Both the position numbers and the translations under genes were made by a program. A DNA stretch of 51,725 nt from an uncultured Bacteroidota bacterium (GTDB taxonomy: Bacteria > Bacteroidota > Bacteroidia > UKL13-3): positions 1-51,725 of the forward strand of contig CAIUQQ010000165.1 of assembly GCA_903901345.1 (NCBI GenBank), given 5' to 3'. Shown here one piece after another: positions 1 through 51,725 of this stretch; the stretch's first letter is position 1; each line of letters opens with the position of its first letter. Under the pieces are notes generated by a model that was given only the letters and a program-made list of their open reading frames with translations, was not told where the DNA came from and did no database searches.

Positions 1-98
1 AAAATTTGAAAAATATACCATTGAAAATGATTTACTATTTATTAAAATACCTAGAAATAGGTATTTTTCATTCCTTATATAATTCTATTATTGTAAAC

Positions 99-2060
99 AT
101 GTATCGCTTACTTTTCATATTAGTATTTTCCTCTTTAAATTCATTTGGCCAAAATGTGTTATTAATAAAGAATGATTTTAAAGAAATGGAATTAGGTAAG
201 TATTGTACTTATTTAATAAGTTCAAAAAATAAATATACTATTCAAGATTTATTAAAGGATAGTACGGTTGGTTTTATGAATAACAAAAACAATTTAATGT
301 TATTTGAAGATGGTAATTATACTGAAGATATTTGGATAAAAATATATTTGGTAAATGAATGCAAAGAGCAAAAACAATTGGTATTAGAACTTAATAATCC
401 ACTCATTGACTATATAATATATTACAATACAGAGCATAATAAAATAATTGACAGCAATTATTGTGGCGATGTTTTGCCATTTACTAATAGAAACATATTA
501 TTTAGAAATCCACTCTATTTGATAAAAATATTCCCTGCTGATACTCAAAAAATATTTATAAAATTAAATGCTGGAGGAAGAAAAGTACATATCCCATTAA
601 GTATAAAATCAGTAAAAACTTTTATTGATTCATCTACTAAAAAAAACATGTTTTTGGGAGGTTATTATGGAACATTAATTGTAATCACTTTGCTTTCCTT
701 TTACTTAGCCTATATTTTATATGAAAAAGTGTTCTTACTTTTTGCTATTTATATGTTATTTTTATCAATAACTCAAATGTGTTTGAGTGGTGTAGCATTT
801 CAATATTTTTGGCCTAATTCTCCAAAATGGAATGCTAGTTCTGTTACCTTTTTTATGGCTATTTCACTTATTGCTGCATTGGCTTTTGCCGAGTCATTTA
901 TTTCAAAAAAATACATTTCAAAAAAAATAAAATTATTAATGTATTTAGCCATGTTAATTCCTTTAGGCATTGCTATAGCTTCGCTACTAGGTCCAAATTC
1001 TTTGCATTATGCCATTTGGGTTTTATATCGCTTTATTCCTATTATATATTCTTTTTTATTATTAATTGGAATCGTGTATTTAATAAATAAATTGAAATCA
1101 GCAAGGATATTTGTGCCTGCATTAATATTAGGAATAATTAGCATTGGCGGCATGTCGTTTTATAGTGTTAGTGGTTTTTCGGACAATATTTTTACTAATA
1201 ATTTTGTTGTTTTTGCTGTTATGTTAAAGTGCATTCTCCTTAGTATAGCATTACTTGATAGGCTTAAAATTTTTAAAGAGGAAAAAGAAAAAATGCAAGT
1301 GTTACAAATTCAACAATTGAAAGAATTGAATCAGTTCAAAGAAAAAATAAATTTAGAATTATTAAATACTGTAGAATTAAAAAGTTTGGAATTAAATGCC
1401 AAACAAAATGAAGTAAAACGTGCCTTGTTTTTTGGTGAAGAAAAGGAACGAAAAAGAATAGCTCAGGATTTACACGATGGCATGGGAAGTCTACTGTCAA
1501 CACTCAGATTGAATGCTGAATCAATAGATTTAAGTAACAAAAATTTAGGAGTAAAAGAAGCAGTTGCCTATCAAAACGTGTTGGAAATGATAGACAAAGC
1601 TTGCACAGAATTACGTAATATTTCACACAACATGATTCCATCAAGCATGGAACATTTTGGACTTAAAATTACCATAGAAAGTTTAATAGAAAAAATTAAT
1701 CTAAATGGAGGCACAAATTTTATATTCCAAATTTTTAATAATGAAGAAAAAATAGATTCTCAAATTGAAATAAATATTTATCGCATCATTTTAGAATTGG
1801 TAAATAACATTATTAAGCATGCCAAAGCAAAAGAAGCATCCATACAAATTATATTTGAGAACAACTTATTAATTTTAATGGCAGAAGATGACGGAATTGG
1901 TTTTAATTATCACAATCAAAAGGTTTCTGGAATTGGATTATTAAATATAAAATCAAGAACTGAAGCAATGAATGGCATCATAAACATTGACTCCAAAGAA
2001 GGTAAAGGCACAACAATCATCATAGAAATACCCATTTATCATAATGAACAATTTAACTAA
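99..2060 (+). CDS. 7TM-DISM sensor histidine kinase (NarX/HPK7 class)
   Basis: Membrane sensor kinase of 653 aa that should phosphorylate the response regulator encoded immediately downstream. I start it at the ATG at 99 because it gives a clean signal peptide (MYRLLFILVFSSLNSFGQ); the frame stays open upstream to an ATG at 6. An extracytoplasmic beta-rich region (about residues 50-190, 7TMR-DISMED2-like) is followed by about seven membrane helices (residues 190-390), a coiled-coil linker, a HisKA_3 dimerisation segment with the phospho-accepting His459 in AQDLHDG, and a HATPase_c domain with an N box (NNIIKHA), DDGIGF and GIGLLNIKSR. The stimulus is unknown; family members sense carbohydrate or other small ligands. 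The 3' end overlaps the regulator gene by 17 bp, which suggests translational coupling. Confidence 0.93.
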   Translation: MYRLLFILVFSSLNSFGQNVLLIKNDFKEMELGKYCTYLISSKNKYTIQDLLKDSTVGFMNNKNNLMLFEDGNYTEDIWIKIYLVNECKEQKQLVLELNNPLIDYIIYYNTEHNKIIDSNYCGDVLPFTNRNILFRNPLYLIKIFPADTQKIFIKLNAGGRKVHIPLSIKSVKTFIDSSTKKNMFLGGYYGTLIVITLLSFYLAYILYEKVFLLFAIYMLFLSITQMCLSGVAFQYFWPNSPKWNASSVTFFMAISLIAALAFAESFISKKYISKKIKLLMYLAMLIPLGIAIASLLGPNSLHYAIWVLYRFIPIIYSFLLLIGIVYLINKLKSARIFVPALILGIISIGGMSFYSVSGFSDNIFTNNFVVFAVMLKCILLSIALLDRLKIFKEEKEKMQVLQIQQLKELNQFKEKINLELLNTVELKSLELNAKQNEVKRALFFGEEKERKRIAQDLHDGMGSLLSTLRLNAESIDLSNKNLGVKEAVAYQNVLEMIDKACTELRNISHNMIPSSMEHFGLKITIESLIEKINLNGGTNFIFQIFNNEEKIDSQIEINIYRIILELVNNIIKHAKAKEASIQIIFENNLLILMAEDDGIGFNYHNQKVSGIGLLNIKSRTEAMNGIINIDSKEGKGTTIIIEIPIYHNEQFN

Positions 2061-2676
2061 AATATTAATTGCAGACGATCATCAGTTATTTTTGGATGGA
2101 TTAAAACTAATTTTTTCAAACGTTCCTTATATTGAAATTATAGCAGAAGCACAAACTGGAACGCAAGTAATGAATGCATTTGAATTGCACCAAATAGATA
2201 TAGCAATACTTGATGTAAATATGCCGAAGCCAAATGGGTTTGAAACATGTAAATTAATTCAACAAAAATATCCGAAATCCAAAGTTATAATACTCACCAT
2301 GTATAATGAAAATGCATTTATTCGCGAGTTTTTTAAATCTGGGGCATCTGCGTACATTCTAAAAAATGCTGGAAAAGCTGAATTGTTAAATGCCATTGAT
2401 AAATTAAATAAAGGAGAAAAATATATTAGTAAAGAACTTGAAAAAGATTTTGAAAATGTACCAAAAGATAATTTCGCAAAAACGTTTTCGTTAACACCAA
2501 GGGAAATTGAAATAATATGTATGCTTGGCAAAGGGATTAATAGTTCTGAAATATCTGAAAAATTATTTTTAAGTGCATACACTGTTATCACACACCGAAA
2601 AAATATTTTAAAAAAATTATCTCTTAAAAATACCGCAGAACTGATGACTTTTGCTTATGAAAATGGTTTATTATAA
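2044..2676 (+). CDS. NarL/FixJ-family response regulator
   Basis: DNA-binding response regulator of 210 aa and cognate partner of the kinase that it overlaps. The receiver domain (residues 5-120) carries the acidic pair D11/D12, the phospho-acceptor D57 in ILDVNMP, T85 and K107. A LuxR-type helix-turn-helix fills residues 148-210 (SLTPREIEIICMLGKG through the recognition helix TVITHRKNILKKL). The length is normal for the family. The stop lies 6 bp inside the end of the converging menC gene, so no terminator fits between them. Target genes cannot be read from the sequence. Confidence 0.95.
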   Translation: MNNLTKILIADDHQLFLDGLKLIFSNVPYIEIIAEAQTGTQVMNAFELHQIDIAILDVNMPKPNGFETCKLIQQKYPKSKVIILTMYNENAFIREFFKSGASAYILKNAGKAELLNAIDKLNKGEKYISKELEKDFENVPKDNFAKTFSLTPREIEIICMLGKGINSSEISEKLFLSAYTVITHRKNILKKLSLKNTAELMTFAYENGLL

Positions 2677-3729
2677 ATAACATTTTGGTGTTAATTCAAT
2701 AATTTCCAAATCCCATTTTTTGTTTAAATCGTAATGAATAAAACCTTTGCTAACGGTAAGCGGACTTTCAATATTGTTTTTATAAAGGCTCCCAGTTCCT
2801 AAACCTTGCGGAATTTGGGTATTTAAACTGCTACAAAATTGCGCAATGGCATTTAAACCAATATTACTTTCAAGGGCCGAAGTTAGCCACCAATTAATTC
2901 CTAATTCGTTGGCTTTATTTATCCAAAAATTACTTTTTTCAAAACCACCCAATAAAGTAGGTTTTAAAATAATAAATGGCGGTTTTATAAATTGCAATAG
3001 TGGCTTTATATTCTTTTCCTTTACGCCTATTAATTCTTCGTCAAGGGCAACAGGTATTGGCGATTTGGCACAAATTTCTTGCATAAAATCAAGCTGTTTT
3101 GCTTTAATTGGTTGCTCAATGCTGTGCACTTCAAAACGCTTTAATTCATTTAATTTTTCTAATGCATCATCATTGGCAAAAGCCCCATTTGCATCAGTTC
3201 TAATTTCTAATTTAAAAGCATTGTATCTGCTTCTAATTTTTTCTAATAACCTACATTCTTCATCAAAATCTAAAGCTCCAATTTTAAACTTAATGCAATT
3301 GAATCCATCTTCTATTTTTTGAGCAGCTTCTGCAAGCATTTCATCGGCTTTATTCATCCAAACCAAACCGTTTATAGCAATTGGTTGATTGATGATAAAA
3401 TTGTTTTCAAAAATTTTTCTTTCTCCCCCAAAATTCAAATCTGCCAAAGCTGTTTCTAATGCAAAAACTATAGAAGGCCAGTTCTCTAAATCAATATCTT
3501 CTTGTTTAAAACCATTGTTTAATTGGTTTAAAACAAATTGCAAATAATCCTCAAAATTATCAACCGCATCAATGCTTAATCCTTTTAAAGGCGCGGCTTC
3601 ACCAATCCCGATTTTTTGTGTACTAGCATCCGTTTTAACAATATAATAAACAGTATGTGTTTGCAAACTTCCACGGCTAGTTGTGGCCGGCTTATTAAAT
3701 TCAAGGATGTGTTTTTTGTAGGTGAACAT
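2671..3729 (-). CDS. menC: o-succinylbenzoate synthase (enolase superfamily)
   Basis: Probable MenC of 352 aa, which dehydrates SHCHC to o-succinylbenzoate in menaquinone synthesis. The N-terminal capping domain has the SRGSL signature I know from Bacteroidota MenC. The barrel shows the expected catalytic and metal residues: K147/K149 in IKFKIG, D179 in RTDANGAF, E205 in IEQPI, D230 in VALDEEL and K256 in ILKPTLLGG. Dipeptide epimerases share this fold, so the assignment rests on the N-terminal signature and overall length. No other men gene is in the window. It is the last gene of a minus-strand run (dciA-like, membrane TPR protein, menC) with a gap of only 12 bp. Confidence 0.85.
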   Translation of the reverse strand: MFTYKKHILEFNKPATTSRGSLQTHTVYYIVKTDASTQKIGIGEAAPLKGLSIDAVDNFEDYLQFVLNQLNNGFKQEDIDLENWPSIVFALETALADLNFGGERKIFENNFIINQPIAINGLVWMNKADEMLAEAAQKIEDGFNCIKFKIGALDFDEECRLLEKIRSRYNAFKLEIRTDANGAFANDDALEKLNELKRFEVHSIEQPIKAKQLDFMQEICAKSPIPVALDEELIGVKEKNIKPLLQFIKPPFIILKPTLLGGFEKSNFWINKANELGINWWLTSALESNIGLNAIAQFCSSLNTQIPQGLGTGSLYKNNIESPLTVSKGFIHYDLNKKWDLEIIELTPKCYL

Positions 3730-3741
3730 ATTTAATATTTT

Positions 3742-6042
3742 TTACTTCCCACCACAATTTGTTAAGCAATAATCGGCAGTATTTTTATCTTCAACAGAAA
3801 GTCCTTCAAAGTCTTTTACTTTTAAAAGAATTGGCGTTGAAAGATTACATTTTCCTTGTTTGAAATATGCCACTCCTAAATTCCATTCTATGTTAGGATT
3901 ATTGGGATTCATTTCGTTTGAAACTTCTAAATGATAAACTAATTTTGGTAAATATTTCATGGCTTTATTATTTTCAACCAATCCTTTGTAACATTCTCCA
4001 GCATATAAATGTGCGTTTAAATTGTTGTGATCTATTTCACAACATTTCTCAAATTGCTTGGCTGCCGACACAAAATTTCCTTGATTTAATTCAATAGAAC
4101 CTAAAGAAAAATAGGCTTCAAAATAATTAGTATTTTGTTTAATAGCCAAGTTCAAACAAGTAATAGCGCTGTCGTTATAAAATTTTTGATTGCTGGTATC
4201 AGCAATGGCCATATTGAAAAAATATTGCCCTTTAATATAATTTACAGACGCATCATTTGAAGAATTTAAAATCAAATTATTGGCTTGAATATAATTACCA
4301 ATACTTAAATAAAACAATGCTGCTTCAGTGTTAAAGTTGGTTTCACTCACATCCATTGGATTGTAAAACGGATTGAAAACATAATTAACAATTGAACTAA
4401 ACACACTTGGTTTAAAATTACTTAAAGCACTAATTTTTAAAGGAATTCCATTCAATTTTTTTTGTTTTACAAAAACAGAAACCAAAGGATCAAAATAACT
4501 TAAAGTATAATTACTATCGTTATATAAACCAATTTGCAATCTTTTAAATTGGGAATTTAAAACTACTGCTGCTTTAAAATTATATTTTTCGTCCAATATT
4601 TTATAGCTTTCAAAATTAGCGTAGGCTTCAGCATTTTTTTGAAAAAAAGTATCTGGAAAAACATCCAAATCCCTTAAATCGACAAAGGTTTTAAAATTTG
4701 GACTCAATTGGTAAAGCAAATAAGAAGAAGCTAAATAATCAGTAAAAATAATATTTGAATCAAGGTTATTTGCTTTTAAAAATTGCGCAGCACCAGCAGG
4801 GTTTTGCATAGCCGAAAACTGCAAACCATAAGTATGCGAAACCTTATTTATTTTATAATATTGATTGGTAACTATAGAAATATAGAAAACAATTCCAACC
4901 ATTGCGGTAAGCAAAGAAATAGACAAATTCTGTGTTTTAAATTTTGTTTTGGTGCCTATAAAAACAATGAATTTGAACAATGAATTAACTACAAAAGGAA
5001 GCAAAACAATATTTAAAAATATTAAATTTCTATATGCTGAACTTGCCAAAATAGTAAATGCTATGATGAGTAAAATATTTGCTATTTCAAATTGATTAAC
5101 AAGGTGTTTTAGTTTGTTTTCTTTGCTTTTTTCAAAAGCAATAGTCAGCATTCCAATAAAAGTAATTACTAAAAAACCTAAAGTAAAATAAGTGCTAATT
5201 TGCCAATATTCGTGTGTGGTATAATTTGATAATTCGGTGGTGTATTTATTGGTACTTAATTGACTAAAAATTTCAAGTGGACGCGTTAACATTTCTAATC
5301 CATAAGGATTAATAGAAATTACTACTATACTTAGCATAAAAGCCAATGAAAGATGCAAAGGTTTTTTCTTTTTATTATTTATAAAATAATTCACCCAAGC
5401 TGCAAAAACAAAAATGCCAATAATTACAATTCCTGTTCCAAAAGCCTCGTGCATATTGGTCCAAATCAATTGAAGAATAGGGAGTAAATAAATAAGTTTA
5501 TTTTGATTTTGGAATCGCGTTAATAAGTAAATAAATATTATTGTAAATAAGTGCGAAAACATTTCTGGCCTACCAATAATACGATTGCTGGAAGCAGCCA
5601 AAAATACAAAACTACACAATAAAATTAAGCTGTTAGCCCAGGTTTTATCTAGGAAAGGCTTGTTTTTAAAATTTACTAATTTTAAAATAAAATATAACAA
5701 AGCAACTGTAACCAATGCTTGAATAACATAAATAAATTCGAAGCCAAATGCTTTTGTACAAAGTGAAATAAATACTTCAAATCCCCATTTAATATTTATC
5801 CATTTGGTGCCAAAATATGTAAAAGAAAACACATCGGAAGTGGGAATGCTTTTATTAGCTAAAATCCAATCTCCAGTGGCTAACTGCCACCATAAATCAG
5901 GTTCTTTAATGGCTTTTAAACTGAGTACAATTCCTACCAAAAACAAAAGAATTTTAGCCAATAAAACCAATGGTTTTATCCATGTACTTTCATTTGTATT
6001 TTCAATGGTAGTTGATATAACTAAATTGGATTTTGTTTTCAA
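3742..6042 (-). CDS. Polytopic membrane protein, GT-C-like, with C-terminal TPRs
   Basis: Protein of 766 aa whose first 400 or so residues hold about ten hydrophobic helices. The first periplasmic loop contains EPDLWWQLATGDWIL followed by PTSDVFSFT, a signature of a widespread family of GT-C-fold-like membrane proteins usually left as hypothetical. The C-terminal half is soluble and ends in three or so tetratricopeptide repeats (for example EAYFSLGSIELNQGNFVSAAK, about residues 640-740). Glycosyltransfer from a lipid-linked sugar is a fold-based inference only; no catalytic residue can be assigned with confidence. It sits 29 bp behind the dciA-like gene and 12 bp ahead of menC, so the three are probably one transcript. 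Confidence 0.8.
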   Translation of the reverse strand: MKTKSNLVISTTIENTNESTWIKPLVLLAKILLFLVGIVLSLKAIKEPDLWWQLATGDWILANKSIPTSDVFSFTYFGTKWINIKWGFEVFISLCTKAFGFEFIYVIQALVTVALLYFILKLVNFKNKPFLDKTWANSLILLCSFVFLAASSNRIIGRPEMFSHLFTIIFIYLLTRFQNQNKLIYLLPILQLIWTNMHEAFGTGIVIIGIFVFAAWVNYFINNKKKKPLHLSLAFMLSIVVISINPYGLEMLTRPLEIFSQLSTNKYTTELSNYTTHEYWQISTYFTLGFLVITFIGMLTIAFEKSKENKLKHLVNQFEIANILLIIAFTILASSAYRNLIFLNIVLLPFVVNSLFKFIVFIGTKTKFKTQNLSISLLTAMVGIVFYISIVTNQYYKINKVSHTYGLQFSAMQNPAGAAQFLKANNLDSNIIFTDYLASSYLLYQLSPNFKTFVDLRDLDVFPDTFFQKNAEAYANFESYKILDEKYNFKAAVVLNSQFKRLQIGLYNDSNYTLSYFDPLVSVFVKQKKLNGIPLKISALSNFKPSVFSSIVNYVFNPFYNPMDVSETNFNTEAALFYLSIGNYIQANNLILNSSNDASVNYIKGQYFFNMAIADTSNQKFYNDSAITCLNLAIKQNTNYFEAYFSLGSIELNQGNFVSAAKQFEKCCEIDHNNLNAHLYAGECYKGLVENNKAMKYLPKLVYHLEVSNEMNPNNPNIEWNLGVAYFKQGKCNLSTPILLKVKDFEGLSVEDKNTADYCLTNCGGK

Positions 6043-6071
6043 TGATTTTATAAATTTATAGCGTAAAAAAT

Positions 6072-6368
6072 TTATCGAATTACCACATCAGTAATTAACT
6101 GCTGATTTGCTTCAGAATTTACCAAAGCCATAATTTTTCCACGTTGGTATAGTAATTCATTTCTTAAAGCATTTGATTCTATTTTTAGGTATAAAACAGT
6201 TCCTCTAAACTTCATTTCGGTGGTGTTTTTAGCTATCATAGCACCAACTAATTTTTCCCAATTATTTATAATGTTTAGCTCCGCCAATTTATTATCTAAA
6301 TGTTGGTGCTGTAAAAAATCGGAAATAGCATTTTTTATGGTGTGTTCATGTGATTTTTTAGGCGTCAT
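6072..6368 (-). CDS. DUF721 / DciA-like protein
   Basis: Small protein of 98 aa if started at the internal ATG (MTPKKSHEH); the open frame runs 11 codons further up to 6401, but that extension looks unlike the family. The central WEKLVGAMIAKNTTEM and the following FRGTVLYLKIESNALRNELLYQ are the DUF721 core. DUF721 includes DciA, which helps load or recruit the replicative helicase in bacteria lacking DnaC. The Bacteroidota form is only the core domain, so a helicase-related role is a family inference. In Bacteroidota this gene often sits by recF, but no recF is present here. First gene of the dciA-like / membrane TPR / menC run. Confidence 0.8.
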   Translation of the reverse strand: MTPKKSHEHTIKNAISDFLQHQHLDNKLAELNIINNWEKLVGAMIAKNTTEMKFRGTVLYLKIESNALRNELLYQRGKIMALVNSEANQQLITDVVIR

Positions 6369-6542
6369 AATTTGGCTTATTTGGCAACAATTATAATACA
6401 TAATTTGATTTTATAAATAGGTAAATTTGGAAATATTGACTAATTTTTTAGCTAAATTCTTCATTATAATTTGATTTGTGTAAAACATTTACAGAGAAAA
6501 TAAGGCAAAATATTGCAAATTTGCAGCTTATTATTACACATA

Positions 6543-9464
6543 TTGAGCTTATTAATCAGGTTATATAAACCACTTTTTATATTTATTTTTTGCTTTGCAA
6601 TGTTTTTTAGTTCAATGGCTCAAACCATTAATTGGAAAAAACAAAACGATTGGGTAGACAGTGTTTATGCTACTTTAAACACTGATCAAAAAATTGCGCA
6701 GTTGATGATTATAGCTGCTTTCAGCAATAAAGATAAAGTGCATGTTCAAGATATAGAATGTCATGTTAGAGAACTTGGTGTTGGTGGATTAATTTTTTTT
6801 AAAGGAACTCCTTATAAGCAAGCTGTATTAACTAACCAATACCAAAAACTATCAAAAATTCCTTTATTAATAAGCATTGATGGAGAATGGGGATTAAATA
6901 TGCGTTTGGATAGTACGCCTGTTTTTCCCCGACAAATGGTTTTTGGAGGAGCAAACAGAACAGATTTGACCAAGCAGTTTGGTGTTATTGTAGGCAAACA
7001 TTGTAAACGAATGGGCATAAATTTTAATTTTGCACCTGATGTAGATGTAAATAATAACATGAATAATCCGGTTATAAACGACCGTAGTTATGGCGAAAAT
7101 AAATACATAGTAGCTAAAAATGGTATTGCATACATGCAAGGTATGCAAAGTGCAAATATCATTGCATCAGCAAAACATTTTCCGGGTCATGGAGATACAG
7201 AAACTGATTCGCATTTTGGATTGCCAGTTATAAAAGGAAACAAGAAACGATTAGATAGTTTGGAATTATATCCATTTCAGGAATTAATTGACAATGGTTT
7301 AACAGCAATAATGTCGGCACATTTATCAGTGCCTGCATTAGATAGTACCGAAAATTTAGCATCTTCTATATCGCCAAAAATAGTAACGGAATTACTTCGC
7401 AATCAAATGGGTTTTGATGGTTTAATTACAACTGATGCATTAAATATGAAAGGTGTAAGTAATTATTATGAACCCGGTGAACTTGCAGCAAAAGCATTGG
7501 CCGCAGGTAATAACATTCTATTAATGGTAGAAGATGTTCCAATGAGCATTGCTGTTATAAAAGATTATTTGAACCGTGGATTAATTCCTCAAAATCAATT
7601 AGAAGAAAGTTGCAAAAAAGTATTGATAGCAAAATATTGGTGCGGTTTGAATAAATACAATCCAATTGTTCTAGAAAATTTAACCAAAGATTTGAATTGT
7701 ATTGAAAATGATTTACTGATAAAACAATTAGTGAAAAACGGGGTGGTTGTAGCCAAAAACGTTGATAAAATTATTCCAATTCCTAACCCTGAACAATACA
7801 AAATAGCATGTATAAACGTAGGTTCAGCGCAGCTTAGCGAATTTCAATTACAGTTAAATAATTACATAAAAGCCGATTATTATTCCATTGATAAAAACGA
7901 TTCAAGAGAAAGTTTTGATAGCTTACTTTCAAAAAGTGATTACTATAATTTAGTCATTATTTCTATTCACAACACAAGCCGATATGTAAGCAAAAATTTG
8001 GGTCTTACACAAGCACAAATTGACTTTATAACTGCAATTGGTTTAAAGCATAAATGCATTTTAGTGAATAATGGGAATCCATATATTTTGCAGTATTTCA
8101 ACATGTTTAAAAACATAGTAGTAGCTTATGAAGATTTGCCATTATACAATCAAATAGCTGCCCAAATAGTGGGTGGAGGAATAAATGCAAAAGGGAAAAT
8201 GCCTGTTTCGGTTACCAGTTATTTCCCATTAGGAAGTGGAGTAGAAACTGTTGCATTAAATAAATTTGAATATATATACCCTGAAGAAATAAAAATTAAT
8301 AGCCTTAAACTGAATAAAATTGATAGCATAGTAAATAATGCAATTGCTATGAAAGCCATGCCAGGATGCCAAGTTTTTGTGGCCAAACAAGGAAAAGTTA
8401 TTTATAACAAATCATTTGGTTATCATACTTTTGACAGCATTCAACCTGTTAAAAGTAACCATGTTTACGATGTAGCTTCATTGACAAAAATTCTGAGTAC
8501 AACACTTGCCATAATGAAACTTTATGAAGAGAAAAAACTCAAATTAGACGATAAAATTGGATTTTATTTACCTTTTCTAAAAGGCAGTAATAAAGAGAAA
8601 ATAAAAATATTTGAAATACTAACTCACCAAGCCGGTTTAGTTCCTTTTATTCCGTTTTACAAAGCTAGTTTACTGCCAGATGGCAGTTTGAATCCTACAA
8701 TTTACAGTGATTCTTTAAACGATAATTTTTCAATAAAAGTTGCAGATAATATTTATATCAACAAAAACTATGAAAAGGTAATTTGGACCACAATTGCCGA
8801 AAGCGATTTAAAGAAAACTGGAGAATATGTATACAGTGATTTAGGATTTATGATGCTGCGCAAAATAGTAGAAATTATTACTAACCAAGATTTTGAAAGC
8901 TATTTGCAAAACAGTTTTTACAAACCATTGAATTTATCGAGTATGGCATTTAATCCACTAAAAACCATCAATAGCGATTGGATAGTTCCTACTGAAATTG
9001 ATTCTGTTTTTAGAAAACAAATAATAAAAGGATATGTTCACGATCCTGGTGCAGCCATGCTTGGTGGAGTTAGCGGACACGCTGGTTTATTTGCCAATGC
9101 AAATGACGTAGCCATTATTATGCAAATGCTTTTAAACAAGGGATTTTATGGAAATAACCATGTTTTAAAAGCAAATACTATTGAAACATTTACCAATAAA
9201 TACAGTAAAAATAGTCGCAGAGGTTTAGGATTTGATAAGCCTGAAACTGATCCATTAAAAGACAGTCCTACAAGCAAATTGTGTAGTGTAAAAACATTCG
9301 GCCATCAAGGATTTACTGGTACATGTACGTGGGTTGATCCCGAAAACGAATTGGTTTATGTGTTTTTAAGCAATAGAATTTACCCAACTGCCGAAAATAA
9401 AAAGTTTGGAGAACTGAGTGTAAGAACCAAAGTTCAGGATGCTATTTATGAAGCGTTAAAATGA
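6543..9464 (+). CDS. GH3 beta-N-acetylhexosaminidase fused to a beta-lactamase-fold hydrolase
   Basis: Two-enzyme fusion of 973 aa, exported to the periplasm. I use the TTG at 6543 because it gives a proper signal peptide (LIRLYKP, a hydrophobic stretch, then SSMAQ); the frame opens at a TTG at 6513, and the first ATG (6600) would remove the n-region. Residues 45-390 are a NagZ-type GH3 domain with KHFPGHGDTETDSH (211-224, the Asp/His acid-base loop) and the nucleophile D298 in ITTDALNMKG. A GH3 C-terminal domain follows. Residues 590-973 are a class C beta-lactamase/esterase-like domain with SLTK (S646, K649), YSDLG (Y764) and HQG (H921). The likely role is muropeptide or amino-sugar turnover. 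Such fusions are common in Bacteroidota. It lies 19 bp ahead of the dioxygenase gene. Confidence 0.9.
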   Translation: MSLLIRLYKPLFIFIFCFAMFFSSMAQTINWKKQNDWVDSVYATLNTDQKIAQLMIIAAFSNKDKVHVQDIECHVRELGVGGLIFFKGTPYKQAVLTNQYQKLSKIPLLISIDGEWGLNMRLDSTPVFPRQMVFGGANRTDLTKQFGVIVGKHCKRMGINFNFAPDVDVNNNMNNPVINDRSYGENKYIVAKNGIAYMQGMQSANIIASAKHFPGHGDTETDSHFGLPVIKGNKKRLDSLELYPFQELIDNGLTAIMSAHLSVPALDSTENLASSISPKIVTELLRNQMGFDGLITTDALNMKGVSNYYEPGELAAKALAAGNNILLMVEDVPMSIAVIKDYLNRGLIPQNQLEESCKKVLIAKYWCGLNKYNPIVLENLTKDLNCIENDLLIKQLVKNGVVVAKNVDKIIPIPNPEQYKIACINVGSAQLSEFQLQLNNYIKADYYSIDKNDSRESFDSLLSKSDYYNLVIISIHNTSRYVSKNLGLTQAQIDFITAIGLKHKCILVNNGNPYILQYFNMFKNIVVAYEDLPLYNQIAAQIVGGGINAKGKMPVSVTSYFPLGSGVETVALNKFEYIYPEEIKINSLKLNKIDSIVNNAIAMKAMPGCQVFVAKQGKVIYNKSFGYHTFDSIQPVKSNHVYDVASLTKILSTTLAIMKLYEEKKLKLDDKIGFYLPFLKGSNKEKIKIFEILTHQAGLVPFIPFYKASLLPDGSLNPTIYSDSLNDNFSIKVADNIYINKNYEKVIWTTIAESDLKKTGEYVYSDLGFMMLRKIVEIITNQDFESYLQNSFYKPLNLSSMAFNPLKTINSDWIVPTEIDSVFRKQIIKGYVHDPGAAMLGGVSGHAGLFANANDVAIIMQMLLNKGFYGNNHVLKANTIETFTNKYSKNSRRGLGFDKPETDPLKDSPTSKLCSVKTFGHQGFTGTCTWVDPENELVYVFLSNRIYPTAENKKFGELSVRTKVQDAIYEALK

Positions 9465-9483
9465 AGATAAAAATGCTTTTTTT

Positions 9484-10359
9484 ATGAATAGAAAGTCTTT
9501 TATAAAACTTCTTACTCTCACCCCTTTTATAGGAAAAACCATGAATATAAACGTATTTGAAAATGCCTTTGGCAATAAAATCACTTCCGAAAAAATGCCA
9601 TTATTATTTGTAGGACATGGAAATCCTATGTATGCTATTTCAGAAAACAAATACAGAACTGTTTGGCAAGAAATTGGAAATAAACTTCCACCGCCAAAAG
9701 CTATTCTTTGTATTTCGGCACATTGGTTAACAAAAGGAACGGCTGTTACAATGGTTCCAAAACCTAAAACTATTCACGATTTTGGAGGTTTCCCAAAAGA
9801 ACTTTTCGATGTTCAATACCCAGCTCCTGGAGCTGTAGATTATGCAAAAATGGCTATTCAAGCGGTGCAATCAATTCCTGTTCATGAAGATTTTGAATGG
9901 GGGTTAGATCATGGTGCATGGTCGGTATTAATGAATATGTATCCAAAAGCAAATGTGCCAATTTTTCAAATGAGCATTGATTATGCACAATCACCATTGT
10001 ATCATTTTAACTTGGCAAAAGAATTAGCATCATTGCGAAGCAAAGGCGTTCTTATAGTTTGCAGTGGCAATGTGGTTCATAATTTGGGTCAAATAAAATG
10101 GAATAAAGATGATAAGCCATTTGATTGGGCAATAGATTTTGACAATTTGGTAAAGAAAAGCATTGAAGAAAACAACCCAATTCCTTTAATTGAATACCAA
10201 AAACTTGGTGCTTTAGCAACATTGGCTCACCCTACAAACGACCATTATTTACCATTAATGTATAGCCTTGGTTTACGTGATAAAACAGATTCTTTTCAGT
10301 TCTTTAACGATTCATTAGACATGGGTTCTTTAAGTATGAGAAGTGTAATTTTTAGTTAA
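9484..10359 (+). CDS. ygiD: Extradiol dioxygenase, LigB / YgiD (DODA) type
   Basis: Protein of 291 aa related to 4,5-DOPA extradiol dioxygenase, an Fe(II) or Zn(II) enzyme that cleaves catechol rings. Metal-binding His residues are visible at H45 (FVGHGNP) and H80 (ISAHWLT), with further conserved His in HDFGGFP, LDHGAW, NVVHNLG and LAHPTNDH. The first 20 residues (NRKSFIKLLTLTPF) are an extension that looks like a weak export or Tat-like leader, unusual for the cytoplasmic E. coli homologue. It follows the GH3 fusion by 19 bp and is closed by a strong hairpin terminator. The natural substrate cannot be told from sequence. Confidence 0.88.
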   Translation: MNRKSFIKLLTLTPFIGKTMNINVFENAFGNKITSEKMPLLFVGHGNPMYAISENKYRTVWQEIGNKLPPPKAILCISAHWLTKGTAVTMVPKPKTIHDFGGFPKELFDVQYPAPGAVDYAKMAIQAVQSIPVHEDFEWGLDHGAWSVLMNMYPKANVPIFQMSIDYAQSPLYHFNLAKELASLRSKGVLIVCSGNVVHNLGQIKWNKDDKPFDWAIDFDNLVKKSIEENNPIPLIEYQKLGALATLAHPTNDHYLPLMYSLGLRDKTDSFQFFNDSLDMGSLSMRSVIFS

Positions 10360-10370
10360 AAACACAAATA

Positions 10371-10409
10371 AAAAAGGCTCAACAATCAAAAATTATTGAG
10401 CCTTTTTTT
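10371..10409. terminator. Bidirectional intrinsic terminator
   Basis: A perfect 12-bp stem (10371-10382 with 10396-10407) encloses a 13-nt loop. AAAAAGGCTCAA is matched by TTGAGCCTTTTT, so there is a T tract on both strands. It sits between the converging dioxygenase and DUF3108 genes and can end both transcripts. Confidence 0.9.
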
Positions 10410-10422
10410 AATAAGAATATGT

Positions 10423-11229
10423 TTAATTTACTATAGAAGTTAGAGGATTTCTTATTCCACTCATTTCAAGTAAATCTACTTTAATACTTCCAACAAAAAT
10501 GTCACTTTCAACACGAACAGGTATTTTATTGTCATCGTCAGTGACCCAAAGAGTAAGGGCTTCATTGTCTTTAAAAACTCTACCTTCAATTAACTGAGGT
10601 TTTACTTTTATAGTTTTAAAAGTTCCTAATTCTGATTTTATATTTTCACGTTTTTCAAATTTAAAACGCAATTCATAAGTTTTTCCGTCTAAATAAAATG
10701 GTACGGGAAAAATATCACCTGGTTTAGCATTTGTCATATCTAAACTTCTAGCATAATAAATAGCGCTAATAATGTCTTGAGTATTGGTAACAATATCGGT
10801 TTTTCCTCTTCTCCCAGAAGCGGTTTTACCTGCATGGTCAAAAATAATAAAATCGGAGTCAGTATACTTTCCTTCTTTAATTTTTTTAGTGGCTTTTAAA
10901 GGCACTAAAGCTTCTTGGTCTATATAACTTTCAAACTCATCTTTTACCTTAAACATCATGTCAACTAATCCAGCAGATTTACCATTTACTTTAACATAGT
11001 AAGTGTTTCTGTTATTAACTAATTGCGGATTAGCATCAATACTAAAATAAGCTTTTCCACCATCTAAAGGACCGTAATGCACTCTATATGTTAGTTTTTC
11101 GCCATAGGTAAAAGCATTATTTATTTTTTTTGCTTTAGCTAATACATCATCTAACTCAGTGTGAAATGCGGTTTTTTGTGGCATAAATGAACACAAAATC
11201 AAAAACGAAATGAAACCTATATTTTTCAT
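10423..11229 (-). CDS. DUF3108 exported protein
   Basis: Protein of 268 aa from the ATG at 11229; an upstream ATG at 11271 would place a hydrophobic extension in front of an already good signal sequence (MKNIGFISFLILCSF). The body matches DUF3108: GEKLTYRVHYGPLDGGKA at the start, FKVKDEFESYID in the middle, and LTLWVTDDDNKIPVRVES near the end. DUF3108 proteins are periplasmic beta-rich proteins of unknown function. It lies 91 bp downstream of the giant T9SS adhesin on the same strand, so read-through is possible, but a shared function is not shown. Confidence 0.85.
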   Translation of the reverse strand: MKNIGFISFLILCSFMPQKTAFHTELDDVLAKAKKINNAFTYGEKLTYRVHYGPLDGGKAYFSIDANPQLVNNRNTYYVKVNGKSAGLVDMMFKVKDEFESYIDQEALVPLKATKKIKEGKYTDSDFIIFDHAGKTASGRRGKTDIVTNTQDIISAIYYARSLDMTNAKPGDIFPVPFYLDGKTYELRFKFEKRENIKSELGTFKTIKVKPQLIEGRVFKDNEALTLWVTDDDNKIPVRVESDIFVGSIKVDLLEMSGIRNPLTSIVN

Positions 11230-11320
11230 AATTATATTTTTATAAAACCATGCTAACAAAATATGAGCCAAAGAATTTATTTAGATATGTCATCTTATAT
11301 ACTTTTCAGTAAAAAATGTG

Positions 11321-14300
11321 TTAATCCTTAATAATCTTACTTATAAATTGTTCTTGATCGTTAAATAGTTTTATTAAATAAATTCCACTTTTAAAATTAC
11401 TTAAGTCTAATAATTGAATATTGCTATCTTTTTTACCCGTAATAATTTCTTTTCCACTATAATCATAAATAGAGTAATTTAACTCCAATTGAGATTCAAT
11501 ATTAAATAATCCTTTAGTTGGATTTGGATAGATTCTAATTTTTTCATTGGTAATGTTTTCAGTCTTAGATGTATATTTCAAATCTAAATCATCACTAAAG
11601 TTACTACAACCATTAGTTGAATCAACTCTTAATTTATAAAAACCAAATTTAGAAGCTGCATAGTATTTATTAGTGGCTCCTGGTATTTCAATATTGCTGT
11701 AATACCAATGATTAGAAATCAAAGAAGATGAAATAAGTATTTTTCCATCAAATAATGAAATACTAGGTTTTTCAGGACTTTGCAATACATTAACACCTTT
11801 TATAATTGAATCTTGACATCCATTTGTTGTAGAAACAACTAACTTAATATTATAGTTTCCAGATTTATTATAGGTTTTATTATTTGGAATTGTTGCAGTT
11901 GAATATGTATTGTCACCAAAATCCCATTTAACATCATTTATCCAGCCAACACTTGCATCTTGAGAAGCATTGTTAATTTCAAAACTGTTATCATTTAAAC
12001 ATTGATTTAAATTATTAACAACAAAATCTGCTTTAGGTTTCACACTATTAATATTAAATATATTATTTACGCTTTCAATACAACCTCCAGGGCCACTTGC
12101 AACCAGATTTACATTTATTGACCCAGTATAATTATAGGTATGTACTGGATTAGGAATATTTGAATAGTACCCATCACCAAAATCCCAAGCAAAAGTATAA
12201 CCAACATTATTAGTATCATTTACAAATTTTATTTCCATTGAATCACAATAAATGTTTTGAACAACGCTAGTAAAAGTAACTGTAGAATCTTTAAAATAAA
12301 CATTTACATCATCATATGCTGCATAACACGGACCAATTGGGTCATTTGTTGTTAATGAAATAATAATTGATTTAGCTGCTAAATCGGCAGCACTTGGAAT
12401 ATATTTCGTAGACAAAGAAGATGAATCAATGAACGAACCTGAACCATTTAAAGTAACCCAAAGAGAATTTGTTGGAAAACCAGCTTTTGTTCCAATAATA
12501 TCAACCGATGTAGCATATGAACAAGTATAAATATCCTTACCAGCATTCACAGTTGGTGGAACATTTACAGTTACTTCCATAGAATCGCTTGCAATACTAC
12601 ATAATCCAGAAGGATCGTTACTTGTATAAGTTATAAAAAATGAACCACTTAAAATTTGAGAATCTGTTGGAATATAATTTACAATTGAATCATAAGATAA
12701 AAATAAAGGGTTCGTTGATGATGTCCATGTTCCAAAAGTAGTGGAACCTCCAAATAATCCAACTAAATTTACTGAGCTGTTTCCACAAATAACTTGGTCT
12801 GGACCTGCATCAATTGTTGGCAATTGATTGATTGTTATTACAACTGTATCTCTAACAGCAAAACATTGACCATCTTTAAAAATTAAGCTTACAAATCCAG
12901 CCGCTTTATCAGTAGGTGACAATATATAATTTGTAAGTAATGAAGTATCACTTGTAAATGTTCCTGTTCCTAATGTATTCCATGATACATTTGTTGGAGA
13001 TCCACTTATAGTTCCAAATAATGAAACAGTATCGTTACTAGCACAAATTATTTGATCCGTTCCTGCGTTTACAACAGCAGCAGGATTTATAGTAACTACT
13101 ATCACATCACTAACATTTACACATGTGTTACTTGGGTCAAAATTTGAGATGGTTAGAATTACTGAACCTGAAATATTATCAGCTGGACTTGGAATATAAG
13201 TTGGTGATAAAGTGTTACCATTAATAAATGTTCCAGTACCTGAAGATGTCCATGTTAAAGTACCACTTGTAGCTGTTGAAGTTGCATTTAATTCAATATT
13301 ATAATTTGTGCAAATTATTTGGTCAATTCCTGCAAAAATAGATGCAACTGGCTGAAATGTAATTGTCATCGTGTCTACCGCTTTATTACATGGGCCTGCT
13401 GGATCATCTGTGGTATATAAAATTTTTACAAAACCAATTAATTTATCAAATGCACTAGGTAAATAATCGGCAGTTTTTCCTACTTTATTTTTAAAAGTAC
13501 CAATTCCTAGAGTACTCCAAGTAGCACTGTTTGCCCCATTACCATAATCTCCAATTAAATTCACTTTGGATATATTGATACAAACTGTTTGGTCAACACC
13601 AGCATCTGAAAATGCAGGTGCTATTAAAGCAACTATTAATGAATCTTTTGCTGCATCACAAGAGCCAATTGGATCATTGGTTGTATAAGTTAAAACCACA
13701 AATCCATTGGTTATTTCTGTTGGTGTTGGAAAATAATCTGTTATTGCAGTAAAAGATATAAATGGACTATTTGTTGATGATGTCCAACTTCCTGAGGTTG
13801 CTGATCCGCCTACTGTTCCAATTATATTTACTGAACTATTGCTACAAATAACTTGATCAGGACCTGCATCTACTGTTGCAAATGGATTAATTGTTAAAAT
13901 CAATGTATCACTAACTGAACTACAAGGTCCAACAGGATCACTTGATGTTAAGATCAATTTTACTAATCCTAATGTTTTGTCATTTGGTGAAAATGTATAA
14001 TCTGTAATTAATGATGATGCATTTGTAAATGTACCTGTGCCTAAAGTACTCCATGAGCCTGTTGTTACTGATCCACCTACATTTCCTATTAAAGATACGA
14101 AATCATTACTTGTACAAACTGCTTGATCTAATCCGGCATCAACAATTGGTAATTTGTTTATAGTTAATAACATCGCATCATTTACATTTTGACAGGTATT
14201 AATTGGATCAAAATTTGTAATGGTTAACGTAACTGAACCAGAAATATTATCAGCTAAACTTGGAATATAAGTTGGTGTTAATGTGTTATCATTTATAAAT

Positions 14301-16948
14301 GTTCCTGAGCCTGAAGTTGACCATGTTATACTGCCACTTGTAGCTGTAGTTGTTGCATTTAATACAATATTGTTATTTTCACAAATAATTTTATTTGAAC
14401 CTGAATAAATAGTTGCAGTCGGATTAATTGTAATTGTCATAGTATCTAACGCTGCTTCACATGGGCCAGCCGGATGATCGGTAGTATATACTATTTTCAC
14501 AAATCCATTTAATTTATCAATTGCACTTGGTAAATAATCGATAGTTTTCCCTACTTTATTTTTAAAAGTACCAGTTCCTAATGTACTCCAATTTGCAAAA
14601 TTTGCCCCATTACCATAGTCGCCAACTAAGTTCACTTTAGAAACATTGCTACACACTGTTTGATCAACACCAGCATCTGAAAATGGTGGTGGTATTAGGT
14701 TAACTAACAATGAATCTTTTTCTACTCCGCAAGGTCCAATTGGAACATTACTCGTATAAGTTAAAATCACAAATCCATTGGCTATTTCTGTAGGTGTTGG
14801 TAAATAATCTACTACTGAATTGAAAGAAATAAATGGACTATTTGTTGATGAGGTCCAACTTCCTGAGGTTGCTGATCCGCCTACTGTTCCAATTATATTT
14901 ACTGAACTATTACTACATATAACTTGATCTGGTCCTGCATCAACAGTTGCCGTTGGAATAATTGTTATAATCATTGTATCGCTTACAGCAAAACATGGTC
15001 CTACAGGATCGCTAGTTGTTAAAATTAATTTTACTAAACCTGCTGCTATATCATTTGGCGATAATGTATAATTTGTTACAAGTGATGTTGGGTTTGTAAA
15101 TATGCCTGTACCTAAAGTTCTCCATGAACCTGCTGTTACTGTTCCACTTACATTTCCTACTAATGATACAATATTATTACTTGCACAAACTGTTTGATCA
15201 ATTCCGGCATTTGAAATTGCAGGTGCCAATAATGCAACAACCAAAGAATCTTTTGCTGCAGTACATGGGCCGGTTGGGTCATCACTTGAATAAGTTAATA
15301 CCACAAATCCATTGGCTATTTCTGTAGCTATTGGAACATAATTAGTTATAGCGGAAAATGATATATATGAACTATTTGTTGATGAGGTCCAACTTCCTGA
15401 GGTTGCTGATCCACCAACTAATCCAACTATATTTGCTGAACTATTGCCACAAATAACTTGATCAGGACCTGCATTTGCAGTTGCAATTGGATTGATTGTT
15501 ATAATCATTGTATCGCTAACTGAATTACATGGTCCTATTGGATCGCTTGATGTTAAAATTATATTAACAGTTCCTATTGCTTTATCAGTTGCTGAAGGTA
15601 TATAATTTGTAATGAGTAATGATGCATTTGTAAATGTTCCAGTTCCTAATGTACTCCAAGTACCTGAACTTACTGAACCACTTACGCTTCCTATTAATGA
15701 AATATTATTACTACTTGCACAAACTGTTTTATCAACTCCTGCATTAGCAACTGCTAATTGGTTAATCGTCAATATCATTGAATCTATAGCGTTTTCACAT
15801 GCGTTAATTGGGTCAAAGTTTGTGATTGTTAATTTAACTGATCCTGAAATTTTATCGGTTATACTAGGAAAATAGATTGGTGTTAATGTGTTTCCATTTG
15901 TAAATACTCCTGTACCTGAAGTTGTCCAATTTAATGTGCCACTTGTTGCAGCTGTAGTTGCATTTAAAACTATGTTACTATTTCTACAAATTGTTTGATC
16001 TAATCCAGCATTTAACATAACAACTGGATTGAATGTTAGTAGCATTGTATCTCTAGCCGCAGCACATGGTCCAATTGGACCATTAGTTGATATAACTAAT
16101 TTTACAAAACCAGCACTTTTATCTAAAGCACTTGGTGTATATATAGCATTTAATATACTTGAGTTATTAAAACTTCCAGTTCCTGTAGTACTCCAATTTG
16201 AACTGCTTGCAGATCCTCCAAATGCACCTGAAAGATTGATTGAATTAGTTAAAATACAGGTGCTTTGATCAACACCTGCATTAGCTATAGGTGCTTTATT
16301 AATTGTAACTAGCAATTGATCAGAAACTGCAAGACAAGAACCAACTGGATCATTTGAAGTTAAAGTCAAAGTAACAGAACGGGTAGCAATGTCTGCAGCA
16401 CTTGGAATATATGTACAAATTAAATTATTAGGATTATTAAAAGTACCTGTTCCAGAAGTTGTCCAAGTTCCAAAAGGAGCTGCTGGCCCTAATATTCCTG
16501 CTAAATTTACATTATCATTAGCACAAATTAATTGATCAACACCTGCATTTGCAGTAGGCATTTGATTTATTTTTAAATTTGCACCATTGTTTGTGCCTAT
16601 AATTGATGGGTTACTACCTACAACTCTAATTCTGTATCCTAGTCCTAACATGGTACTTGGGGGTATAGTTGCTAATATAGTACCACTTGTTGTTGAAGTC
16701 AATTGACCAATATTTATAGGACTAAGAAAACCCCCACTTGCATCGCTTAATTGGGCTGTAAAAACATTTGAACCTCCAAATGTTCCAGTTTTTGTATAAT
16801 TAACAATTATATCACCTCCACCACAATATTCAGTTATAGGTATTGCGCTTGTGCTAATAGTCTGTGCTTTTGTAGCATAATTAAATAAACAGAAAATGCT
16901 TATTACAGCAAATTGATATATTAGTTTTATGTATTTATTTGTTTTCAT
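11321..16948 (-). CDS. Giant T9SS-exported repeat protein (putative adhesin)
   Basis: Secreted surface protein of 1875 aa. A signal peptide (residues 1-29) and a short lead domain are followed by 16 tandem Ig-like repeats of about 89 aa (residues 134 to about 1555). Each repeat opens with a motif like NAGVDQTVC and contains GTGTF, YxPS and DPxGPC, so two Cys per repeat could form a disulfide. Two PKD domains follow (FAWDFGDG, VKWDFGDN), then a further beta region, and a type A T9SS sorting domain (IYPNPTKGLFNIES to the end). The protein is expected to cross the outer membrane by T9SS and be anchored or released at the surface; adhesion or matrix formation is inferred from architecture. The start is only 38 bp behind the NodB-like gene, which suggests co-transcription. 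Confidence 0.9.
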   Translation of the reverse strand: MKTNKYIKLIYQFAVISIFCLFNYATKAQTISTSAIPITEYCGGGDIIVNYTKTGTFGGSNVFTAQLSDASGGFLSPINIGQLTSTTSGTILATIPPSTMLGLGYRIRVVGSNPSIIGTNNGANLKINQMPTANAGVDQLICANDNVNLAGILGPAAPFGTWTTSGTGTFNNPNNLICTYIPSAADIATRSVTLTLTSNDPVGSCLAVSDQLLVTINKAPIANAGVDQSTCILTNSINLSGAFGGSASSSNWSTTGTGSFNNSSILNAIYTPSALDKSAGFVKLVISTNGPIGPCAAARDTMLLTFNPVVMLNAGLDQTICRNSNIVLNATTAATSGTLNWTTSGTGVFTNGNTLTPIYFPSITDKISGSVKLTITNFDPINACENAIDSMILTINQLAVANAGVDKTVCASSNNISLIGSVSGSVSSGTWSTLGTGTFTNASLLITNYIPSATDKAIGTVNIILTSSDPIGPCNSVSDTMIITINPIATANAGPDQVICGNSSANIVGLVGGSATSGSWTSSTNSSYISFSAITNYVPIATEIANGFVVLTYSSDDPTGPCTAAKDSLVVALLAPAISNAGIDQTVCASNNIVSLVGNVSGTVTAGSWRTLGTGIFTNPTSLVTNYTLSPNDIAAGLVKLILTTSDPVGPCFAVSDTMIITIIPTATVDAGPDQVICSNSSVNIIGTVGGSATSGSWTSSTNSPFISFNSVVDYLPTPTEIANGFVILTYTSNVPIGPCGVEKDSLLVNLIPPPFSDAGVDQTVCSNVSKVNLVGDYGNGANFANWSTLGTGTFKNKVGKTIDYLPSAIDKLNGFVKIVYTTDHPAGPCEAALDTMTITINPTATIYSGSNKIICENNNIVLNATTTATSGSITWSTSGSGTFINDNTLTPTYIPSLADNISGSVTLTITNFDPINTCQNVNDAMLLTINKLPIVDAGLDQAVCTSNDFVSLIGNVGGSVTTGSWSTLGTGTFTNASSLITDYTFSPNDKTLGLVKLILTSSDPVGPCSSVSDTLILTINPFATVDAGPDQVICSNSSVNIIGTVGGSATSGSWTSSTNSPFISFTAITDYFPTPTEITNGFVVLTYTTNDPIGSCDAAKDSLIVALIAPAFSDAGVDQTVCINISKVNLIGDYGNGANSATWSTLGIGTFKNKVGKTADYLPSAFDKLIGFVKILYTTDDPAGPCNKAVDTMTITFQPVASIFAGIDQIICTNYNIELNATSTATSGTLTWTSSGTGTFINGNTLSPTYIPSPADNISGSVILTISNFDPSNTCVNVSDVIVVTINPAAVVNAGTDQIICASNDTVSLFGTISGSPTNVSWNTLGTGTFTSDTSLLTNYILSPTDKAAGFVSLIFKDGQCFAVRDTVVITINQLPTIDAGPDQVICGNSSVNLVGLFGGSTTFGTWTSSTNPLFLSYDSIVNYIPTDSQILSGSFFITYTSNDPSGLCSIASDSMEVTVNVPPTVNAGKDIYTCSYATSVDIIGTKAGFPTNSLWVTLNGSGSFIDSSSLSTKYIPSAADLAAKSIIISLTTNDPIGPCYAAYDDVNVYFKDSTVTFTSVVQNIYCDSMEIKFVNDTNNVGYTFAWDFGDGYYSNIPNPVHTYNYTGSINVNLVASGPGGCIESVNNIFNINSVKPKADFVVNNLNQCLNDNSFEINNASQDASVGWINDVKWDFGDNTYSTATIPNNKTYNKSGNYNIKLVVSTTNGCQDSIIKGVNVLQSPEKPSISLFDGKILISSSLISNHWYYSNIEIPGATNKYYAASKFGFYKLRVDSTNGCSNFSDDLDLKYTSKTENITNEKIRIYPNPTKGLFNIESQLELNYSIYDYSGKEIITGKKDSNIQLLDLSNFKSGIYLIKLFNDQEQFISKIIKD
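12295..16549 (-). repeat. 16 tandem Ig-like coding repeats with a four-repeat super-unit
   Basis: Sixteen repeats of about 267 bp fall into four subtypes, which I label P (GPDQVIC.NSS), D (GDYGNGAN), N (NATxxATSG) and V (SLxGxVSG). Repeats 7-10 and 11-14 both run P-D-N-V, and repeat 15 is again P. The P units start at 14941, 13870 and 12811, giving steps of exactly 1071 and 1059 bp. The pattern points to duplication of whole four-domain blocks, not single repeats. Parts of the P units (around 13761-13855 and 14832-14926) are almost identical at the DNA level. Confidence 0.9.
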
Positions 16949-16986
16949 TTTATTTCTTAATTAACAACTGAAATGTTTTGATAGTA

Positions 16987-19617
16987 TTATTGTTTGATGA
17001 TTTTTTTAAAATAAGATTTACCTAGTTCATTATTTTCAATTTTAACTATGTAAATCCCTTTCGACAAAAACTCTGTATCAAAATGTATTTGTTTTTCATT
17101 TACAATTGATTTCTTTAAAAATACATTTCCCAATAGGTCAATAATCATTAAATCCAATGAATTGTTTTTTTGTCCAAAATCTATATTTAATTCATTGATA
17201 AAAGGATTTGGAAATACCGTTATTCCATTATTTGAAATTTCTTTCAAATTCGTAATTAGGTCATTTGTTAAAATAGTTAAAGTTCTTGCTTCACATGATT
17301 TTGTTGTTACTTTATAAATCATGGTATCACTTCCAACTATAAATCCTTTGGTAAAATTTATTTCATTTTCATTGATAAACAAATAAGGTCTTTTGGGGAC
17401 TTTGGTTACAAAACCTGTGCTATAAAAAGGTATATCAATTGGAACTGTAATATTACTTTTTGATAAAAATCCACGGGAAATCAATTTATTTCCAGCAAAT
17501 ATGGTTGGAACAACATTTATATAAATTGAATTATTGAATTCGGCTCCACCACGCTTTATAACTTTTAAATTATAATTGGTAAAATCAGAAGGGTAAACAA
17601 TTAACTCTGTTCCTAAATTACTAGAAACATCAGTATTTGCTGGTATTGACGACCATATCAATAAAGAATCATTTGTATTAAAAGTATAATTGATTGCTAA
17701 ACGTTGATCAGCACAAATTCTTGATTCCAATGATTGTATGTATAACCAAACTGTATCTGAGTTATTTACACTTTTAGCTATAATTTGAATAGAATCAGAA
17801 CCTACCCAAAATGCATTTATTCCTTCACCAATACTAACCGACAAATCTGAATTAGCATTAATATCAGTAACGAAAATACTATTATTAATTACCGACCATT
17901 GAATGTTATTTACAGTATTAAACCTGTCAACTGTAAAACTCTTTAAATTTATTTTCTGAAAAGTTTCATTTGCCATTCTTTTTAAGATTGGCAATTTTAC
18001 ATATGGTTTATTGCTTCCTTTTAAACCCATTCCTGTAATAGAAATACTACCAATTGCTATTTTGGAACTACAAGTTATTGAAACAACATTTACTCCTTTT
18101 GGAACATTAAAAGTGTAAGTTTGATAAGAATAAGAATTATTTGTTGCTGGCAATTCAAAATATTCAAATTTATTTAATTCAGGAAACTCAATATAAAAGG
18201 TAACTTTATTTCCAGCTGCACCTTTTGAATAAAAACTTAAAACATTTGGACCGCATTCAACACCACTTAAATTTGTAATTTTAAACATGGTTTGATCCGA
18301 AAAAGCAGTCATTGCTCGGTAATTACTTTGACTAATTCCTGAAAGGGTATCTAGCCCATTCATTATGCTATATCCATCAACTAAACCATCTTTGTTAAAA
18401 TCATTTTGTAATGGCGGCAATACATTTTTTTCAGGATTTGTTTGTGATTTATAAATCAAATTACTCCAATCTGAATAAGTATAAACTGGAATATTGTTTT
18501 CAACACACCAGCCTAAAATTTGATCCATATTATTGATAATGGTGTTTAATGGAAAATTTGAACCAAATACTCCTAAATGGTTACTTCCAAACGATAAAGT
18601 ATGGCGTGCAAATCGGTCAACAATTATACTTTTTATTTGATCAACAGTTTGATTTTCTTCTTGAAAATCTTGCCATTGCATACCATATGAATTATTTTTT
18701 TCGTTATCTGTTTCATTAAATCCTTTTATAGTACCAGGATAAGTTGCAGCCGACAAGTAACCAAACTCACTACCACAAATATCTGCTATATATTTTTTAG
18801 ATAAAAAAGGAGTTTCACCATCTGGTTGAATCCAAACTGTAGGCGGGCTAATTCCTTTGCTTTTAAATATATCAAGCGAAAATTGCAACATAATTCTGAA
18901 ACCTTCTTTATCAATATCAACATCAAAGTTCCCTAATTTTTTGTAGGGAATATCGCTGATAACGCCCAAATCAATGTCTTCATTCCAAAAACTTTTTATA
19001 TTAACTGTATCTGGGTCATTGCTATTTGAATTACTTAAACCATAAAAACTTACAATTTTATCTAAAGTAGGTAAATAAAAATATATTGTGTTTTTACCCG
19101 ATCCATATAATTTTAAATTACTAAATTCACCGTTATTTTGACTAATAATCATGTTATTATTAACGCTCACATTTGTTTCATCTCCATTTCCATTAGGATT
19201 TAACAAATTATATTTTAAACAAACCCTGGTTCCATTAACAGGTAAAGCATTAACAATTTTCAGATGGTCAATTCCAGCTCTATTAATGAATTTAATAGAA
19301 TCAGAAGATAAAATATCAAAGAATTGAGTATAATTATTTGGGGTATGGTCGCCAATTTCGTGACCTTTAACTTGTAAAAATTTTAAAGTACTCCAAAAAT
19401 CAGCTGATTGAGTAAAATTAGCTATCTGTGGATTTGGTGAGTAAGTAAACCGTTTTCCATGTTTTGAGAAAATTGAATCAAGTGCTTTTAAATTACTTGG
19501 CGACTGTGTATCGTCAATTCTAAAACAAACTCCGCCAATTTTATCAACAAGTTGAGCATCAGATTTTGTAAAAGTTGTAACTAAACCTATGAAAAATAAC
19601 AATTTAAGATAGTTCAT
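16987..19617 (-). CDS. NodB-like polysaccharide deacetylase-fold protein with T9SS signal
   Basis: Secreted protein of 876 aa with a signal peptide ending near residue 21 (KSDAQ). The N-terminal region resembles a NodB/CE4 domain: CFRIDD (D35, D36) matches motif 1, and GHEIGDHT (H86, H91) matches the metal-binding H-x4-H motif. CE4 enzymes remove acetyl groups from GlcNAc-type polymers. The middle has a Ca-binding-like FNKDGLVDGYSIMNGLD (about residue 410) and beta-sandwich regions, and the end is a type A T9SS sorting domain (VFPNPFINELNIDF onward). It precedes the giant adhesin by 38 bp on the same strand, suggesting joint surface function. Activity is inferred; I did not verify all five CE4 motifs. 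Confidence 0.78.
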   Translation of the reverse strand: MNYLKLLFFIGLVTTFTKSDAQLVDKIGGVCFRIDDTQSPSNLKALDSIFSKHGKRFTYSPNPQIANFTQSADFWSTLKFLQVKGHEIGDHTPNNYTQFFDILSSDSIKFINRAGIDHLKIVNALPVNGTRVCLKYNLLNPNGNGDETNVSVNNNMIISQNNGEFSNLKLYGSGKNTIYFYLPTLDKIVSFYGLSNSNSNDPDTVNIKSFWNEDIDLGVISDIPYKKLGNFDVDIDKEGFRIMLQFSLDIFKSKGISPPTVWIQPDGETPFLSKKYIADICGSEFGYLSAATYPGTIKGFNETDNEKNNSYGMQWQDFQEENQTVDQIKSIIVDRFARHTLSFGSNHLGVFGSNFPLNTIINNMDQILGWCVENNIPVYTYSDWSNLIYKSQTNPEKNVLPPLQNDFNKDGLVDGYSIMNGLDTLSGISQSNYRAMTAFSDQTMFKITNLSGVECGPNVLSFYSKGAAGNKVTFYIEFPELNKFEYFELPATNNSYSYQTYTFNVPKGVNVVSITCSSKIAIGSISITGMGLKGSNKPYVKLPILKRMANETFQKINLKSFTVDRFNTVNNIQWSVINNSIFVTDINANSDLSVSIGEGINAFWVGSDSIQIIAKSVNNSDTVWLYIQSLESRICADQRLAINYTFNTNDSLLIWSSIPANTDVSSNLGTELIVYPSDFTNYNLKVIKRGGAEFNNSIYINVVPTIFAGNKLISRGFLSKSNITVPIDIPFYSTGFVTKVPKRPYLFINENEINFTKGFIVGSDTMIYKVTTKSCEARTLTILTNDLITNLKEISNNGITVFPNPFINELNIDFGQKNNSLDLMIIDLLGNVFLKKSIVNEKQIHFDTEFLSKGIYIVKIENNELGKSYFKKIIKQ

Positions 19618-19764
19618 TTTTATAATATTTATTTAAAATTTCGAAACACGAATTTATCATTTAATAATTAAAAAAAAACTTTTAAAAGTTACTTTATCTT
19701 AAATTTTACTTAAATAGCACTTTTTTGCTAAATTTTTCGCAAATTCGCACCTTATTTTTCAAAC

Positions 19765-22032
19765 ATGAACCAATCAATTCCAAATGGCAATTTAGCCTCT
19801 CTTGATCAAGCACAACAACTAGGACTTCGCCCTGAAGAATTCGAAAAAATAAAAGAGATTTTAGGTCGTACACCAACGTTTACAGAAATGACTATTTTTT
19901 CGGTCATGTGGAGTGAGCATTGTTCATATAAAAATTCTATCGTTTGGTTAAAGACATTGCCAAAGGAAGGTGAAAAAATGTTAGCCAAGGCTGGTGAAGA
20001 AAATGCAGGATTAATTGATATAGGTGATGGTTTAGCTTGTTGTTTTAAAATAGAAAGTCATAATCATCCAAGCGCAATAGAGCCATACCAAGGTGCTGCT
20101 ACTGGTGTTGGCGGAATTAATCGCGATATTTTTTCAATGGGTGCTCGCCCAATTGCCCAACTTAATTCATTGCGTTTTGGAAATATTGACAATGAAAGAA
20201 CCAAATGGTTAGTTCGTGGAATTGTAAAAGGTATTGGTAATTATGGAAATGCATTTGGAATTCCTACTGTAGGTGGCGAAGTTTATTTTGATGACTGCTA
20301 TCAAGTTAATCCTTTAGTAAATGCCATGAGTGTCGGTATTGCTAAGGTTGGAAAAACTGTTTCTGCAATTGCCGAAGGCGTAGGAAATCCGGTCTATATA
20401 TTTGGTTCTGCCACTGGTAAAGATGGGATTCATGGTGCTGCTTTTGCAAGCAAAGAGATTACTAAAGATTCAGCAAAAGATTTGCCTTCAGTTCAAGTTG
20501 GTGATCCATTTTGGGAAAAATTAATTTTAGAAGCAAGTTTAGAATTATTAGAAACCGATGCTATAGTTGGAATGCAAGACATGGGTGCGGCAGGAATTAC
20601 TTGCTCAACCAGTGAAATGACTGCAAAAAGCGGAACTGGAATGAATGTTTGGCTGGATAAAGTTCCAATGCGTCAAGAAGGAATGAAAGATTGGGAAATT
20701 CTTTTGTCGGAAAGTCAAGAGCGAATGCTAGTGATAGTTCATAAAGGAATGGAAGCGGTAGTAGAAAAAGTACTAAGCAAATGGGATTTAACTTATGCCA
20801 TTATTGGTGAAGTTACAGATTCTGGAAATGTAAAATATTATATGAATAATGAGTTACGTGCCGATATTCCTGCCGAAAGTTTAGTTTTAGGTGGTGGCGC
20901 ACCTGTCTATCATAGGGAATATACAAAACCTACCTATTTTAAAGAAATTTCAAACTTTAATATTAAGGAAATACCTGATTGCGATATAGCAAATTATAAT
21001 TCATTAAAAGAAGTAAATTCAGCCAAATATATTGCAAAATTTTTAGCTGCACATCCAAATATTGCTTCCAAAAGATGGGTATTTAATCAATATGACAGTA
21101 TGGTAGGTACCATAAATCAAACTACCAATGCACCAAGCGATGCAAGTGTAGTAAAGGTAAAAGGTACTGATAAATCAATTGCGATGACGGTAGATTGTAA
21201 CAGCCGTTTTGTTTGGGCAAATCCATTTGTAGGTGGCCAAATTGCGGTAGCAGAAGCAGCACGTAATTTAGTTTGTAGTGGAGCTGAACCTGCAGCTATT
21301 ACCAATTGCTTGAACTTTGGAAATCCTTATAATACAGAAGTATATTACCAGTTTGTTCATGCAATAAAAGGAATTAGTGAAGCTTGTTTAAAATTTGGCA
21401 CACCTGTTACCGGAGGAAATGTTAGTTTTTATAATCAAAGTAGCGATAATGATGCTGTTTTTCCAACTCCAACTATTGGAATGGTGGGATTAATTAGCAA
21501 CAATAAACCTCATATGACTATGGATTTTAAAAATGCTGGTGATACAATATTTGTAATAGGAAAAACTAGAAATGATATTGCTTCATCTCATTATTTAGCT
21601 CATTATCGCAAAGTACAATATTCGCCTGCACCTTACTTTAACCTTGACGAAGAGCATTTGTTACACAAAGCTGTTTTGGGTTTAATTAATAATAATAGTA
21701 TTGAATCAGCACACGATATAAGTGAAGGTGGACTATTTATTACTTTACTTGAAAGTGCAATGATTAGAAATCTTTCATTTAAAATTAATCACAGTGGAAC
21801 TACCCTTAGAAATGACGCGTTTTTATTTGGTGAAGCACAAGGAAGAGTAGTAGTATCAGTAAAAGAAGACAAAATTATTGAAGTAGTTGATTTCTTGAAA
21901 AGCATAAAAATCAAATTTGAAAAAATAGGCGTTGTTTCAAATGATGATATTGTAGTAAATGGATTTAGCTTTGGCAAAACTTCGGAATATGCAAATATTT
22001 ACGATACTTCACTGGAGAAGAAATTAGCATAA
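19765..22032 (+). CDS. purL: Phosphoribosylformylglycinamidine synthase subunit PurL (short form)
   Basis: PurL of 755 aa converts FGAR, ATP and glutamine-derived ammonia to FGAM in purine synthesis. Key regions are [10 protein letters not shown] (H52), the ATP/Mg region [16 protein letters not shown] (E97, H99, H101) with [12 protein letters not shown], and a second AIRS-like half ([32 protein letters not shown]). It lacks the glutaminase domain of the roughly 1200-aa form and so needs separate PurQ and PurS, neither of which is in the window. The start at 19765 gives the usual N-terminus. It is divergent from the NodB-like gene across 147 bp. Confidence 0.96.
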
Positions 22033-22081
22033 ACACAAAAATTTAAAATAAATAACAATTCAAAAATAAATAATAAACAAA

Positions 22082-22558
22082 ATGAAAAAAACAACACTTT
22101 TAGGAATTGCTTTAATAGCAACGTTTGCCTTTTTTACTTCATGTTCAAAAGACTCAACAACGAAAACTACAACGACTACTGAATCAAACACACAAAAATT
22201 AGTTGGCAAAAACTGGTTTTTGAGTGCAGCAATTATGAACCCTGGAATTCCTGATGGAACCGGTGGAACTATTACTGATTTTTACGCATTAATGGACGAT
22301 TGTGAAAAAGATAATTTCATGAATTTTAATGTAAATGGAACGTATATTTCAGACGAAGGAGTAACTATTTGTGACACTACTAGCGCACAAACAACACCTG
22401 GAACCTGGAAGTTTACTAATAATGAAACAAATTTATTAATAGACGATTCAACTAATTTAGGAATTGTACAATTAGAAGCTAGCATGATGAAACTGAAATT
22501 GACAGAAAGTATTGGTGGTGGTGACCAAACAATTACGTATTCTTTTATAAAAAAATAA
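22082..22558 (+). CDS. Lipocalin-like lipoprotein
   Basis: Small lipoprotein of 158 aa. The signal peptide ends in a lipobox (AFFTSC, C21), followed by a Thr-rich linker (about residues 24-37) and a single beta-rich domain beginning LVGKNWFLSAA. GTWKFTNNETNLLI and the strand order fit the lipocalin-like families common in Bacteroidota (DUF4923/lipocalin_5 type). It probably sits in the outer membrane or periplasm; any ligand is unknown. It starts 49 bp after purL, and a clear terminator follows, so it may be read through from purL. Confidence 0.82.
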   Translation: MKKTTLLGIALIATFAFFTSCSKDSTTKTTTTTESNTQKLVGKNWFLSAAIMNPGIPDGTGGTITDFYALMDDCEKDNFMNFNVNGTYISDEGVTICDTTSAQTTPGTWKFTNNETNLLIDDSTNLGIVQLEASMMKLKLTESIGGGDQTITYSFIKK

Positions 22559-22576
22559 TATCGTTTTTATTCACTT

Positions 22577-22606
22577 AAAGCCATCAGATAACTGATGGCT
22601 TTTTTT
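22577..22606 (+). terminator. Intrinsic terminator after the lipoprotein gene
   Basis: An 11-bp perfect stem AAAGCCATCAG (22577-22587) / CTGATGGCTTT (22592-22602) with an ATAA loop is followed by a run of T to 22606. The esterase gene begins only 15 bp downstream on the same strand, so that gene must have its own promoter or rely on read-through. Confidence 0.9.
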
Positions 22607-22620
22607 ATAAACTTCAATTG

Positions 22621-23262
22621 ATGAAAAAACACTTTTTGCCAGTTACCAAAACTGCTCGCTATTTTACTCATGGAAATTTAGATAATCATACCAAATTTAT
22701 TTGGATTATTATTCATGGTTATGCGCAAACAGCAGATTCATTTTTAAGTAGTTTTGAAAGTTTGGGAAGTGAACATTTTGTAATTGCTCCCGAAGGTTTA
22801 AATAAATTTTACTCTCGCGGATTCAGTGGTAGTCCAGTGGCTAGTTGGATGACAAGTTTGGAGCGTGAACACGAAATTATAGATTACACCAATTACTTAA
22901 ATTCATTGGTGAATTCTCTGAATCTAGCAACATTTACCCAAGCTAAAACCATTGTTTTGGGCTTTAGTCAAGGTGTTTCAACTCAAACTCGTTATATAGC
23001 ATCAAGTGATTTTAAATTTGATTATTCTGTAATGATTGCTGGAGAAATTGGTAAAGAATTTCAAGAAAATTTACCTGAAAAACTAGCTAATTTAAAAAGT
23101 TTATATTTGGTTGGTGATCAAGAAAACATTTTGAAACCAGAAACAGTTGAATCGCATCATATACTATTCAAAAATGCAAATTGTACTTTTAAAATATTTG
23201 AAGGAAAACACTTAGTAAACCAACATGCAATTGATAAAATTTTAGATTTTATATCAGAATAG
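22621..23262 (+). CDS. Alpha/beta-hydrolase (carboxylesterase/phospholipase type)
   Basis: Protein of 213 aa from the ATG at 22621; the TTG directly in front is an unlikely start. It shows the alpha/beta-hydrolase order: oxyanion region IIHGYAQTADSF, nucleophile S116 in LGFSQG, acid D166 in VGDQE and H197 in GKHLVN. The short length and GFSQG motif match the cytoplasmic carboxylesterase/phospholipase (YpfH/EstB-like) group. No signal peptide. The substrate is unknown. It starts just behind a terminator and ends before a structured repeat, so it is probably a single-gene unit. Confidence 0.85.
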   Translation: MKKHFLPVTKTARYFTHGNLDNHTKFIWIIIHGYAQTADSFLSSFESLGSEHFVIAPEGLNKFYSRGFSGSPVASWMTSLEREHEIIDYTNYLNSLVNSLNLATFTQAKTIVLGFSQGVSTQTRYIASSDFKFDYSVMIAGEIGKEFQENLPEKLANLKSLYLVGDQENILKPETVESHHILFKNANCTFKIFEGKHLVNQHAIDKILDFISE

Positions 23263-23268
23263 CACACG

Positions 23269-23345
23269 AACACCCTCCTAAAAGTTCTACTGAGCTTAGT
23301 CGAAGTAAGGAGGGTCGGAAAGCGTAAGCTTTTCGGGGAGGTGTT
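23269..23345. repeat. Structured intergenic repeat, variant A (GAGC..AGTCGA family)
   Basis: ACCCTCCT (23272-23279) pairs perfectly with AGGAGGGT (23308-23315) around a core TGAGCTTAGTCGAAG. A second hairpin GAAAGC-GTAA-GCTTTTC follows (around 23319-23334), and AACACC at the left end can pair with GGTGTT at the right end. The core resembles the elements at 26.9 and 35.6 kb. It lies between converging genes and may also work as a terminator. Confidence 0.7.
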
Positions 23346-23346
23346 T

Positions 23347-24594
23347 TTATTCTTTTAAGCCATATTTTTTCAAATATTTACTGTTCAAAGCATTTTGTTC
23401 GTTGTTTAAATTAACTGCTTCACCGTTAATAAAAGCTTCGGTTAATACATTGGTGCGCATGTCTAAAACATCGCCTTTACTGATAATTATAGAAGCATTT
23501 TTTCCTTTTTCAATGCTTCCGTAATTGGCATCAATGCCAGCAATTTTTGCAGCATTTAAAGTAATTGCTTGCAAAGCTTCTTCTTTGGTTAAACCATAAG
23601 CTACAGTTGTTCCAGCATTAAACATTAAGTTCCTAGTTTGCCAACTTTCTTTGTGACTGATTGCAAATAATATTCCCGCTTTTTGTAATTGAGCAGCAGT
23701 TTTAAAAGGTTGATCTACATCTTTATTAGCATTACTTGGTAAGCTATGAATATTACTTAAAACTACTGGAATATTATTTTCTTTGATAAAATCAACGCAC
23801 AAGTTTGCTTCAATTGCTTCCGCTAAAACCAATTGAATGGTTGGGAAATTTTTCTTAAAAAAGTTGATGCTATTGATAATTCCTTTGGCAGTGTTTACAT
23901 GAATAAACAACTTTTTGGTTTGGTTAAATAAACCTCTCATGGCTTCCAATCTAACATTTGTAACAGCAGGCGAGTTGGATTGATATTGCAAAGCATCATC
24001 AAAAAAAGCGCGTAATTCATTAATTCTTTCTGCTATTTGTTCCTTCTGTTTATCATTTGCGCGGGTATAATCTGGCCAATTTAAATGAATGGCATCATCT
24101 TGTTTTACGGTTGCATCTTCCCAATTCCAACCTTCAGTTTTCATAATGCTTGAAGTGCCGCTAATCATGCCTCCTTGCGGAACCGATTGAACAAATAATA
24201 TTCCATTTACTTTTAAGGTTGGAAGAATTTTAGAGTCGGTGTTATAAGCAATTTGCGAGCGAACATTTGGATTCATGTATCCATTTTCACTGAAATCGTG
24301 GGTGGCGCGAACCGCTTCTATTTCGCTTAACCCAACATAATTATTTAAGCAAATAATTCCCGGATAAACATGTTTTCCTTTAGCGTCAATAATGGTGGCA
24401 GTTTTATAAAGTGTTTTATTTTCGGTACCCACATATTCAATTTTACCTTGACTAAAAACCACCGTTCCATTTTCAATAACTTGTCCGTTACCCACATGAA
24501 TAGTGGCGTTAATAATAACTGTTGGAATAGTTTGCGCATTTATTTTATTGAATAAAAATAATGCAATTACTAAATAATATGATTTTATTTTCAT
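23347..24594 (-). CDS. Amidohydrolase-superfamily protein lacking the HxH metal motif
   Basis: Exported protein of 415 aa from the ATG at 24594, with signal peptide MKIKSYYLVIALFLFNKINAQ. The N-terminal beta-sandwich and TIM-barrel entry are typical of imidazolonepropionase-like amidohydrolases (GKIEYVG, AKGKHVYPG), and the C-terminal ALQAITLNAAKIAGID / GSIEKGKNASIII is diagnostic. However, the usual DxHxH after the first barrel strand reads PGIICLNNYVGLSEIE (from residue 78), so the first two metal ligands are absent. A related Bacteroidota subfamily often lies next to an intact paralogue; none is present here. It may be catalytically altered or a binding partner. Confidence 0.8.
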   Translation of the reverse strand: MKIKSYYLVIALFLFNKINAQTIPTVIINATIHVGNGQVIENGTVVFSQGKIEYVGTENKTLYKTATIIDAKGKHVYPGIICLNNYVGLSEIEAVRATHDFSENGYMNPNVRSQIAYNTDSKILPTLKVNGILFVQSVPQGGMISGTSSIMKTEGWNWEDATVKQDDAIHLNWPDYTRANDKQKEQIAERINELRAFFDDALQYQSNSPAVTNVRLEAMRGLFNQTKKLFIHVNTAKGIINSINFFKKNFPTIQLVLAEAIEANLCVDFIKENNIPVVLSNIHSLPSNANKDVDQPFKTAAQLQKAGILFAISHKESWQTRNLMFNAGTTVAYGLTKEEALQAITLNAAKIAGIDANYGSIEKGKNASIIISKGDVLDMRTNVLTEAFINGEAVNLNNEQNALNSKYLKKYGLKE

Positions 24595-24662
24595 GGTTAG
24601 CAAATGTAGCAGAATGTTTGAGAATGAAAAATTTCTACAAAAACATTCATTAAAAGAGCACG

Positions 24663-24784
24663 GTTTCTGATAAGAAAATTACAAGTTCGAGGCTTGCGAT
24701 GATAGAAAAATGGGAGTTTGCTTTTTGCAAATGACTAGTTTTATAGCAAGTATAACGAAGAAATTGGGGTTTTCTTACAGAAAC
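24663..24784. repeat. 122-bp nested inverted-repeat element of unknown class
   Basis: The ends GTTTCTGATAAGAAAA (24663-24678) and TTTTCTTACAGAAAC (24770-24784) are inverted copies with one bulge. Inside lie TTCG/CGAA, then CTTGCGAT/ATAGCAAG (one mismatch), then a central TTTGC-TTTTT-GCAAA hairpin, all nested in register. The right end touches the TAG stop codon of the vWA gene. It could be a MITE-like or REP-like element, an RNA 3'-end structure, or a small RNA. Confidence 0.6.
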
Positions 24785-26922
24785 TAAATACTTCCGCTCC
24801 ATTTTCGAATGAACCATTCTACACTTAACAGCAATAAAATAACAAAGAAAATCCATTTGTTATTAATCAATTCGTTCAGTTTAGAGTTTTTGTAAATGAT
24901 GGATTGAATATTATCGTTGGTTTTGATGTTTTCAGTAATTTTATCCAAATTATTATAGGTAAAAAATTGACCCTTTGTTTCATTTGCCAAGGTATTTAAC
25001 AACTGAAAATTCGCACGAGTTTGTGTCAATTCAGCTTGCAAAGCTTGTATAATAAAATTACCTGATTTTAGTCCCTTCTGATTGTTACTTTTAGCACTGT
25101 AAGTATAAGTGCCTACCGGCAATTGACCAATATTTGCGGTATAAGATTTTTCGGTTTTGCTAAAGGTAAAATCAAACTGTTTTCCTTGTGCATTTTTGAT
25201 TGTTAAATCAATGTCTTCATTGTTTTGCAACTCATAACTTTGGTTGTAAATTTGGGCATCAAAAACAATGTTTTCACCTTCATCAAATTTCTGTTTGATG
25301 GGCTTTACTTTGAATAAACTTTTGTCGGCTTTTAAAGCAATGGATTGAATCACTTTTGCAATCAAATCGTTGCTGATTTGTTGTTGGTTATTTTTATCAA
25401 AATCAAACAAGCGCCATTTCCAAAAACCTTCTCCAATTAAAAACGCTAAATTATTACTGTTGTCAATACTTAACATTGGTTCATCGGTTAAAACATAACC
25501 AATTTGTTGCTTTAAAACCACCTGCGATTGTGCGTTTAAACTGTATTTTCCATAAGCTACTTGAAGTGGAGGAAAATCAGCAATTTGTTTGGCAGTAGTT
25601 TCGTCAAAAAACATGGAACTATTGTTGGTGTTAAAACTTGCAGTAGCGCTGGTGGAAGTAACTTGTGGTGAAGCATAATTCAAACTGTTTTGCAACTGAT
25701 TTAATGAACCAAATCCAGTTTTATTACTCATTACAAAAAAGCAAGGCGTTTTACTTTCAATCATATATTTCACCAAAGGCAAAGCTTCATTTCTAAATCC
25801 TGGTAATTGATGGGCTATCACCACATCATATTTTTTTATTAAATCAATGTTTGCATCGTTGTATAAAACAATATTTGCTTCATAGTTTTGGTTCTGATTT
25901 ATAGCTTGTTTAAACGCACTTAAATCAGGATGTGGACATAAACCTACAATCAATATTTTTTGTTTGGATTTAATTACATCTACAAAAAAATCATATTGAT
26001 TATTTACATAACTAATTTCGTTATTTTGCTTGGTAATATTAATGGTAAAATGCAGCGAACCTTCTTTATTGGTAGGCAGTTTTGCTTTTATAGTTTGAAA
26101 GAAACTTTTATTATTGATGGTAAAATTTTGTTTAAAAACCGATTGCCCATTATTGCTAATTTGTATAGCACTTGCTTGGTTGTTAAAGTCAAATGCGGCA
26201 ACATCTATTTCCACTTCAAACTCATTTCCTGCAAAAACAATTTGGTTATATCTTACATTTTTTATCAAAGCATCGCGCTGCTGATTGCTATCGCCTAAGG
26301 CAATGGTATAAAATGGAATTTTTAAACTTTTTGAAGCTTCAATTGGGTTATTTCCTTTGGTATAAATTCCATCGGTAGCCATAATTACAGCGCCTAAATT
26401 TTGGTTACTATAATTGTTTTCTATTTCATTAATTACAGCTTCTAAATTGCTTTGTTTTTGTTTAAAAGTTAGGTTTAAATCAGGTTGTGATTCATTGCCA
26501 AAGGCAACAGTTTTTACGTCATAATTTTCACTTAAATCGCTTACAATTTTATTCAGTTTATTCTGCAAATTGGCTTTATATTCTTTGCCAAATTGGTTGG
26601 TAATGATTGATTCACTATTGTCGGCAGCTACAATAATGATGGGCTTTTTAACTTGTTTACTCGTTGATTTTAGTAAAACGCCCAACAATAAAAACAATAA
26701 AACAAATACACTTAAAAAACGCAATCCATTTAAACTCCATTTTACAATTTTGTTTTCAATGTTTAACGGATTTTTGGCATACAAAAACCATGAAATTCCA
26801 GCGGCCAATGCAAGGCATAATGGAATGAACCAAAGTGAATATTCTGTGTTTATATTGAACAATGTTTTTTGAATTTTATTAAGAGTTTTTATTGAGATAT
26901 TGATAAGGTGCGGGAACGTCAT
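24784..26922 (-). CDS. Membrane protein with von Willebrand factor A domain
   Basis: Protein of 712 aa in the longest frame. Helices at about residues 29-48 and 66-86 are followed by a periplasmic or cytosolic vWA domain with the MIDAS motif DNSES (101-105) and D184 in MATDGIY, beta-rich domains, and a C-terminal helix (NKWIFFVILLLLSVEWFIRKW). This layout resembles Bacteroidota proteins often near BatA/BatB or a MoxR ATPase, but no such partner is here. The only upstream ATG (26922) lies inside an intergenic repeat; a TTG at 26862 (LFNINTEYSLWF) gives a more natural N-terminus and may be the true start. Its stop abuts the nested inverted-repeat element. Confidence 0.82.
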   Translation of the reverse strand: MTFPHLINISIKTLNKIQKTLFNINTEYSLWFIPLCLALAAGISWFLYAKNPLNIENKIVKWSLNGLRFLSVFVLLFLLLGVLLKSTSKQVKKPIIIVAADNSESIITNQFGKEYKANLQNKLNKIVSDLSENYDVKTVAFGNESQPDLNLTFKQKQSNLEAVINEIENNYSNQNLGAVIMATDGIYTKGNNPIEASKSLKIPFYTIALGDSNQQRDALIKNVRYNQIVFAGNEFEVEIDVAAFDFNNQASAIQISNNGQSVFKQNFTINNKSFFQTIKAKLPTNKEGSLHFTINITKQNNEISYVNNQYDFFVDVIKSKQKILIVGLCPHPDLSAFKQAINQNQNYEANIVLYNDANIDLIKKYDVVIAHQLPGFRNEALPLVKYMIESKTPCFFVMSNKTGFGSLNQLQNSLNYASPQVTSTSATASFNTNNSSMFFDETTAKQIADFPPLQVAYGKYSLNAQSQVVLKQQIGYVLTDEPMLSIDNSNNLAFLIGEGFWKWRLFDFDKNNQQQISNDLIAKVIQSIALKADKSLFKVKPIKQKFDEGENIVFDAQIYNQSYELQNNEDIDLTIKNAQGKQFDFTFSKTEKSYTANIGQLPVGTYTYSAKSNNQKGLKSGNFIIQALQAELTQTRANFQLLNTLANETKGQFFTYNNLDKITENIKTNDNIQSIIYKNSKLNELINNKWIFFVILLLLSVEWFIRKWSGSI

Positions 26923-27013
26923 TTCGAGCGAAGTCGAGAAATTGACAACATCTCGACTACGCTCGATGTGACATACTACGCTCGATGTGACTTACTAAGC
27001 TCGCAATGACGTT
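26915..27013. repeat. REP-like palindromic intergenic repeat, copy B, with 19-bp tandem units
   Basis: The outer arms AACGTCATT (26915-26923) and AATGACGTT (27005-27013) are perfect inverted copies. Inside, TCGAGCGAAGTCGAGA (26924-26939) pairs with TCTCGACTACGCTCGA (26951-26966) with one mismatch. The right half contains CTACGCTCGATGTGACATA and CTACGCTCGATGTGACTTA in tandem plus a third degraded unit (26957-27013). It lies between fabG and the vWA gene. Confidence 0.85.
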
Positions 27014-27036
27014 TAATAAGTTTTATTTAAAATAAT

Positions 27037-27783
27037 TTACATCACCATACCACCACAAACATTGATAGTTTGACCGGTAATATATGCTGAAAGTTCACTT
27101 GATAAAAATGCTACACAATTTGCTACATCTACAGTTGATCCACCACGCCTTAATGGAATCGTTTTTATCCATTCTGCTTTTACATCAGCATTTAAAGCAT
27201 CAGTCATTTCGGTTTCAATAAATCCTGGTGCAATGGCATTGCAACGAATGTTGCGGCTTCCTAATTCTTTGGCTATCGATTTAGTAAAACCAATCATTCC
27301 CGCTTTTGACGCAGCATAATTTGCTTGTCCAGCATTTCCAGTAATTCCAACTACCGAAGTAATATTAATAATAGAACCCGAACGTGCTTTCATCATGTAT
27401 TTACTTGCAGCTTTGGTCATGTTAAATGCCGATTTTAAATTAGTATCTAACACGTCATCCCATTGTGCTTCGCTCATTCTCATTAGCAAAGTATCGCGGG
27501 TGATTCCTGCATTATTTACCAAAACATCAATTTTACCAAACTCTTTTGCCACTTCATCTACCAATGTTTCGCTTGCAGCAAAATTTGCTGCATCGCTTTG
27601 GTAACCTTTAGCTTTAATTCCCAAAGCATTTAATTCAGCTTCAAAAGCATTTGCTTTTTCTACCGAATTAGCATAAGTAAAAGCAATGTTTGCGCCTAAT
27701 TTGGCTAAGTATAAAGCAATTCCTTTACCTATTCCACGGCTAGCGCCAGTAATTAATATTGTTTTGTCGTTTAGTGTTAGCAT
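27037..27783 (-). CDS. fabG: 3-oxoacyl-[acyl-carrier-protein] reductase
   Basis: SDR-family enzyme of 248 aa that reduces 3-oxoacyl-ACP with NADPH in fatty acid synthesis. It has the cofactor motif GASRGIG (13-19), NNAG (90-93) and the catalytic set N115, S143, Y156, K160 (YAASK). The C-terminal ITGQTINVCGGMVM is typical of FabG. Length and motifs are full, so it is probably active. A TATATTTG promoter element lies 27 bp ahead of the start. No other fab gene is adjacent. Confidence 0.95.
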   Translation of the reverse strand: MLTLNDKTILITGASRGIGKGIALYLAKLGANIAFTYANSVEKANAFEAELNALGIKAKGYQSDAANFAASETLVDEVAKEFGKIDVLVNNAGITRDTLLMRMSEAQWDDVLDTNLKSAFNMTKAASKYMMKARSGSIINITSVVGITGNAGQANYAASKAGMIGFTKSIAKELGSRNIRCNAIAPGFIETEMTDALNADVKAEWIKTIPLRRGGSTVDVANCVAFLSSELSAYITGQTINVCGGMVM

Positions 27784-27809
27784 ATAATGCGTTTTATAAT
27801 TTTTTGGAG

Positions 27810-27817
27810 CAAATATA
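27810..27817 (-). promoter_or_regulatory. Bacteroidota -7 element for fabG
   Basis: TATATTTG on the minus strand (TAnnTTTG consensus) lies 27 bp upstream of the fabG ATG. No convincing -33 TTTG is seen at the expected distance. Confidence 0.45.
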
Positions 27818-27927
27818 TCAATCTGAGATTTATATTTAAGTAGTTTGAAAAATAAAGAGGTTTTTTATTTAAAATTATCTCAAACAGACAAGTTTTCGTT
27901 TTATTCCAATAATATTTTTTGAACGGT

Positions 27928-27935
27928 TAAATTTG
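27928..27935 (+). promoter_or_regulatory. Bacteroidota -7 element for the S41 protease gene
   Basis: TAAATTTG (TAnnTTTG) lies 27 bp ahead of the ATG at 27963. It overlaps the TTG at 27933, which argues for the ATG as the real start. The -33 region is weak. Confidence 0.4.
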
Positions 27936-27962
27936 TTGTATTTAGTTTTTTATATTGCTGCC

Positions 27963-29630
27963 ATGATTTATTTAAAAAATATTTTACAAATACTCAAAAA
28001 ATATAAACTAGTTGTTGCTTTTGCAATTATTGGTTTGGTGTCGTTTAAAGCCACTGATACTTACTTTGAAATATCTAAAAACATGGACTTATTTGTTTCT
28101 GTTTTTAAGGAAATTAACACCTATTACGTAGATGAAATAGATGCGGGTAAATTAACAAAAAAAGCAATTGACGAAATGTTAAACACGCTTGACCCTTATA
28201 CCAATTATATAAGTGAAGCGGAAGCCGAAGACTTTAGGTTTCAAATGACTGGCCAATATGGTGGAGTGGGCGCACAAATAGCTGCCAAAGGCGATTATGT
28301 GGTAATTACCGATCCTTATGAAGGTTATCCAGCCCAAAAAGAAGGCTTACTTCCTGGCGATTTAATAGTAGAAATAGAAGGAAAAAGTAATAAAGGAAAA
28401 TCGACCACTGAAGTAAGCAAATTACTAAAAGGACAAGCTGGAAGCAAAGTAAATATTACCATCAAACGCAACGATGTAGAAATGAAAAAGTCGTTGATGA
28501 GGGAAGAAATTAAAGTAAAAAATGTTCCGTATTTTGGAATGATAAACGCGGAAACAGGAATTATAAAACTAACAGGATTTACAAATGATGCAGGCAAAGA
28601 AGTGCGTGATGCCTTTTTAGAGTTAAAGAAAAACACTTCTCTAAAAAACGTAATTTTAGATGTTAGAGGAAATCCTGGTGGATTATTACATGAAGCAGTA
28701 AATATTGTAAATATTTTTGTACCACAAGGACAAGAAGTGGTAAGTACAAAAGGGAAAGTAAAAGAATGGGAAAAAACTTATAAAACTTTAAATCCAAGTA
28801 CCGATGAAAGCATTCCTTTGGTAGTATTAACCAATAGAGGCTCTGCTTCTGCCTCCGAAATTGTAAGTGGAACTATTCAAGATTTGGACCGTGGAATAGT
28901 AATTGGCAAAAAAACATTTGGTAAAGGTTTGGTACAATCTACTCGTCCTTTAAATTATAATGCGCAAATAAAAATTACTACCGCCAAATATTATACGCCA
29001 AGTGGCCGTTGCATTCAAGCTTTAGATTATTCGCATAAAAACGAAGATGGCAGCGTTGGCAGTGTTGTAGACAGTTTAAAGAAAGCTTTTAAAACTAAAG
29101 CTGGCCGTAAAGTTTTTGATGGCGGTGGTGTTGATCCTGATATAAATGTAGAACCAATTGCTTTATCAAAAATTACAGAAAGTTTAATTTCAAAGCAATT
29201 AATTTTTGATTTTGCCACTGCATACCGAAACAAAAATGCCAACATCAGCGATGCTAAATCGTTTAAATTAACAGAAAATGATTTCAATGATTTTAAAACA
29301 TTTATTGCCAATAAAGATTATGAATATAATACGGCTACCGAAACTGCTTTATTAGAAGTAAAAAAGAAAGCAGAAGATGAAAAATATTTTGATGCGATAA
29401 AAACGCAATATGAAGCCTTAAAACTAAGCATGAATCACGATAAAAAAGCTGATATTGAAAAAAACAAAACAGAGATTATTGAACTGTTAGAAGAAGAAAT
29501 TGTTAGAAGATATTATTTCCAAAAAGGAAGAATTGAAGCTGGTTTTGACCATGATGTAGATGTGCAAGCAGCATTAAAAATATTTGCGGATAAAACAGCT
29601 TACAAAAACATTTTAACTACTATCAAATAA
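27963..29630 (+). CDS. C-terminal processing protease, S41 family, with PDZ domain
   Basis: Protease of 555 aa (CtpA/Prc type), started at the ATG at 27963; the frame is open from a TTG at 27933. An N-terminal membrane anchor or signal (KLVVAFAIIGLVSFKA) is followed by a PDZ domain (about residues 85-170, GQYGGVGAQI to KVNITIKRN) and the S41 core. The Ser/Lys dyad is visible as S296 in GSASASE and K321 in KTFGKG. Family members trim or degrade periplasmic proteins from their C-terminus. A helical C-terminal extension of about 140 residues follows. Downstream are the TauE-type gene (18 bp) and the M28 peptidase gene on the same strand. Confidence 0.93.
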   Translation: MIYLKNILQILKKYKLVVAFAIIGLVSFKATDTYFEISKNMDLFVSVFKEINTYYVDEIDAGKLTKKAIDEMLNTLDPYTNYISEAEAEDFRFQMTGQYGGVGAQIAAKGDYVVITDPYEGYPAQKEGLLPGDLIVEIEGKSNKGKSTTEVSKLLKGQAGSKVNITIKRNDVEMKKSLMREEIKVKNVPYFGMINAETGIIKLTGFTNDAGKEVRDAFLELKKNTSLKNVILDVRGNPGGLLHEAVNIVNIFVPQGQEVVSTKGKVKEWEKTYKTLNPSTDESIPLVVLTNRGSASASEIVSGTIQDLDRGIVIGKKTFGKGLVQSTRPLNYNAQIKITTAKYYTPSGRCIQALDYSHKNEDGSVGSVVDSLKKAFKTKAGRKVFDGGGVDPDINVEPIALSKITESLISKQLIFDFATAYRNKNANISDAKSFKLTENDFNDFKTFIANKDYEYNTATETALLEVKKKAEDEKYFDAIKTQYEALKLSMNHDKKADIEKNKTEIIELLEEEIVRRYYFQKGRIEAGFDHDVDVQAALKIFADKTAYKNILTTIK

Positions 29631-29648
29631 CATTTACCTATATAAAAA

Positions 29649-30482
29649 ATGTTATCAATAAACGATTTTATTATTCTATTTTTATTTGGCTCATTTGGTG
29701 GCTTTATGTCGGGTTATTTGGGCGTTGGCGGTGGCATCATTTATGTTCCTGTATTAGATTATTTCCTTTCAAAGTATTTTCATGATACAGAATTGGTAAA
29801 AGCAGTTTTAGCAAATTCACTTTTTGTAATTATGTTTTCGGCAGCTGTAGCAAGCTACAAACAGTACAAATTAGGCAATTTATTTTTTAAGGAAATATTA
29901 CAAACATTATTACCAGGAATAGTAAGCGTAGTTATTTTACAAACCTTAATTAACAAAGGAACTTGGTACAGCCGCGATGTGTTTTTATATTTTTTTTTAT
30001 CCATGCTTTTGTTTGTTGTTTTCAAAATGTTTTTATCAAAACCCAAAGCAATCATTGCTGAAAGCACCAAAGCCGATAACTACAAATACAATATTACAGG
30101 CGCTTTTGCTGGCATAGTTACTGCCATGTCGGGCTTAGGAGGCGGAGTAATTATGACGCCTGTTTTTACCGAATGGATGAAGTTAGATATTAAAAAAGCA
30201 AGCGCTATTTCTACTGGTGTTATCCTTGGTTTTGCTATTGTAATTGGCATTTTAAATTTAAATGCTGTTCCCCAAAATTATGTAAACAATTTCCAATTTG
30301 GTTACATCCTTTTACCCATTGCTTTACCTTTAATTATTGGAACATTTTTATTTGCTCAAATGGGCGTAAAAACTGCCCAAAAAAGTAAATCTCAAACCAT
30401 TCGAATTATATTCGCTAGCTTTGCTTCCATTGTTTTATTAAAAGTTATTTATGAAATACTTATTATCCATTCTATTATTTAG
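29649..30482 (+). CDS. TauE/SafE-family membrane transporter
   Basis: Integral membrane protein of 277 aa with about eight helices arranged as two related halves. The two family signatures are seen: GGFMSGYLGVGGGIIYVPVL near the start and AGIVTAMSGLGGGVIMTPVF in the middle (about residue 155). TauE/SafE proteins export or take up sulfite, sulfoacetate and related anions; the substrate here is unknown. The last 32 bp overlap the start of the M28 peptidase gene, so translation of the two is probably coupled, even though their jobs look unrelated. Confidence 0.9.
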   Translation: MLSINDFIILFLFGSFGGFMSGYLGVGGGIIYVPVLDYFLSKYFHDTELVKAVLANSLFVIMFSAAVASYKQYKLGNLFFKEILQTLLPGIVSVVILQTLINKGTWYSRDVFLYFFLSMLLFVVFKMFLSKPKAIIAESTKADNYKYNITGAFAGIVTAMSGLGGGVIMTPVFTEWMKLDIKKASAISTGVILGFAIVIGILNLNAVPQNYVNNFQFGYILLPIALPLIIGTFLFAQMGVKTAQKSKSQTIRIIFASFASIVLLKVIYEILIIHSII

Positions 30483-32124
30483 TGCCTTTGGCAATTTATT
30501 TGCTCAAAATTTAATTAAAACCGATGAAGAAACCATCAATTCATTGGAGCAAAACTTAAGTTACTTAGCAAGCGACAGGCTAGAAGGACGATTAATGGGA
30601 AGCCGTGGCGAAAAATTAGCTTATGAGTTTTTAATTGATAATTTTCAATCGCTTGGGTTAACACCAAAAGGCAGTGATGGCGGGTTTTTACAGTCTTTTA
30701 CTTTAAGTAAGTTATCGTACAACAATGTTTCTTTTTCTATGAGCAGGAAAAGTTTTGAAAAAGTTTTAGGAGGCATAAACCCAACTAGTTTTTATCCTTT
30801 AAGTGAAAGTAATTTTGGAAAAATTAAAGGAAAAACCATTTGGCTTGGAGCTGGAAATACTACCGATTATTTAAATAAAAAGCATTTAGATGGAAAAATA
30901 TTGGTGTATAAATTAGCCGATAAAAACAACCCAAACAACAAAATTGGACTAGAAAATAAAATAGATACCGCCATTGCTTTAGGCGCTAAAGCTGTCATTA
31001 TTATTAACCAAAATGCGGATGTTTTAGAACCTGAATTCAAGCCGTTTTTCAGAAATCATTTTTACAAAATACCTGTTTATTTTATTTCTCATGAGTTTAA
31101 AATAGACTCCATTCATTTTGACAATGCTTCTGTAGAATTAAATATTGATACCATTTCAAGAACTTTAACCGGCCATAATGTAATTGCATATTTAAACAAT
31201 AAAGCTGCGCAAACAGTAGTCATTGGTGCGCATTACGACCATTTGGGTTATAATGAATTAGGCGGTTCTACTTACCGAAAAACCGAAAACGAAAAACCAC
31301 AAATTCATAATGGTGCCGATGACAATGCAAGTGGAACAGCTGCTTTAATTGAATTAGCCGAAGTTATAAAAAAAGCACATTTAAGTAAATATAATTATTT
31401 GTTCATTGCATTTAGTGGCGAGGAAGAAGGTCTTTTAGGTTCTAATTATTTTTGCAAAAATCCAACCATTGACACCACCAAAATTAACTACATGATAAAT
31501 ATGGATATGCTTGGAAGGTTAGATACTGCCAAACAAACTTTTGCTATTGATGGTGTAGGAACATCGCCAACATGGAACACTGCTTTGGCTAATATTAATA
31601 TTGAAGGTATAAAACCAAAAACATCGGAAAGTGGCGTGGGTGCTAGTGATCACACATCATTTTATAATATTGGAATTCCTGTTTTACATTTCTTTACTGG
31701 GTCACATTACGATTATCACAAACCTAGCGATGACGATCATTTGATTAATTATAAAGGTGAATTATCAGTCATCAAATACATATATAATTTGGTTTATAAT
31801 TTAGAAAATGAATCACGTTTAAAATTCACTAAAACCAAAGACACGCATTCAAGCACAGGAAGCACTAGTTTTAAAGTAACTTTAGGCATTATGCCCGATT
31901 ATTTATACGAGGGAAAAGGGGTAAGAATAGATGGAGTTACAGAGGGAAGACCTGCTGCAAATGCAAACTTAAAACGTGGCGACACCCTTATAAAATTAGG
32001 CGTTGACGAAGTTACCGATATGCAAGCTTACATGAAATGTTTGGGTAAATACAGCAAAGGCCAAAAAGTAAAAGCCATTGTAGTTAGAGACGGTAAAGAA
32101 ATGGAAGTAGAAATTACGTTTTAA
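30451..32124 (+). CDS. M28-family metallopeptidase with PA and PDZ domains
   Basis: Exported zinc aminopeptidase-like protein of 557 aa with a signal peptide MKYLLSILLFSAFGNLFAQ. A PA-type insert lies around residues 110-230. The M28 core has the full ligand set: H261 in GAHYDH, D290/D291 in GADDNASG, catalytic E324 and E325 in GEEEG, D352 in NMDMLG, and C-terminal His in SDHTSF (H401) and HYDYHK. A PDZ domain closes the protein (about residues 475-557), which is not universal in M28. It starts inside the TauE-type gene and ends 11 bp inside recJ, which converges from the other side. Confidence 0.93.
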   Translation: MKYLLSILLFSAFGNLFAQNLIKTDEETINSLEQNLSYLASDRLEGRLMGSRGEKLAYEFLIDNFQSLGLTPKGSDGGFLQSFTLSKLSYNNVSFSMSRKSFEKVLGGINPTSFYPLSESNFGKIKGKTIWLGAGNTTDYLNKKHLDGKILVYKLADKNNPNNKIGLENKIDTAIALGAKAVIIINQNADVLEPEFKPFFRNHFYKIPVYFISHEFKIDSIHFDNASVELNIDTISRTLTGHNVIAYLNNKAAQTVVIGAHYDHLGYNELGGSTYRKTENEKPQIHNGADDNASGTAALIELAEVIKKAHLSKYNYLFIAFSGEEEGLLGSNYFCKNPTIDTTKINYMINMDMLGRLDTAKQTFAIDGVGTSPTWNTALANINIEGIKPKTSESGVGASDHTSFYNIGIPVLHFFTGSHYDYHKPSDDDHLINYKGELSVIKYIYNLVYNLENESRLKFTKTKDTHSSTGSTSFKVTLGIMPDYLYEGKGVRIDGVTEGRPAANANLKRGDTLIKLGVDEVTDMQAYMKCLGKYSKGQKVKAIVVRDGKEMEVEITF

Positions 32125-33820
32125 ACAAAATATCTTTAATATTCAGTTGTAAATTTACGTGTCCGTTAAAGAAATTTTCTTCTATATAATAACAAATATC
32201 AAAGCTAATTCCTTGCGCTACTTTATCATGGTGTTCGCCTAGTCCAAAACCAATTGCTTTGTATATTCTTCCACCTTCTTCGTGGGTTAAACTTAAGCGC
32301 AAATGGTTGTTTCCAACAATGGTTGCATCGCCTACATCCCATACATTTCTGGTCATAAAAATTGGGCTTGCATTGCCTGGTCCAAAAGGAGCAAATTGCT
32401 TTAGCACACTAAAAAACTTTGGTGTTATAGCCCTAAAAGGAATTTCAGTATCGTATTCTATTTCGGGTGTTAAACTCCGTGTAACAATGTTTTTGGAAAC
32501 AATTGCTTCAAATTTTTCTTGAAATTTTGGAACATTTTCTACCCTTAAAGTTAAACCAGCAGCATGCGTATGTCCACCGTATTGTTCTAATAAATCAGCA
32601 CATTCTTCAATGGCACCGTATAAATCAAAGCCCTCTACCGAACGAGCAGAACCAGCTGCCATTCCATTGCTTTCAGTAAGAACAATAGTTGGTCTATAAT
32701 ATTTTTCAATTAAGCGCGAAGCCACAATTCCAATTACACCTTTGTGCCATTCTGAATGAAATAAAACCGTAGATTTTCGGCTATGAAAATCTTTATCGGC
32801 CAAAATCATATTAAAAGCTTCTTCGGTGATGCTGCTATCAAAGTTTCTGCGTTCGTTATTGTGATGGTTAATCATTTCAGCAATTTCTGCCGAATCTTTG
32901 TCTTTATCAGAAATCATTAGCCTCACCGAATCTTTTGCATCTGCAATTCTACCCGCTGCATTTATTCTTGGTCCAATAAAAAATACAATATCATTTACCG
33001 AATATTCTGGCCTAGGCGCATAATTTTCTAACAATGCTTTGATACCTCGGTTCGGATTTGTTTTTAGTTTTTTTAAACCTTGGTAAGTAATTACTCGGTT
33101 TTCGTCCATAATAGGCACCAAATCGCTGGCTACACTAATGGCCGAAAGGTCCATGTATTCTTCTACTTCTTTAAAATCAATTTCGTGTTTAATGCAATAT
33201 CCTTGCACTAATTTTAACCCAATTCCACAGCCCGAAAGTTCTTTAAAAGGATAAGGGCAATCGGCTTGTTTTGGATTTAAAATAGCTACTGCCTCTGGCA
33301 ATTCATCGCCTGGTAAATGATGGTCGCAAATAATAAAATCAACACCTTTTTTGTTGGCATATTTTACTTTATCGTTGGCTTTTATACCACAATCTAAAGC
33401 TATAATTAAACTGTAACCATTATTGCTAGCCCAGTCAATGGCCATAAACGATATGCCATAACCTTCGGTGTATCTATCGGGAATATAATATTCTATTTCT
33501 TTAAAACGCTTGGAAAAAAAATCGTAAACAGTAGCAACCGAAGTAGTTCCATCCACATCGTAATCGCCATAAATTAATATTTTTTGATTTTTTGCTAAGG
33601 CTTCATCTATTCTTTCAATGGCTCTGGTCATCCCTTTCATAATAAAAGGATCGTGCATGTGGGAATATTGAGGTCTGAAAAAATTCTTTGCTTTTTCAAA
33701 TGTATCAACGCCACGTTGCACCAAAATTCCTGAAAGCACTTTGTTTACATTAATAGCAATGGCCAAAGACTCAACGGTCTTCTTATCGGGTTCGGGTTTT
33801 GCTCGCCATTGTTTTTGCAT
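32114..33820 (-). CDS. recJ: Single-stranded-DNA-specific exonuclease RecJ
   Basis: RecJ of 568 aa, a 5'-3' exonuclease in recombination and mismatch repair. It carries the DHH-superfamily motifs DYDVDG (86-91), ALDCG (141-145) and CDHHLPG (DHH 166-168), followed by DHHA1 with GGHTHAAGLTL and an OB-like C-terminal region. The length is normal. The 3' end overlaps that of the M28 peptidase gene by 11 bp. The upstream region (33821-34033) is shared with glyS, which diverges from it, and contains a tandem repeat. Confidence 0.95.
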   Translation of the reverse strand: MQKQWRAKPEPDKKTVESLAIAINVNKVLSGILVQRGVDTFEKAKNFFRPQYSHMHDPFIMKGMTRAIERIDEALAKNQKILIYGDYDVDGTTSVATVYDFFSKRFKEIEYYIPDRYTEGYGISFMAIDWASNNGYSLIIALDCGIKANDKVKYANKKGVDFIICDHHLPGDELPEAVAILNPKQADCPYPFKELSGCGIGLKLVQGYCIKHEIDFKEVEEYMDLSAISVASDLVPIMDENRVITYQGLKKLKTNPNRGIKALLENYAPRPEYSVNDIVFFIGPRINAAGRIADAKDSVRLMISDKDKDSAEIAEMINHHNNERRNFDSSITEEAFNMILADKDFHSRKSTVLFHSEWHKGVIGIVASRLIEKYYRPTIVLTESNGMAAGSARSVEGFDLYGAIEECADLLEQYGGHTHAAGLTLRVENVPKFQEKFEAIVSKNIVTRSLTPEIEYDTEIPFRAITPKFFSVLKQFAPFGPGNASPIFMTRNVWDVGDATIVGNNHLRLSLTHEEGGRIYKAIGFGLGEHHDKVAQGISFDICYYIEENFFNGHVNLQLNIKDILFKT

Positions 33821-33911
33821 AATGTGTGGCGAATGTAGTGTATTGTAAGTAATTTTATTTCATTTTTTATGTAAATGGCTTATTTTTAGTTTGAAAAAAT
33901 TGAGAAAACAT

Positions 33912-33989
33912 CAATTTAACAATTCAACAATATAACAATTCAACAAGTTAGCAATTCAACAACCTAACAATTCAGCCATCCAACAATTC
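33912..33989. repeat. 16-bp intergenic tandem repeat (CAATTCAACAA family)
   Basis: Four 16-bp units start at 33920, 33936, 33952 and 33968, each beginning CAATTCA, with half a unit on each side (33912-33919, 33984-33989). They differ mainly in the last five bases. The units lie between divergent recJ and glyS. They have no spacers and no stem, so they are not a CRISPR array. Confidence 0.85.
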
Positions 33990-34033
33990 ATCATTTCTAT
34001 TCACAAAGTTTTGCTTATTTTGCGCCTCAATTT

Positions 34034-35515
34034 ATGAGTGAAGATATATTTAAAAAAGTAGTATCGCATTGCAAAGAATACGGTTTTGTATTTACCAGCA
34101 GCGAAATTTATGATAACGGTTTAGGTGCGGTGTATGATTACGGGCAAAATGGTGTGGAGCTAAAAAATAATTTGCGCCAATATTGGTGGAAATTTATGGT
34201 GCAAACTCACGATAATATTGTGGGATTAGATGCTGCTATTTTTATGCACCCAAAAACTTGGAAAGCCAGCGGCCATATTGATGGTTTCAGCGATCCAATG
34301 ATTGACAATAAAGACAGTAAAAAGCGTTACCGTGCTGATAATTTATTGGAAGATAAAATTGCTAAATACCAAAAAGATGGCAAAACCAATAAAGCCGATG
34401 AGTTACAAACTGCTTTGGATAATGCACTTTTGGCAAACGATTTAGAACAACTAAAAACGTTAATAGAACAACACGAAATTGCTTGCCCAATTAGCGGAAC
34501 ACGCAATTGGACCGATGTGCGCCAATTCAATTTAATGTTTAGCACCGAAATGGGTGCAATGGCCGAAGATGCTGATAAAATATACTTACGTCCAGAAACT
34601 GCGCAAGGAATTTTTGTGAATTTTTTAAATGTTCAAAAAAGTGGCAGAATGAAAATTCCTTTTGGGATAGCTCAAACTGGAAAAGCATTTAGAAACGAAA
34701 TTATAGCGCGCCAATTCATTATGCGCATGCGTGAATTTGAACAAATGGAAATGCAGTTTTTTGTTCGTCCAGGTACTCAAAAACAATGGTTCGAATATTG
34801 GAAAGAAGCAAGAATAAAATGGCATTTAGCTTTGGGTTTCGATAAAGCCAGTTACCGCTTTCACGACCATGTAAAACTTGCACATTATGCCGATGCGGCA
34901 ACCGATATTGAATTCGATTTTCCTTTTGGATTTAAAGAAGTAGAAGGCATTCATTCTCGTACTGATTTTGACTTAAAAAGTCATCAAGAACATTCAGGCA
35001 AAAAAATGCAATATTTTGATGCTGATTTAGACGAAAACGGAAAACCTTATGGCAATTATATTCCTTATGTAATAGAAACCAGCATTGGTTTAGACCGATT
35101 GTTTTTATACACACTTTGCGCTAGCTACAAGGAAGAAGAAGTAGGCGAAGGAGATAAAAAAGATACACGAGTAGTTTTGGCTTTGCCACCAATTTTAGCA
35201 CCTTACAAAGTGGCTATTTTCCCGTTAACTAAAAAAGATGGATTGCCAGAAGTGGCACGTAAAATCATTGATGATTTGAAGTTTGATTATAACTGTTTTT
35301 ACGAAGAAAAAGATGCAATTGGCAAGCGCTATCGCAGACAAGATGCATTAGGAACCCCATTTTGCATTACGGTAGATCATGAAAGTTTAGAAAACCAAAC
35401 AGTAACTATCCGCCACCGCGATTCGATGGTGCAAGAACGAATTCCAATCAGCAGCATCAAAAGTATTTTAGATGACGCCATTAATTGGAAAAAGATTTTA
35501 ACACAAACTGTTTAA
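34034..35515 (+). CDS. glyS: Glycyl-tRNA synthetase (dimeric type)
   Basis: Class II synthetase of 493 aa, the single-chain alpha2 type, which charges tRNA-Gly. It shows DYGQNGVELKNNL near the N-terminus, LRPETAQGIFVNF, the class II motif 2 GKAFRNEI, the EMEMQFF strand and motif 3 ETSIGLDRL (about residue 355), then an anticodon-binding domain with APYKVAIFPL. The start at 34034 is the first ATG after the tandem repeat. It ends well before a REP-like element and a very strong terminator. Confidence 0.96.
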   Translation: MSEDIFKKVVSHCKEYGFVFTSSEIYDNGLGAVYDYGQNGVELKNNLRQYWWKFMVQTHDNIVGLDAAIFMHPKTWKASGHIDGFSDPMIDNKDSKKRYRADNLLEDKIAKYQKDGKTNKADELQTALDNALLANDLEQLKTLIEQHEIACPISGTRNWTDVRQFNLMFSTEMGAMAEDADKIYLRPETAQGIFVNFLNVQKSGRMKIPFGIAQTGKAFRNEIIARQFIMRMREFEQMEMQFFVRPGTQKQWFEYWKEARIKWHLALGFDKASYRFHDHVKLAHYADAATDIEFDFPFGFKEVEGIHSRTDFDLKSHQEHSGKKMQYFDADLDENGKPYGNYIPYVIETSIGLDRLFLYTLCASYKEEEVGEGDKKDTRVVLALPPILAPYKVAIFPLTKKDGLPEVARKIIDDLKFDYNCFYEEKDAIGKRYRRQDALGTPFCITVDHESLENQTVTIRHRDSMVQERIPISSIKSILDDAINWKKILTQTV

Positions 35516-35591
35516 GGTTTATTGTTTTGAGATAGTTTATTTTTAATTCCACTTTTCGATTGGTGAAGACATCAACCTAAAATAAATGCTC

Positions 35592-35659
35592 GTCAGTTCG
35601 AGCGGAGTCGAGAACTTAACTTAGCGTTTTCAAAACATTTCGACTACGCTCAATGTGAC
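35592..35659. repeat. REP-like palindromic intergenic repeat, copy C
   Basis: TTCGAGCGGAGTCGAGAA (35597-35614) is an imperfect inverted copy of TTTCGACTACGCTCAA (35638-35653), with GTCA and TGAC at the outer ends. It shares its core with copy B at 26915-27013 and sits directly next to the terminator at 35662. Confidence 0.8.
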
Positions 35660-35661
35660 TA

Positions 35662-35700
35662 AAAAAAAGAGGCTATCCCAAAAGGATAGCCTCTTTTTTT
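35662..35700. terminator. Strong bidirectional intrinsic terminator
   Basis: A perfect 17-bp stem (35662-35678 with 35684-35700) has a 5-nt loop. The arm centre is GAGGCTATCC/GGATAGCCTC, flanked by seven A and seven T, so it works on both strands. It separates converging glyS and the T9SS protein gene. Confidence 0.93.
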
Positions 35701-35717
35701 AATGTATTAAAACCATT

Positions 35718-38700
35718 TTATTTCACCAATTTAACGGCTTTAGTTATTCCGCCTTGGGTAACTTTTAACACATAAAAACCTTTAGGTAAAACATTAGCAT
35801 TATCAATGTTTATAGTATTTAAACCCAATATTGCACTTACATTTCTTTCACTTACCAATGCACCTTTTGAATCGTAAATTAATAATTGAATATTTTTATC
35901 AGAAATAGCGTTTATTCTAATATTTAATTCATTATCAAATGGATTTGGTTGCACATTTACAATATCAAATGTGCCATTATCAGTATTGCTAATTTTAACA
36001 ATGTTTGAGTATGAGAAATTACCATCAAAATCTATTTGTTTCAATCTATAATATACATCAAAACCATTTGTATTAGCATCAACAAATGAGTAATTATTCA
36101 ATTTATTACTAGTTCCAGCTCCATTTACAAAACCAATATTGGTAAAGTTTTTAGCATCGTAACTGCGTTCTATTTCAAAACCATTATTATTAGTTTCCGA
36201 AGCAGTAGACCAAGCCAATTGAATATTATTTTTATCAATTTTAGTTGCGTTAAATGTTAACCATTTTACTGGCAAAGTATTAACCGATGAAGCACTTGCT
36301 ACTCCAAAATCGCCATAGGATGTTAGGCCTGCAGCTACCAATAAACCTGAAGTTAAAGTAGTATTTAAAGCTACCCAACCACCTGTAGATTCAGACCTTC
36401 TAACAATATACAAACTATCAGGACTTTGAATTCCACCAATTACTGAAGTATTAAAGTATAAATCGAAAGGTGCTGTTCCTGGCAAATAACCTGTTCCAAT
36501 TCCTGAATAATTAACAGAATACCAAGCCGAAGGACTTACTACGTTTGGTGTAAAAACAGCTGAATTATTAGTAGAAGCCGTAGAATTAGTTACAAAAACT
36601 GGACTGGCACTGCTAAAAACTGGTGAGCCTCCAAAACGACTTACAGATAAAACTCCATTAGATGCACCAATAGATGAAGTATATGAAACACTGATGTTTC
36701 CAGCTGAATAAAACGTAGCCGAAGTTACACTTTGTTGGCTTAACGAAACTGCATTTAACACATTAATATTGTTAATATAAATCTGATTTCCTAAACCTGA
36801 TCTGCTTCTAAAAGCAATTTGCACAAAAGTATTGTTGGCATAAGCCGATAAATCAACCGTAGCTTGGCGCCATTGTATTGTAGATGAAGGAGCATAAGTG
36901 CTACTTTGTGCTGCTGCTGTTCCTAAACTAGGATTACCATTTTGGTCTGTTAAAGTTTCAATAACCGTAAAAGTATTTCCACCATCAGTTGAAACTTCAA
37001 TATCAAAAGTATCTTCGTTTGATGTGCTTGTATTAGGTGCATGTGCCAATGAATAAAACAAAGTTGGATGCGCTTTTCCTGAAAAATTAAATGAAGAAGA
37101 AGAAACAATTCTTCCATTGTCGTTATAGTTAATATTATCGGCCATTAACGAAACGCTTGCACTTCCATTTGCTTGTGTAACTGATGCCGATGTTTTCCAA
37201 ATTGGTTTAACAGCATTGGCATTATTTATAGTCCATTGGGTTGTTAAATTAGTTCCTGATGACCTAAATGGTAAGGTGTTTTGCGGAGCAACCACATAAG
37301 TTAATACCATGGTGTCGTTAAAAATAATTGAATCGTTGGTAAAGTTGGTATATAATTTAATACTATAAGTTCCAGCAGTTGAAAAATTTAAAGCATTTGT
37401 ACCTGTAAATAATACACTGGTAGTATCATTTCTAAGTATAGAAGTTGTGGTATTTACTGGACCAATAACAGGACCATTATTTACTCTGTATCTAACTGCT
37501 ATTCCAGCTGCTCGTGTTTGCTGACCTTTGTTTTGAATTGTAACTCTAAAAGGTAAATTTACGCCCGTAGGCAAATTATATTTGTTAGATAAAGAAGACG
37601 AAACAGGAGCCACATCAATTTGTGGAATAGGGCGAGCAACACATTCTAACATTAATCTAGTAGTTTGACCACCAACAATTCCAGGAACTGCATAAATAGT
37701 TCCTACCACAGAATTGCTAATTGGTATATAGGATGCGGTAAGTGCATCATAAGCGGTCATAAAGTAAAACGGATTGTGCTCTCTTATTGGCACTTCAGTT
37801 TGTGATGTTCCTAAAAAATAATTTAAGCCATTGATAGATGTTCCACCTGCTATTCCAGCAATAACAGATTGATTAGTTACTGTAGGCAAATTAGAGATAG
37901 AAAAAACCATATACGTTCCTAAATCCGATGATTGAACTATTCTATTAGGTGATCTGCCAATTATTCTGCCTAAAGTATCCATTACCATACCGCAAACTGT
38001 ATCGCCAGTTGCATCAGAATTTGATACTAAATATGCTTTAATGGTTGTAATAATTGCTGAATCTTTTATAAAATATTTGGACCCCCAAAAATTAGGAACT
38101 GTTATTCCATTACTTCCCGAATGAGCTACTAATGTATCTCTATAATTCATTTCATAAGGGCTTACCAAATAGCTATTGGTTAATACATTATTTGCATTAT
38201 TATCATCGCTAGGAACCGATACAGTAATAATAGAAGCACCATCTATTAAAGGTAAATATGGAGCAAAACTTACTGTGGTACTTAAGCCAGCTGCTATAGT
38301 TGAAACAGTAGTTGATGTAGTATAACTATGAACGCCACTAATGGTTAAAGTTACCACTAAACTGCTTATAGCATTTACTCCATTGTTTGAAATATAAGCC
38401 CTAATAGAATCAGGAGTATTATATAACCTTGATACTTTTCCTTGCGCATAAATTGTTCTAACAGATGCATCATTTAATACAATGGGTGTGAATTGAAATG
38501 TTCTGCCAGTTCCAGGCAATGGACCAGCTGGCGAACTAATAGGATTTCTATAATTAACTGCATTATTTAAATAAAAACCTGTGTTAGGAACTGAACTTCC
38601 CCAAGCAATGGTAGAACCTTTTACTAAATGAAGATTTTGATTAGCAGTAGTCACACTTTTTCCTACTATTCCAACTGCAGCAAACCTTGCCGCACTTATT

Positions 38701-39311
38701 ACAATAGTGGTACTCCAATATCCATAAACGTATTCTATTACATTGGTTGTTTCGTATAATTTAATCTGAAAATTCATGGTGTCATATTGTCCACCTAAAC
38801 TAGCTTGTAATTTATCTTTTACATTTTTCCATTGTATAGTACAAACTCTAGAGCCATAAAAACCAGAAGTATAAACTCTATATTCAGCATTGGCATTGGT
38901 AGCACTTATTAAATCTTGTCCAAATACAAATAACATAGAACTGTCGTAACCAGCTGGAGATGAAGTATTCGAAGTAAAGGGTCCATTTTGTGGTGGTTGG
39001 GCCATAGTAGTAAACAAATAATGGCGAGAAGCAGAATCTCTACCCAATTTAATAAATCCGTTGGTACTAAATACAAACGAATCGTAAGGAGCGCCATTAA
39101 AGTTAAAGGTAAATCCAATTGGCAATGCACTAGAAAAAGCATCATCTTTATTGGCAGTAATAATGGAATCTCCATTAGACCCCAAATCTACATAGGTTCC
39201 CGCAGTGGTAGCAAAACCACCCGGCAAATAGTTTAACTGAGCTTTACTATTGTAAACCAAGTTTACAAATAATAATACCATTAAAATTTTTAGTGTAAAG
39301 TTTTTATCCAT
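35718..39311 (-). CDS. Large T9SS-exported surface protein
   Basis: Secreted protein of 1197 aa from the ATG at 39311; the frame is open to an ATG at 39338, but the later start gives a clean signal peptide (MDKNFTLKILMVLLFVNLVYNSKAQ). The N-terminal third has features seen in Bacteroidota cell-surface proteins (IGFTFNFNGAPYDSFVFSTNG), followed by CARDB-like beta domains, a MAM-like segment (FDIEVSTDGGNTF) and a fibronectin-like region (LAWSTASETNNNGFEIERS). It ends in a type A T9SS domain (VQPNPFDNELNIRINA to KAVKLVK). Enzymatic motifs are not seen; an adhesive or structural role is inferred. The upstream 300 bp carry no gene. Confidence 0.9.
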   Translation of the reverse strand: MDKNFTLKILMVLLFVNLVYNSKAQLNYLPGGFATTAGTYVDLGSNGDSIITANKDDAFSSALPIGFTFNFNGAPYDSFVFSTNGFIKLGRDSASRHYLFTTMAQPPQNGPFTSNTSSPAGYDSSMLFVFGQDLISATNANAEYRVYTSGFYGSRVCTIQWKNVKDKLQASLGGQYDTMNFQIKLYETTNVIEYVYGYWSTTIVISAARFAAVGIVGKSVTTANQNLHLVKGSTIAWGSSVPNTGFYLNNAVNYRNPISSPAGPLPGTGRTFQFTPIVLNDASVRTIYAQGKVSRLYNTPDSIRAYISNNGVNAISSLVVTLTISGVHSYTTSTTVSTIAAGLSTTVSFAPYLPLIDGASIITVSVPSDDNNANNVLTNSYLVSPYEMNYRDTLVAHSGSNGITVPNFWGSKYFIKDSAIITTIKAYLVSNSDATGDTVCGMVMDTLGRIIGRSPNRIVQSSDLGTYMVFSISNLPTVTNQSVIAGIAGGTSINGLNYFLGTSQTEVPIREHNPFYFMTAYDALTASYIPISNSVVGTIYAVPGIVGGQTTRLMLECVARPIPQIDVAPVSSSLSNKYNLPTGVNLPFRVTIQNKGQQTRAAGIAVRYRVNNGPVIGPVNTTTSILRNDTTSVLFTGTNALNFSTAGTYSIKLYTNFTNDSIIFNDTMVLTYVVAPQNTLPFRSSGTNLTTQWTINNANAVKPIWKTSASVTQANGSASVSLMADNINYNDNGRIVSSSSFNFSGKAHPTLFYSLAHAPNTSTSNEDTFDIEVSTDGGNTFTVIETLTDQNGNPSLGTAAAQSSTYAPSSTIQWRQATVDLSAYANNTFVQIAFRSRSGLGNQIYINNINVLNAVSLSQQSVTSATFYSAGNISVSYTSSIGASNGVLSVSRFGGSPVFSSASPVFVTNSTASTNNSAVFTPNVVSPSAWYSVNYSGIGTGYLPGTAPFDLYFNTSVIGGIQSPDSLYIVRRSESTGGWVALNTTLTSGLLVAAGLTSYGDFGVASASSVNTLPVKWLTFNATKIDKNNIQLAWSTASETNNNGFEIERSYDAKNFTNIGFVNGAGTSNKLNNYSFVDANTNGFDVYYRLKQIDFDGNFSYSNIVKISNTDNGTFDIVNVQPNPFDNELNIRINAISDKNIQLLIYDSKGALVSERNVSAILGLNTINIDNANVLPKGFYVLKVTQGGITKAVKLVK

Positions 39312-39619
39312 AATATTTGTTATTAAATTGAATAGCAATGTATATCAATATTATAAACTCGTCAAGTCATATTTACAAATTCTTAAAAATATATTATTCA
39401 AAATGGTGGCAATGGTTGAATCCATTAAGATTTAAAGAATTAAAGAAAGAAAAAATTAAAGGAAGAAAAGTATCTTTTCAAATATTTTAAGCTTAAAATG
39501 AAGGTTTTGGAAAATAATATTCAAACAAAAAACAGCAAATAATTATAGAAATTAGATGCTATTTTTTGTTTTAAAATTGAATAAATAAGTATAAAAATAT
39601 GCGAGTATTTTTAATGAAT
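39312..39619. other. Gene-poor AT-rich interval
   Basis: About 308 bp between the T9SS protein start and the end of the acyltransferase gene. It is very A-rich with runs such as ATTAAAGAAAGAAAAAATTA. I see no frame longer than a few dozen codons, no terminator hairpin and no recognisable RNA. It should hold the promoter of the T9SS gene, but no consensus element stands out. Confidence 0.6.
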
Positions 39620-40486
39620 TTAGCTTCTTTTGTGCTTCCATCTTCTGTGGCTCCAAAGCCAAATTTCTGGTTGATTTATAATGTCGGCTTCTAGTAATTT
39701 ATTAAACGTTTCTGTAATATAAAAATCAGCAGTGGTTTGAGGTTCCATAGTAATTATATCTATTTTTATTTCATAGTAACCTCGCTTAGGTTTTATGATA
39801 TGACAATAAACAACCGGATAATTAAACTTTTTTGCTAATTTTTCAGCACCCATAAAAACGGGAGTGTCTTGATTTAAAAAAGTGAGCCAATGGGCATTTT
39901 CTTTACTTGGTGTTTGGTCGGAAATAAATCCAGTGCCTGTTAATTTATTTTTATTGGCAATCATTCCACGCAAAGTGTTTTCCATGGTGATCATTTGAAT
40001 GCCAAATTTTTCACGCATGTTTTTGGTAAACCATTCAAAAAAAGGACTGCTTAATTTATGATAAATTCCTACAATATTTGCCTTGCCTTCTAAGTGCCAA
40101 ATAGTGGGCAACCATTCCCAATTTCCCATATGACCCGTTAAAATAACAAAGCTTTTATTTTGATTGATAATGTCATCCATTACTTCCAAATTAGTGTAAA
40201 CACCATGTTTCTTCAGCCCGTTTTTACTAATGGTAAGTAATTTAAAAGTTTCTAAAATGGTATCGAATAAATGCGAGTAAAACTTTTTAGCTATATCATG
40301 TATTTCTTTTTCAGAATAAGTTGGAAATGAATTACACAAGTTTTCATAAACCACTTTTTTACGGTAGCCTATCATGTTAAAAGCCAAAAAGCACAAACCA
40401 TCACTTAATAAATACAGCAGTGGAAAAGGCAGCAAAGCCAATAAATACAAGGGAATAGAATAAATATGGTATAAAAACTTTTTCAT
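39620..40486 (-). CDS. Lipid A biosynthesis acyltransferase (LpxL/HtrB family)
   Basis: Inner-membrane acyltransferase of 288 aa that should add a secondary acyl chain to a lipid A precursor. An N-terminal hydrophobic anchor (about residues 8-40) precedes the catalytic HMGNWE (H119, E124, the H-x4-D/E dyad), then FISDQTPSKENAHWLTFLNQDTP, which is typical of the family. The length is normal. The start codon and its upstream region are part of a 69-bp sequence that is repeated 694 bp further on, behind the toxin-antitoxin pair. Confidence 0.92.
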   Translation of the reverse strand: MKKFLYHIYSIPLYLLALLPFPLLYLLSDGLCFLAFNMIGYRKKVVYENLCNSFPTYSEKEIHDIAKKFYSHLFDTILETFKLLTISKNGLKKHGVYTNLEVMDDIINQNKSFVILTGHMGNWEWLPTIWHLEGKANIVGIYHKLSSPFFEWFTKNMREKFGIQMITMENTLRGMIANKNKLTGTGFISDQTPSKENAHWLTFLNQDTPVFMGAEKLAKKFNYPVVYCHIIKPKRGYYEIKIDIITMEPQTTADFYITETFNKLLEADIINQPEIWLWSHRRWKHKRS

Positions 40487-40548
40487 TTTATTACTCGCAA
40501 TAATAACAAGATAATTTCATCCTAAAAATATTCATCTAAAAATCTTTA
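40480..40548. repeat. Direct repeat, left copy, flanking the toxin-antitoxin cassette
   Basis: A 69-bp sequence matches 41174-41242 at 62 of 69 positions, with the last 38 bp (from 40511, ATAATTTCATCC onward) identical. This copy contains the lpxL-family start codon (CAT at 40484-40486). Confidence 0.92.
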
Positions 40549-40591
40549 CGTGATGTACTTATTTACATCTTGCTTTTTCAGAATCAAATTT

Positions 40592-40900
40592 TTAATAAAT
40601 AATTGGGTCTTGACTCGTATGTCTAATTCTCAAAATGAATATATGTGATTCTGTAATTTTATATGTAATGCGATAACTAAAAACTGTTACTGACCGATAA
40701 CTTCCATCATTTTCAATTTTAAACTTATCAACTTCATATATTCCAGCATTTTCTTTCAGAACAGCAACATGTTCTAAAATTGCTAGCTTAACTGTTTGTG
40801 CACCTTGAGGAGATTCTTGTTTTATATATTGTATAGCTTGTTTAAAATAAAGTTTGGCTTCATCATCCCATTGAATGATTCTCTTTTTCTTAATTACCAC
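40592..40900 (-). CDS. RelE/ParE-family toxin
   Basis: Toxin-like protein of 102 aa. IIQWDDEAKLYFKQAIQYIKQ at the N-terminus, VDKFKIENDGSYRSVTVFSYRITYKI in the middle and ILRIRHTSQDP at the end match the ParE/RelE fold and its terminal strand. ParE members poison gyrase and RelE members cut mRNA; the RHTSQDP ending favours ParE, but this is a family-level guess. Its start overlaps the antitoxin gene by 7 bp. The pair sits between perfect parts of a direct repeat. Confidence 0.85.
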   Translation of the reverse strand: MVIKKKRIIQWDDEAKLYFKQAIQYIKQESPQGAQTVKLAILEHVAVLKENAGIYEVDKFKIENDGSYRSVTVFSYRITYKITESHIFILRIRHTSQDPIIY

Positions 40901-41118
40901 TCTTTACTTTCTACTTCAAGGTCATCGTGAGCTGTAAATTTGCCATTCTCTATCCTTGTTTCAGCTGCTTTCAATTCATTGTTGTATTGCATAACTGATA
41001 CAGCATCATTCTTTTTATTCGACTTTTTAAAAACAGCCATCACTTGTTCTAAAAGACTTTCGTCTGTTGTACTCAACAGTTTATTTATCAATTCGTATTT
41101 TACTACTTCAATGTTCAT
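40894..41118 (-). CDS. Antitoxin of a ParE-type module
   Basis: Small protein of 74 aa preceding the toxin gene, the usual order. Its N-terminus (MNIEVVKYELINKLLSTTDESLLEQVMAVF) is the helical segment seen in Bacteroidota antitoxins of this kind, and the C-terminal half is acidic (YNNELKAAETRIENGKFTAHDDLEVE) and probably wraps the toxin. No classical ribbon-helix-helix motif is obvious, so DNA binding is uncertain. A TATATTTG promoter element lies 16 bp upstream inside the cassette. Confidence 0.82.
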   Translation of the reverse strand: MNIEVVKYELINKLLSTTDESLLEQVMAVFKKSNKKNDAVSVMQYNNELKAAETRIENGKFTAHDDLEVESKEW

Positions 41119-41134
41119 ATTTTAAAAGTTTGTA

Positions 41135-41142
41135 CAAATATA
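41135..41142 (-). promoter_or_regulatory. Bacteroidota -7 element for the toxin-antitoxin operon
   Basis: TATATTTG on the minus strand lies 16 bp ahead of the antitoxin ATG, leaving a leader of about 10 nt. It lies within the inserted segment, so the cassette carries its own promoter. Confidence 0.5.
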
Positions 41143-41173
41143 TAAGTTTATGTTTTAAAATTGTTGGTTTGAA

Positions 41174-41242
41174 TTTTCATTTATTTACCCGCAATAACAA
41201 TGAAATAATTTCATCCTAAAAATATTCATCTAAAAATCTTTA
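41174..41242. repeat. Direct repeat, right copy, flanking the toxin-antitoxin cassette
   Basis: The second copy of the 69-bp repeat ends 12 bp before the start of the spermidine-synthase-like gene. It still contains a minus-strand ATG AAA (41175-41180) matching the start of the acyltransferase gene, after which the sequence diverges. Confidence 0.92.
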
Positions 41243-41254
41243 TTTTGAAGCATC

Positions 41255-41938
41255 ATGTCCGCACCAAAAAGCAGCAAAATAAAATACTTAAGCAGTTACC
41301 TTTTCGACACAGTAGTTGAAAGTTTTGATAGTCCCAAAAATGGGAAAATAAATGTGGTGATGTTAGAAGGGAAACTGATGGTAAATACCCGAAATGCAAA
41401 TCAATCGTTCGATGGTTTGCACTTTTTGTTCCAAGCTATTTTTGCCGATTTACGAATAGAAAAAAATCCGCCCAATAAGGTGTTATGCTTTGGTTTAGGT
41501 GGCGGGAGCATTGTTCATATTTTAAAAAATGAACTGAAAATTCAAGGTCATATTACCGCGGTAGAATACGATGAAATAATGGTGCAAATTGCCCAAAAAT
41601 ATTTTGATTTACAGCTATTCAATAACCTAGATGTAATTACAGAAGATGCCTTTATTTACACTTCGAAACAAGCTAATAAAAATACATTTGATTTAATAAT
41701 TGTTGATTTATTTGAAGACAATAAAGCAGTTGATAAAATTTACGATGCAGGTTTTAACGAGCAATTATTGCAAATGTGTCCGCATGGAACCATTATTATA
41801 AATACCATTTGTAATACTAAAATCCAAGAAAATGAAACTCAAAAATTGTTGGGTTTTTACCAAAATAAAGGACTGGATTGTGTAGTTAAAACCTTTCCTA
41901 TTTCCAATAAAAACAAGGTTTTAATAGTGAACACTTAA
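41255..41938 (+). CDS. Spermidine-synthase-like methyltransferase-fold protein
   Basis: Protein of 227 aa with a Rossmann methyltransferase fold. LCFGLGGGSIVHIL (GLGGGS at 80-85) is the nucleotide-binding loop, AVEYDEIM (103-110) the second acidic motif, EDAF (130-133) and LIIVDLFEDN (148-157) the following ones. This matches the SpeE-like group found next to many unrelated genes. The full aminopropyltransferase gate-keeping region is missing, so polyamine synthesis is uncertain. The upstream region is the right copy of the direct repeat. Confidence 0.8.
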   Translation: MSAPKSSKIKYLSSYLFDTVVESFDSPKNGKINVVMLEGKLMVNTRNANQSFDGLHFLFQAIFADLRIEKNPPNKVLCFGLGGGSIVHILKNELKIQGHITAVEYDEIMVQIAQKYFDLQLFNNLDVITEDAFIYTSKQANKNTFDLIIVDLFEDNKAVDKIYDAGFNEQLLQMCPHGTIIINTICNTKIQENETQKLLGFYQNKGLDCVVKTFPISNKNKVLIVNT

Positions 41939-41959
41939 ACTAATTACTTGTGATATAAA

Positions 41960-42021
41960 AACCACATAGACACATAGATTACATAGTTTATTAGCTATGT
42001 TTACTATGTTCCTATGTGGTT
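41960..42021. repeat. CACATAG palindromic intergenic repeat
   Basis: AACCACATAG (41960-41969) and CTATGTGGTT (42012-42021) are perfect inverted ends. Each arm of about 27 nt holds three ACATAG units spaced 9 nt apart. A lone GACACATAG follows near 42043-42051. Similar sequences are frequent between genes in Bacteroidota, from memory. Confidence 0.8.
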
Positions 42022-42132
42022 CAAGTTTTGTTTTTAAACAAGGACACATAGCATTGCAACGTTATTTTATATTTTTTGGAGAATAAATATACCTTAGAAT
42101 GACGTTTAGACTTATTGAATAAAAAGCTATTG

Positions 42133-42148
42133 TAAACCACATGGTTTA
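42133..42148. promoter_or_regulatory. Possible operator palindrome upstream of dgt
   Basis: TAAACCA-CA-TGGTTTA has perfect 7-bp arms and sits directly upstream of the -7 element of the dgt promoter, a position where a repressor would block polymerase. The binding protein is unknown. Confidence 0.35.
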
Positions 42149-42149
42149 A

Positions 42150-42157
42150 TATATTTG
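42150..42157 (+). promoter_or_regulatory. Bacteroidota -7 element for dgt
   Basis: TATATTTG ends only 4 bp before the ATG at 42162. Transcription would start at or just after that ATG, so the message may be leaderless or use the ATG at 42168. Confidence 0.5.
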
Positions 42158-42161
42158 CAAC

Positions 42162-43517
42162 ATGACAATGAATTGGCCGCAACTTTTAAAACCTTATAGA
42201 TTTAACCAAACACTGCAAGACAATGTTACGAGCAGAACTGAATTTGAACGCGATTTTGACCGAGTAGTTTTTTCTGAATCTTTTAGAAAACTGCAAGATA
42301 AAACCCAAGTTATTCCTCTTCCAGAAAACGATTTTGTTCATAACCGACTTACACATAGTTTAGAAACTTCGAGTGTGGGACGCAGTTTAGGACGAAAAGT
42401 GGCTGAAGCATTATTACTAAAATATCCAGCATTACAAAATGAATTAAGCAGTTACGATATAGGTTGTATTGTGGCTGCAGCTTGTTTATCACACGATATT
42501 GGAAATCCACCTTTTGGCCACAGTGGTGAAGATGCCATTCGTGAATATTTCCTAAACGGAAAAGGAAATGCGCTGAAAAAGGAAATAAATAACCCCAAAC
42601 AGTGGGAAGATTTAACCAATTTTGAAGGCAATGCCAATGGTTTTAAAATTTTGTGTAACTACAGCGGAAACGAAAAAGGTTTGCGATTAACTTACCCAAC
42701 TTTGGCTGCTTTTAGCAAATATCCAAAAGAAAGTTTACCCAATTATTCCGATAAAAAAGTAGGTGAAAAAAAATTTGGATTCTTTCAAAGTGAAGTTTCC
42801 TATTTTACCGATGTAGCGCAAAAATTAGGTTTACTAAACCTCAGAACTGATGGAAATTTGAATTGGTGCCGTTATCCATTAGCGTTTTTGGTGGAAGCAG
42901 CTGATGATATTTGTTATAGCATTATAGACTTTGAAGATGGCTTAAACTTAAAGTGGATTGACCTCAGTTATGCCAAAGAATTATTGATTCCATTTGTGGA
43001 GTTTTTTGATGAAAATAAGTTTGAACAAATGACTTTAGAAGGCCAAATTGGTTTTTTGCGTGCCTCGGCAATTGATAGCCTTACCAATGAATTAGCGGTT
43101 ATTTTTATGCAAAATGAAGAAGCGATTTTGAATGGAACCTTTGATAAATCGCTGATAAAACTGAGTAGTAAAATTCATTTAATAGAAAAAATAAAAGCCA
43201 TTACCAAAGAAAAAGTGTATAAAAACAGAGTGGTTTTGGAAATAGAAGCAGCTGGTTTTGAAGTAATAAGTGGGTTATTGCATATTTGCATCAAAGCTTT
43301 AAACCAACACAACGAAGCTCATTTAGACAATTCAAAAATATTTTACCAAAGTAAAAAAGTAGTAGAACTTATTCCAGAACAATTTATAGGTAAAAATAAA
43401 ATTCCAAATCCTGATTTATACACCCGAGTAATGAAAATTTGCGAATTCATTTCGGGCATGACCGATAATGCAGCCATCGGTTTTTACAGAAAATTAAAGG
43501 GAATTCAGTTGGGGTGA
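42162..43517 (+). CDS. dgt: dGTP triphosphohydrolase-like HD protein
   Basis: HD-domain protein of 451 aa that should hydrolyse dNTPs (dGTP in E. coli) to the nucleoside and triphosphate. SRTEFERDFDRVVFSESFRKLQDKTQV and HNRLTHSLETS (H65) are the N-terminal signature; the HD pair is H111/D112 in CLSHDIGNPPFGHSGEDAI. A late ADDICYSIIDFEDG provides the last metal ligand. Full-length. In phage-exposed bacteria such enzymes can also limit dNTPs, but nothing here points to a defence island. ATGs at 42162 and 42168 are both possible starts. Confidence 0.93.
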   Translation: MTMNWPQLLKPYRFNQTLQDNVTSRTEFERDFDRVVFSESFRKLQDKTQVIPLPENDFVHNRLTHSLETSSVGRSLGRKVAEALLLKYPALQNELSSYDIGCIVAAACLSHDIGNPPFGHSGEDAIREYFLNGKGNALKKEINNPKQWEDLTNFEGNANGFKILCNYSGNEKGLRLTYPTLAAFSKYPKESLPNYSDKKVGEKKFGFFQSEVSYFTDVAQKLGLLNLRTDGNLNWCRYPLAFLVEAADDICYSIIDFEDGLNLKWIDLSYAKELLIPFVEFFDENKFEQMTLEGQIGFLRASAIDSLTNELAVIFMQNEEAILNGTFDKSLIKLSSKIHLIEKIKAITKEKVYKNRVVLEIEAAGFEVISGLLHICIKALNQHNEAHLDNSKIFYQSKKVVELIPEQFIGKNKIPNPDLYTRVMKICEFISGMTDNAAIGFYRKLKGIQLG

Positions 43518-43649
43518 ATTCAGTAATAATTTCATAATAAATACGTGTGCTTTTTAAATAAATTTACACTGCTACTAGTTTCTTGTTGCCAAAGGCAAAA
43601 TACACCTAACTAACTGATAAAAAATATTTTCAAAATAAAAAATATTACT

Positions 43650-43657
43650 TACATTTG
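43650..43657 (+). promoter_or_regulatory. Promoter for tatA
   Basis: TACATTTG matches TAnnTTTG and is preceded by TTTC at 43628-43631, 18 bp upstream, close to the -33 TTTG position. The tatA ATG is 22 bp downstream. Confidence 0.55.
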
Positions 43658-43679
43658 CCATCAATAAAATAATAAAATT

Positions 43680-43871
43680 ATGTTTGGATTAGGTGGTACA
43701 GAAATGATATTAATAGGATTAGCTATTTTACTATTATTTGGTGGTAAAAAAATTCCTGAATTAATGCGTGGTATTGGTCAAGGTATGCGTGAATTTAACG
43801 ATGCCAAAAAAAGTGTAAAAGACCAAATAGAAGACGGCATGAAGACTAAAGATAAAAAAGAAGCTGAATAA
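43680..43871 (+). CDS. tatA: Twin-arginine translocase subunit TatA/TatE
   Basis: Protein of 63 aa with one N-terminal membrane helix (EMILIGLAILLLFGGKKIPEL), the FGGKKIPEL hinge and an amphipathic helix (MRGIGQGMREFNDAKKSV), then a charged tail. This is the standard TatA layout; it polymerises with TatC to move folded proteins across the inner membrane. TatC is not in the window. A terminator follows, so it is probably a single-gene transcript. Confidence 0.95.
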   Translation: MFGLGGTEMILIGLAILLLFGGKKIPELMRGIGQGMREFNDAKKSVKDQIEDGMKTKDKKEAE

Positions 43872-43905
43872 TATTTTCAGTCTTTTTTTAAAATATTTCA
43901 ATTCG

Positions 43906-43935
43906 AAATTCCTCTAGGTTTAGAGGAATTTTTTT
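43906..43935 (+). terminator. Intrinsic terminator after tatA
   Basis: An 11-bp perfect stem AAATTCCTCTA (43906-43916) / TAGAGGAATTT (43921-43931) with a GGTT loop and a T run to 43935. Confidence 0.88.
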
Positions 43936-43981
43936 GTTTAATTATCATTGCTATTTTAGCATTTAAAACCAGTAAAAATAC

Positions 43982-45403
43982 TTGGAAAATTATATTTCAT
44001 ATTCTCAAATTAGCCAAGCTTTAGCTAGTAAAACTATCAATGTTGAAGCCATTGTAAACCAATATTTACAAAACATAGCAGATAAAAAACATTTGAATGC
44101 TTTTTTGGAAGTTTGGAGCGATGAAGCCATTGCTGCGGCAAAAAATATAGATAAAAAAATATCAAATGGAACTGCTGGTAAATTAGCAGGAATGGTTATT
44201 GGAATAAAAGACAATATTTGTTACAAAAACCACAAAGTTTCTGCATCCTCTAAAATAATTGAAAACTTTGTATCGCTTTATTCTGCTACTGCAGTTGAGC
44301 GATTATTAGCCGAAGATGCCATTATTATTGGTCGCTTAAACTGCGATGAATTTGCCATGGGCGCATCTAACGAAAACTCAGCTTATGGGAATGTTTTAAA
44401 CGACATGGATAATTCAAAAGTTCCGGGTGGAAGTTCAGGAGGATCGGCAGTTTCAGTGCAAGCGCAGCTTTGTCATGCAGCATTAGGAAGTGATACTGGA
44501 GGTTCTATTCGTCAGCCAGGAGCATTTACTGGAACTTATGGTTTTAAACCAACTTATGGCCGTATTTCGCGATGGGGTTTAATAGCTTATGCCAGTAGTT
44601 TTGATATTATTGGAACCATTACTAAAAGTACAGAAGATGCGCAATTATTGCTTTCGGTAATGGCCGGAAAAGATGAATTTGATGCTACCGCAATTCAAGA
44701 AGATACCAACGATTTTACTTTTGACTTGCCTAAAAAACAAAGAATAGCATATATTCAAGAAACACTTGACATGGAAGGCGTTCAGCCAGAAGTAAGGCAA
44801 ACAACGCTAAATTTGATAGAAAAATTAAGAGCTGAAGGCCATCAAGTGGATACAATTAGTTTTCCTGAATTAAGCTATGTAATTCCTATTTATTATACTT
44901 TAACAACTGCTGAAGCTTCTAGTAATTTATCACGTTTTGCAGGAATGCATTATGGTTTGCGTAGCAAAAATGCTGTAGATATTGAATCAACCATTCGCAT
45001 GTCTCGTTCAGAAGGTTTTGGACCAGAAGTAAAACGAAGAATTATGCTTGGAACTTTTGTATTAAGTTCTGGTTACTATGATGCTTATTATACCAAAGCT
45101 CAAAAAGTAAGAAGAGTTGTGGCCAACAAAACTGCTGAAATATTTGAAGATTACGACTTTATATTATCGCCAACTACGCCAACTACGGCATTTAAAATTG
45201 GAGAAAAAAGTAGTGATCCAATTCAAATGTATTTAGCCGATATTTTTACTGTTCATGCTAATATAGTTGGCATTCCCGCTATTTCATTTCCTTATGGAAC
45301 CGACAATGAAAACATGCCAATTGGATTGCAATTAATGGCAAATCATAAAGAGGAAGCCAAGCTTTTGGAAATGGTCAAAAATATAAGACCAAATGCACTT
45401 TAA
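43982..45403 (+). CDS. gatA: Asp-tRNA(Asn)/Glu-tRNA(Gln) amidotransferase subunit A
   Basis: GatA of 473 aa, the amidase subunit that supplies ammonia for converting Glu-tRNA(Gln) to Gln-tRNA(Gln). The Ser-cisSer-Lys triad is K76 (GIKDN), S151 (PGGSSGGSAV) and S175 (SDTGGSIRQPG), spaced as in characterised GatA. The start is a TTG at 43982; there is no in-frame ATG near it that keeps the N-terminus. GatB and GatC are not in the window. The gene lies between a terminator and the LysM/LT gene. Confidence 0.95.
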   Translation: MENYISYSQISQALASKTINVEAIVNQYLQNIADKKHLNAFLEVWSDEAIAAAKNIDKKISNGTAGKLAGMVIGIKDNICYKNHKVSASSKIIENFVSLYSATAVERLLAEDAIIIGRLNCDEFAMGASNENSAYGNVLNDMDNSKVPGGSSGGSAVSVQAQLCHAALGSDTGGSIRQPGAFTGTYGFKPTYGRISRWGLIAYASSFDIIGTITKSTEDAQLLLSVMAGKDEFDATAIQEDTNDFTFDLPKKQRIAYIQETLDMEGVQPEVRQTTLNLIEKLRAEGHQVDTISFPELSYVIPIYYTLTTAEASSNLSRFAGMHYGLRSKNAVDIESTIRMSRSEGFGPEVKRRIMLGTFVLSSGYYDAYYTKAQKVRRVVANKTAEIFEDYDFILSPTTPTTAFKIGEKSSDPIQMYLADIFTVHANIVGIPAISFPYGTDNENMPIGLQLMANHKEEAKLLEMVKNIRPNAL

Positions 45404-45498
45404 GGTGTTTACATCTTAATTACTTCTTATATTTTCTTTCTTTTTTAGGGTTACACTTGCAATAAAAACAAGTGCTACCTCGTTTATTATTTTATAAA

Positions 45499-46827
45499 AT
45501 GAATTTAACTCCTAACCAATTATATAAATTGCAAAGCAAAGCTGCAAAAATCATTACCATTTTGATGATATTTGCAATTCCATTTCAAATTTTTGCTCAA
45601 GACCAAGTTTATATTCAGCGCTTGGCAGCATTGCGATCGCAAACTGAATTAATATATAATCCAGAGGTAAAAAAACACATTGAAAATTATATTCAAAACC
45701 CTGCTAAAACGCGCGATTTAATTGCTTTAAGCAAATATTATTTTCCAATTTTAGAGAAAAATTTGCGTGCAAAAGGATTGCCAACAGATTTAAAATATTT
45801 GGCTGTTTCATCATCAGAATTGAATCCAACATTTTCAAATGCAAATGGAGCAAGCGGTATTTGGACTATGAGTTATACGGTTTCAAAAATGTATAAGTTA
45901 AAGGTAAATACTTATGTAGATGAGCGCAGAGACATCAATAAATCATCGGCAGTATTTGCGCAGCATTTTAAAGATTTATACAGTATTTACAAGCAATGGC
46001 CTTTGGTAATTGGCGCTTATGGCTGTTCACCAATTTCTATGAATAAATCAATTAGAATGGCAGGAAACAGTTTATATTTTTGGGATATTTTTAATTATTT
46101 ACCTACTAATTGCCGCGATTTATATCCTCAATTTGTAGCGGCTACTTATATTTTAAATTATTATAAAGAACATGGAATAAAAGCGACAGCACCTGATTTG
46201 GTTTATGAAAGTGATAGTGTTTTGGTAAATAAATGGCTTTCGTTAAGTCAAATTGCCAATACGCTAAGCATAGATTTAGATGAATTGCGAAAGCTAAATC
46301 CAATGTTTAAAAAGGATGTAATACCCATGAGTGCTGATGGTTATTACATAAAAATTCCTAAAAATAAATCTAAGTTGTTTTATTTGCTAAATGATAGCGT
46401 TTACAGGCCAATAAATACCGATGTAGCGCCAATTATAATTCAAAAAGAAGAACCACAAGACCATACAAGTGTAGTTACAGAAAATGTTCCTGGTGTTATA
46501 AATCCAAATACCAATAATACCAAAAACCAGAATACCCAGAATACCCAGAATACCCAGAAAAATAAAATAGCGAATGAAAATGAACCAAAAAGCCTGAAAT
46601 TAGCAAAAGTATATTATGTTGTAAAACGTGGTGATGTGCTTAACGATATAGCCGATTGGTTTGATTGCAGTAATGCAGATATTAAAAATTGGAATAAACT
46701 AAAGAGTAATAAACTTCAAAAAGGTAAAAAGCTTACTATTTATGTAGCAGCAAATAAAACTGGTTACTATAAACGTATCAATAAAATGCCTACCAAACTA
46801 AAGAAAAAATTAAAGAGAAAAGATTAA
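45499..46827 (+). CDS. Lytic-transglycosylase-like protein with degenerate active site and LysM
   Basis: Exported protein of 442 aa from the ATG at 45499 (an upstream GTG at 45472 is less likely). A signal peptide (ends FAQ, residue 34) is followed by an MltD-like SLT domain (about residues 80-240), two LysM-like regions (around 255-300 and 370-420, the second clear: YVVKRGDVLNDIADWF) and a Lys-rich tail. The fold signature GASGIWTM is present, but the catalytic Glu position reads Ser (S105 in AVSSSELNP) and AYNAGPG reads AYGCSPI (173-179). It may bind peptidoglycan without cleaving it. A short NTQ repeat lies in the linker. Confidence 0.85.
   Translation: MNLTPNQLYKLQSKAAKIITILMIFAIPFQIFAQDQVYIQRLAALRSQTELIYNPEVKKHIENYIQNPAKTRDLIALSKYYFPILEKNLRAKGLPTDLKYLAVSSSELNPTFSNANGASGIWTMSYTVSKMYKLKVNTYVDERRDINKSSAVFAQHFKDLYSIYKQWPLVIGAYGCSPISMNKSIRMAGNSLYFWDIFNYLPTNCRDLYPQFVAATYILNYYKEHGIKATAPDLVYESDSVLVNKWLSLSQIANTLSIDLDELRKLNPMFKKDVIPMSADGYYIKIPKNKSKLFYLLNDSVYRPINTDVAPIIIQKEEPQDHTSVVTENVPGVINPNTNNTKNQNTQNTQNTQKNKIANENEPKSLKLAKVYYVVKRGDVLNDIADWFDCSNADIKNWNKLKSNKLQKGKKLTIYVAANKTGYYKRINKMPTKLKKKLKRKD
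46531..46557 (+). repeat. In-frame 9-bp tandem repeat in the LysM protein linker
   Basis: AATACCCAG occurs three times in a row, encoding NTQ-NTQ-NTQ between the two LysM-like regions. Copy number change would keep the frame and only alter linker length. Confidence 0.85.
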
Positions 46828-46848
46828 TTATCTGTCAAATTTGATAAC

Positions 46849-46885
46849 AAAAAAGCCAAACTCATTTAATAAGTTTGGATTTTTT
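46849..46885. terminator. Bidirectional intrinsic terminator
   Basis: CCAAACT (46856-46862) pairs with AGTTTGG (46872-46878), extended by flanking A and T runs (46849-46854, 46880-46885). It separates the converging LysM protein and SPOR genes. Confidence 0.8.
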
Positions 46886-46917
46886 GATTTAGGAATAAAT
46901 TAAAATATTGTTATCTA

Positions 46918-47322
46918 TTAAAGTTTAGGGAGGTTTATTTTGTCTTGAATAATAATACTTTCACTAAATTCATCTTTTATTTTATTGTAAAAAAGTTTTG
47001 CTTCTAATCTTGATCTAAAGTCCCCTACTCTAATTTTAAAATAAGGTTGTTGGTAAGACAAATAAGCTGTTTGTTCAGGAAATAATCTTAAAAACTTTGT
47101 CTTAATATTATTCGCATTGATGCGTTCATTTCCTGAAAATAATTGAATTCTATATCCAGAAATAGTTTTGCTGATATTATTCTTTGCAATGTTTTTATCA
47201 ATTAAACTATCTAAATAAATATTGTCGCCTTTTATATTAATGGCACCAGTATTTTGTGAAATTGCATTAAAATTTAACACAAAACAGCAAGTAATAAATG
47301 ATATAATATTAATTGTTTTCAT
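46918..47322 (-). CDS. SPOR-domain protein
   Basis: Exported protein of 134 aa from the ATG at 47322 (another ATG three codons upstream). A signal peptide (ISFITCCFVLNFNAISQ) is followed by a SPOR domain: GYRIQLFSGNER, LFPEQTAYLSYQQPYFKIRVGDFRSRLEAK. SPOR domains bind denuded glycan strands at division sites. The start overlaps the end of deoC within a short 9-bp tandem repeat (TTTTCATTA), so the two are probably co-transcribed and coupled. Confidence 0.85.
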   Translation of the reverse strand: MKTINIISFITCCFVLNFNAISQNTGAINIKGDNIYLDSLIDKNIAKNNISKTISGYRIQLFSGNERINANNIKTKFLRLFPEQTAYLSYQQPYFKIRVGDFRSRLEAKLFYNKIKDEFSESIIIQDKINLPKL

Positions 47323-47980
47323 TATTTTCATTATTTTCTGAAATAATTTTCAAACTACTTGAACAACCCAAGACATCGGCTCCTGCTAACAATAACTCTA
47401 AAGCTTGTTTAATAGTTTTTATGCCACCAGCAGCTTTTATTTTTATTTTACTAGGCAAATGTGCTCTCATTAATTTTACTGTTCTTGGTTCAGCTCCTAA
47501 ACTTGCATAACCAGTAGATGTTTTCACAAAATCTACTACACAATCGGCACAAACTTTACATGCTCTAATAATTTCTTCGTCAGTTAAATAGGCAGTTTCT
47601 ATGATTACTTTTACTTTTTTGTTTTGTAAATGACAAACTGTTACCACCGATTGAATATCGTTTTGTACAGTTTGCATATCATTGCTTTTAAAAGCTGCAA
47701 TATTCATTACCATATCTATCTCATCAGCACCACTAATAATTGCTTTTTTAGCATCTTCCACTTTAGCGCCAACTGTTGAATATCCTAATGGAAAACCCAC
47801 AACAGTAATTACTTTTATTGCTTTTTTGCCTATTGTTTTCTTTGCTAATTGTACAAAATATGGGGGAATACAAACGCCATAAAACCCATGTGTTATTGCA
47901 TCATTACAAAGTTGAATTATCTCTTCCTTTGTACAATCAGGTTTTAAATTTGTATGTTCTATATGCTTAGCTAACTCCAT
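47309..47980 (-). CDS. deoC: Deoxyribose-phosphate aldolase
   Basis: DeoC of 223 aa splits 2-deoxyribose 5-phosphate to glyceraldehyde 3-phosphate and acetaldehyde in nucleoside catabolism. The Schiff-base Lys is K153 in DFVKTSTGY; D89 (DEIDMV) and K182 (IKAAGGI) complete the site. The C-terminus is an unusual NENNENN tail, coded by a 9-bp repeat that also contains the SPOR gene start codons. It lies 39 bp behind secA on the same strand. Confidence 0.95.
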   Translation of the reverse strand: MELAKHIEHTNLKPDCTKEEIIQLCNDAITHGFYGVCIPPYFVQLAKKTIGKKAIKVITVVGFPLGYSTVGAKVEDAKKAIISGADEIDMVMNIAAFKSNDMQTVQNDIQSVVTVCHLQNKKVKVIIETAYLTDEEIIRACKVCADCVVDFVKTSTGYASLGAEPRTVKLMRAHLPSKIKIKAAGGIKTIKQALELLLAGADVLGCSSSLKIISENNENNENN

Positions 47981-48019
47981 AGTTTTAATTTTTTAAGCTT
48001 CTTTCGTTGGTTTAATTGA

Positions 48020-51000
48020 TTAAACACCTTCTTTTCCGTGGCATTGTTTAAATTTTTTACCACTTCCACAAGGGCATAAATCGTTTCTGCCAACTTTTGC
48101 ATCAGCATAAACTTGCTGTTGTTTTGGCTTATCGCTAACCGGCTGACCACCGTTTTGCATAGCTCTTTGTTGAGCTTCTGCTATGTCATCAGTTCTGCTA
48201 GTTTGTAACCTAGGAGCTGGTTCTTTTTTTGGTAATTGTTGCGTTGTTTTTATATTTTGATCGTTGTCACCAATCATAATATGTCCTTTAAATAACATTC
48301 CTAAAACCTCACGATTTATTCTGCTTAACAAACCTTTGAATAAATTGAAAGATTCTAATTTGTAAATCAATAAAGGATCTTTTTGTTCAAATACCGCGTT
48401 TTGAGATGATTGTTTTAAATCGTCCATTTCACGTAAATGTTCTTTCCACTCATCGTCAATGATCCAAAGTGTGGCAAATTTTTCAAATACTTTTGCTACT
48501 TCTTTTCCTTGATTTGCAACTGCATCTTTTATATTTACAGGTAATTGAATATTGCGTAAACCATCAGTAATTGGCACTACAATCATTTCATGTTGTTGAA
48601 CTTTATTTTCGTTATTTATTTGATTAAATACCGGAAATGCTTGAATAGCCATGTGTGATAATTTTGCTTTGTAATGGTCATTTAATTCTTCCATGAACAA
48701 ATCAACCACCACTTCTGTGTTGCCACTAAATTCATCTTCAGTTAATTTAACTTCATGAGTTAGTAAGCGCAAAGTTTCCAATTTAAACTCGCTAAAACTT
48801 TTCATTTCCTGATAAGTTTCTACCAATTCGTAACACAAATCGTGAAGCATATTACTTAAGTCTAACTCTAATTTATCGCCATATAAAGCACTTCTTCTTT
48901 TAGCATAAATTACTTCACGTTGCGAGTTCATTACATCATCGTATTCTAACAAACGCTTACGAGTTCCAAAGTTATTTTGCTCTACTTTACGCTGCGCATT
49001 TTCAATGTTTTTGGTAATCATTGAGTGTTCAATATTTTCACCCTCTTTCATGCCTAATCTGTCCATTACTTTTGCTATTCGCTCGCTTCCAAACAAACGC
49101 ATTAAGTCATCTTCCAAACTAATGTAAAAGCGTGAAGAACCTGGATCACCTTGACGTCCCGCACGACCACGTAACTGTCTGTCAACTCTTCGCGACTCGT
49201 GGCGTTCTGTACCAATAATTGCTAATCCGCCTGCTTCTTTAACGCCTTCACCTAATTTTATATCGGTTCCCCTTCCAGCCATGTTGGTAGCAATAGTTAC
49301 CGCACCTTTTTGTCCTGCTTCCGCAATAACTTCTGCCTCACGTTGGTTTTGCTTTGCATTTAAAACATTGTGTTTTAGCTTACGCATGGTTAACATTCGG
49401 CTTAATAATTCCGATACTTCTACCGAAGTTGTTCCCACCAATGTTGGTCGTCCTGCTTCCGATAGTTTTACTATATCGTCAATTACTGCGTTGTATTTTT
49501 CACGCTTAGTTTTATAAATAATGTCGTTCTCATCTTTACGAGCAATGGCTCTATTTGATGGAATTACCACTACATCTAATTTATAAATTTGCCATAATTC
49601 ACCAGCTTCTGTTTCTGCAGTTCCAGTCATACCACATAATTTATGGTACATTCTAAAAAAGTTTTGCAATGTTACAGTAGCATAAGTTTGCGTAGCAGCT
49701 TCTACTTTTACGTTTTCTTTGGCTTCAATGGCTTGGTGCAAACCATCGCTATATCTTCGTCCGTCCAGCACACGACCAGTTTGCTCATCTACTATTTTTA
49801 CTTTTCCATCCGATAAAATGTATTCTACATCTTTATCAAACATACAATATGCCTTTAGCAATTGATTTACCGTATGAATACGTTCCGATTTGATAGAAAA
49901 ATCGAGCATTAATTGCTCTTTTTCTTCCGCTTTTTGATCAGCCGAAACACCTTCTTTATTTTCAATTTGTGCAATGGCCGAACCTACATCAGGAATAATA
50001 AAAAACTGAGGATCTTCGCCATTAGCGGTAATTAACTCCGTCCCTTTTTCTACTAAATCAATAGAATTTACTTTTTCATCTATTACAAAATACAAATCTG
50101 CATCTACTTTATGCATTTCTTTTTGTTGATCTTGTAAATAATAACTTTCGGTTTTTGTTAATACTTGTTTGATACCAAGTTCGCCCAAATACTTTATTAA
50201 AGCAGAGTTTTTAGGCATTGCACGGTGTGCTTGTAATAATTTAAAACCACCATTTTTTTCATCGCCTGCGGCAATCATTCTTTTGGCATCGGCTAAAGCC
50301 ATATTGAAAACTTGCTTTTGGGCATTTACTAATTTTTCAATACGAGGTTTCAAAGCAAAAAACTGTTGGTCATCGCCTTTTGGAACTGGACCAGATATAA
50401 TTAATGGAGTTCTTGCATCATCTACCAACACTGAATCCACCTCATCTACCATTGCAAAATGGTGTTTGCGCTGAACCAATTCTTCTTTTTCACGCGCCAT
50501 GTTATCACGTAAATAATCAAAACCAAATTCGTTATTGGTTCCGTAAGTAATATCGGCCAAATAAGCCAAACGCCTAGCTTCCGTATTGGGTTGATGGTAA
50601 TCAATACAATCAACTCTTAAACCATGAAATTCAAATAACGGTGCATTCCATTCGCTATCTCTTCGTGCCAAATAATCGTTCACAGTTACAATATGAACGC
50701 CTTCGCCAGCCAAAGCATTTAAATAAGCAGGTAAAGTAGAAACCAAAGTTTTTCCCTCACCAGTTCCCATTTCCGAAATTTTTCCGCTATGCAATACAAT
50801 TCCACCAATTAATTGCACATCATAATGCACCATGTTCCAAACTACGGTATTGCCAGCGGCATCCCAAGTATTGCTATAAATAGCTTTATCACCTTGAATG
50901 GTAACAGGTTTTACAGGTTTTGTTTGTGCGGCTAAATCGCGGTCAAACTGACTTGCGGTAACTACTAATTGTTTGTTTTCAGTAAGCCTGTGAGCAGTTT

Positions 51001-51349
51001 CTTTTACCACTGCAAATGCTTGAGGAAGTATTTCGTTCAGTGCTTTTTCTATTTGCACGTCACGGTCTTTTTTCAATTTATCTATTTGCTTAAACAAATC
51101 ATCTTTGTCTAACAAATCAATTTCATCTACTTCGGTTTCAGCTAAAAGCGCAGCTATTTTTCCATCTATTTCCGAAAGTTCGGTTTTTATATACGCTTTA
51201 AATTCAGCTGTTTTGTTCCTTAATTCATCATCAGATATGCTTTGAAGTTTGGCATATTCTTCGGTAATTTGAGCTACAATTGGGTAAATAGGTTTTAAAT
51301 CTCTGTCTGATTTATTTCCAAATAATTTTTTTAAAATGGCATTTAGCAT
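48020..51349 (-). CDS. secA: Preprotein translocase ATPase SecA
   Basis: SecA of 1109 aa from the ATG at 51349; a second ATG two codons up is also possible. It drives Sec-dependent export with SecYEG. Walker A is MGTGEGKT (194-201), the Walker B region is AMVDEVDSVLVD, and the helicase motifs GTTSVE and GRAGRQGDPGSSRF are present. The C-terminus has a SEC-C zinc site (DLCPCGSGKKFKQCH). An acidic insert near residues 70-100 (ETEVDEIDLLDKDD) fits the long Bacteroidota form. No tandem gene copy. A downstream deoC is on the same strand. Confidence 0.97.
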   Translation of the reverse strand: MLNAILKKLFGNKSDRDLKPIYPIVAQITEEYAKLQSISDDELRNKTAEFKAYIKTELSEIDGKIAALLAETEVDEIDLLDKDDLFKQIDKLKKDRDVQIEKALNEILPQAFAVVKETAHRLTENKQLVVTASQFDRDLAAQTKPVKPVTIQGDKAIYSNTWDAAGNTVVWNMVHYDVQLIGGIVLHSGKISEMGTGEGKTLVSTLPAYLNALAGEGVHIVTVNDYLARRDSEWNAPLFEFHGLRVDCIDYHQPNTEARRLAYLADITYGTNNEFGFDYLRDNMAREKEELVQRKHHFAMVDEVDSVLVDDARTPLIISGPVPKGDDQQFFALKPRIEKLVNAQKQVFNMALADAKRMIAAGDEKNGGFKLLQAHRAMPKNSALIKYLGELGIKQVLTKTESYYLQDQQKEMHKVDADLYFVIDEKVNSIDLVEKGTELITANGEDPQFFIIPDVGSAIAQIENKEGVSADQKAEEKEQLMLDFSIKSERIHTVNQLLKAYCMFDKDVEYILSDGKVKIVDEQTGRVLDGRRYSDGLHQAIEAKENVKVEAATQTYATVTLQNFFRMYHKLCGMTGTAETEAGELWQIYKLDVVVIPSNRAIARKDENDIIYKTKREKYNAVIDDIVKLSEAGRPTLVGTTSVEVSELLSRMLTMRKLKHNVLNAKQNQREAEVIAEAGQKGAVTIATNMAGRGTDIKLGEGVKEAGGLAIIGTERHESRRVDRQLRGRAGRQGDPGSSRFYISLEDDLMRLFGSERIAKVMDRLGMKEGENIEHSMITKNIENAQRKVEQNNFGTRKRLLEYDDVMNSQREVIYAKRRSALYGDKLELDLSNMLHDLCYELVETYQEMKSFSEFKLETLRLLTHEVKLTEDEFSGNTEVVVDLFMEELNDHYKAKLSHMAIQAFPVFNQINNENKVQQHEMIVVPITDGLRNIQLPVNIKDAVANQGKEVAKVFEKFATLWIIDDEWKEHLREMDDLKQSSQNAVFEQKDPLLIYKLESFNLFKGLLSRINREVLGMLFKGHIMIGDNDQNIKTTQQLPKKEPAPRLQTSRTDDIAEAQQRAMQNGGQPVSDKPKQQQVYADAKVGRNDLCPCGSGKKFKQCHGKEGV

Positions 51350-51523
51350 ATACAAAAACGTTGTTTTTTTCGATTAAAAATATTTTGCAAAATAAGGATT
51401 TTATAGCATCAAAATGATACTTTTTTTATAAAGCAAATATGAATTAGCTAAAATTAAACCAACTACATTTTATTGACTATTTGGCGCAATTTTAAAATTC
51501 AAAATTTCTTACCAGCTTTATAA

Positions 51524-51531
51524 TATATTTG
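51524..51531 (+). promoter_or_regulatory. Bacteroidota -7 element for prmA
   Basis: TATATTTG lies 22 bp ahead of the ATG at 51554. A TTTC at 51505-51508 is 15 bp upstream, somewhat close for a -33 box. Confidence 0.45.
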
Positions 51532-51553
51532 CACATCAAAAAGTAATCAAACT

Positions 51554-51725
51554 ATGAGCAATTACAAAGTGTTTCAAATAAACTGCAATCCACAATTAGC
51601 TGAACTTTTAATAGCTGAATTGGCCGAAATTGGCTTTGAAGGTTTTTTAGAAAACGACCATGGTTTTGAAGCGTATTTAGAAGAAGAAGCTTTCGATGAA
51701 ACATTGTTTAATGAAATTATTTTTA
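51554..51725 (+). CDS. prmA: Ribosomal protein L11 methyltransferase, 5' part
   Basis: The first 57 codons of a gene cut by the window end. The product begins MSNYKVFQINCNPQLAELL and contains AELAEIGFEGFLEND and an acidic EAYLEEEAFDE, which fits the N-terminal substrate-recognition domain of PrmA, the enzyme that methylates ribosomal protein L11. The methyltransferase domain lies outside the window, so the call rests on the N-terminal domain only. Confidence 0.7.
   Translation, partial: MSNYKVFQINCNPQLAELLIAELAEIGFEGFLENDHGFEAYLEEEAFDETLFNEIIF

What the first reader, a model, noticed from the sequence alone, without database searches (positions are those of the whole stretch)
40480..41242. 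Toxin-antitoxin cassette bracketed by 69-bp direct repeats copied from the divergent promoter region
Seen in sequence: 40480-40548 and 41174-41242 match at 62/69 positions, with 38 identical. The left copy holds the start codon and upstream region of the LpxL-family gene. The right copy ends 12 bp before the next gene and still contains a fossil ATG AAA of the acyltransferase. The ParE-type module with its own promoter lies between. Inference: a TA unit of about 625 bp entered a very short divergent intergenic region and duplicated it, leaving both neighbours with intact upstream sequence. There is no transposase, so this may be a minimal or trans-mobilised TA cassette.
Basis: partly seen in the sequence, partly recalled or inferred. 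Interest (0 to 1): 0.65.

Follow-up and report, generated by a model that had tools for sequence, protein, structure and literature searches.

The report
Toxin-antitoxin cassette between duplicated gene ends
A small toxin-antitoxin gene pair has slipped between two bacterial genes and left a second copy of their shared control region on its other side; the same scar, a duplicated gene end with no transposase, recurs around many toxin-antitoxin pairs in these bacteria, which suggests how such genes enter chromosomes without harming their neighbours.

Summary
40480-40548 and 41174-41242 match at 62/69 positions, bracket a ParE-type toxin-antitoxin (TA) pair, and are the strongest direct repeat in the window. 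A relative (G008) has no TA and one copy, so an empty site exists; G001 and L071 carry the TA between two copies; G002 keeps both copies but a Y1 transposase replaces the TA genes.

The pattern is general. Other TA loci in the family and class sit between copies of a local gene end: prmA 3' (118-130 bp; G000 itself is the empty site), tatD 3' (262), FAA-hydrolase 5' (77), thioesterase 5' (55), dtd 5' (46), cyclase 5' (56), aminotransferase 3' (74). Brackets occur at 8/27 class-wide ParE loci against 0/29 acetyltransferase loci.

Where the duplicated end is coding, functional and fossil copies differ mainly at synonymous sites (51:15; about 21% synonymous expected). The copies therefore diverged in separate lineages. 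I favour capture by homology-anchored recombination with related donor DNA over a transposase-type target duplication. Later recombination between copies explains copy homogenisation and may delete the TA cleanly.

Insertion with long target duplication is known for restriction-modification genes; this is a TA variant, with new evidence on where the second copy comes from.

The parts
40480..40548 (.). left repeat copy: start codon and upstream region of lpxL-like gene (functional copy for lpxL)
41174..41242 (.). right repeat copy: upstream region of speE-like gene (functional half) plus fossil lpxL start (CAT 41178-41180)
40549..41173 (.). inserted TA cassette, 625 bp; absent from G008
   Evidence: gap of 625 in the window against -69 in G008
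40592..40900 (-). ParE/RelE-type toxin, 102 aa
   Evidence: PF05016 E 9e-11; low-confidence model with helix-helix-three-strand order
40894..41118 (-). antitoxin, 74 aa, overlaps the toxin gene by 7 nt; no Pfam or NCBIfam hit
39620..40486 (-). lpxL-like lipid A acyltransferase gene, left neighbour
   Evidence: PF03279
41255..41938 (+). speE-like (spermine/spermidine synthase fold) gene, right neighbour
   Evidence: PF01564 E 2e-8
51498..51725 (+). 5' part of prmA, cut by the contig end; a second TA insertion site that is empty in this genome (rest on contig C123)

Best explanation
This is a horizontally acquired type II (ParE/RelE-type) TA cassette that sits between two copies of the lpxL/speE divergent control region. 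Shown: one copy in an empty relative, two copies around the TA in three genomes, homogenisation between copies, and the same arrangement at many other TA loci. Inferred: a short linear DNA from a related cell, carrying the TA joined to that cell's version of a conserved gene end, paired with the matching gene end in the recipient. It was joined to the chromosome by homology on one side and by an illegitimate (or single-crossover) joint on the other, so the donor and recipient versions of the gene end now flank the TA. Only joints that left a whole gene end or promoter on each side survived, so brackets are found at gene ends and have variable length. Afterwards the two copies convert each other, and recombination between them can delete the TA cleanly and restore an apparent empty site.
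For: Empty site with one copy in G008; occupied in G000, G001 and L071; G002 occupied state with the TA genes replaced. Second locus: prmA 3' end, TA between 118-130-bp copies in G001/G007/G008, contiguous single copy in G000. FAA-hydrolase 5' end: occupied in G003/G004, single copy in G005/G001/G002/G008. Generality: tight brackets at 12/91 TA loci against 0/1565 positions; 12/88 against 7/265 small genes or gene pairs (p=3e-4); class-wide 8/27 ParE, 3/27 PIN, 0/29 acetyltransferase. Copies of different ancestry: 51 synonymous against 15 nonsynonymous differences over eight gene-end comparisons (p about 3e-22; 3e-12 even if 35% synonymous is expected); tatD in G006 13/13 at third positions. 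TA at tatD 95% identical between lineages whose tatD is about 73-83% identical, at the same insertion point: horizontal transfer. Homogenisation: L071 copies 97% identical, both prmA copies of G008 share variants. No plasmid or phage carrier found.
Against: At the window locus only 2-3 codons lie in the repeat, so the codon test cannot be made there; the divergence of its non-functional halves also fits plain in-situ duplication plus drift. FAA hydrolase (1 S: 2 N) and prmA of G008 (0: 2) do not show the synonymous excess; 30 of the 51 synonymous differences come from the two tatD comparisons. Synonymous differences could also arise if the functional copy was later overwritten by allelic exchange, so they show recombination with relatives but not at which step. 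At tatD in G001 and G002 the gene is native right up to the TA joint. Brackets are also found around some non-TA genes. No experiment; all genomes near the window appear to be metagenome assemblies.
Confidence: 0.55

Rival explanations
1. In-situ long target duplication: the TA DNA was inserted at a widely staggered or resected break (or by an unknown trans-acting transposase), fill-in made two copies of the recipient's own sequence, and the copies drifted, with later allelic exchange at the functional copy.
For: Clean empty sites with one copy; at the window locus the left half has drifted in the right copy and the right half in the left copy, as expected for a duplicate with split function; FAA-hydrolase fossil differs 1 S: 2 N. 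Reported pattern for restriction-modification genes (PMC3874152; PMC1643837).
Against: Synonymous excess between copies at other loci; duplication length varies from 46 to 262 bp, unlike a transposase with a fixed cut; no common cassette ends were noticed.
Confidence: 0.3
2. RAYT/REP-linked mobility: a Y1 (IS200-like) transposase acting on palindromes moved the cassette.
For: In G002 a Y1_Tnp gene flanked by TTGCAGGCGTCCTCGCCTGCAA occupies the same slot; a half-copy of a dispersed palindrome lies at the left inner edge of the cassette in G001 and L071, and related palindromes bracket other TA loci.
Against: Y1 enzymes are not known to make long target duplications (general knowledge); the palindromes differ between cassettes; the repeats here are unique local sequence.
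Confidence: 0.05
3. Ordinary coincidence: TA genes lie in repeat-rich intergenic DNA, so repeats flank them by chance.
For: Some brackets are clearly dispersed or palindromic repeats (L142, L151, L154, L157, L193, L197, L214), and TA loci may lie in repeat-rich regions.
Against: 0/1565 control positions and 7/265 small genes against 12-14% of TA loci; eight brackets are unique gene ends, with empty sites shown at three of them.
Confidence: 0.08

Closest known systems
Insertion with long target duplication of restriction-modification genes (Nobusato et al. 2000, H. pylori; Furuta et al. 2010; described in PMC3874152 and PMC1643837)
   Same: addiction-type gene pair, no linked mobile element, long variable (order of 100 bp) direct repeats of local sequence, single copy in the empty strain
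   Different: cargo is a type II TA, host group is Bacteroidia, and here functional and fossil copies are shown to differ mainly at synonymous sites, which points to two ancestries for the copies
Homology-facilitated illegitimate recombination (described in PMC3240628; invoked for T6SS effector-immunity modules in PMC5361080)
   Same: homology at one end anchors foreign DNA, the other end joins illegitimately; the recipient's displaced gene end stays downstream of the new module
   Different: no selection marker or experiment here; both copies of a short gene end kept around a TA pair
Direct repeats around a TA region in Mycoplasma mycoides (PMC8562856)
   Same: flanking direct repeats noted around a chromosomal TA pair and read as a recombination scar
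   Different: different TA type; one region, without empty-site or codon analysis in the passages read

Membership tests
Insertion with long target duplication | empty relative carries exactly one copy of the flanking repeat | tested here: met
   G008 for lpxL/speE; G000 for prmA; G005 for FAA hydrolase
Insertion with long target duplication | duplication long (tens to hundreds of bp) and variable between loci | tested here: met
   46-262 bp over eight gene-end loci
Insertion with long target duplication | both copies derive from the recipient's own target | tested here: inconclusive
   synonymous excess (51:15) argues against it at several loci; not testable at the window locus
Type II toxin-antitoxin system (ParE/RelE-type) | toxin domain and adjacent overlapping small antitoxin gene | tested here: met
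   PF05016 E 9e-11 and a 7-nt overlap with a 74-aa ORF
Type II toxin-antitoxin system (ParE/RelE-type) | toxin inhibits growth and antitoxin neutralises it | not testable with these tools
   no experiment possible
DNA transposon or MITE | transposase in the element, or terminal inverted repeats with a short fixed target duplication | tested here: not met
   no transposase ORF in the 625-bp cassette; the repeat finder lists no inverted repeat joining the cassette ends; duplication long and variable
Integron gene cassette | repeat is an attC site shared with other cassettes | tested here: not met
   the repeat is the native promoter region and occurs only at this locus; single copy in the empty relative
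Homology-facilitated illegitimate recombination product | donor allele on one side, recipient allele on the other | tested here: inconclusive
   supported by synonymous excess and tatD/TA discordance; donor strains not identified

The most novel reading that the evidence does not exclude
Chromosomal TA modules in Bacteroidia spread as transposase-free cassettes that ride on a short piece of a conserved neighbour gene: the piece serves as homology anchor, the recipient ends up with both versions of the gene end around the TA, the neighbours stay intact, and the two versions later allow RecA-type recombination to excise or exchange the TA. The brackets would then be a built-in homology arm rather than a target-site duplication.
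Probability: 0.4. Interest if true: 0.75.

Novelty: new variant of a known kind. Interest (0 to 1): 0.62.

Why it matters
How chromosomal TA modules, which carry no transposase or integrase, enter genomes is an old open question. Here there are several clean before/after sites, a class-wide statistical signal, and a codon test that separates 'duplicated in place' from 'copied in from a relative'. Both readings are directly testable in a naturally transformable laboratory bacterium, and the fossils give scars for mapping TA gain and loss.

Tried and rejected
Dispersed-repeat origin of the 69-bp unit: only one locus in the genome. Carrier plasmid, phage or virus: no relative of the toxin in the plasmid, phage or viral collections. 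Y1 transposase as mover: seen only as a later replacement in G002. Polarity at the window locus (gain before the split of G000/G001/G002/L071, or loss in G008): not resolved; G008 is mosaic (lpxL 94.7% to G001, speE 88%), and clean excision would look like a never-occupied site. Synteny in G003-G006: the stretch upstream of speE is not shared. Comparison of 39 kb of the window with G001 showed no other insertion above 200 bp, so it gave no within-window control; controls were taken from TA loci instead. Toxin structure: model of low confidence (mean pLDDT 56.7), so not searched further. PDB sequence search gave no hit.

Full report
What is there. The window locus reads lpxL-like gene (-) / left copy / TA pair (-) / right copy / speE-like gene (+). 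The two 69-bp copies match at 62/69 positions, with the last 38 identical, and are the strongest direct repeat of the window by 16 orders of magnitude in E-value. The unit is unique in the genome. The toxin is PF05016 (E 9e-11); the 74-aa antitoxin has no Pfam or NCBIfam match.

Empty and occupied states. In same-genus genomes, G008 has one copy and no TA: lpxL and speE start codons are 74 bp apart, and alignment shows the insertion as a 625-bp gap against a 69-bp overlap. G001 and L071 (record JAIOZA010000045.1, a Bacteroidia assembly) have the TA between two copies. G002 has both copies, but the TA genes are gone, a Y1_Tnp gene with palindromic flanks stands there (PF01797), and a stretch upstream of the antitoxin start is still next to the right copy. 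The occupied state was therefore ancestral to G002.

Evolution of the two copies. The left half is conserved in the left copy (lpxL side) and drifted in the right copy; the right half is conserved in the right copy (speE side) and drifted in the left copies of G001/G002. Right copies of G000, G001 and G002 share derived changes, so they stem from one event; in L071 the right copy has been overwritten by the left (97% identity). Flank trees place G000 with L071, but G008 is mosaic across the site, so gain before the split and loss in G008 cannot be told apart.

The pattern is not unique to this locus. I fetched 100 ParE-type loci in the family. 28 are bracketed at a loose threshold. At a tight threshold 12/91 TA loci against 0/1565 positions in the same sequences are bracketed; against called small genes or gene pairs the figures are 12/88 and 7/265 (Fisher p 3e-4), and one of those seven controls looks like another TA type, a nucleotidyltransferase/HEPN-like pair by sequence appearance, not by a family search. 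Class-wide, 8/27 ParE and 3/27 PIN loci but 0/29 acetyltransferase loci are bracketed. Loci in related genomes are not independent, so these p-values are optimistic.

What the brackets are. Some are dispersed or palindromic repeats. Eight are unique ends of a neighbouring gene, families named by Pfam: lpxL/speE promoter (69-73 bp), prmA 3' (118-130), tatD 3' (262), FAA hydrolase 5' (77), thioesterase 5' (55), dtd 5' (46), cyclase 5' (56), class-V aminotransferase 3' (74). Others look like duplicated terminators of 44-46 bp (L159, L181). At prmA the TA is present in G001, G007 and G008, while G000, the window's own genome, has a contiguous single copy; the window ends inside that prmA gene. At FAA hydrolase, G003/G004 are occupied and G005, G001, G002 and G008 carry one copy.

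Where the second copy comes from. If a fossil were made in place and then decayed, its differences from the functional end should ignore codon positions. Over eight comparisons I count 51 synonymous and 15 nonsynonymous differences, about 21% synonymous being expected (p about 3e-22; 3e-12 at 35% expected; without tatD 21:15, p 4e-4 at 30% expected). In G006 all 13 differences over 85 codons of tatD are synonymous. So copies diverged while both were working genes, in different lineages. At tatD the TA is 95% identical between G006 and G001/G002, whereas tatD is about 73-83% identical, at the same insertion point: the TA moved horizontally. This fits capture of a donor fragment anchored in a shared gene end (homology-facilitated illegitimate recombination, described in PMC3240628, and invoked for effector-immunity modules in PMC5361080). 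It does not exclude in-situ duplication followed by allelic exchange.

Comparison with the known. Restriction-modification genes insert with long and variable target duplications of the order of 100 bp (PMC3874152; PMC1643837). Direct repeats around one mycoplasma TA region have been noted (PMC8562856). In the eight literature searches made I found no report of this pattern for ParE/RelE-type TA pairs or of the codon test; subscription papers, including work on horizontal transfer of E. coli chromosomal TAs that I recall but could not read, are not held, so novelty is only as good as that search.

Limits. Near genomes appear to be metagenome assemblies; collapsed or missing repeats could fake an empty site, though single-copy sites here are contiguous in their contigs and several assemblies agree. 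The codon test cannot be applied to the window locus itself.

Noticed in passing
L051:1616-2320 (G002): Y1 (IS200-like, RAYT-type) transposase gene flanked by TTGCAGGCGTCCTCGCCTGCAA sits in the slot of the TA genes between the same two repeats.
   Followed up: partly
window 40549-40580 and L071, L151, L154, L157: A dispersed palindrome (about CACTCGCTCGCATCTTGCGAGTG) leaves a half-copy at the left inner edge of the TA cassette in G001/L071, and related copies bracket other TA loci.
   Followed up: partly
L034:1-1115 (G053): A close homologue of this TA (74% toxin identity) lies inside a tandem array of 74-bp units, with units on both sides.
   Followed up: no
L071:4001-4291: Toxin of this relative is shortened at ...RIRHTS by a stop codon (96 instead of 102 aa).
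   Followed up: no
window 35524-39620: A 4.1-kb stretch with a large secreted-type gene is missing between the flanks in G008.
   Followed up: no
L147:1899-2844 (G034): A gene pair that looks like nucleotidyltransferase/HEPN lies between 33-bp copies that overlap the 3' end of the upstream 346-aa gene, the same arrangement with another TA-like pair.
   Followed up: no
window 41960-42021: 27-nt inverted repeat with 8-nt loop downstream of the speE-like gene.
   Followed up: no
L354:2884-2984 and 3389-3489 (G006): At the tatD locus a further 101-bp stretch occurs both just before and after the fossil tatD end (97%), a second duplication at the right-hand joint.
   Followed up: no
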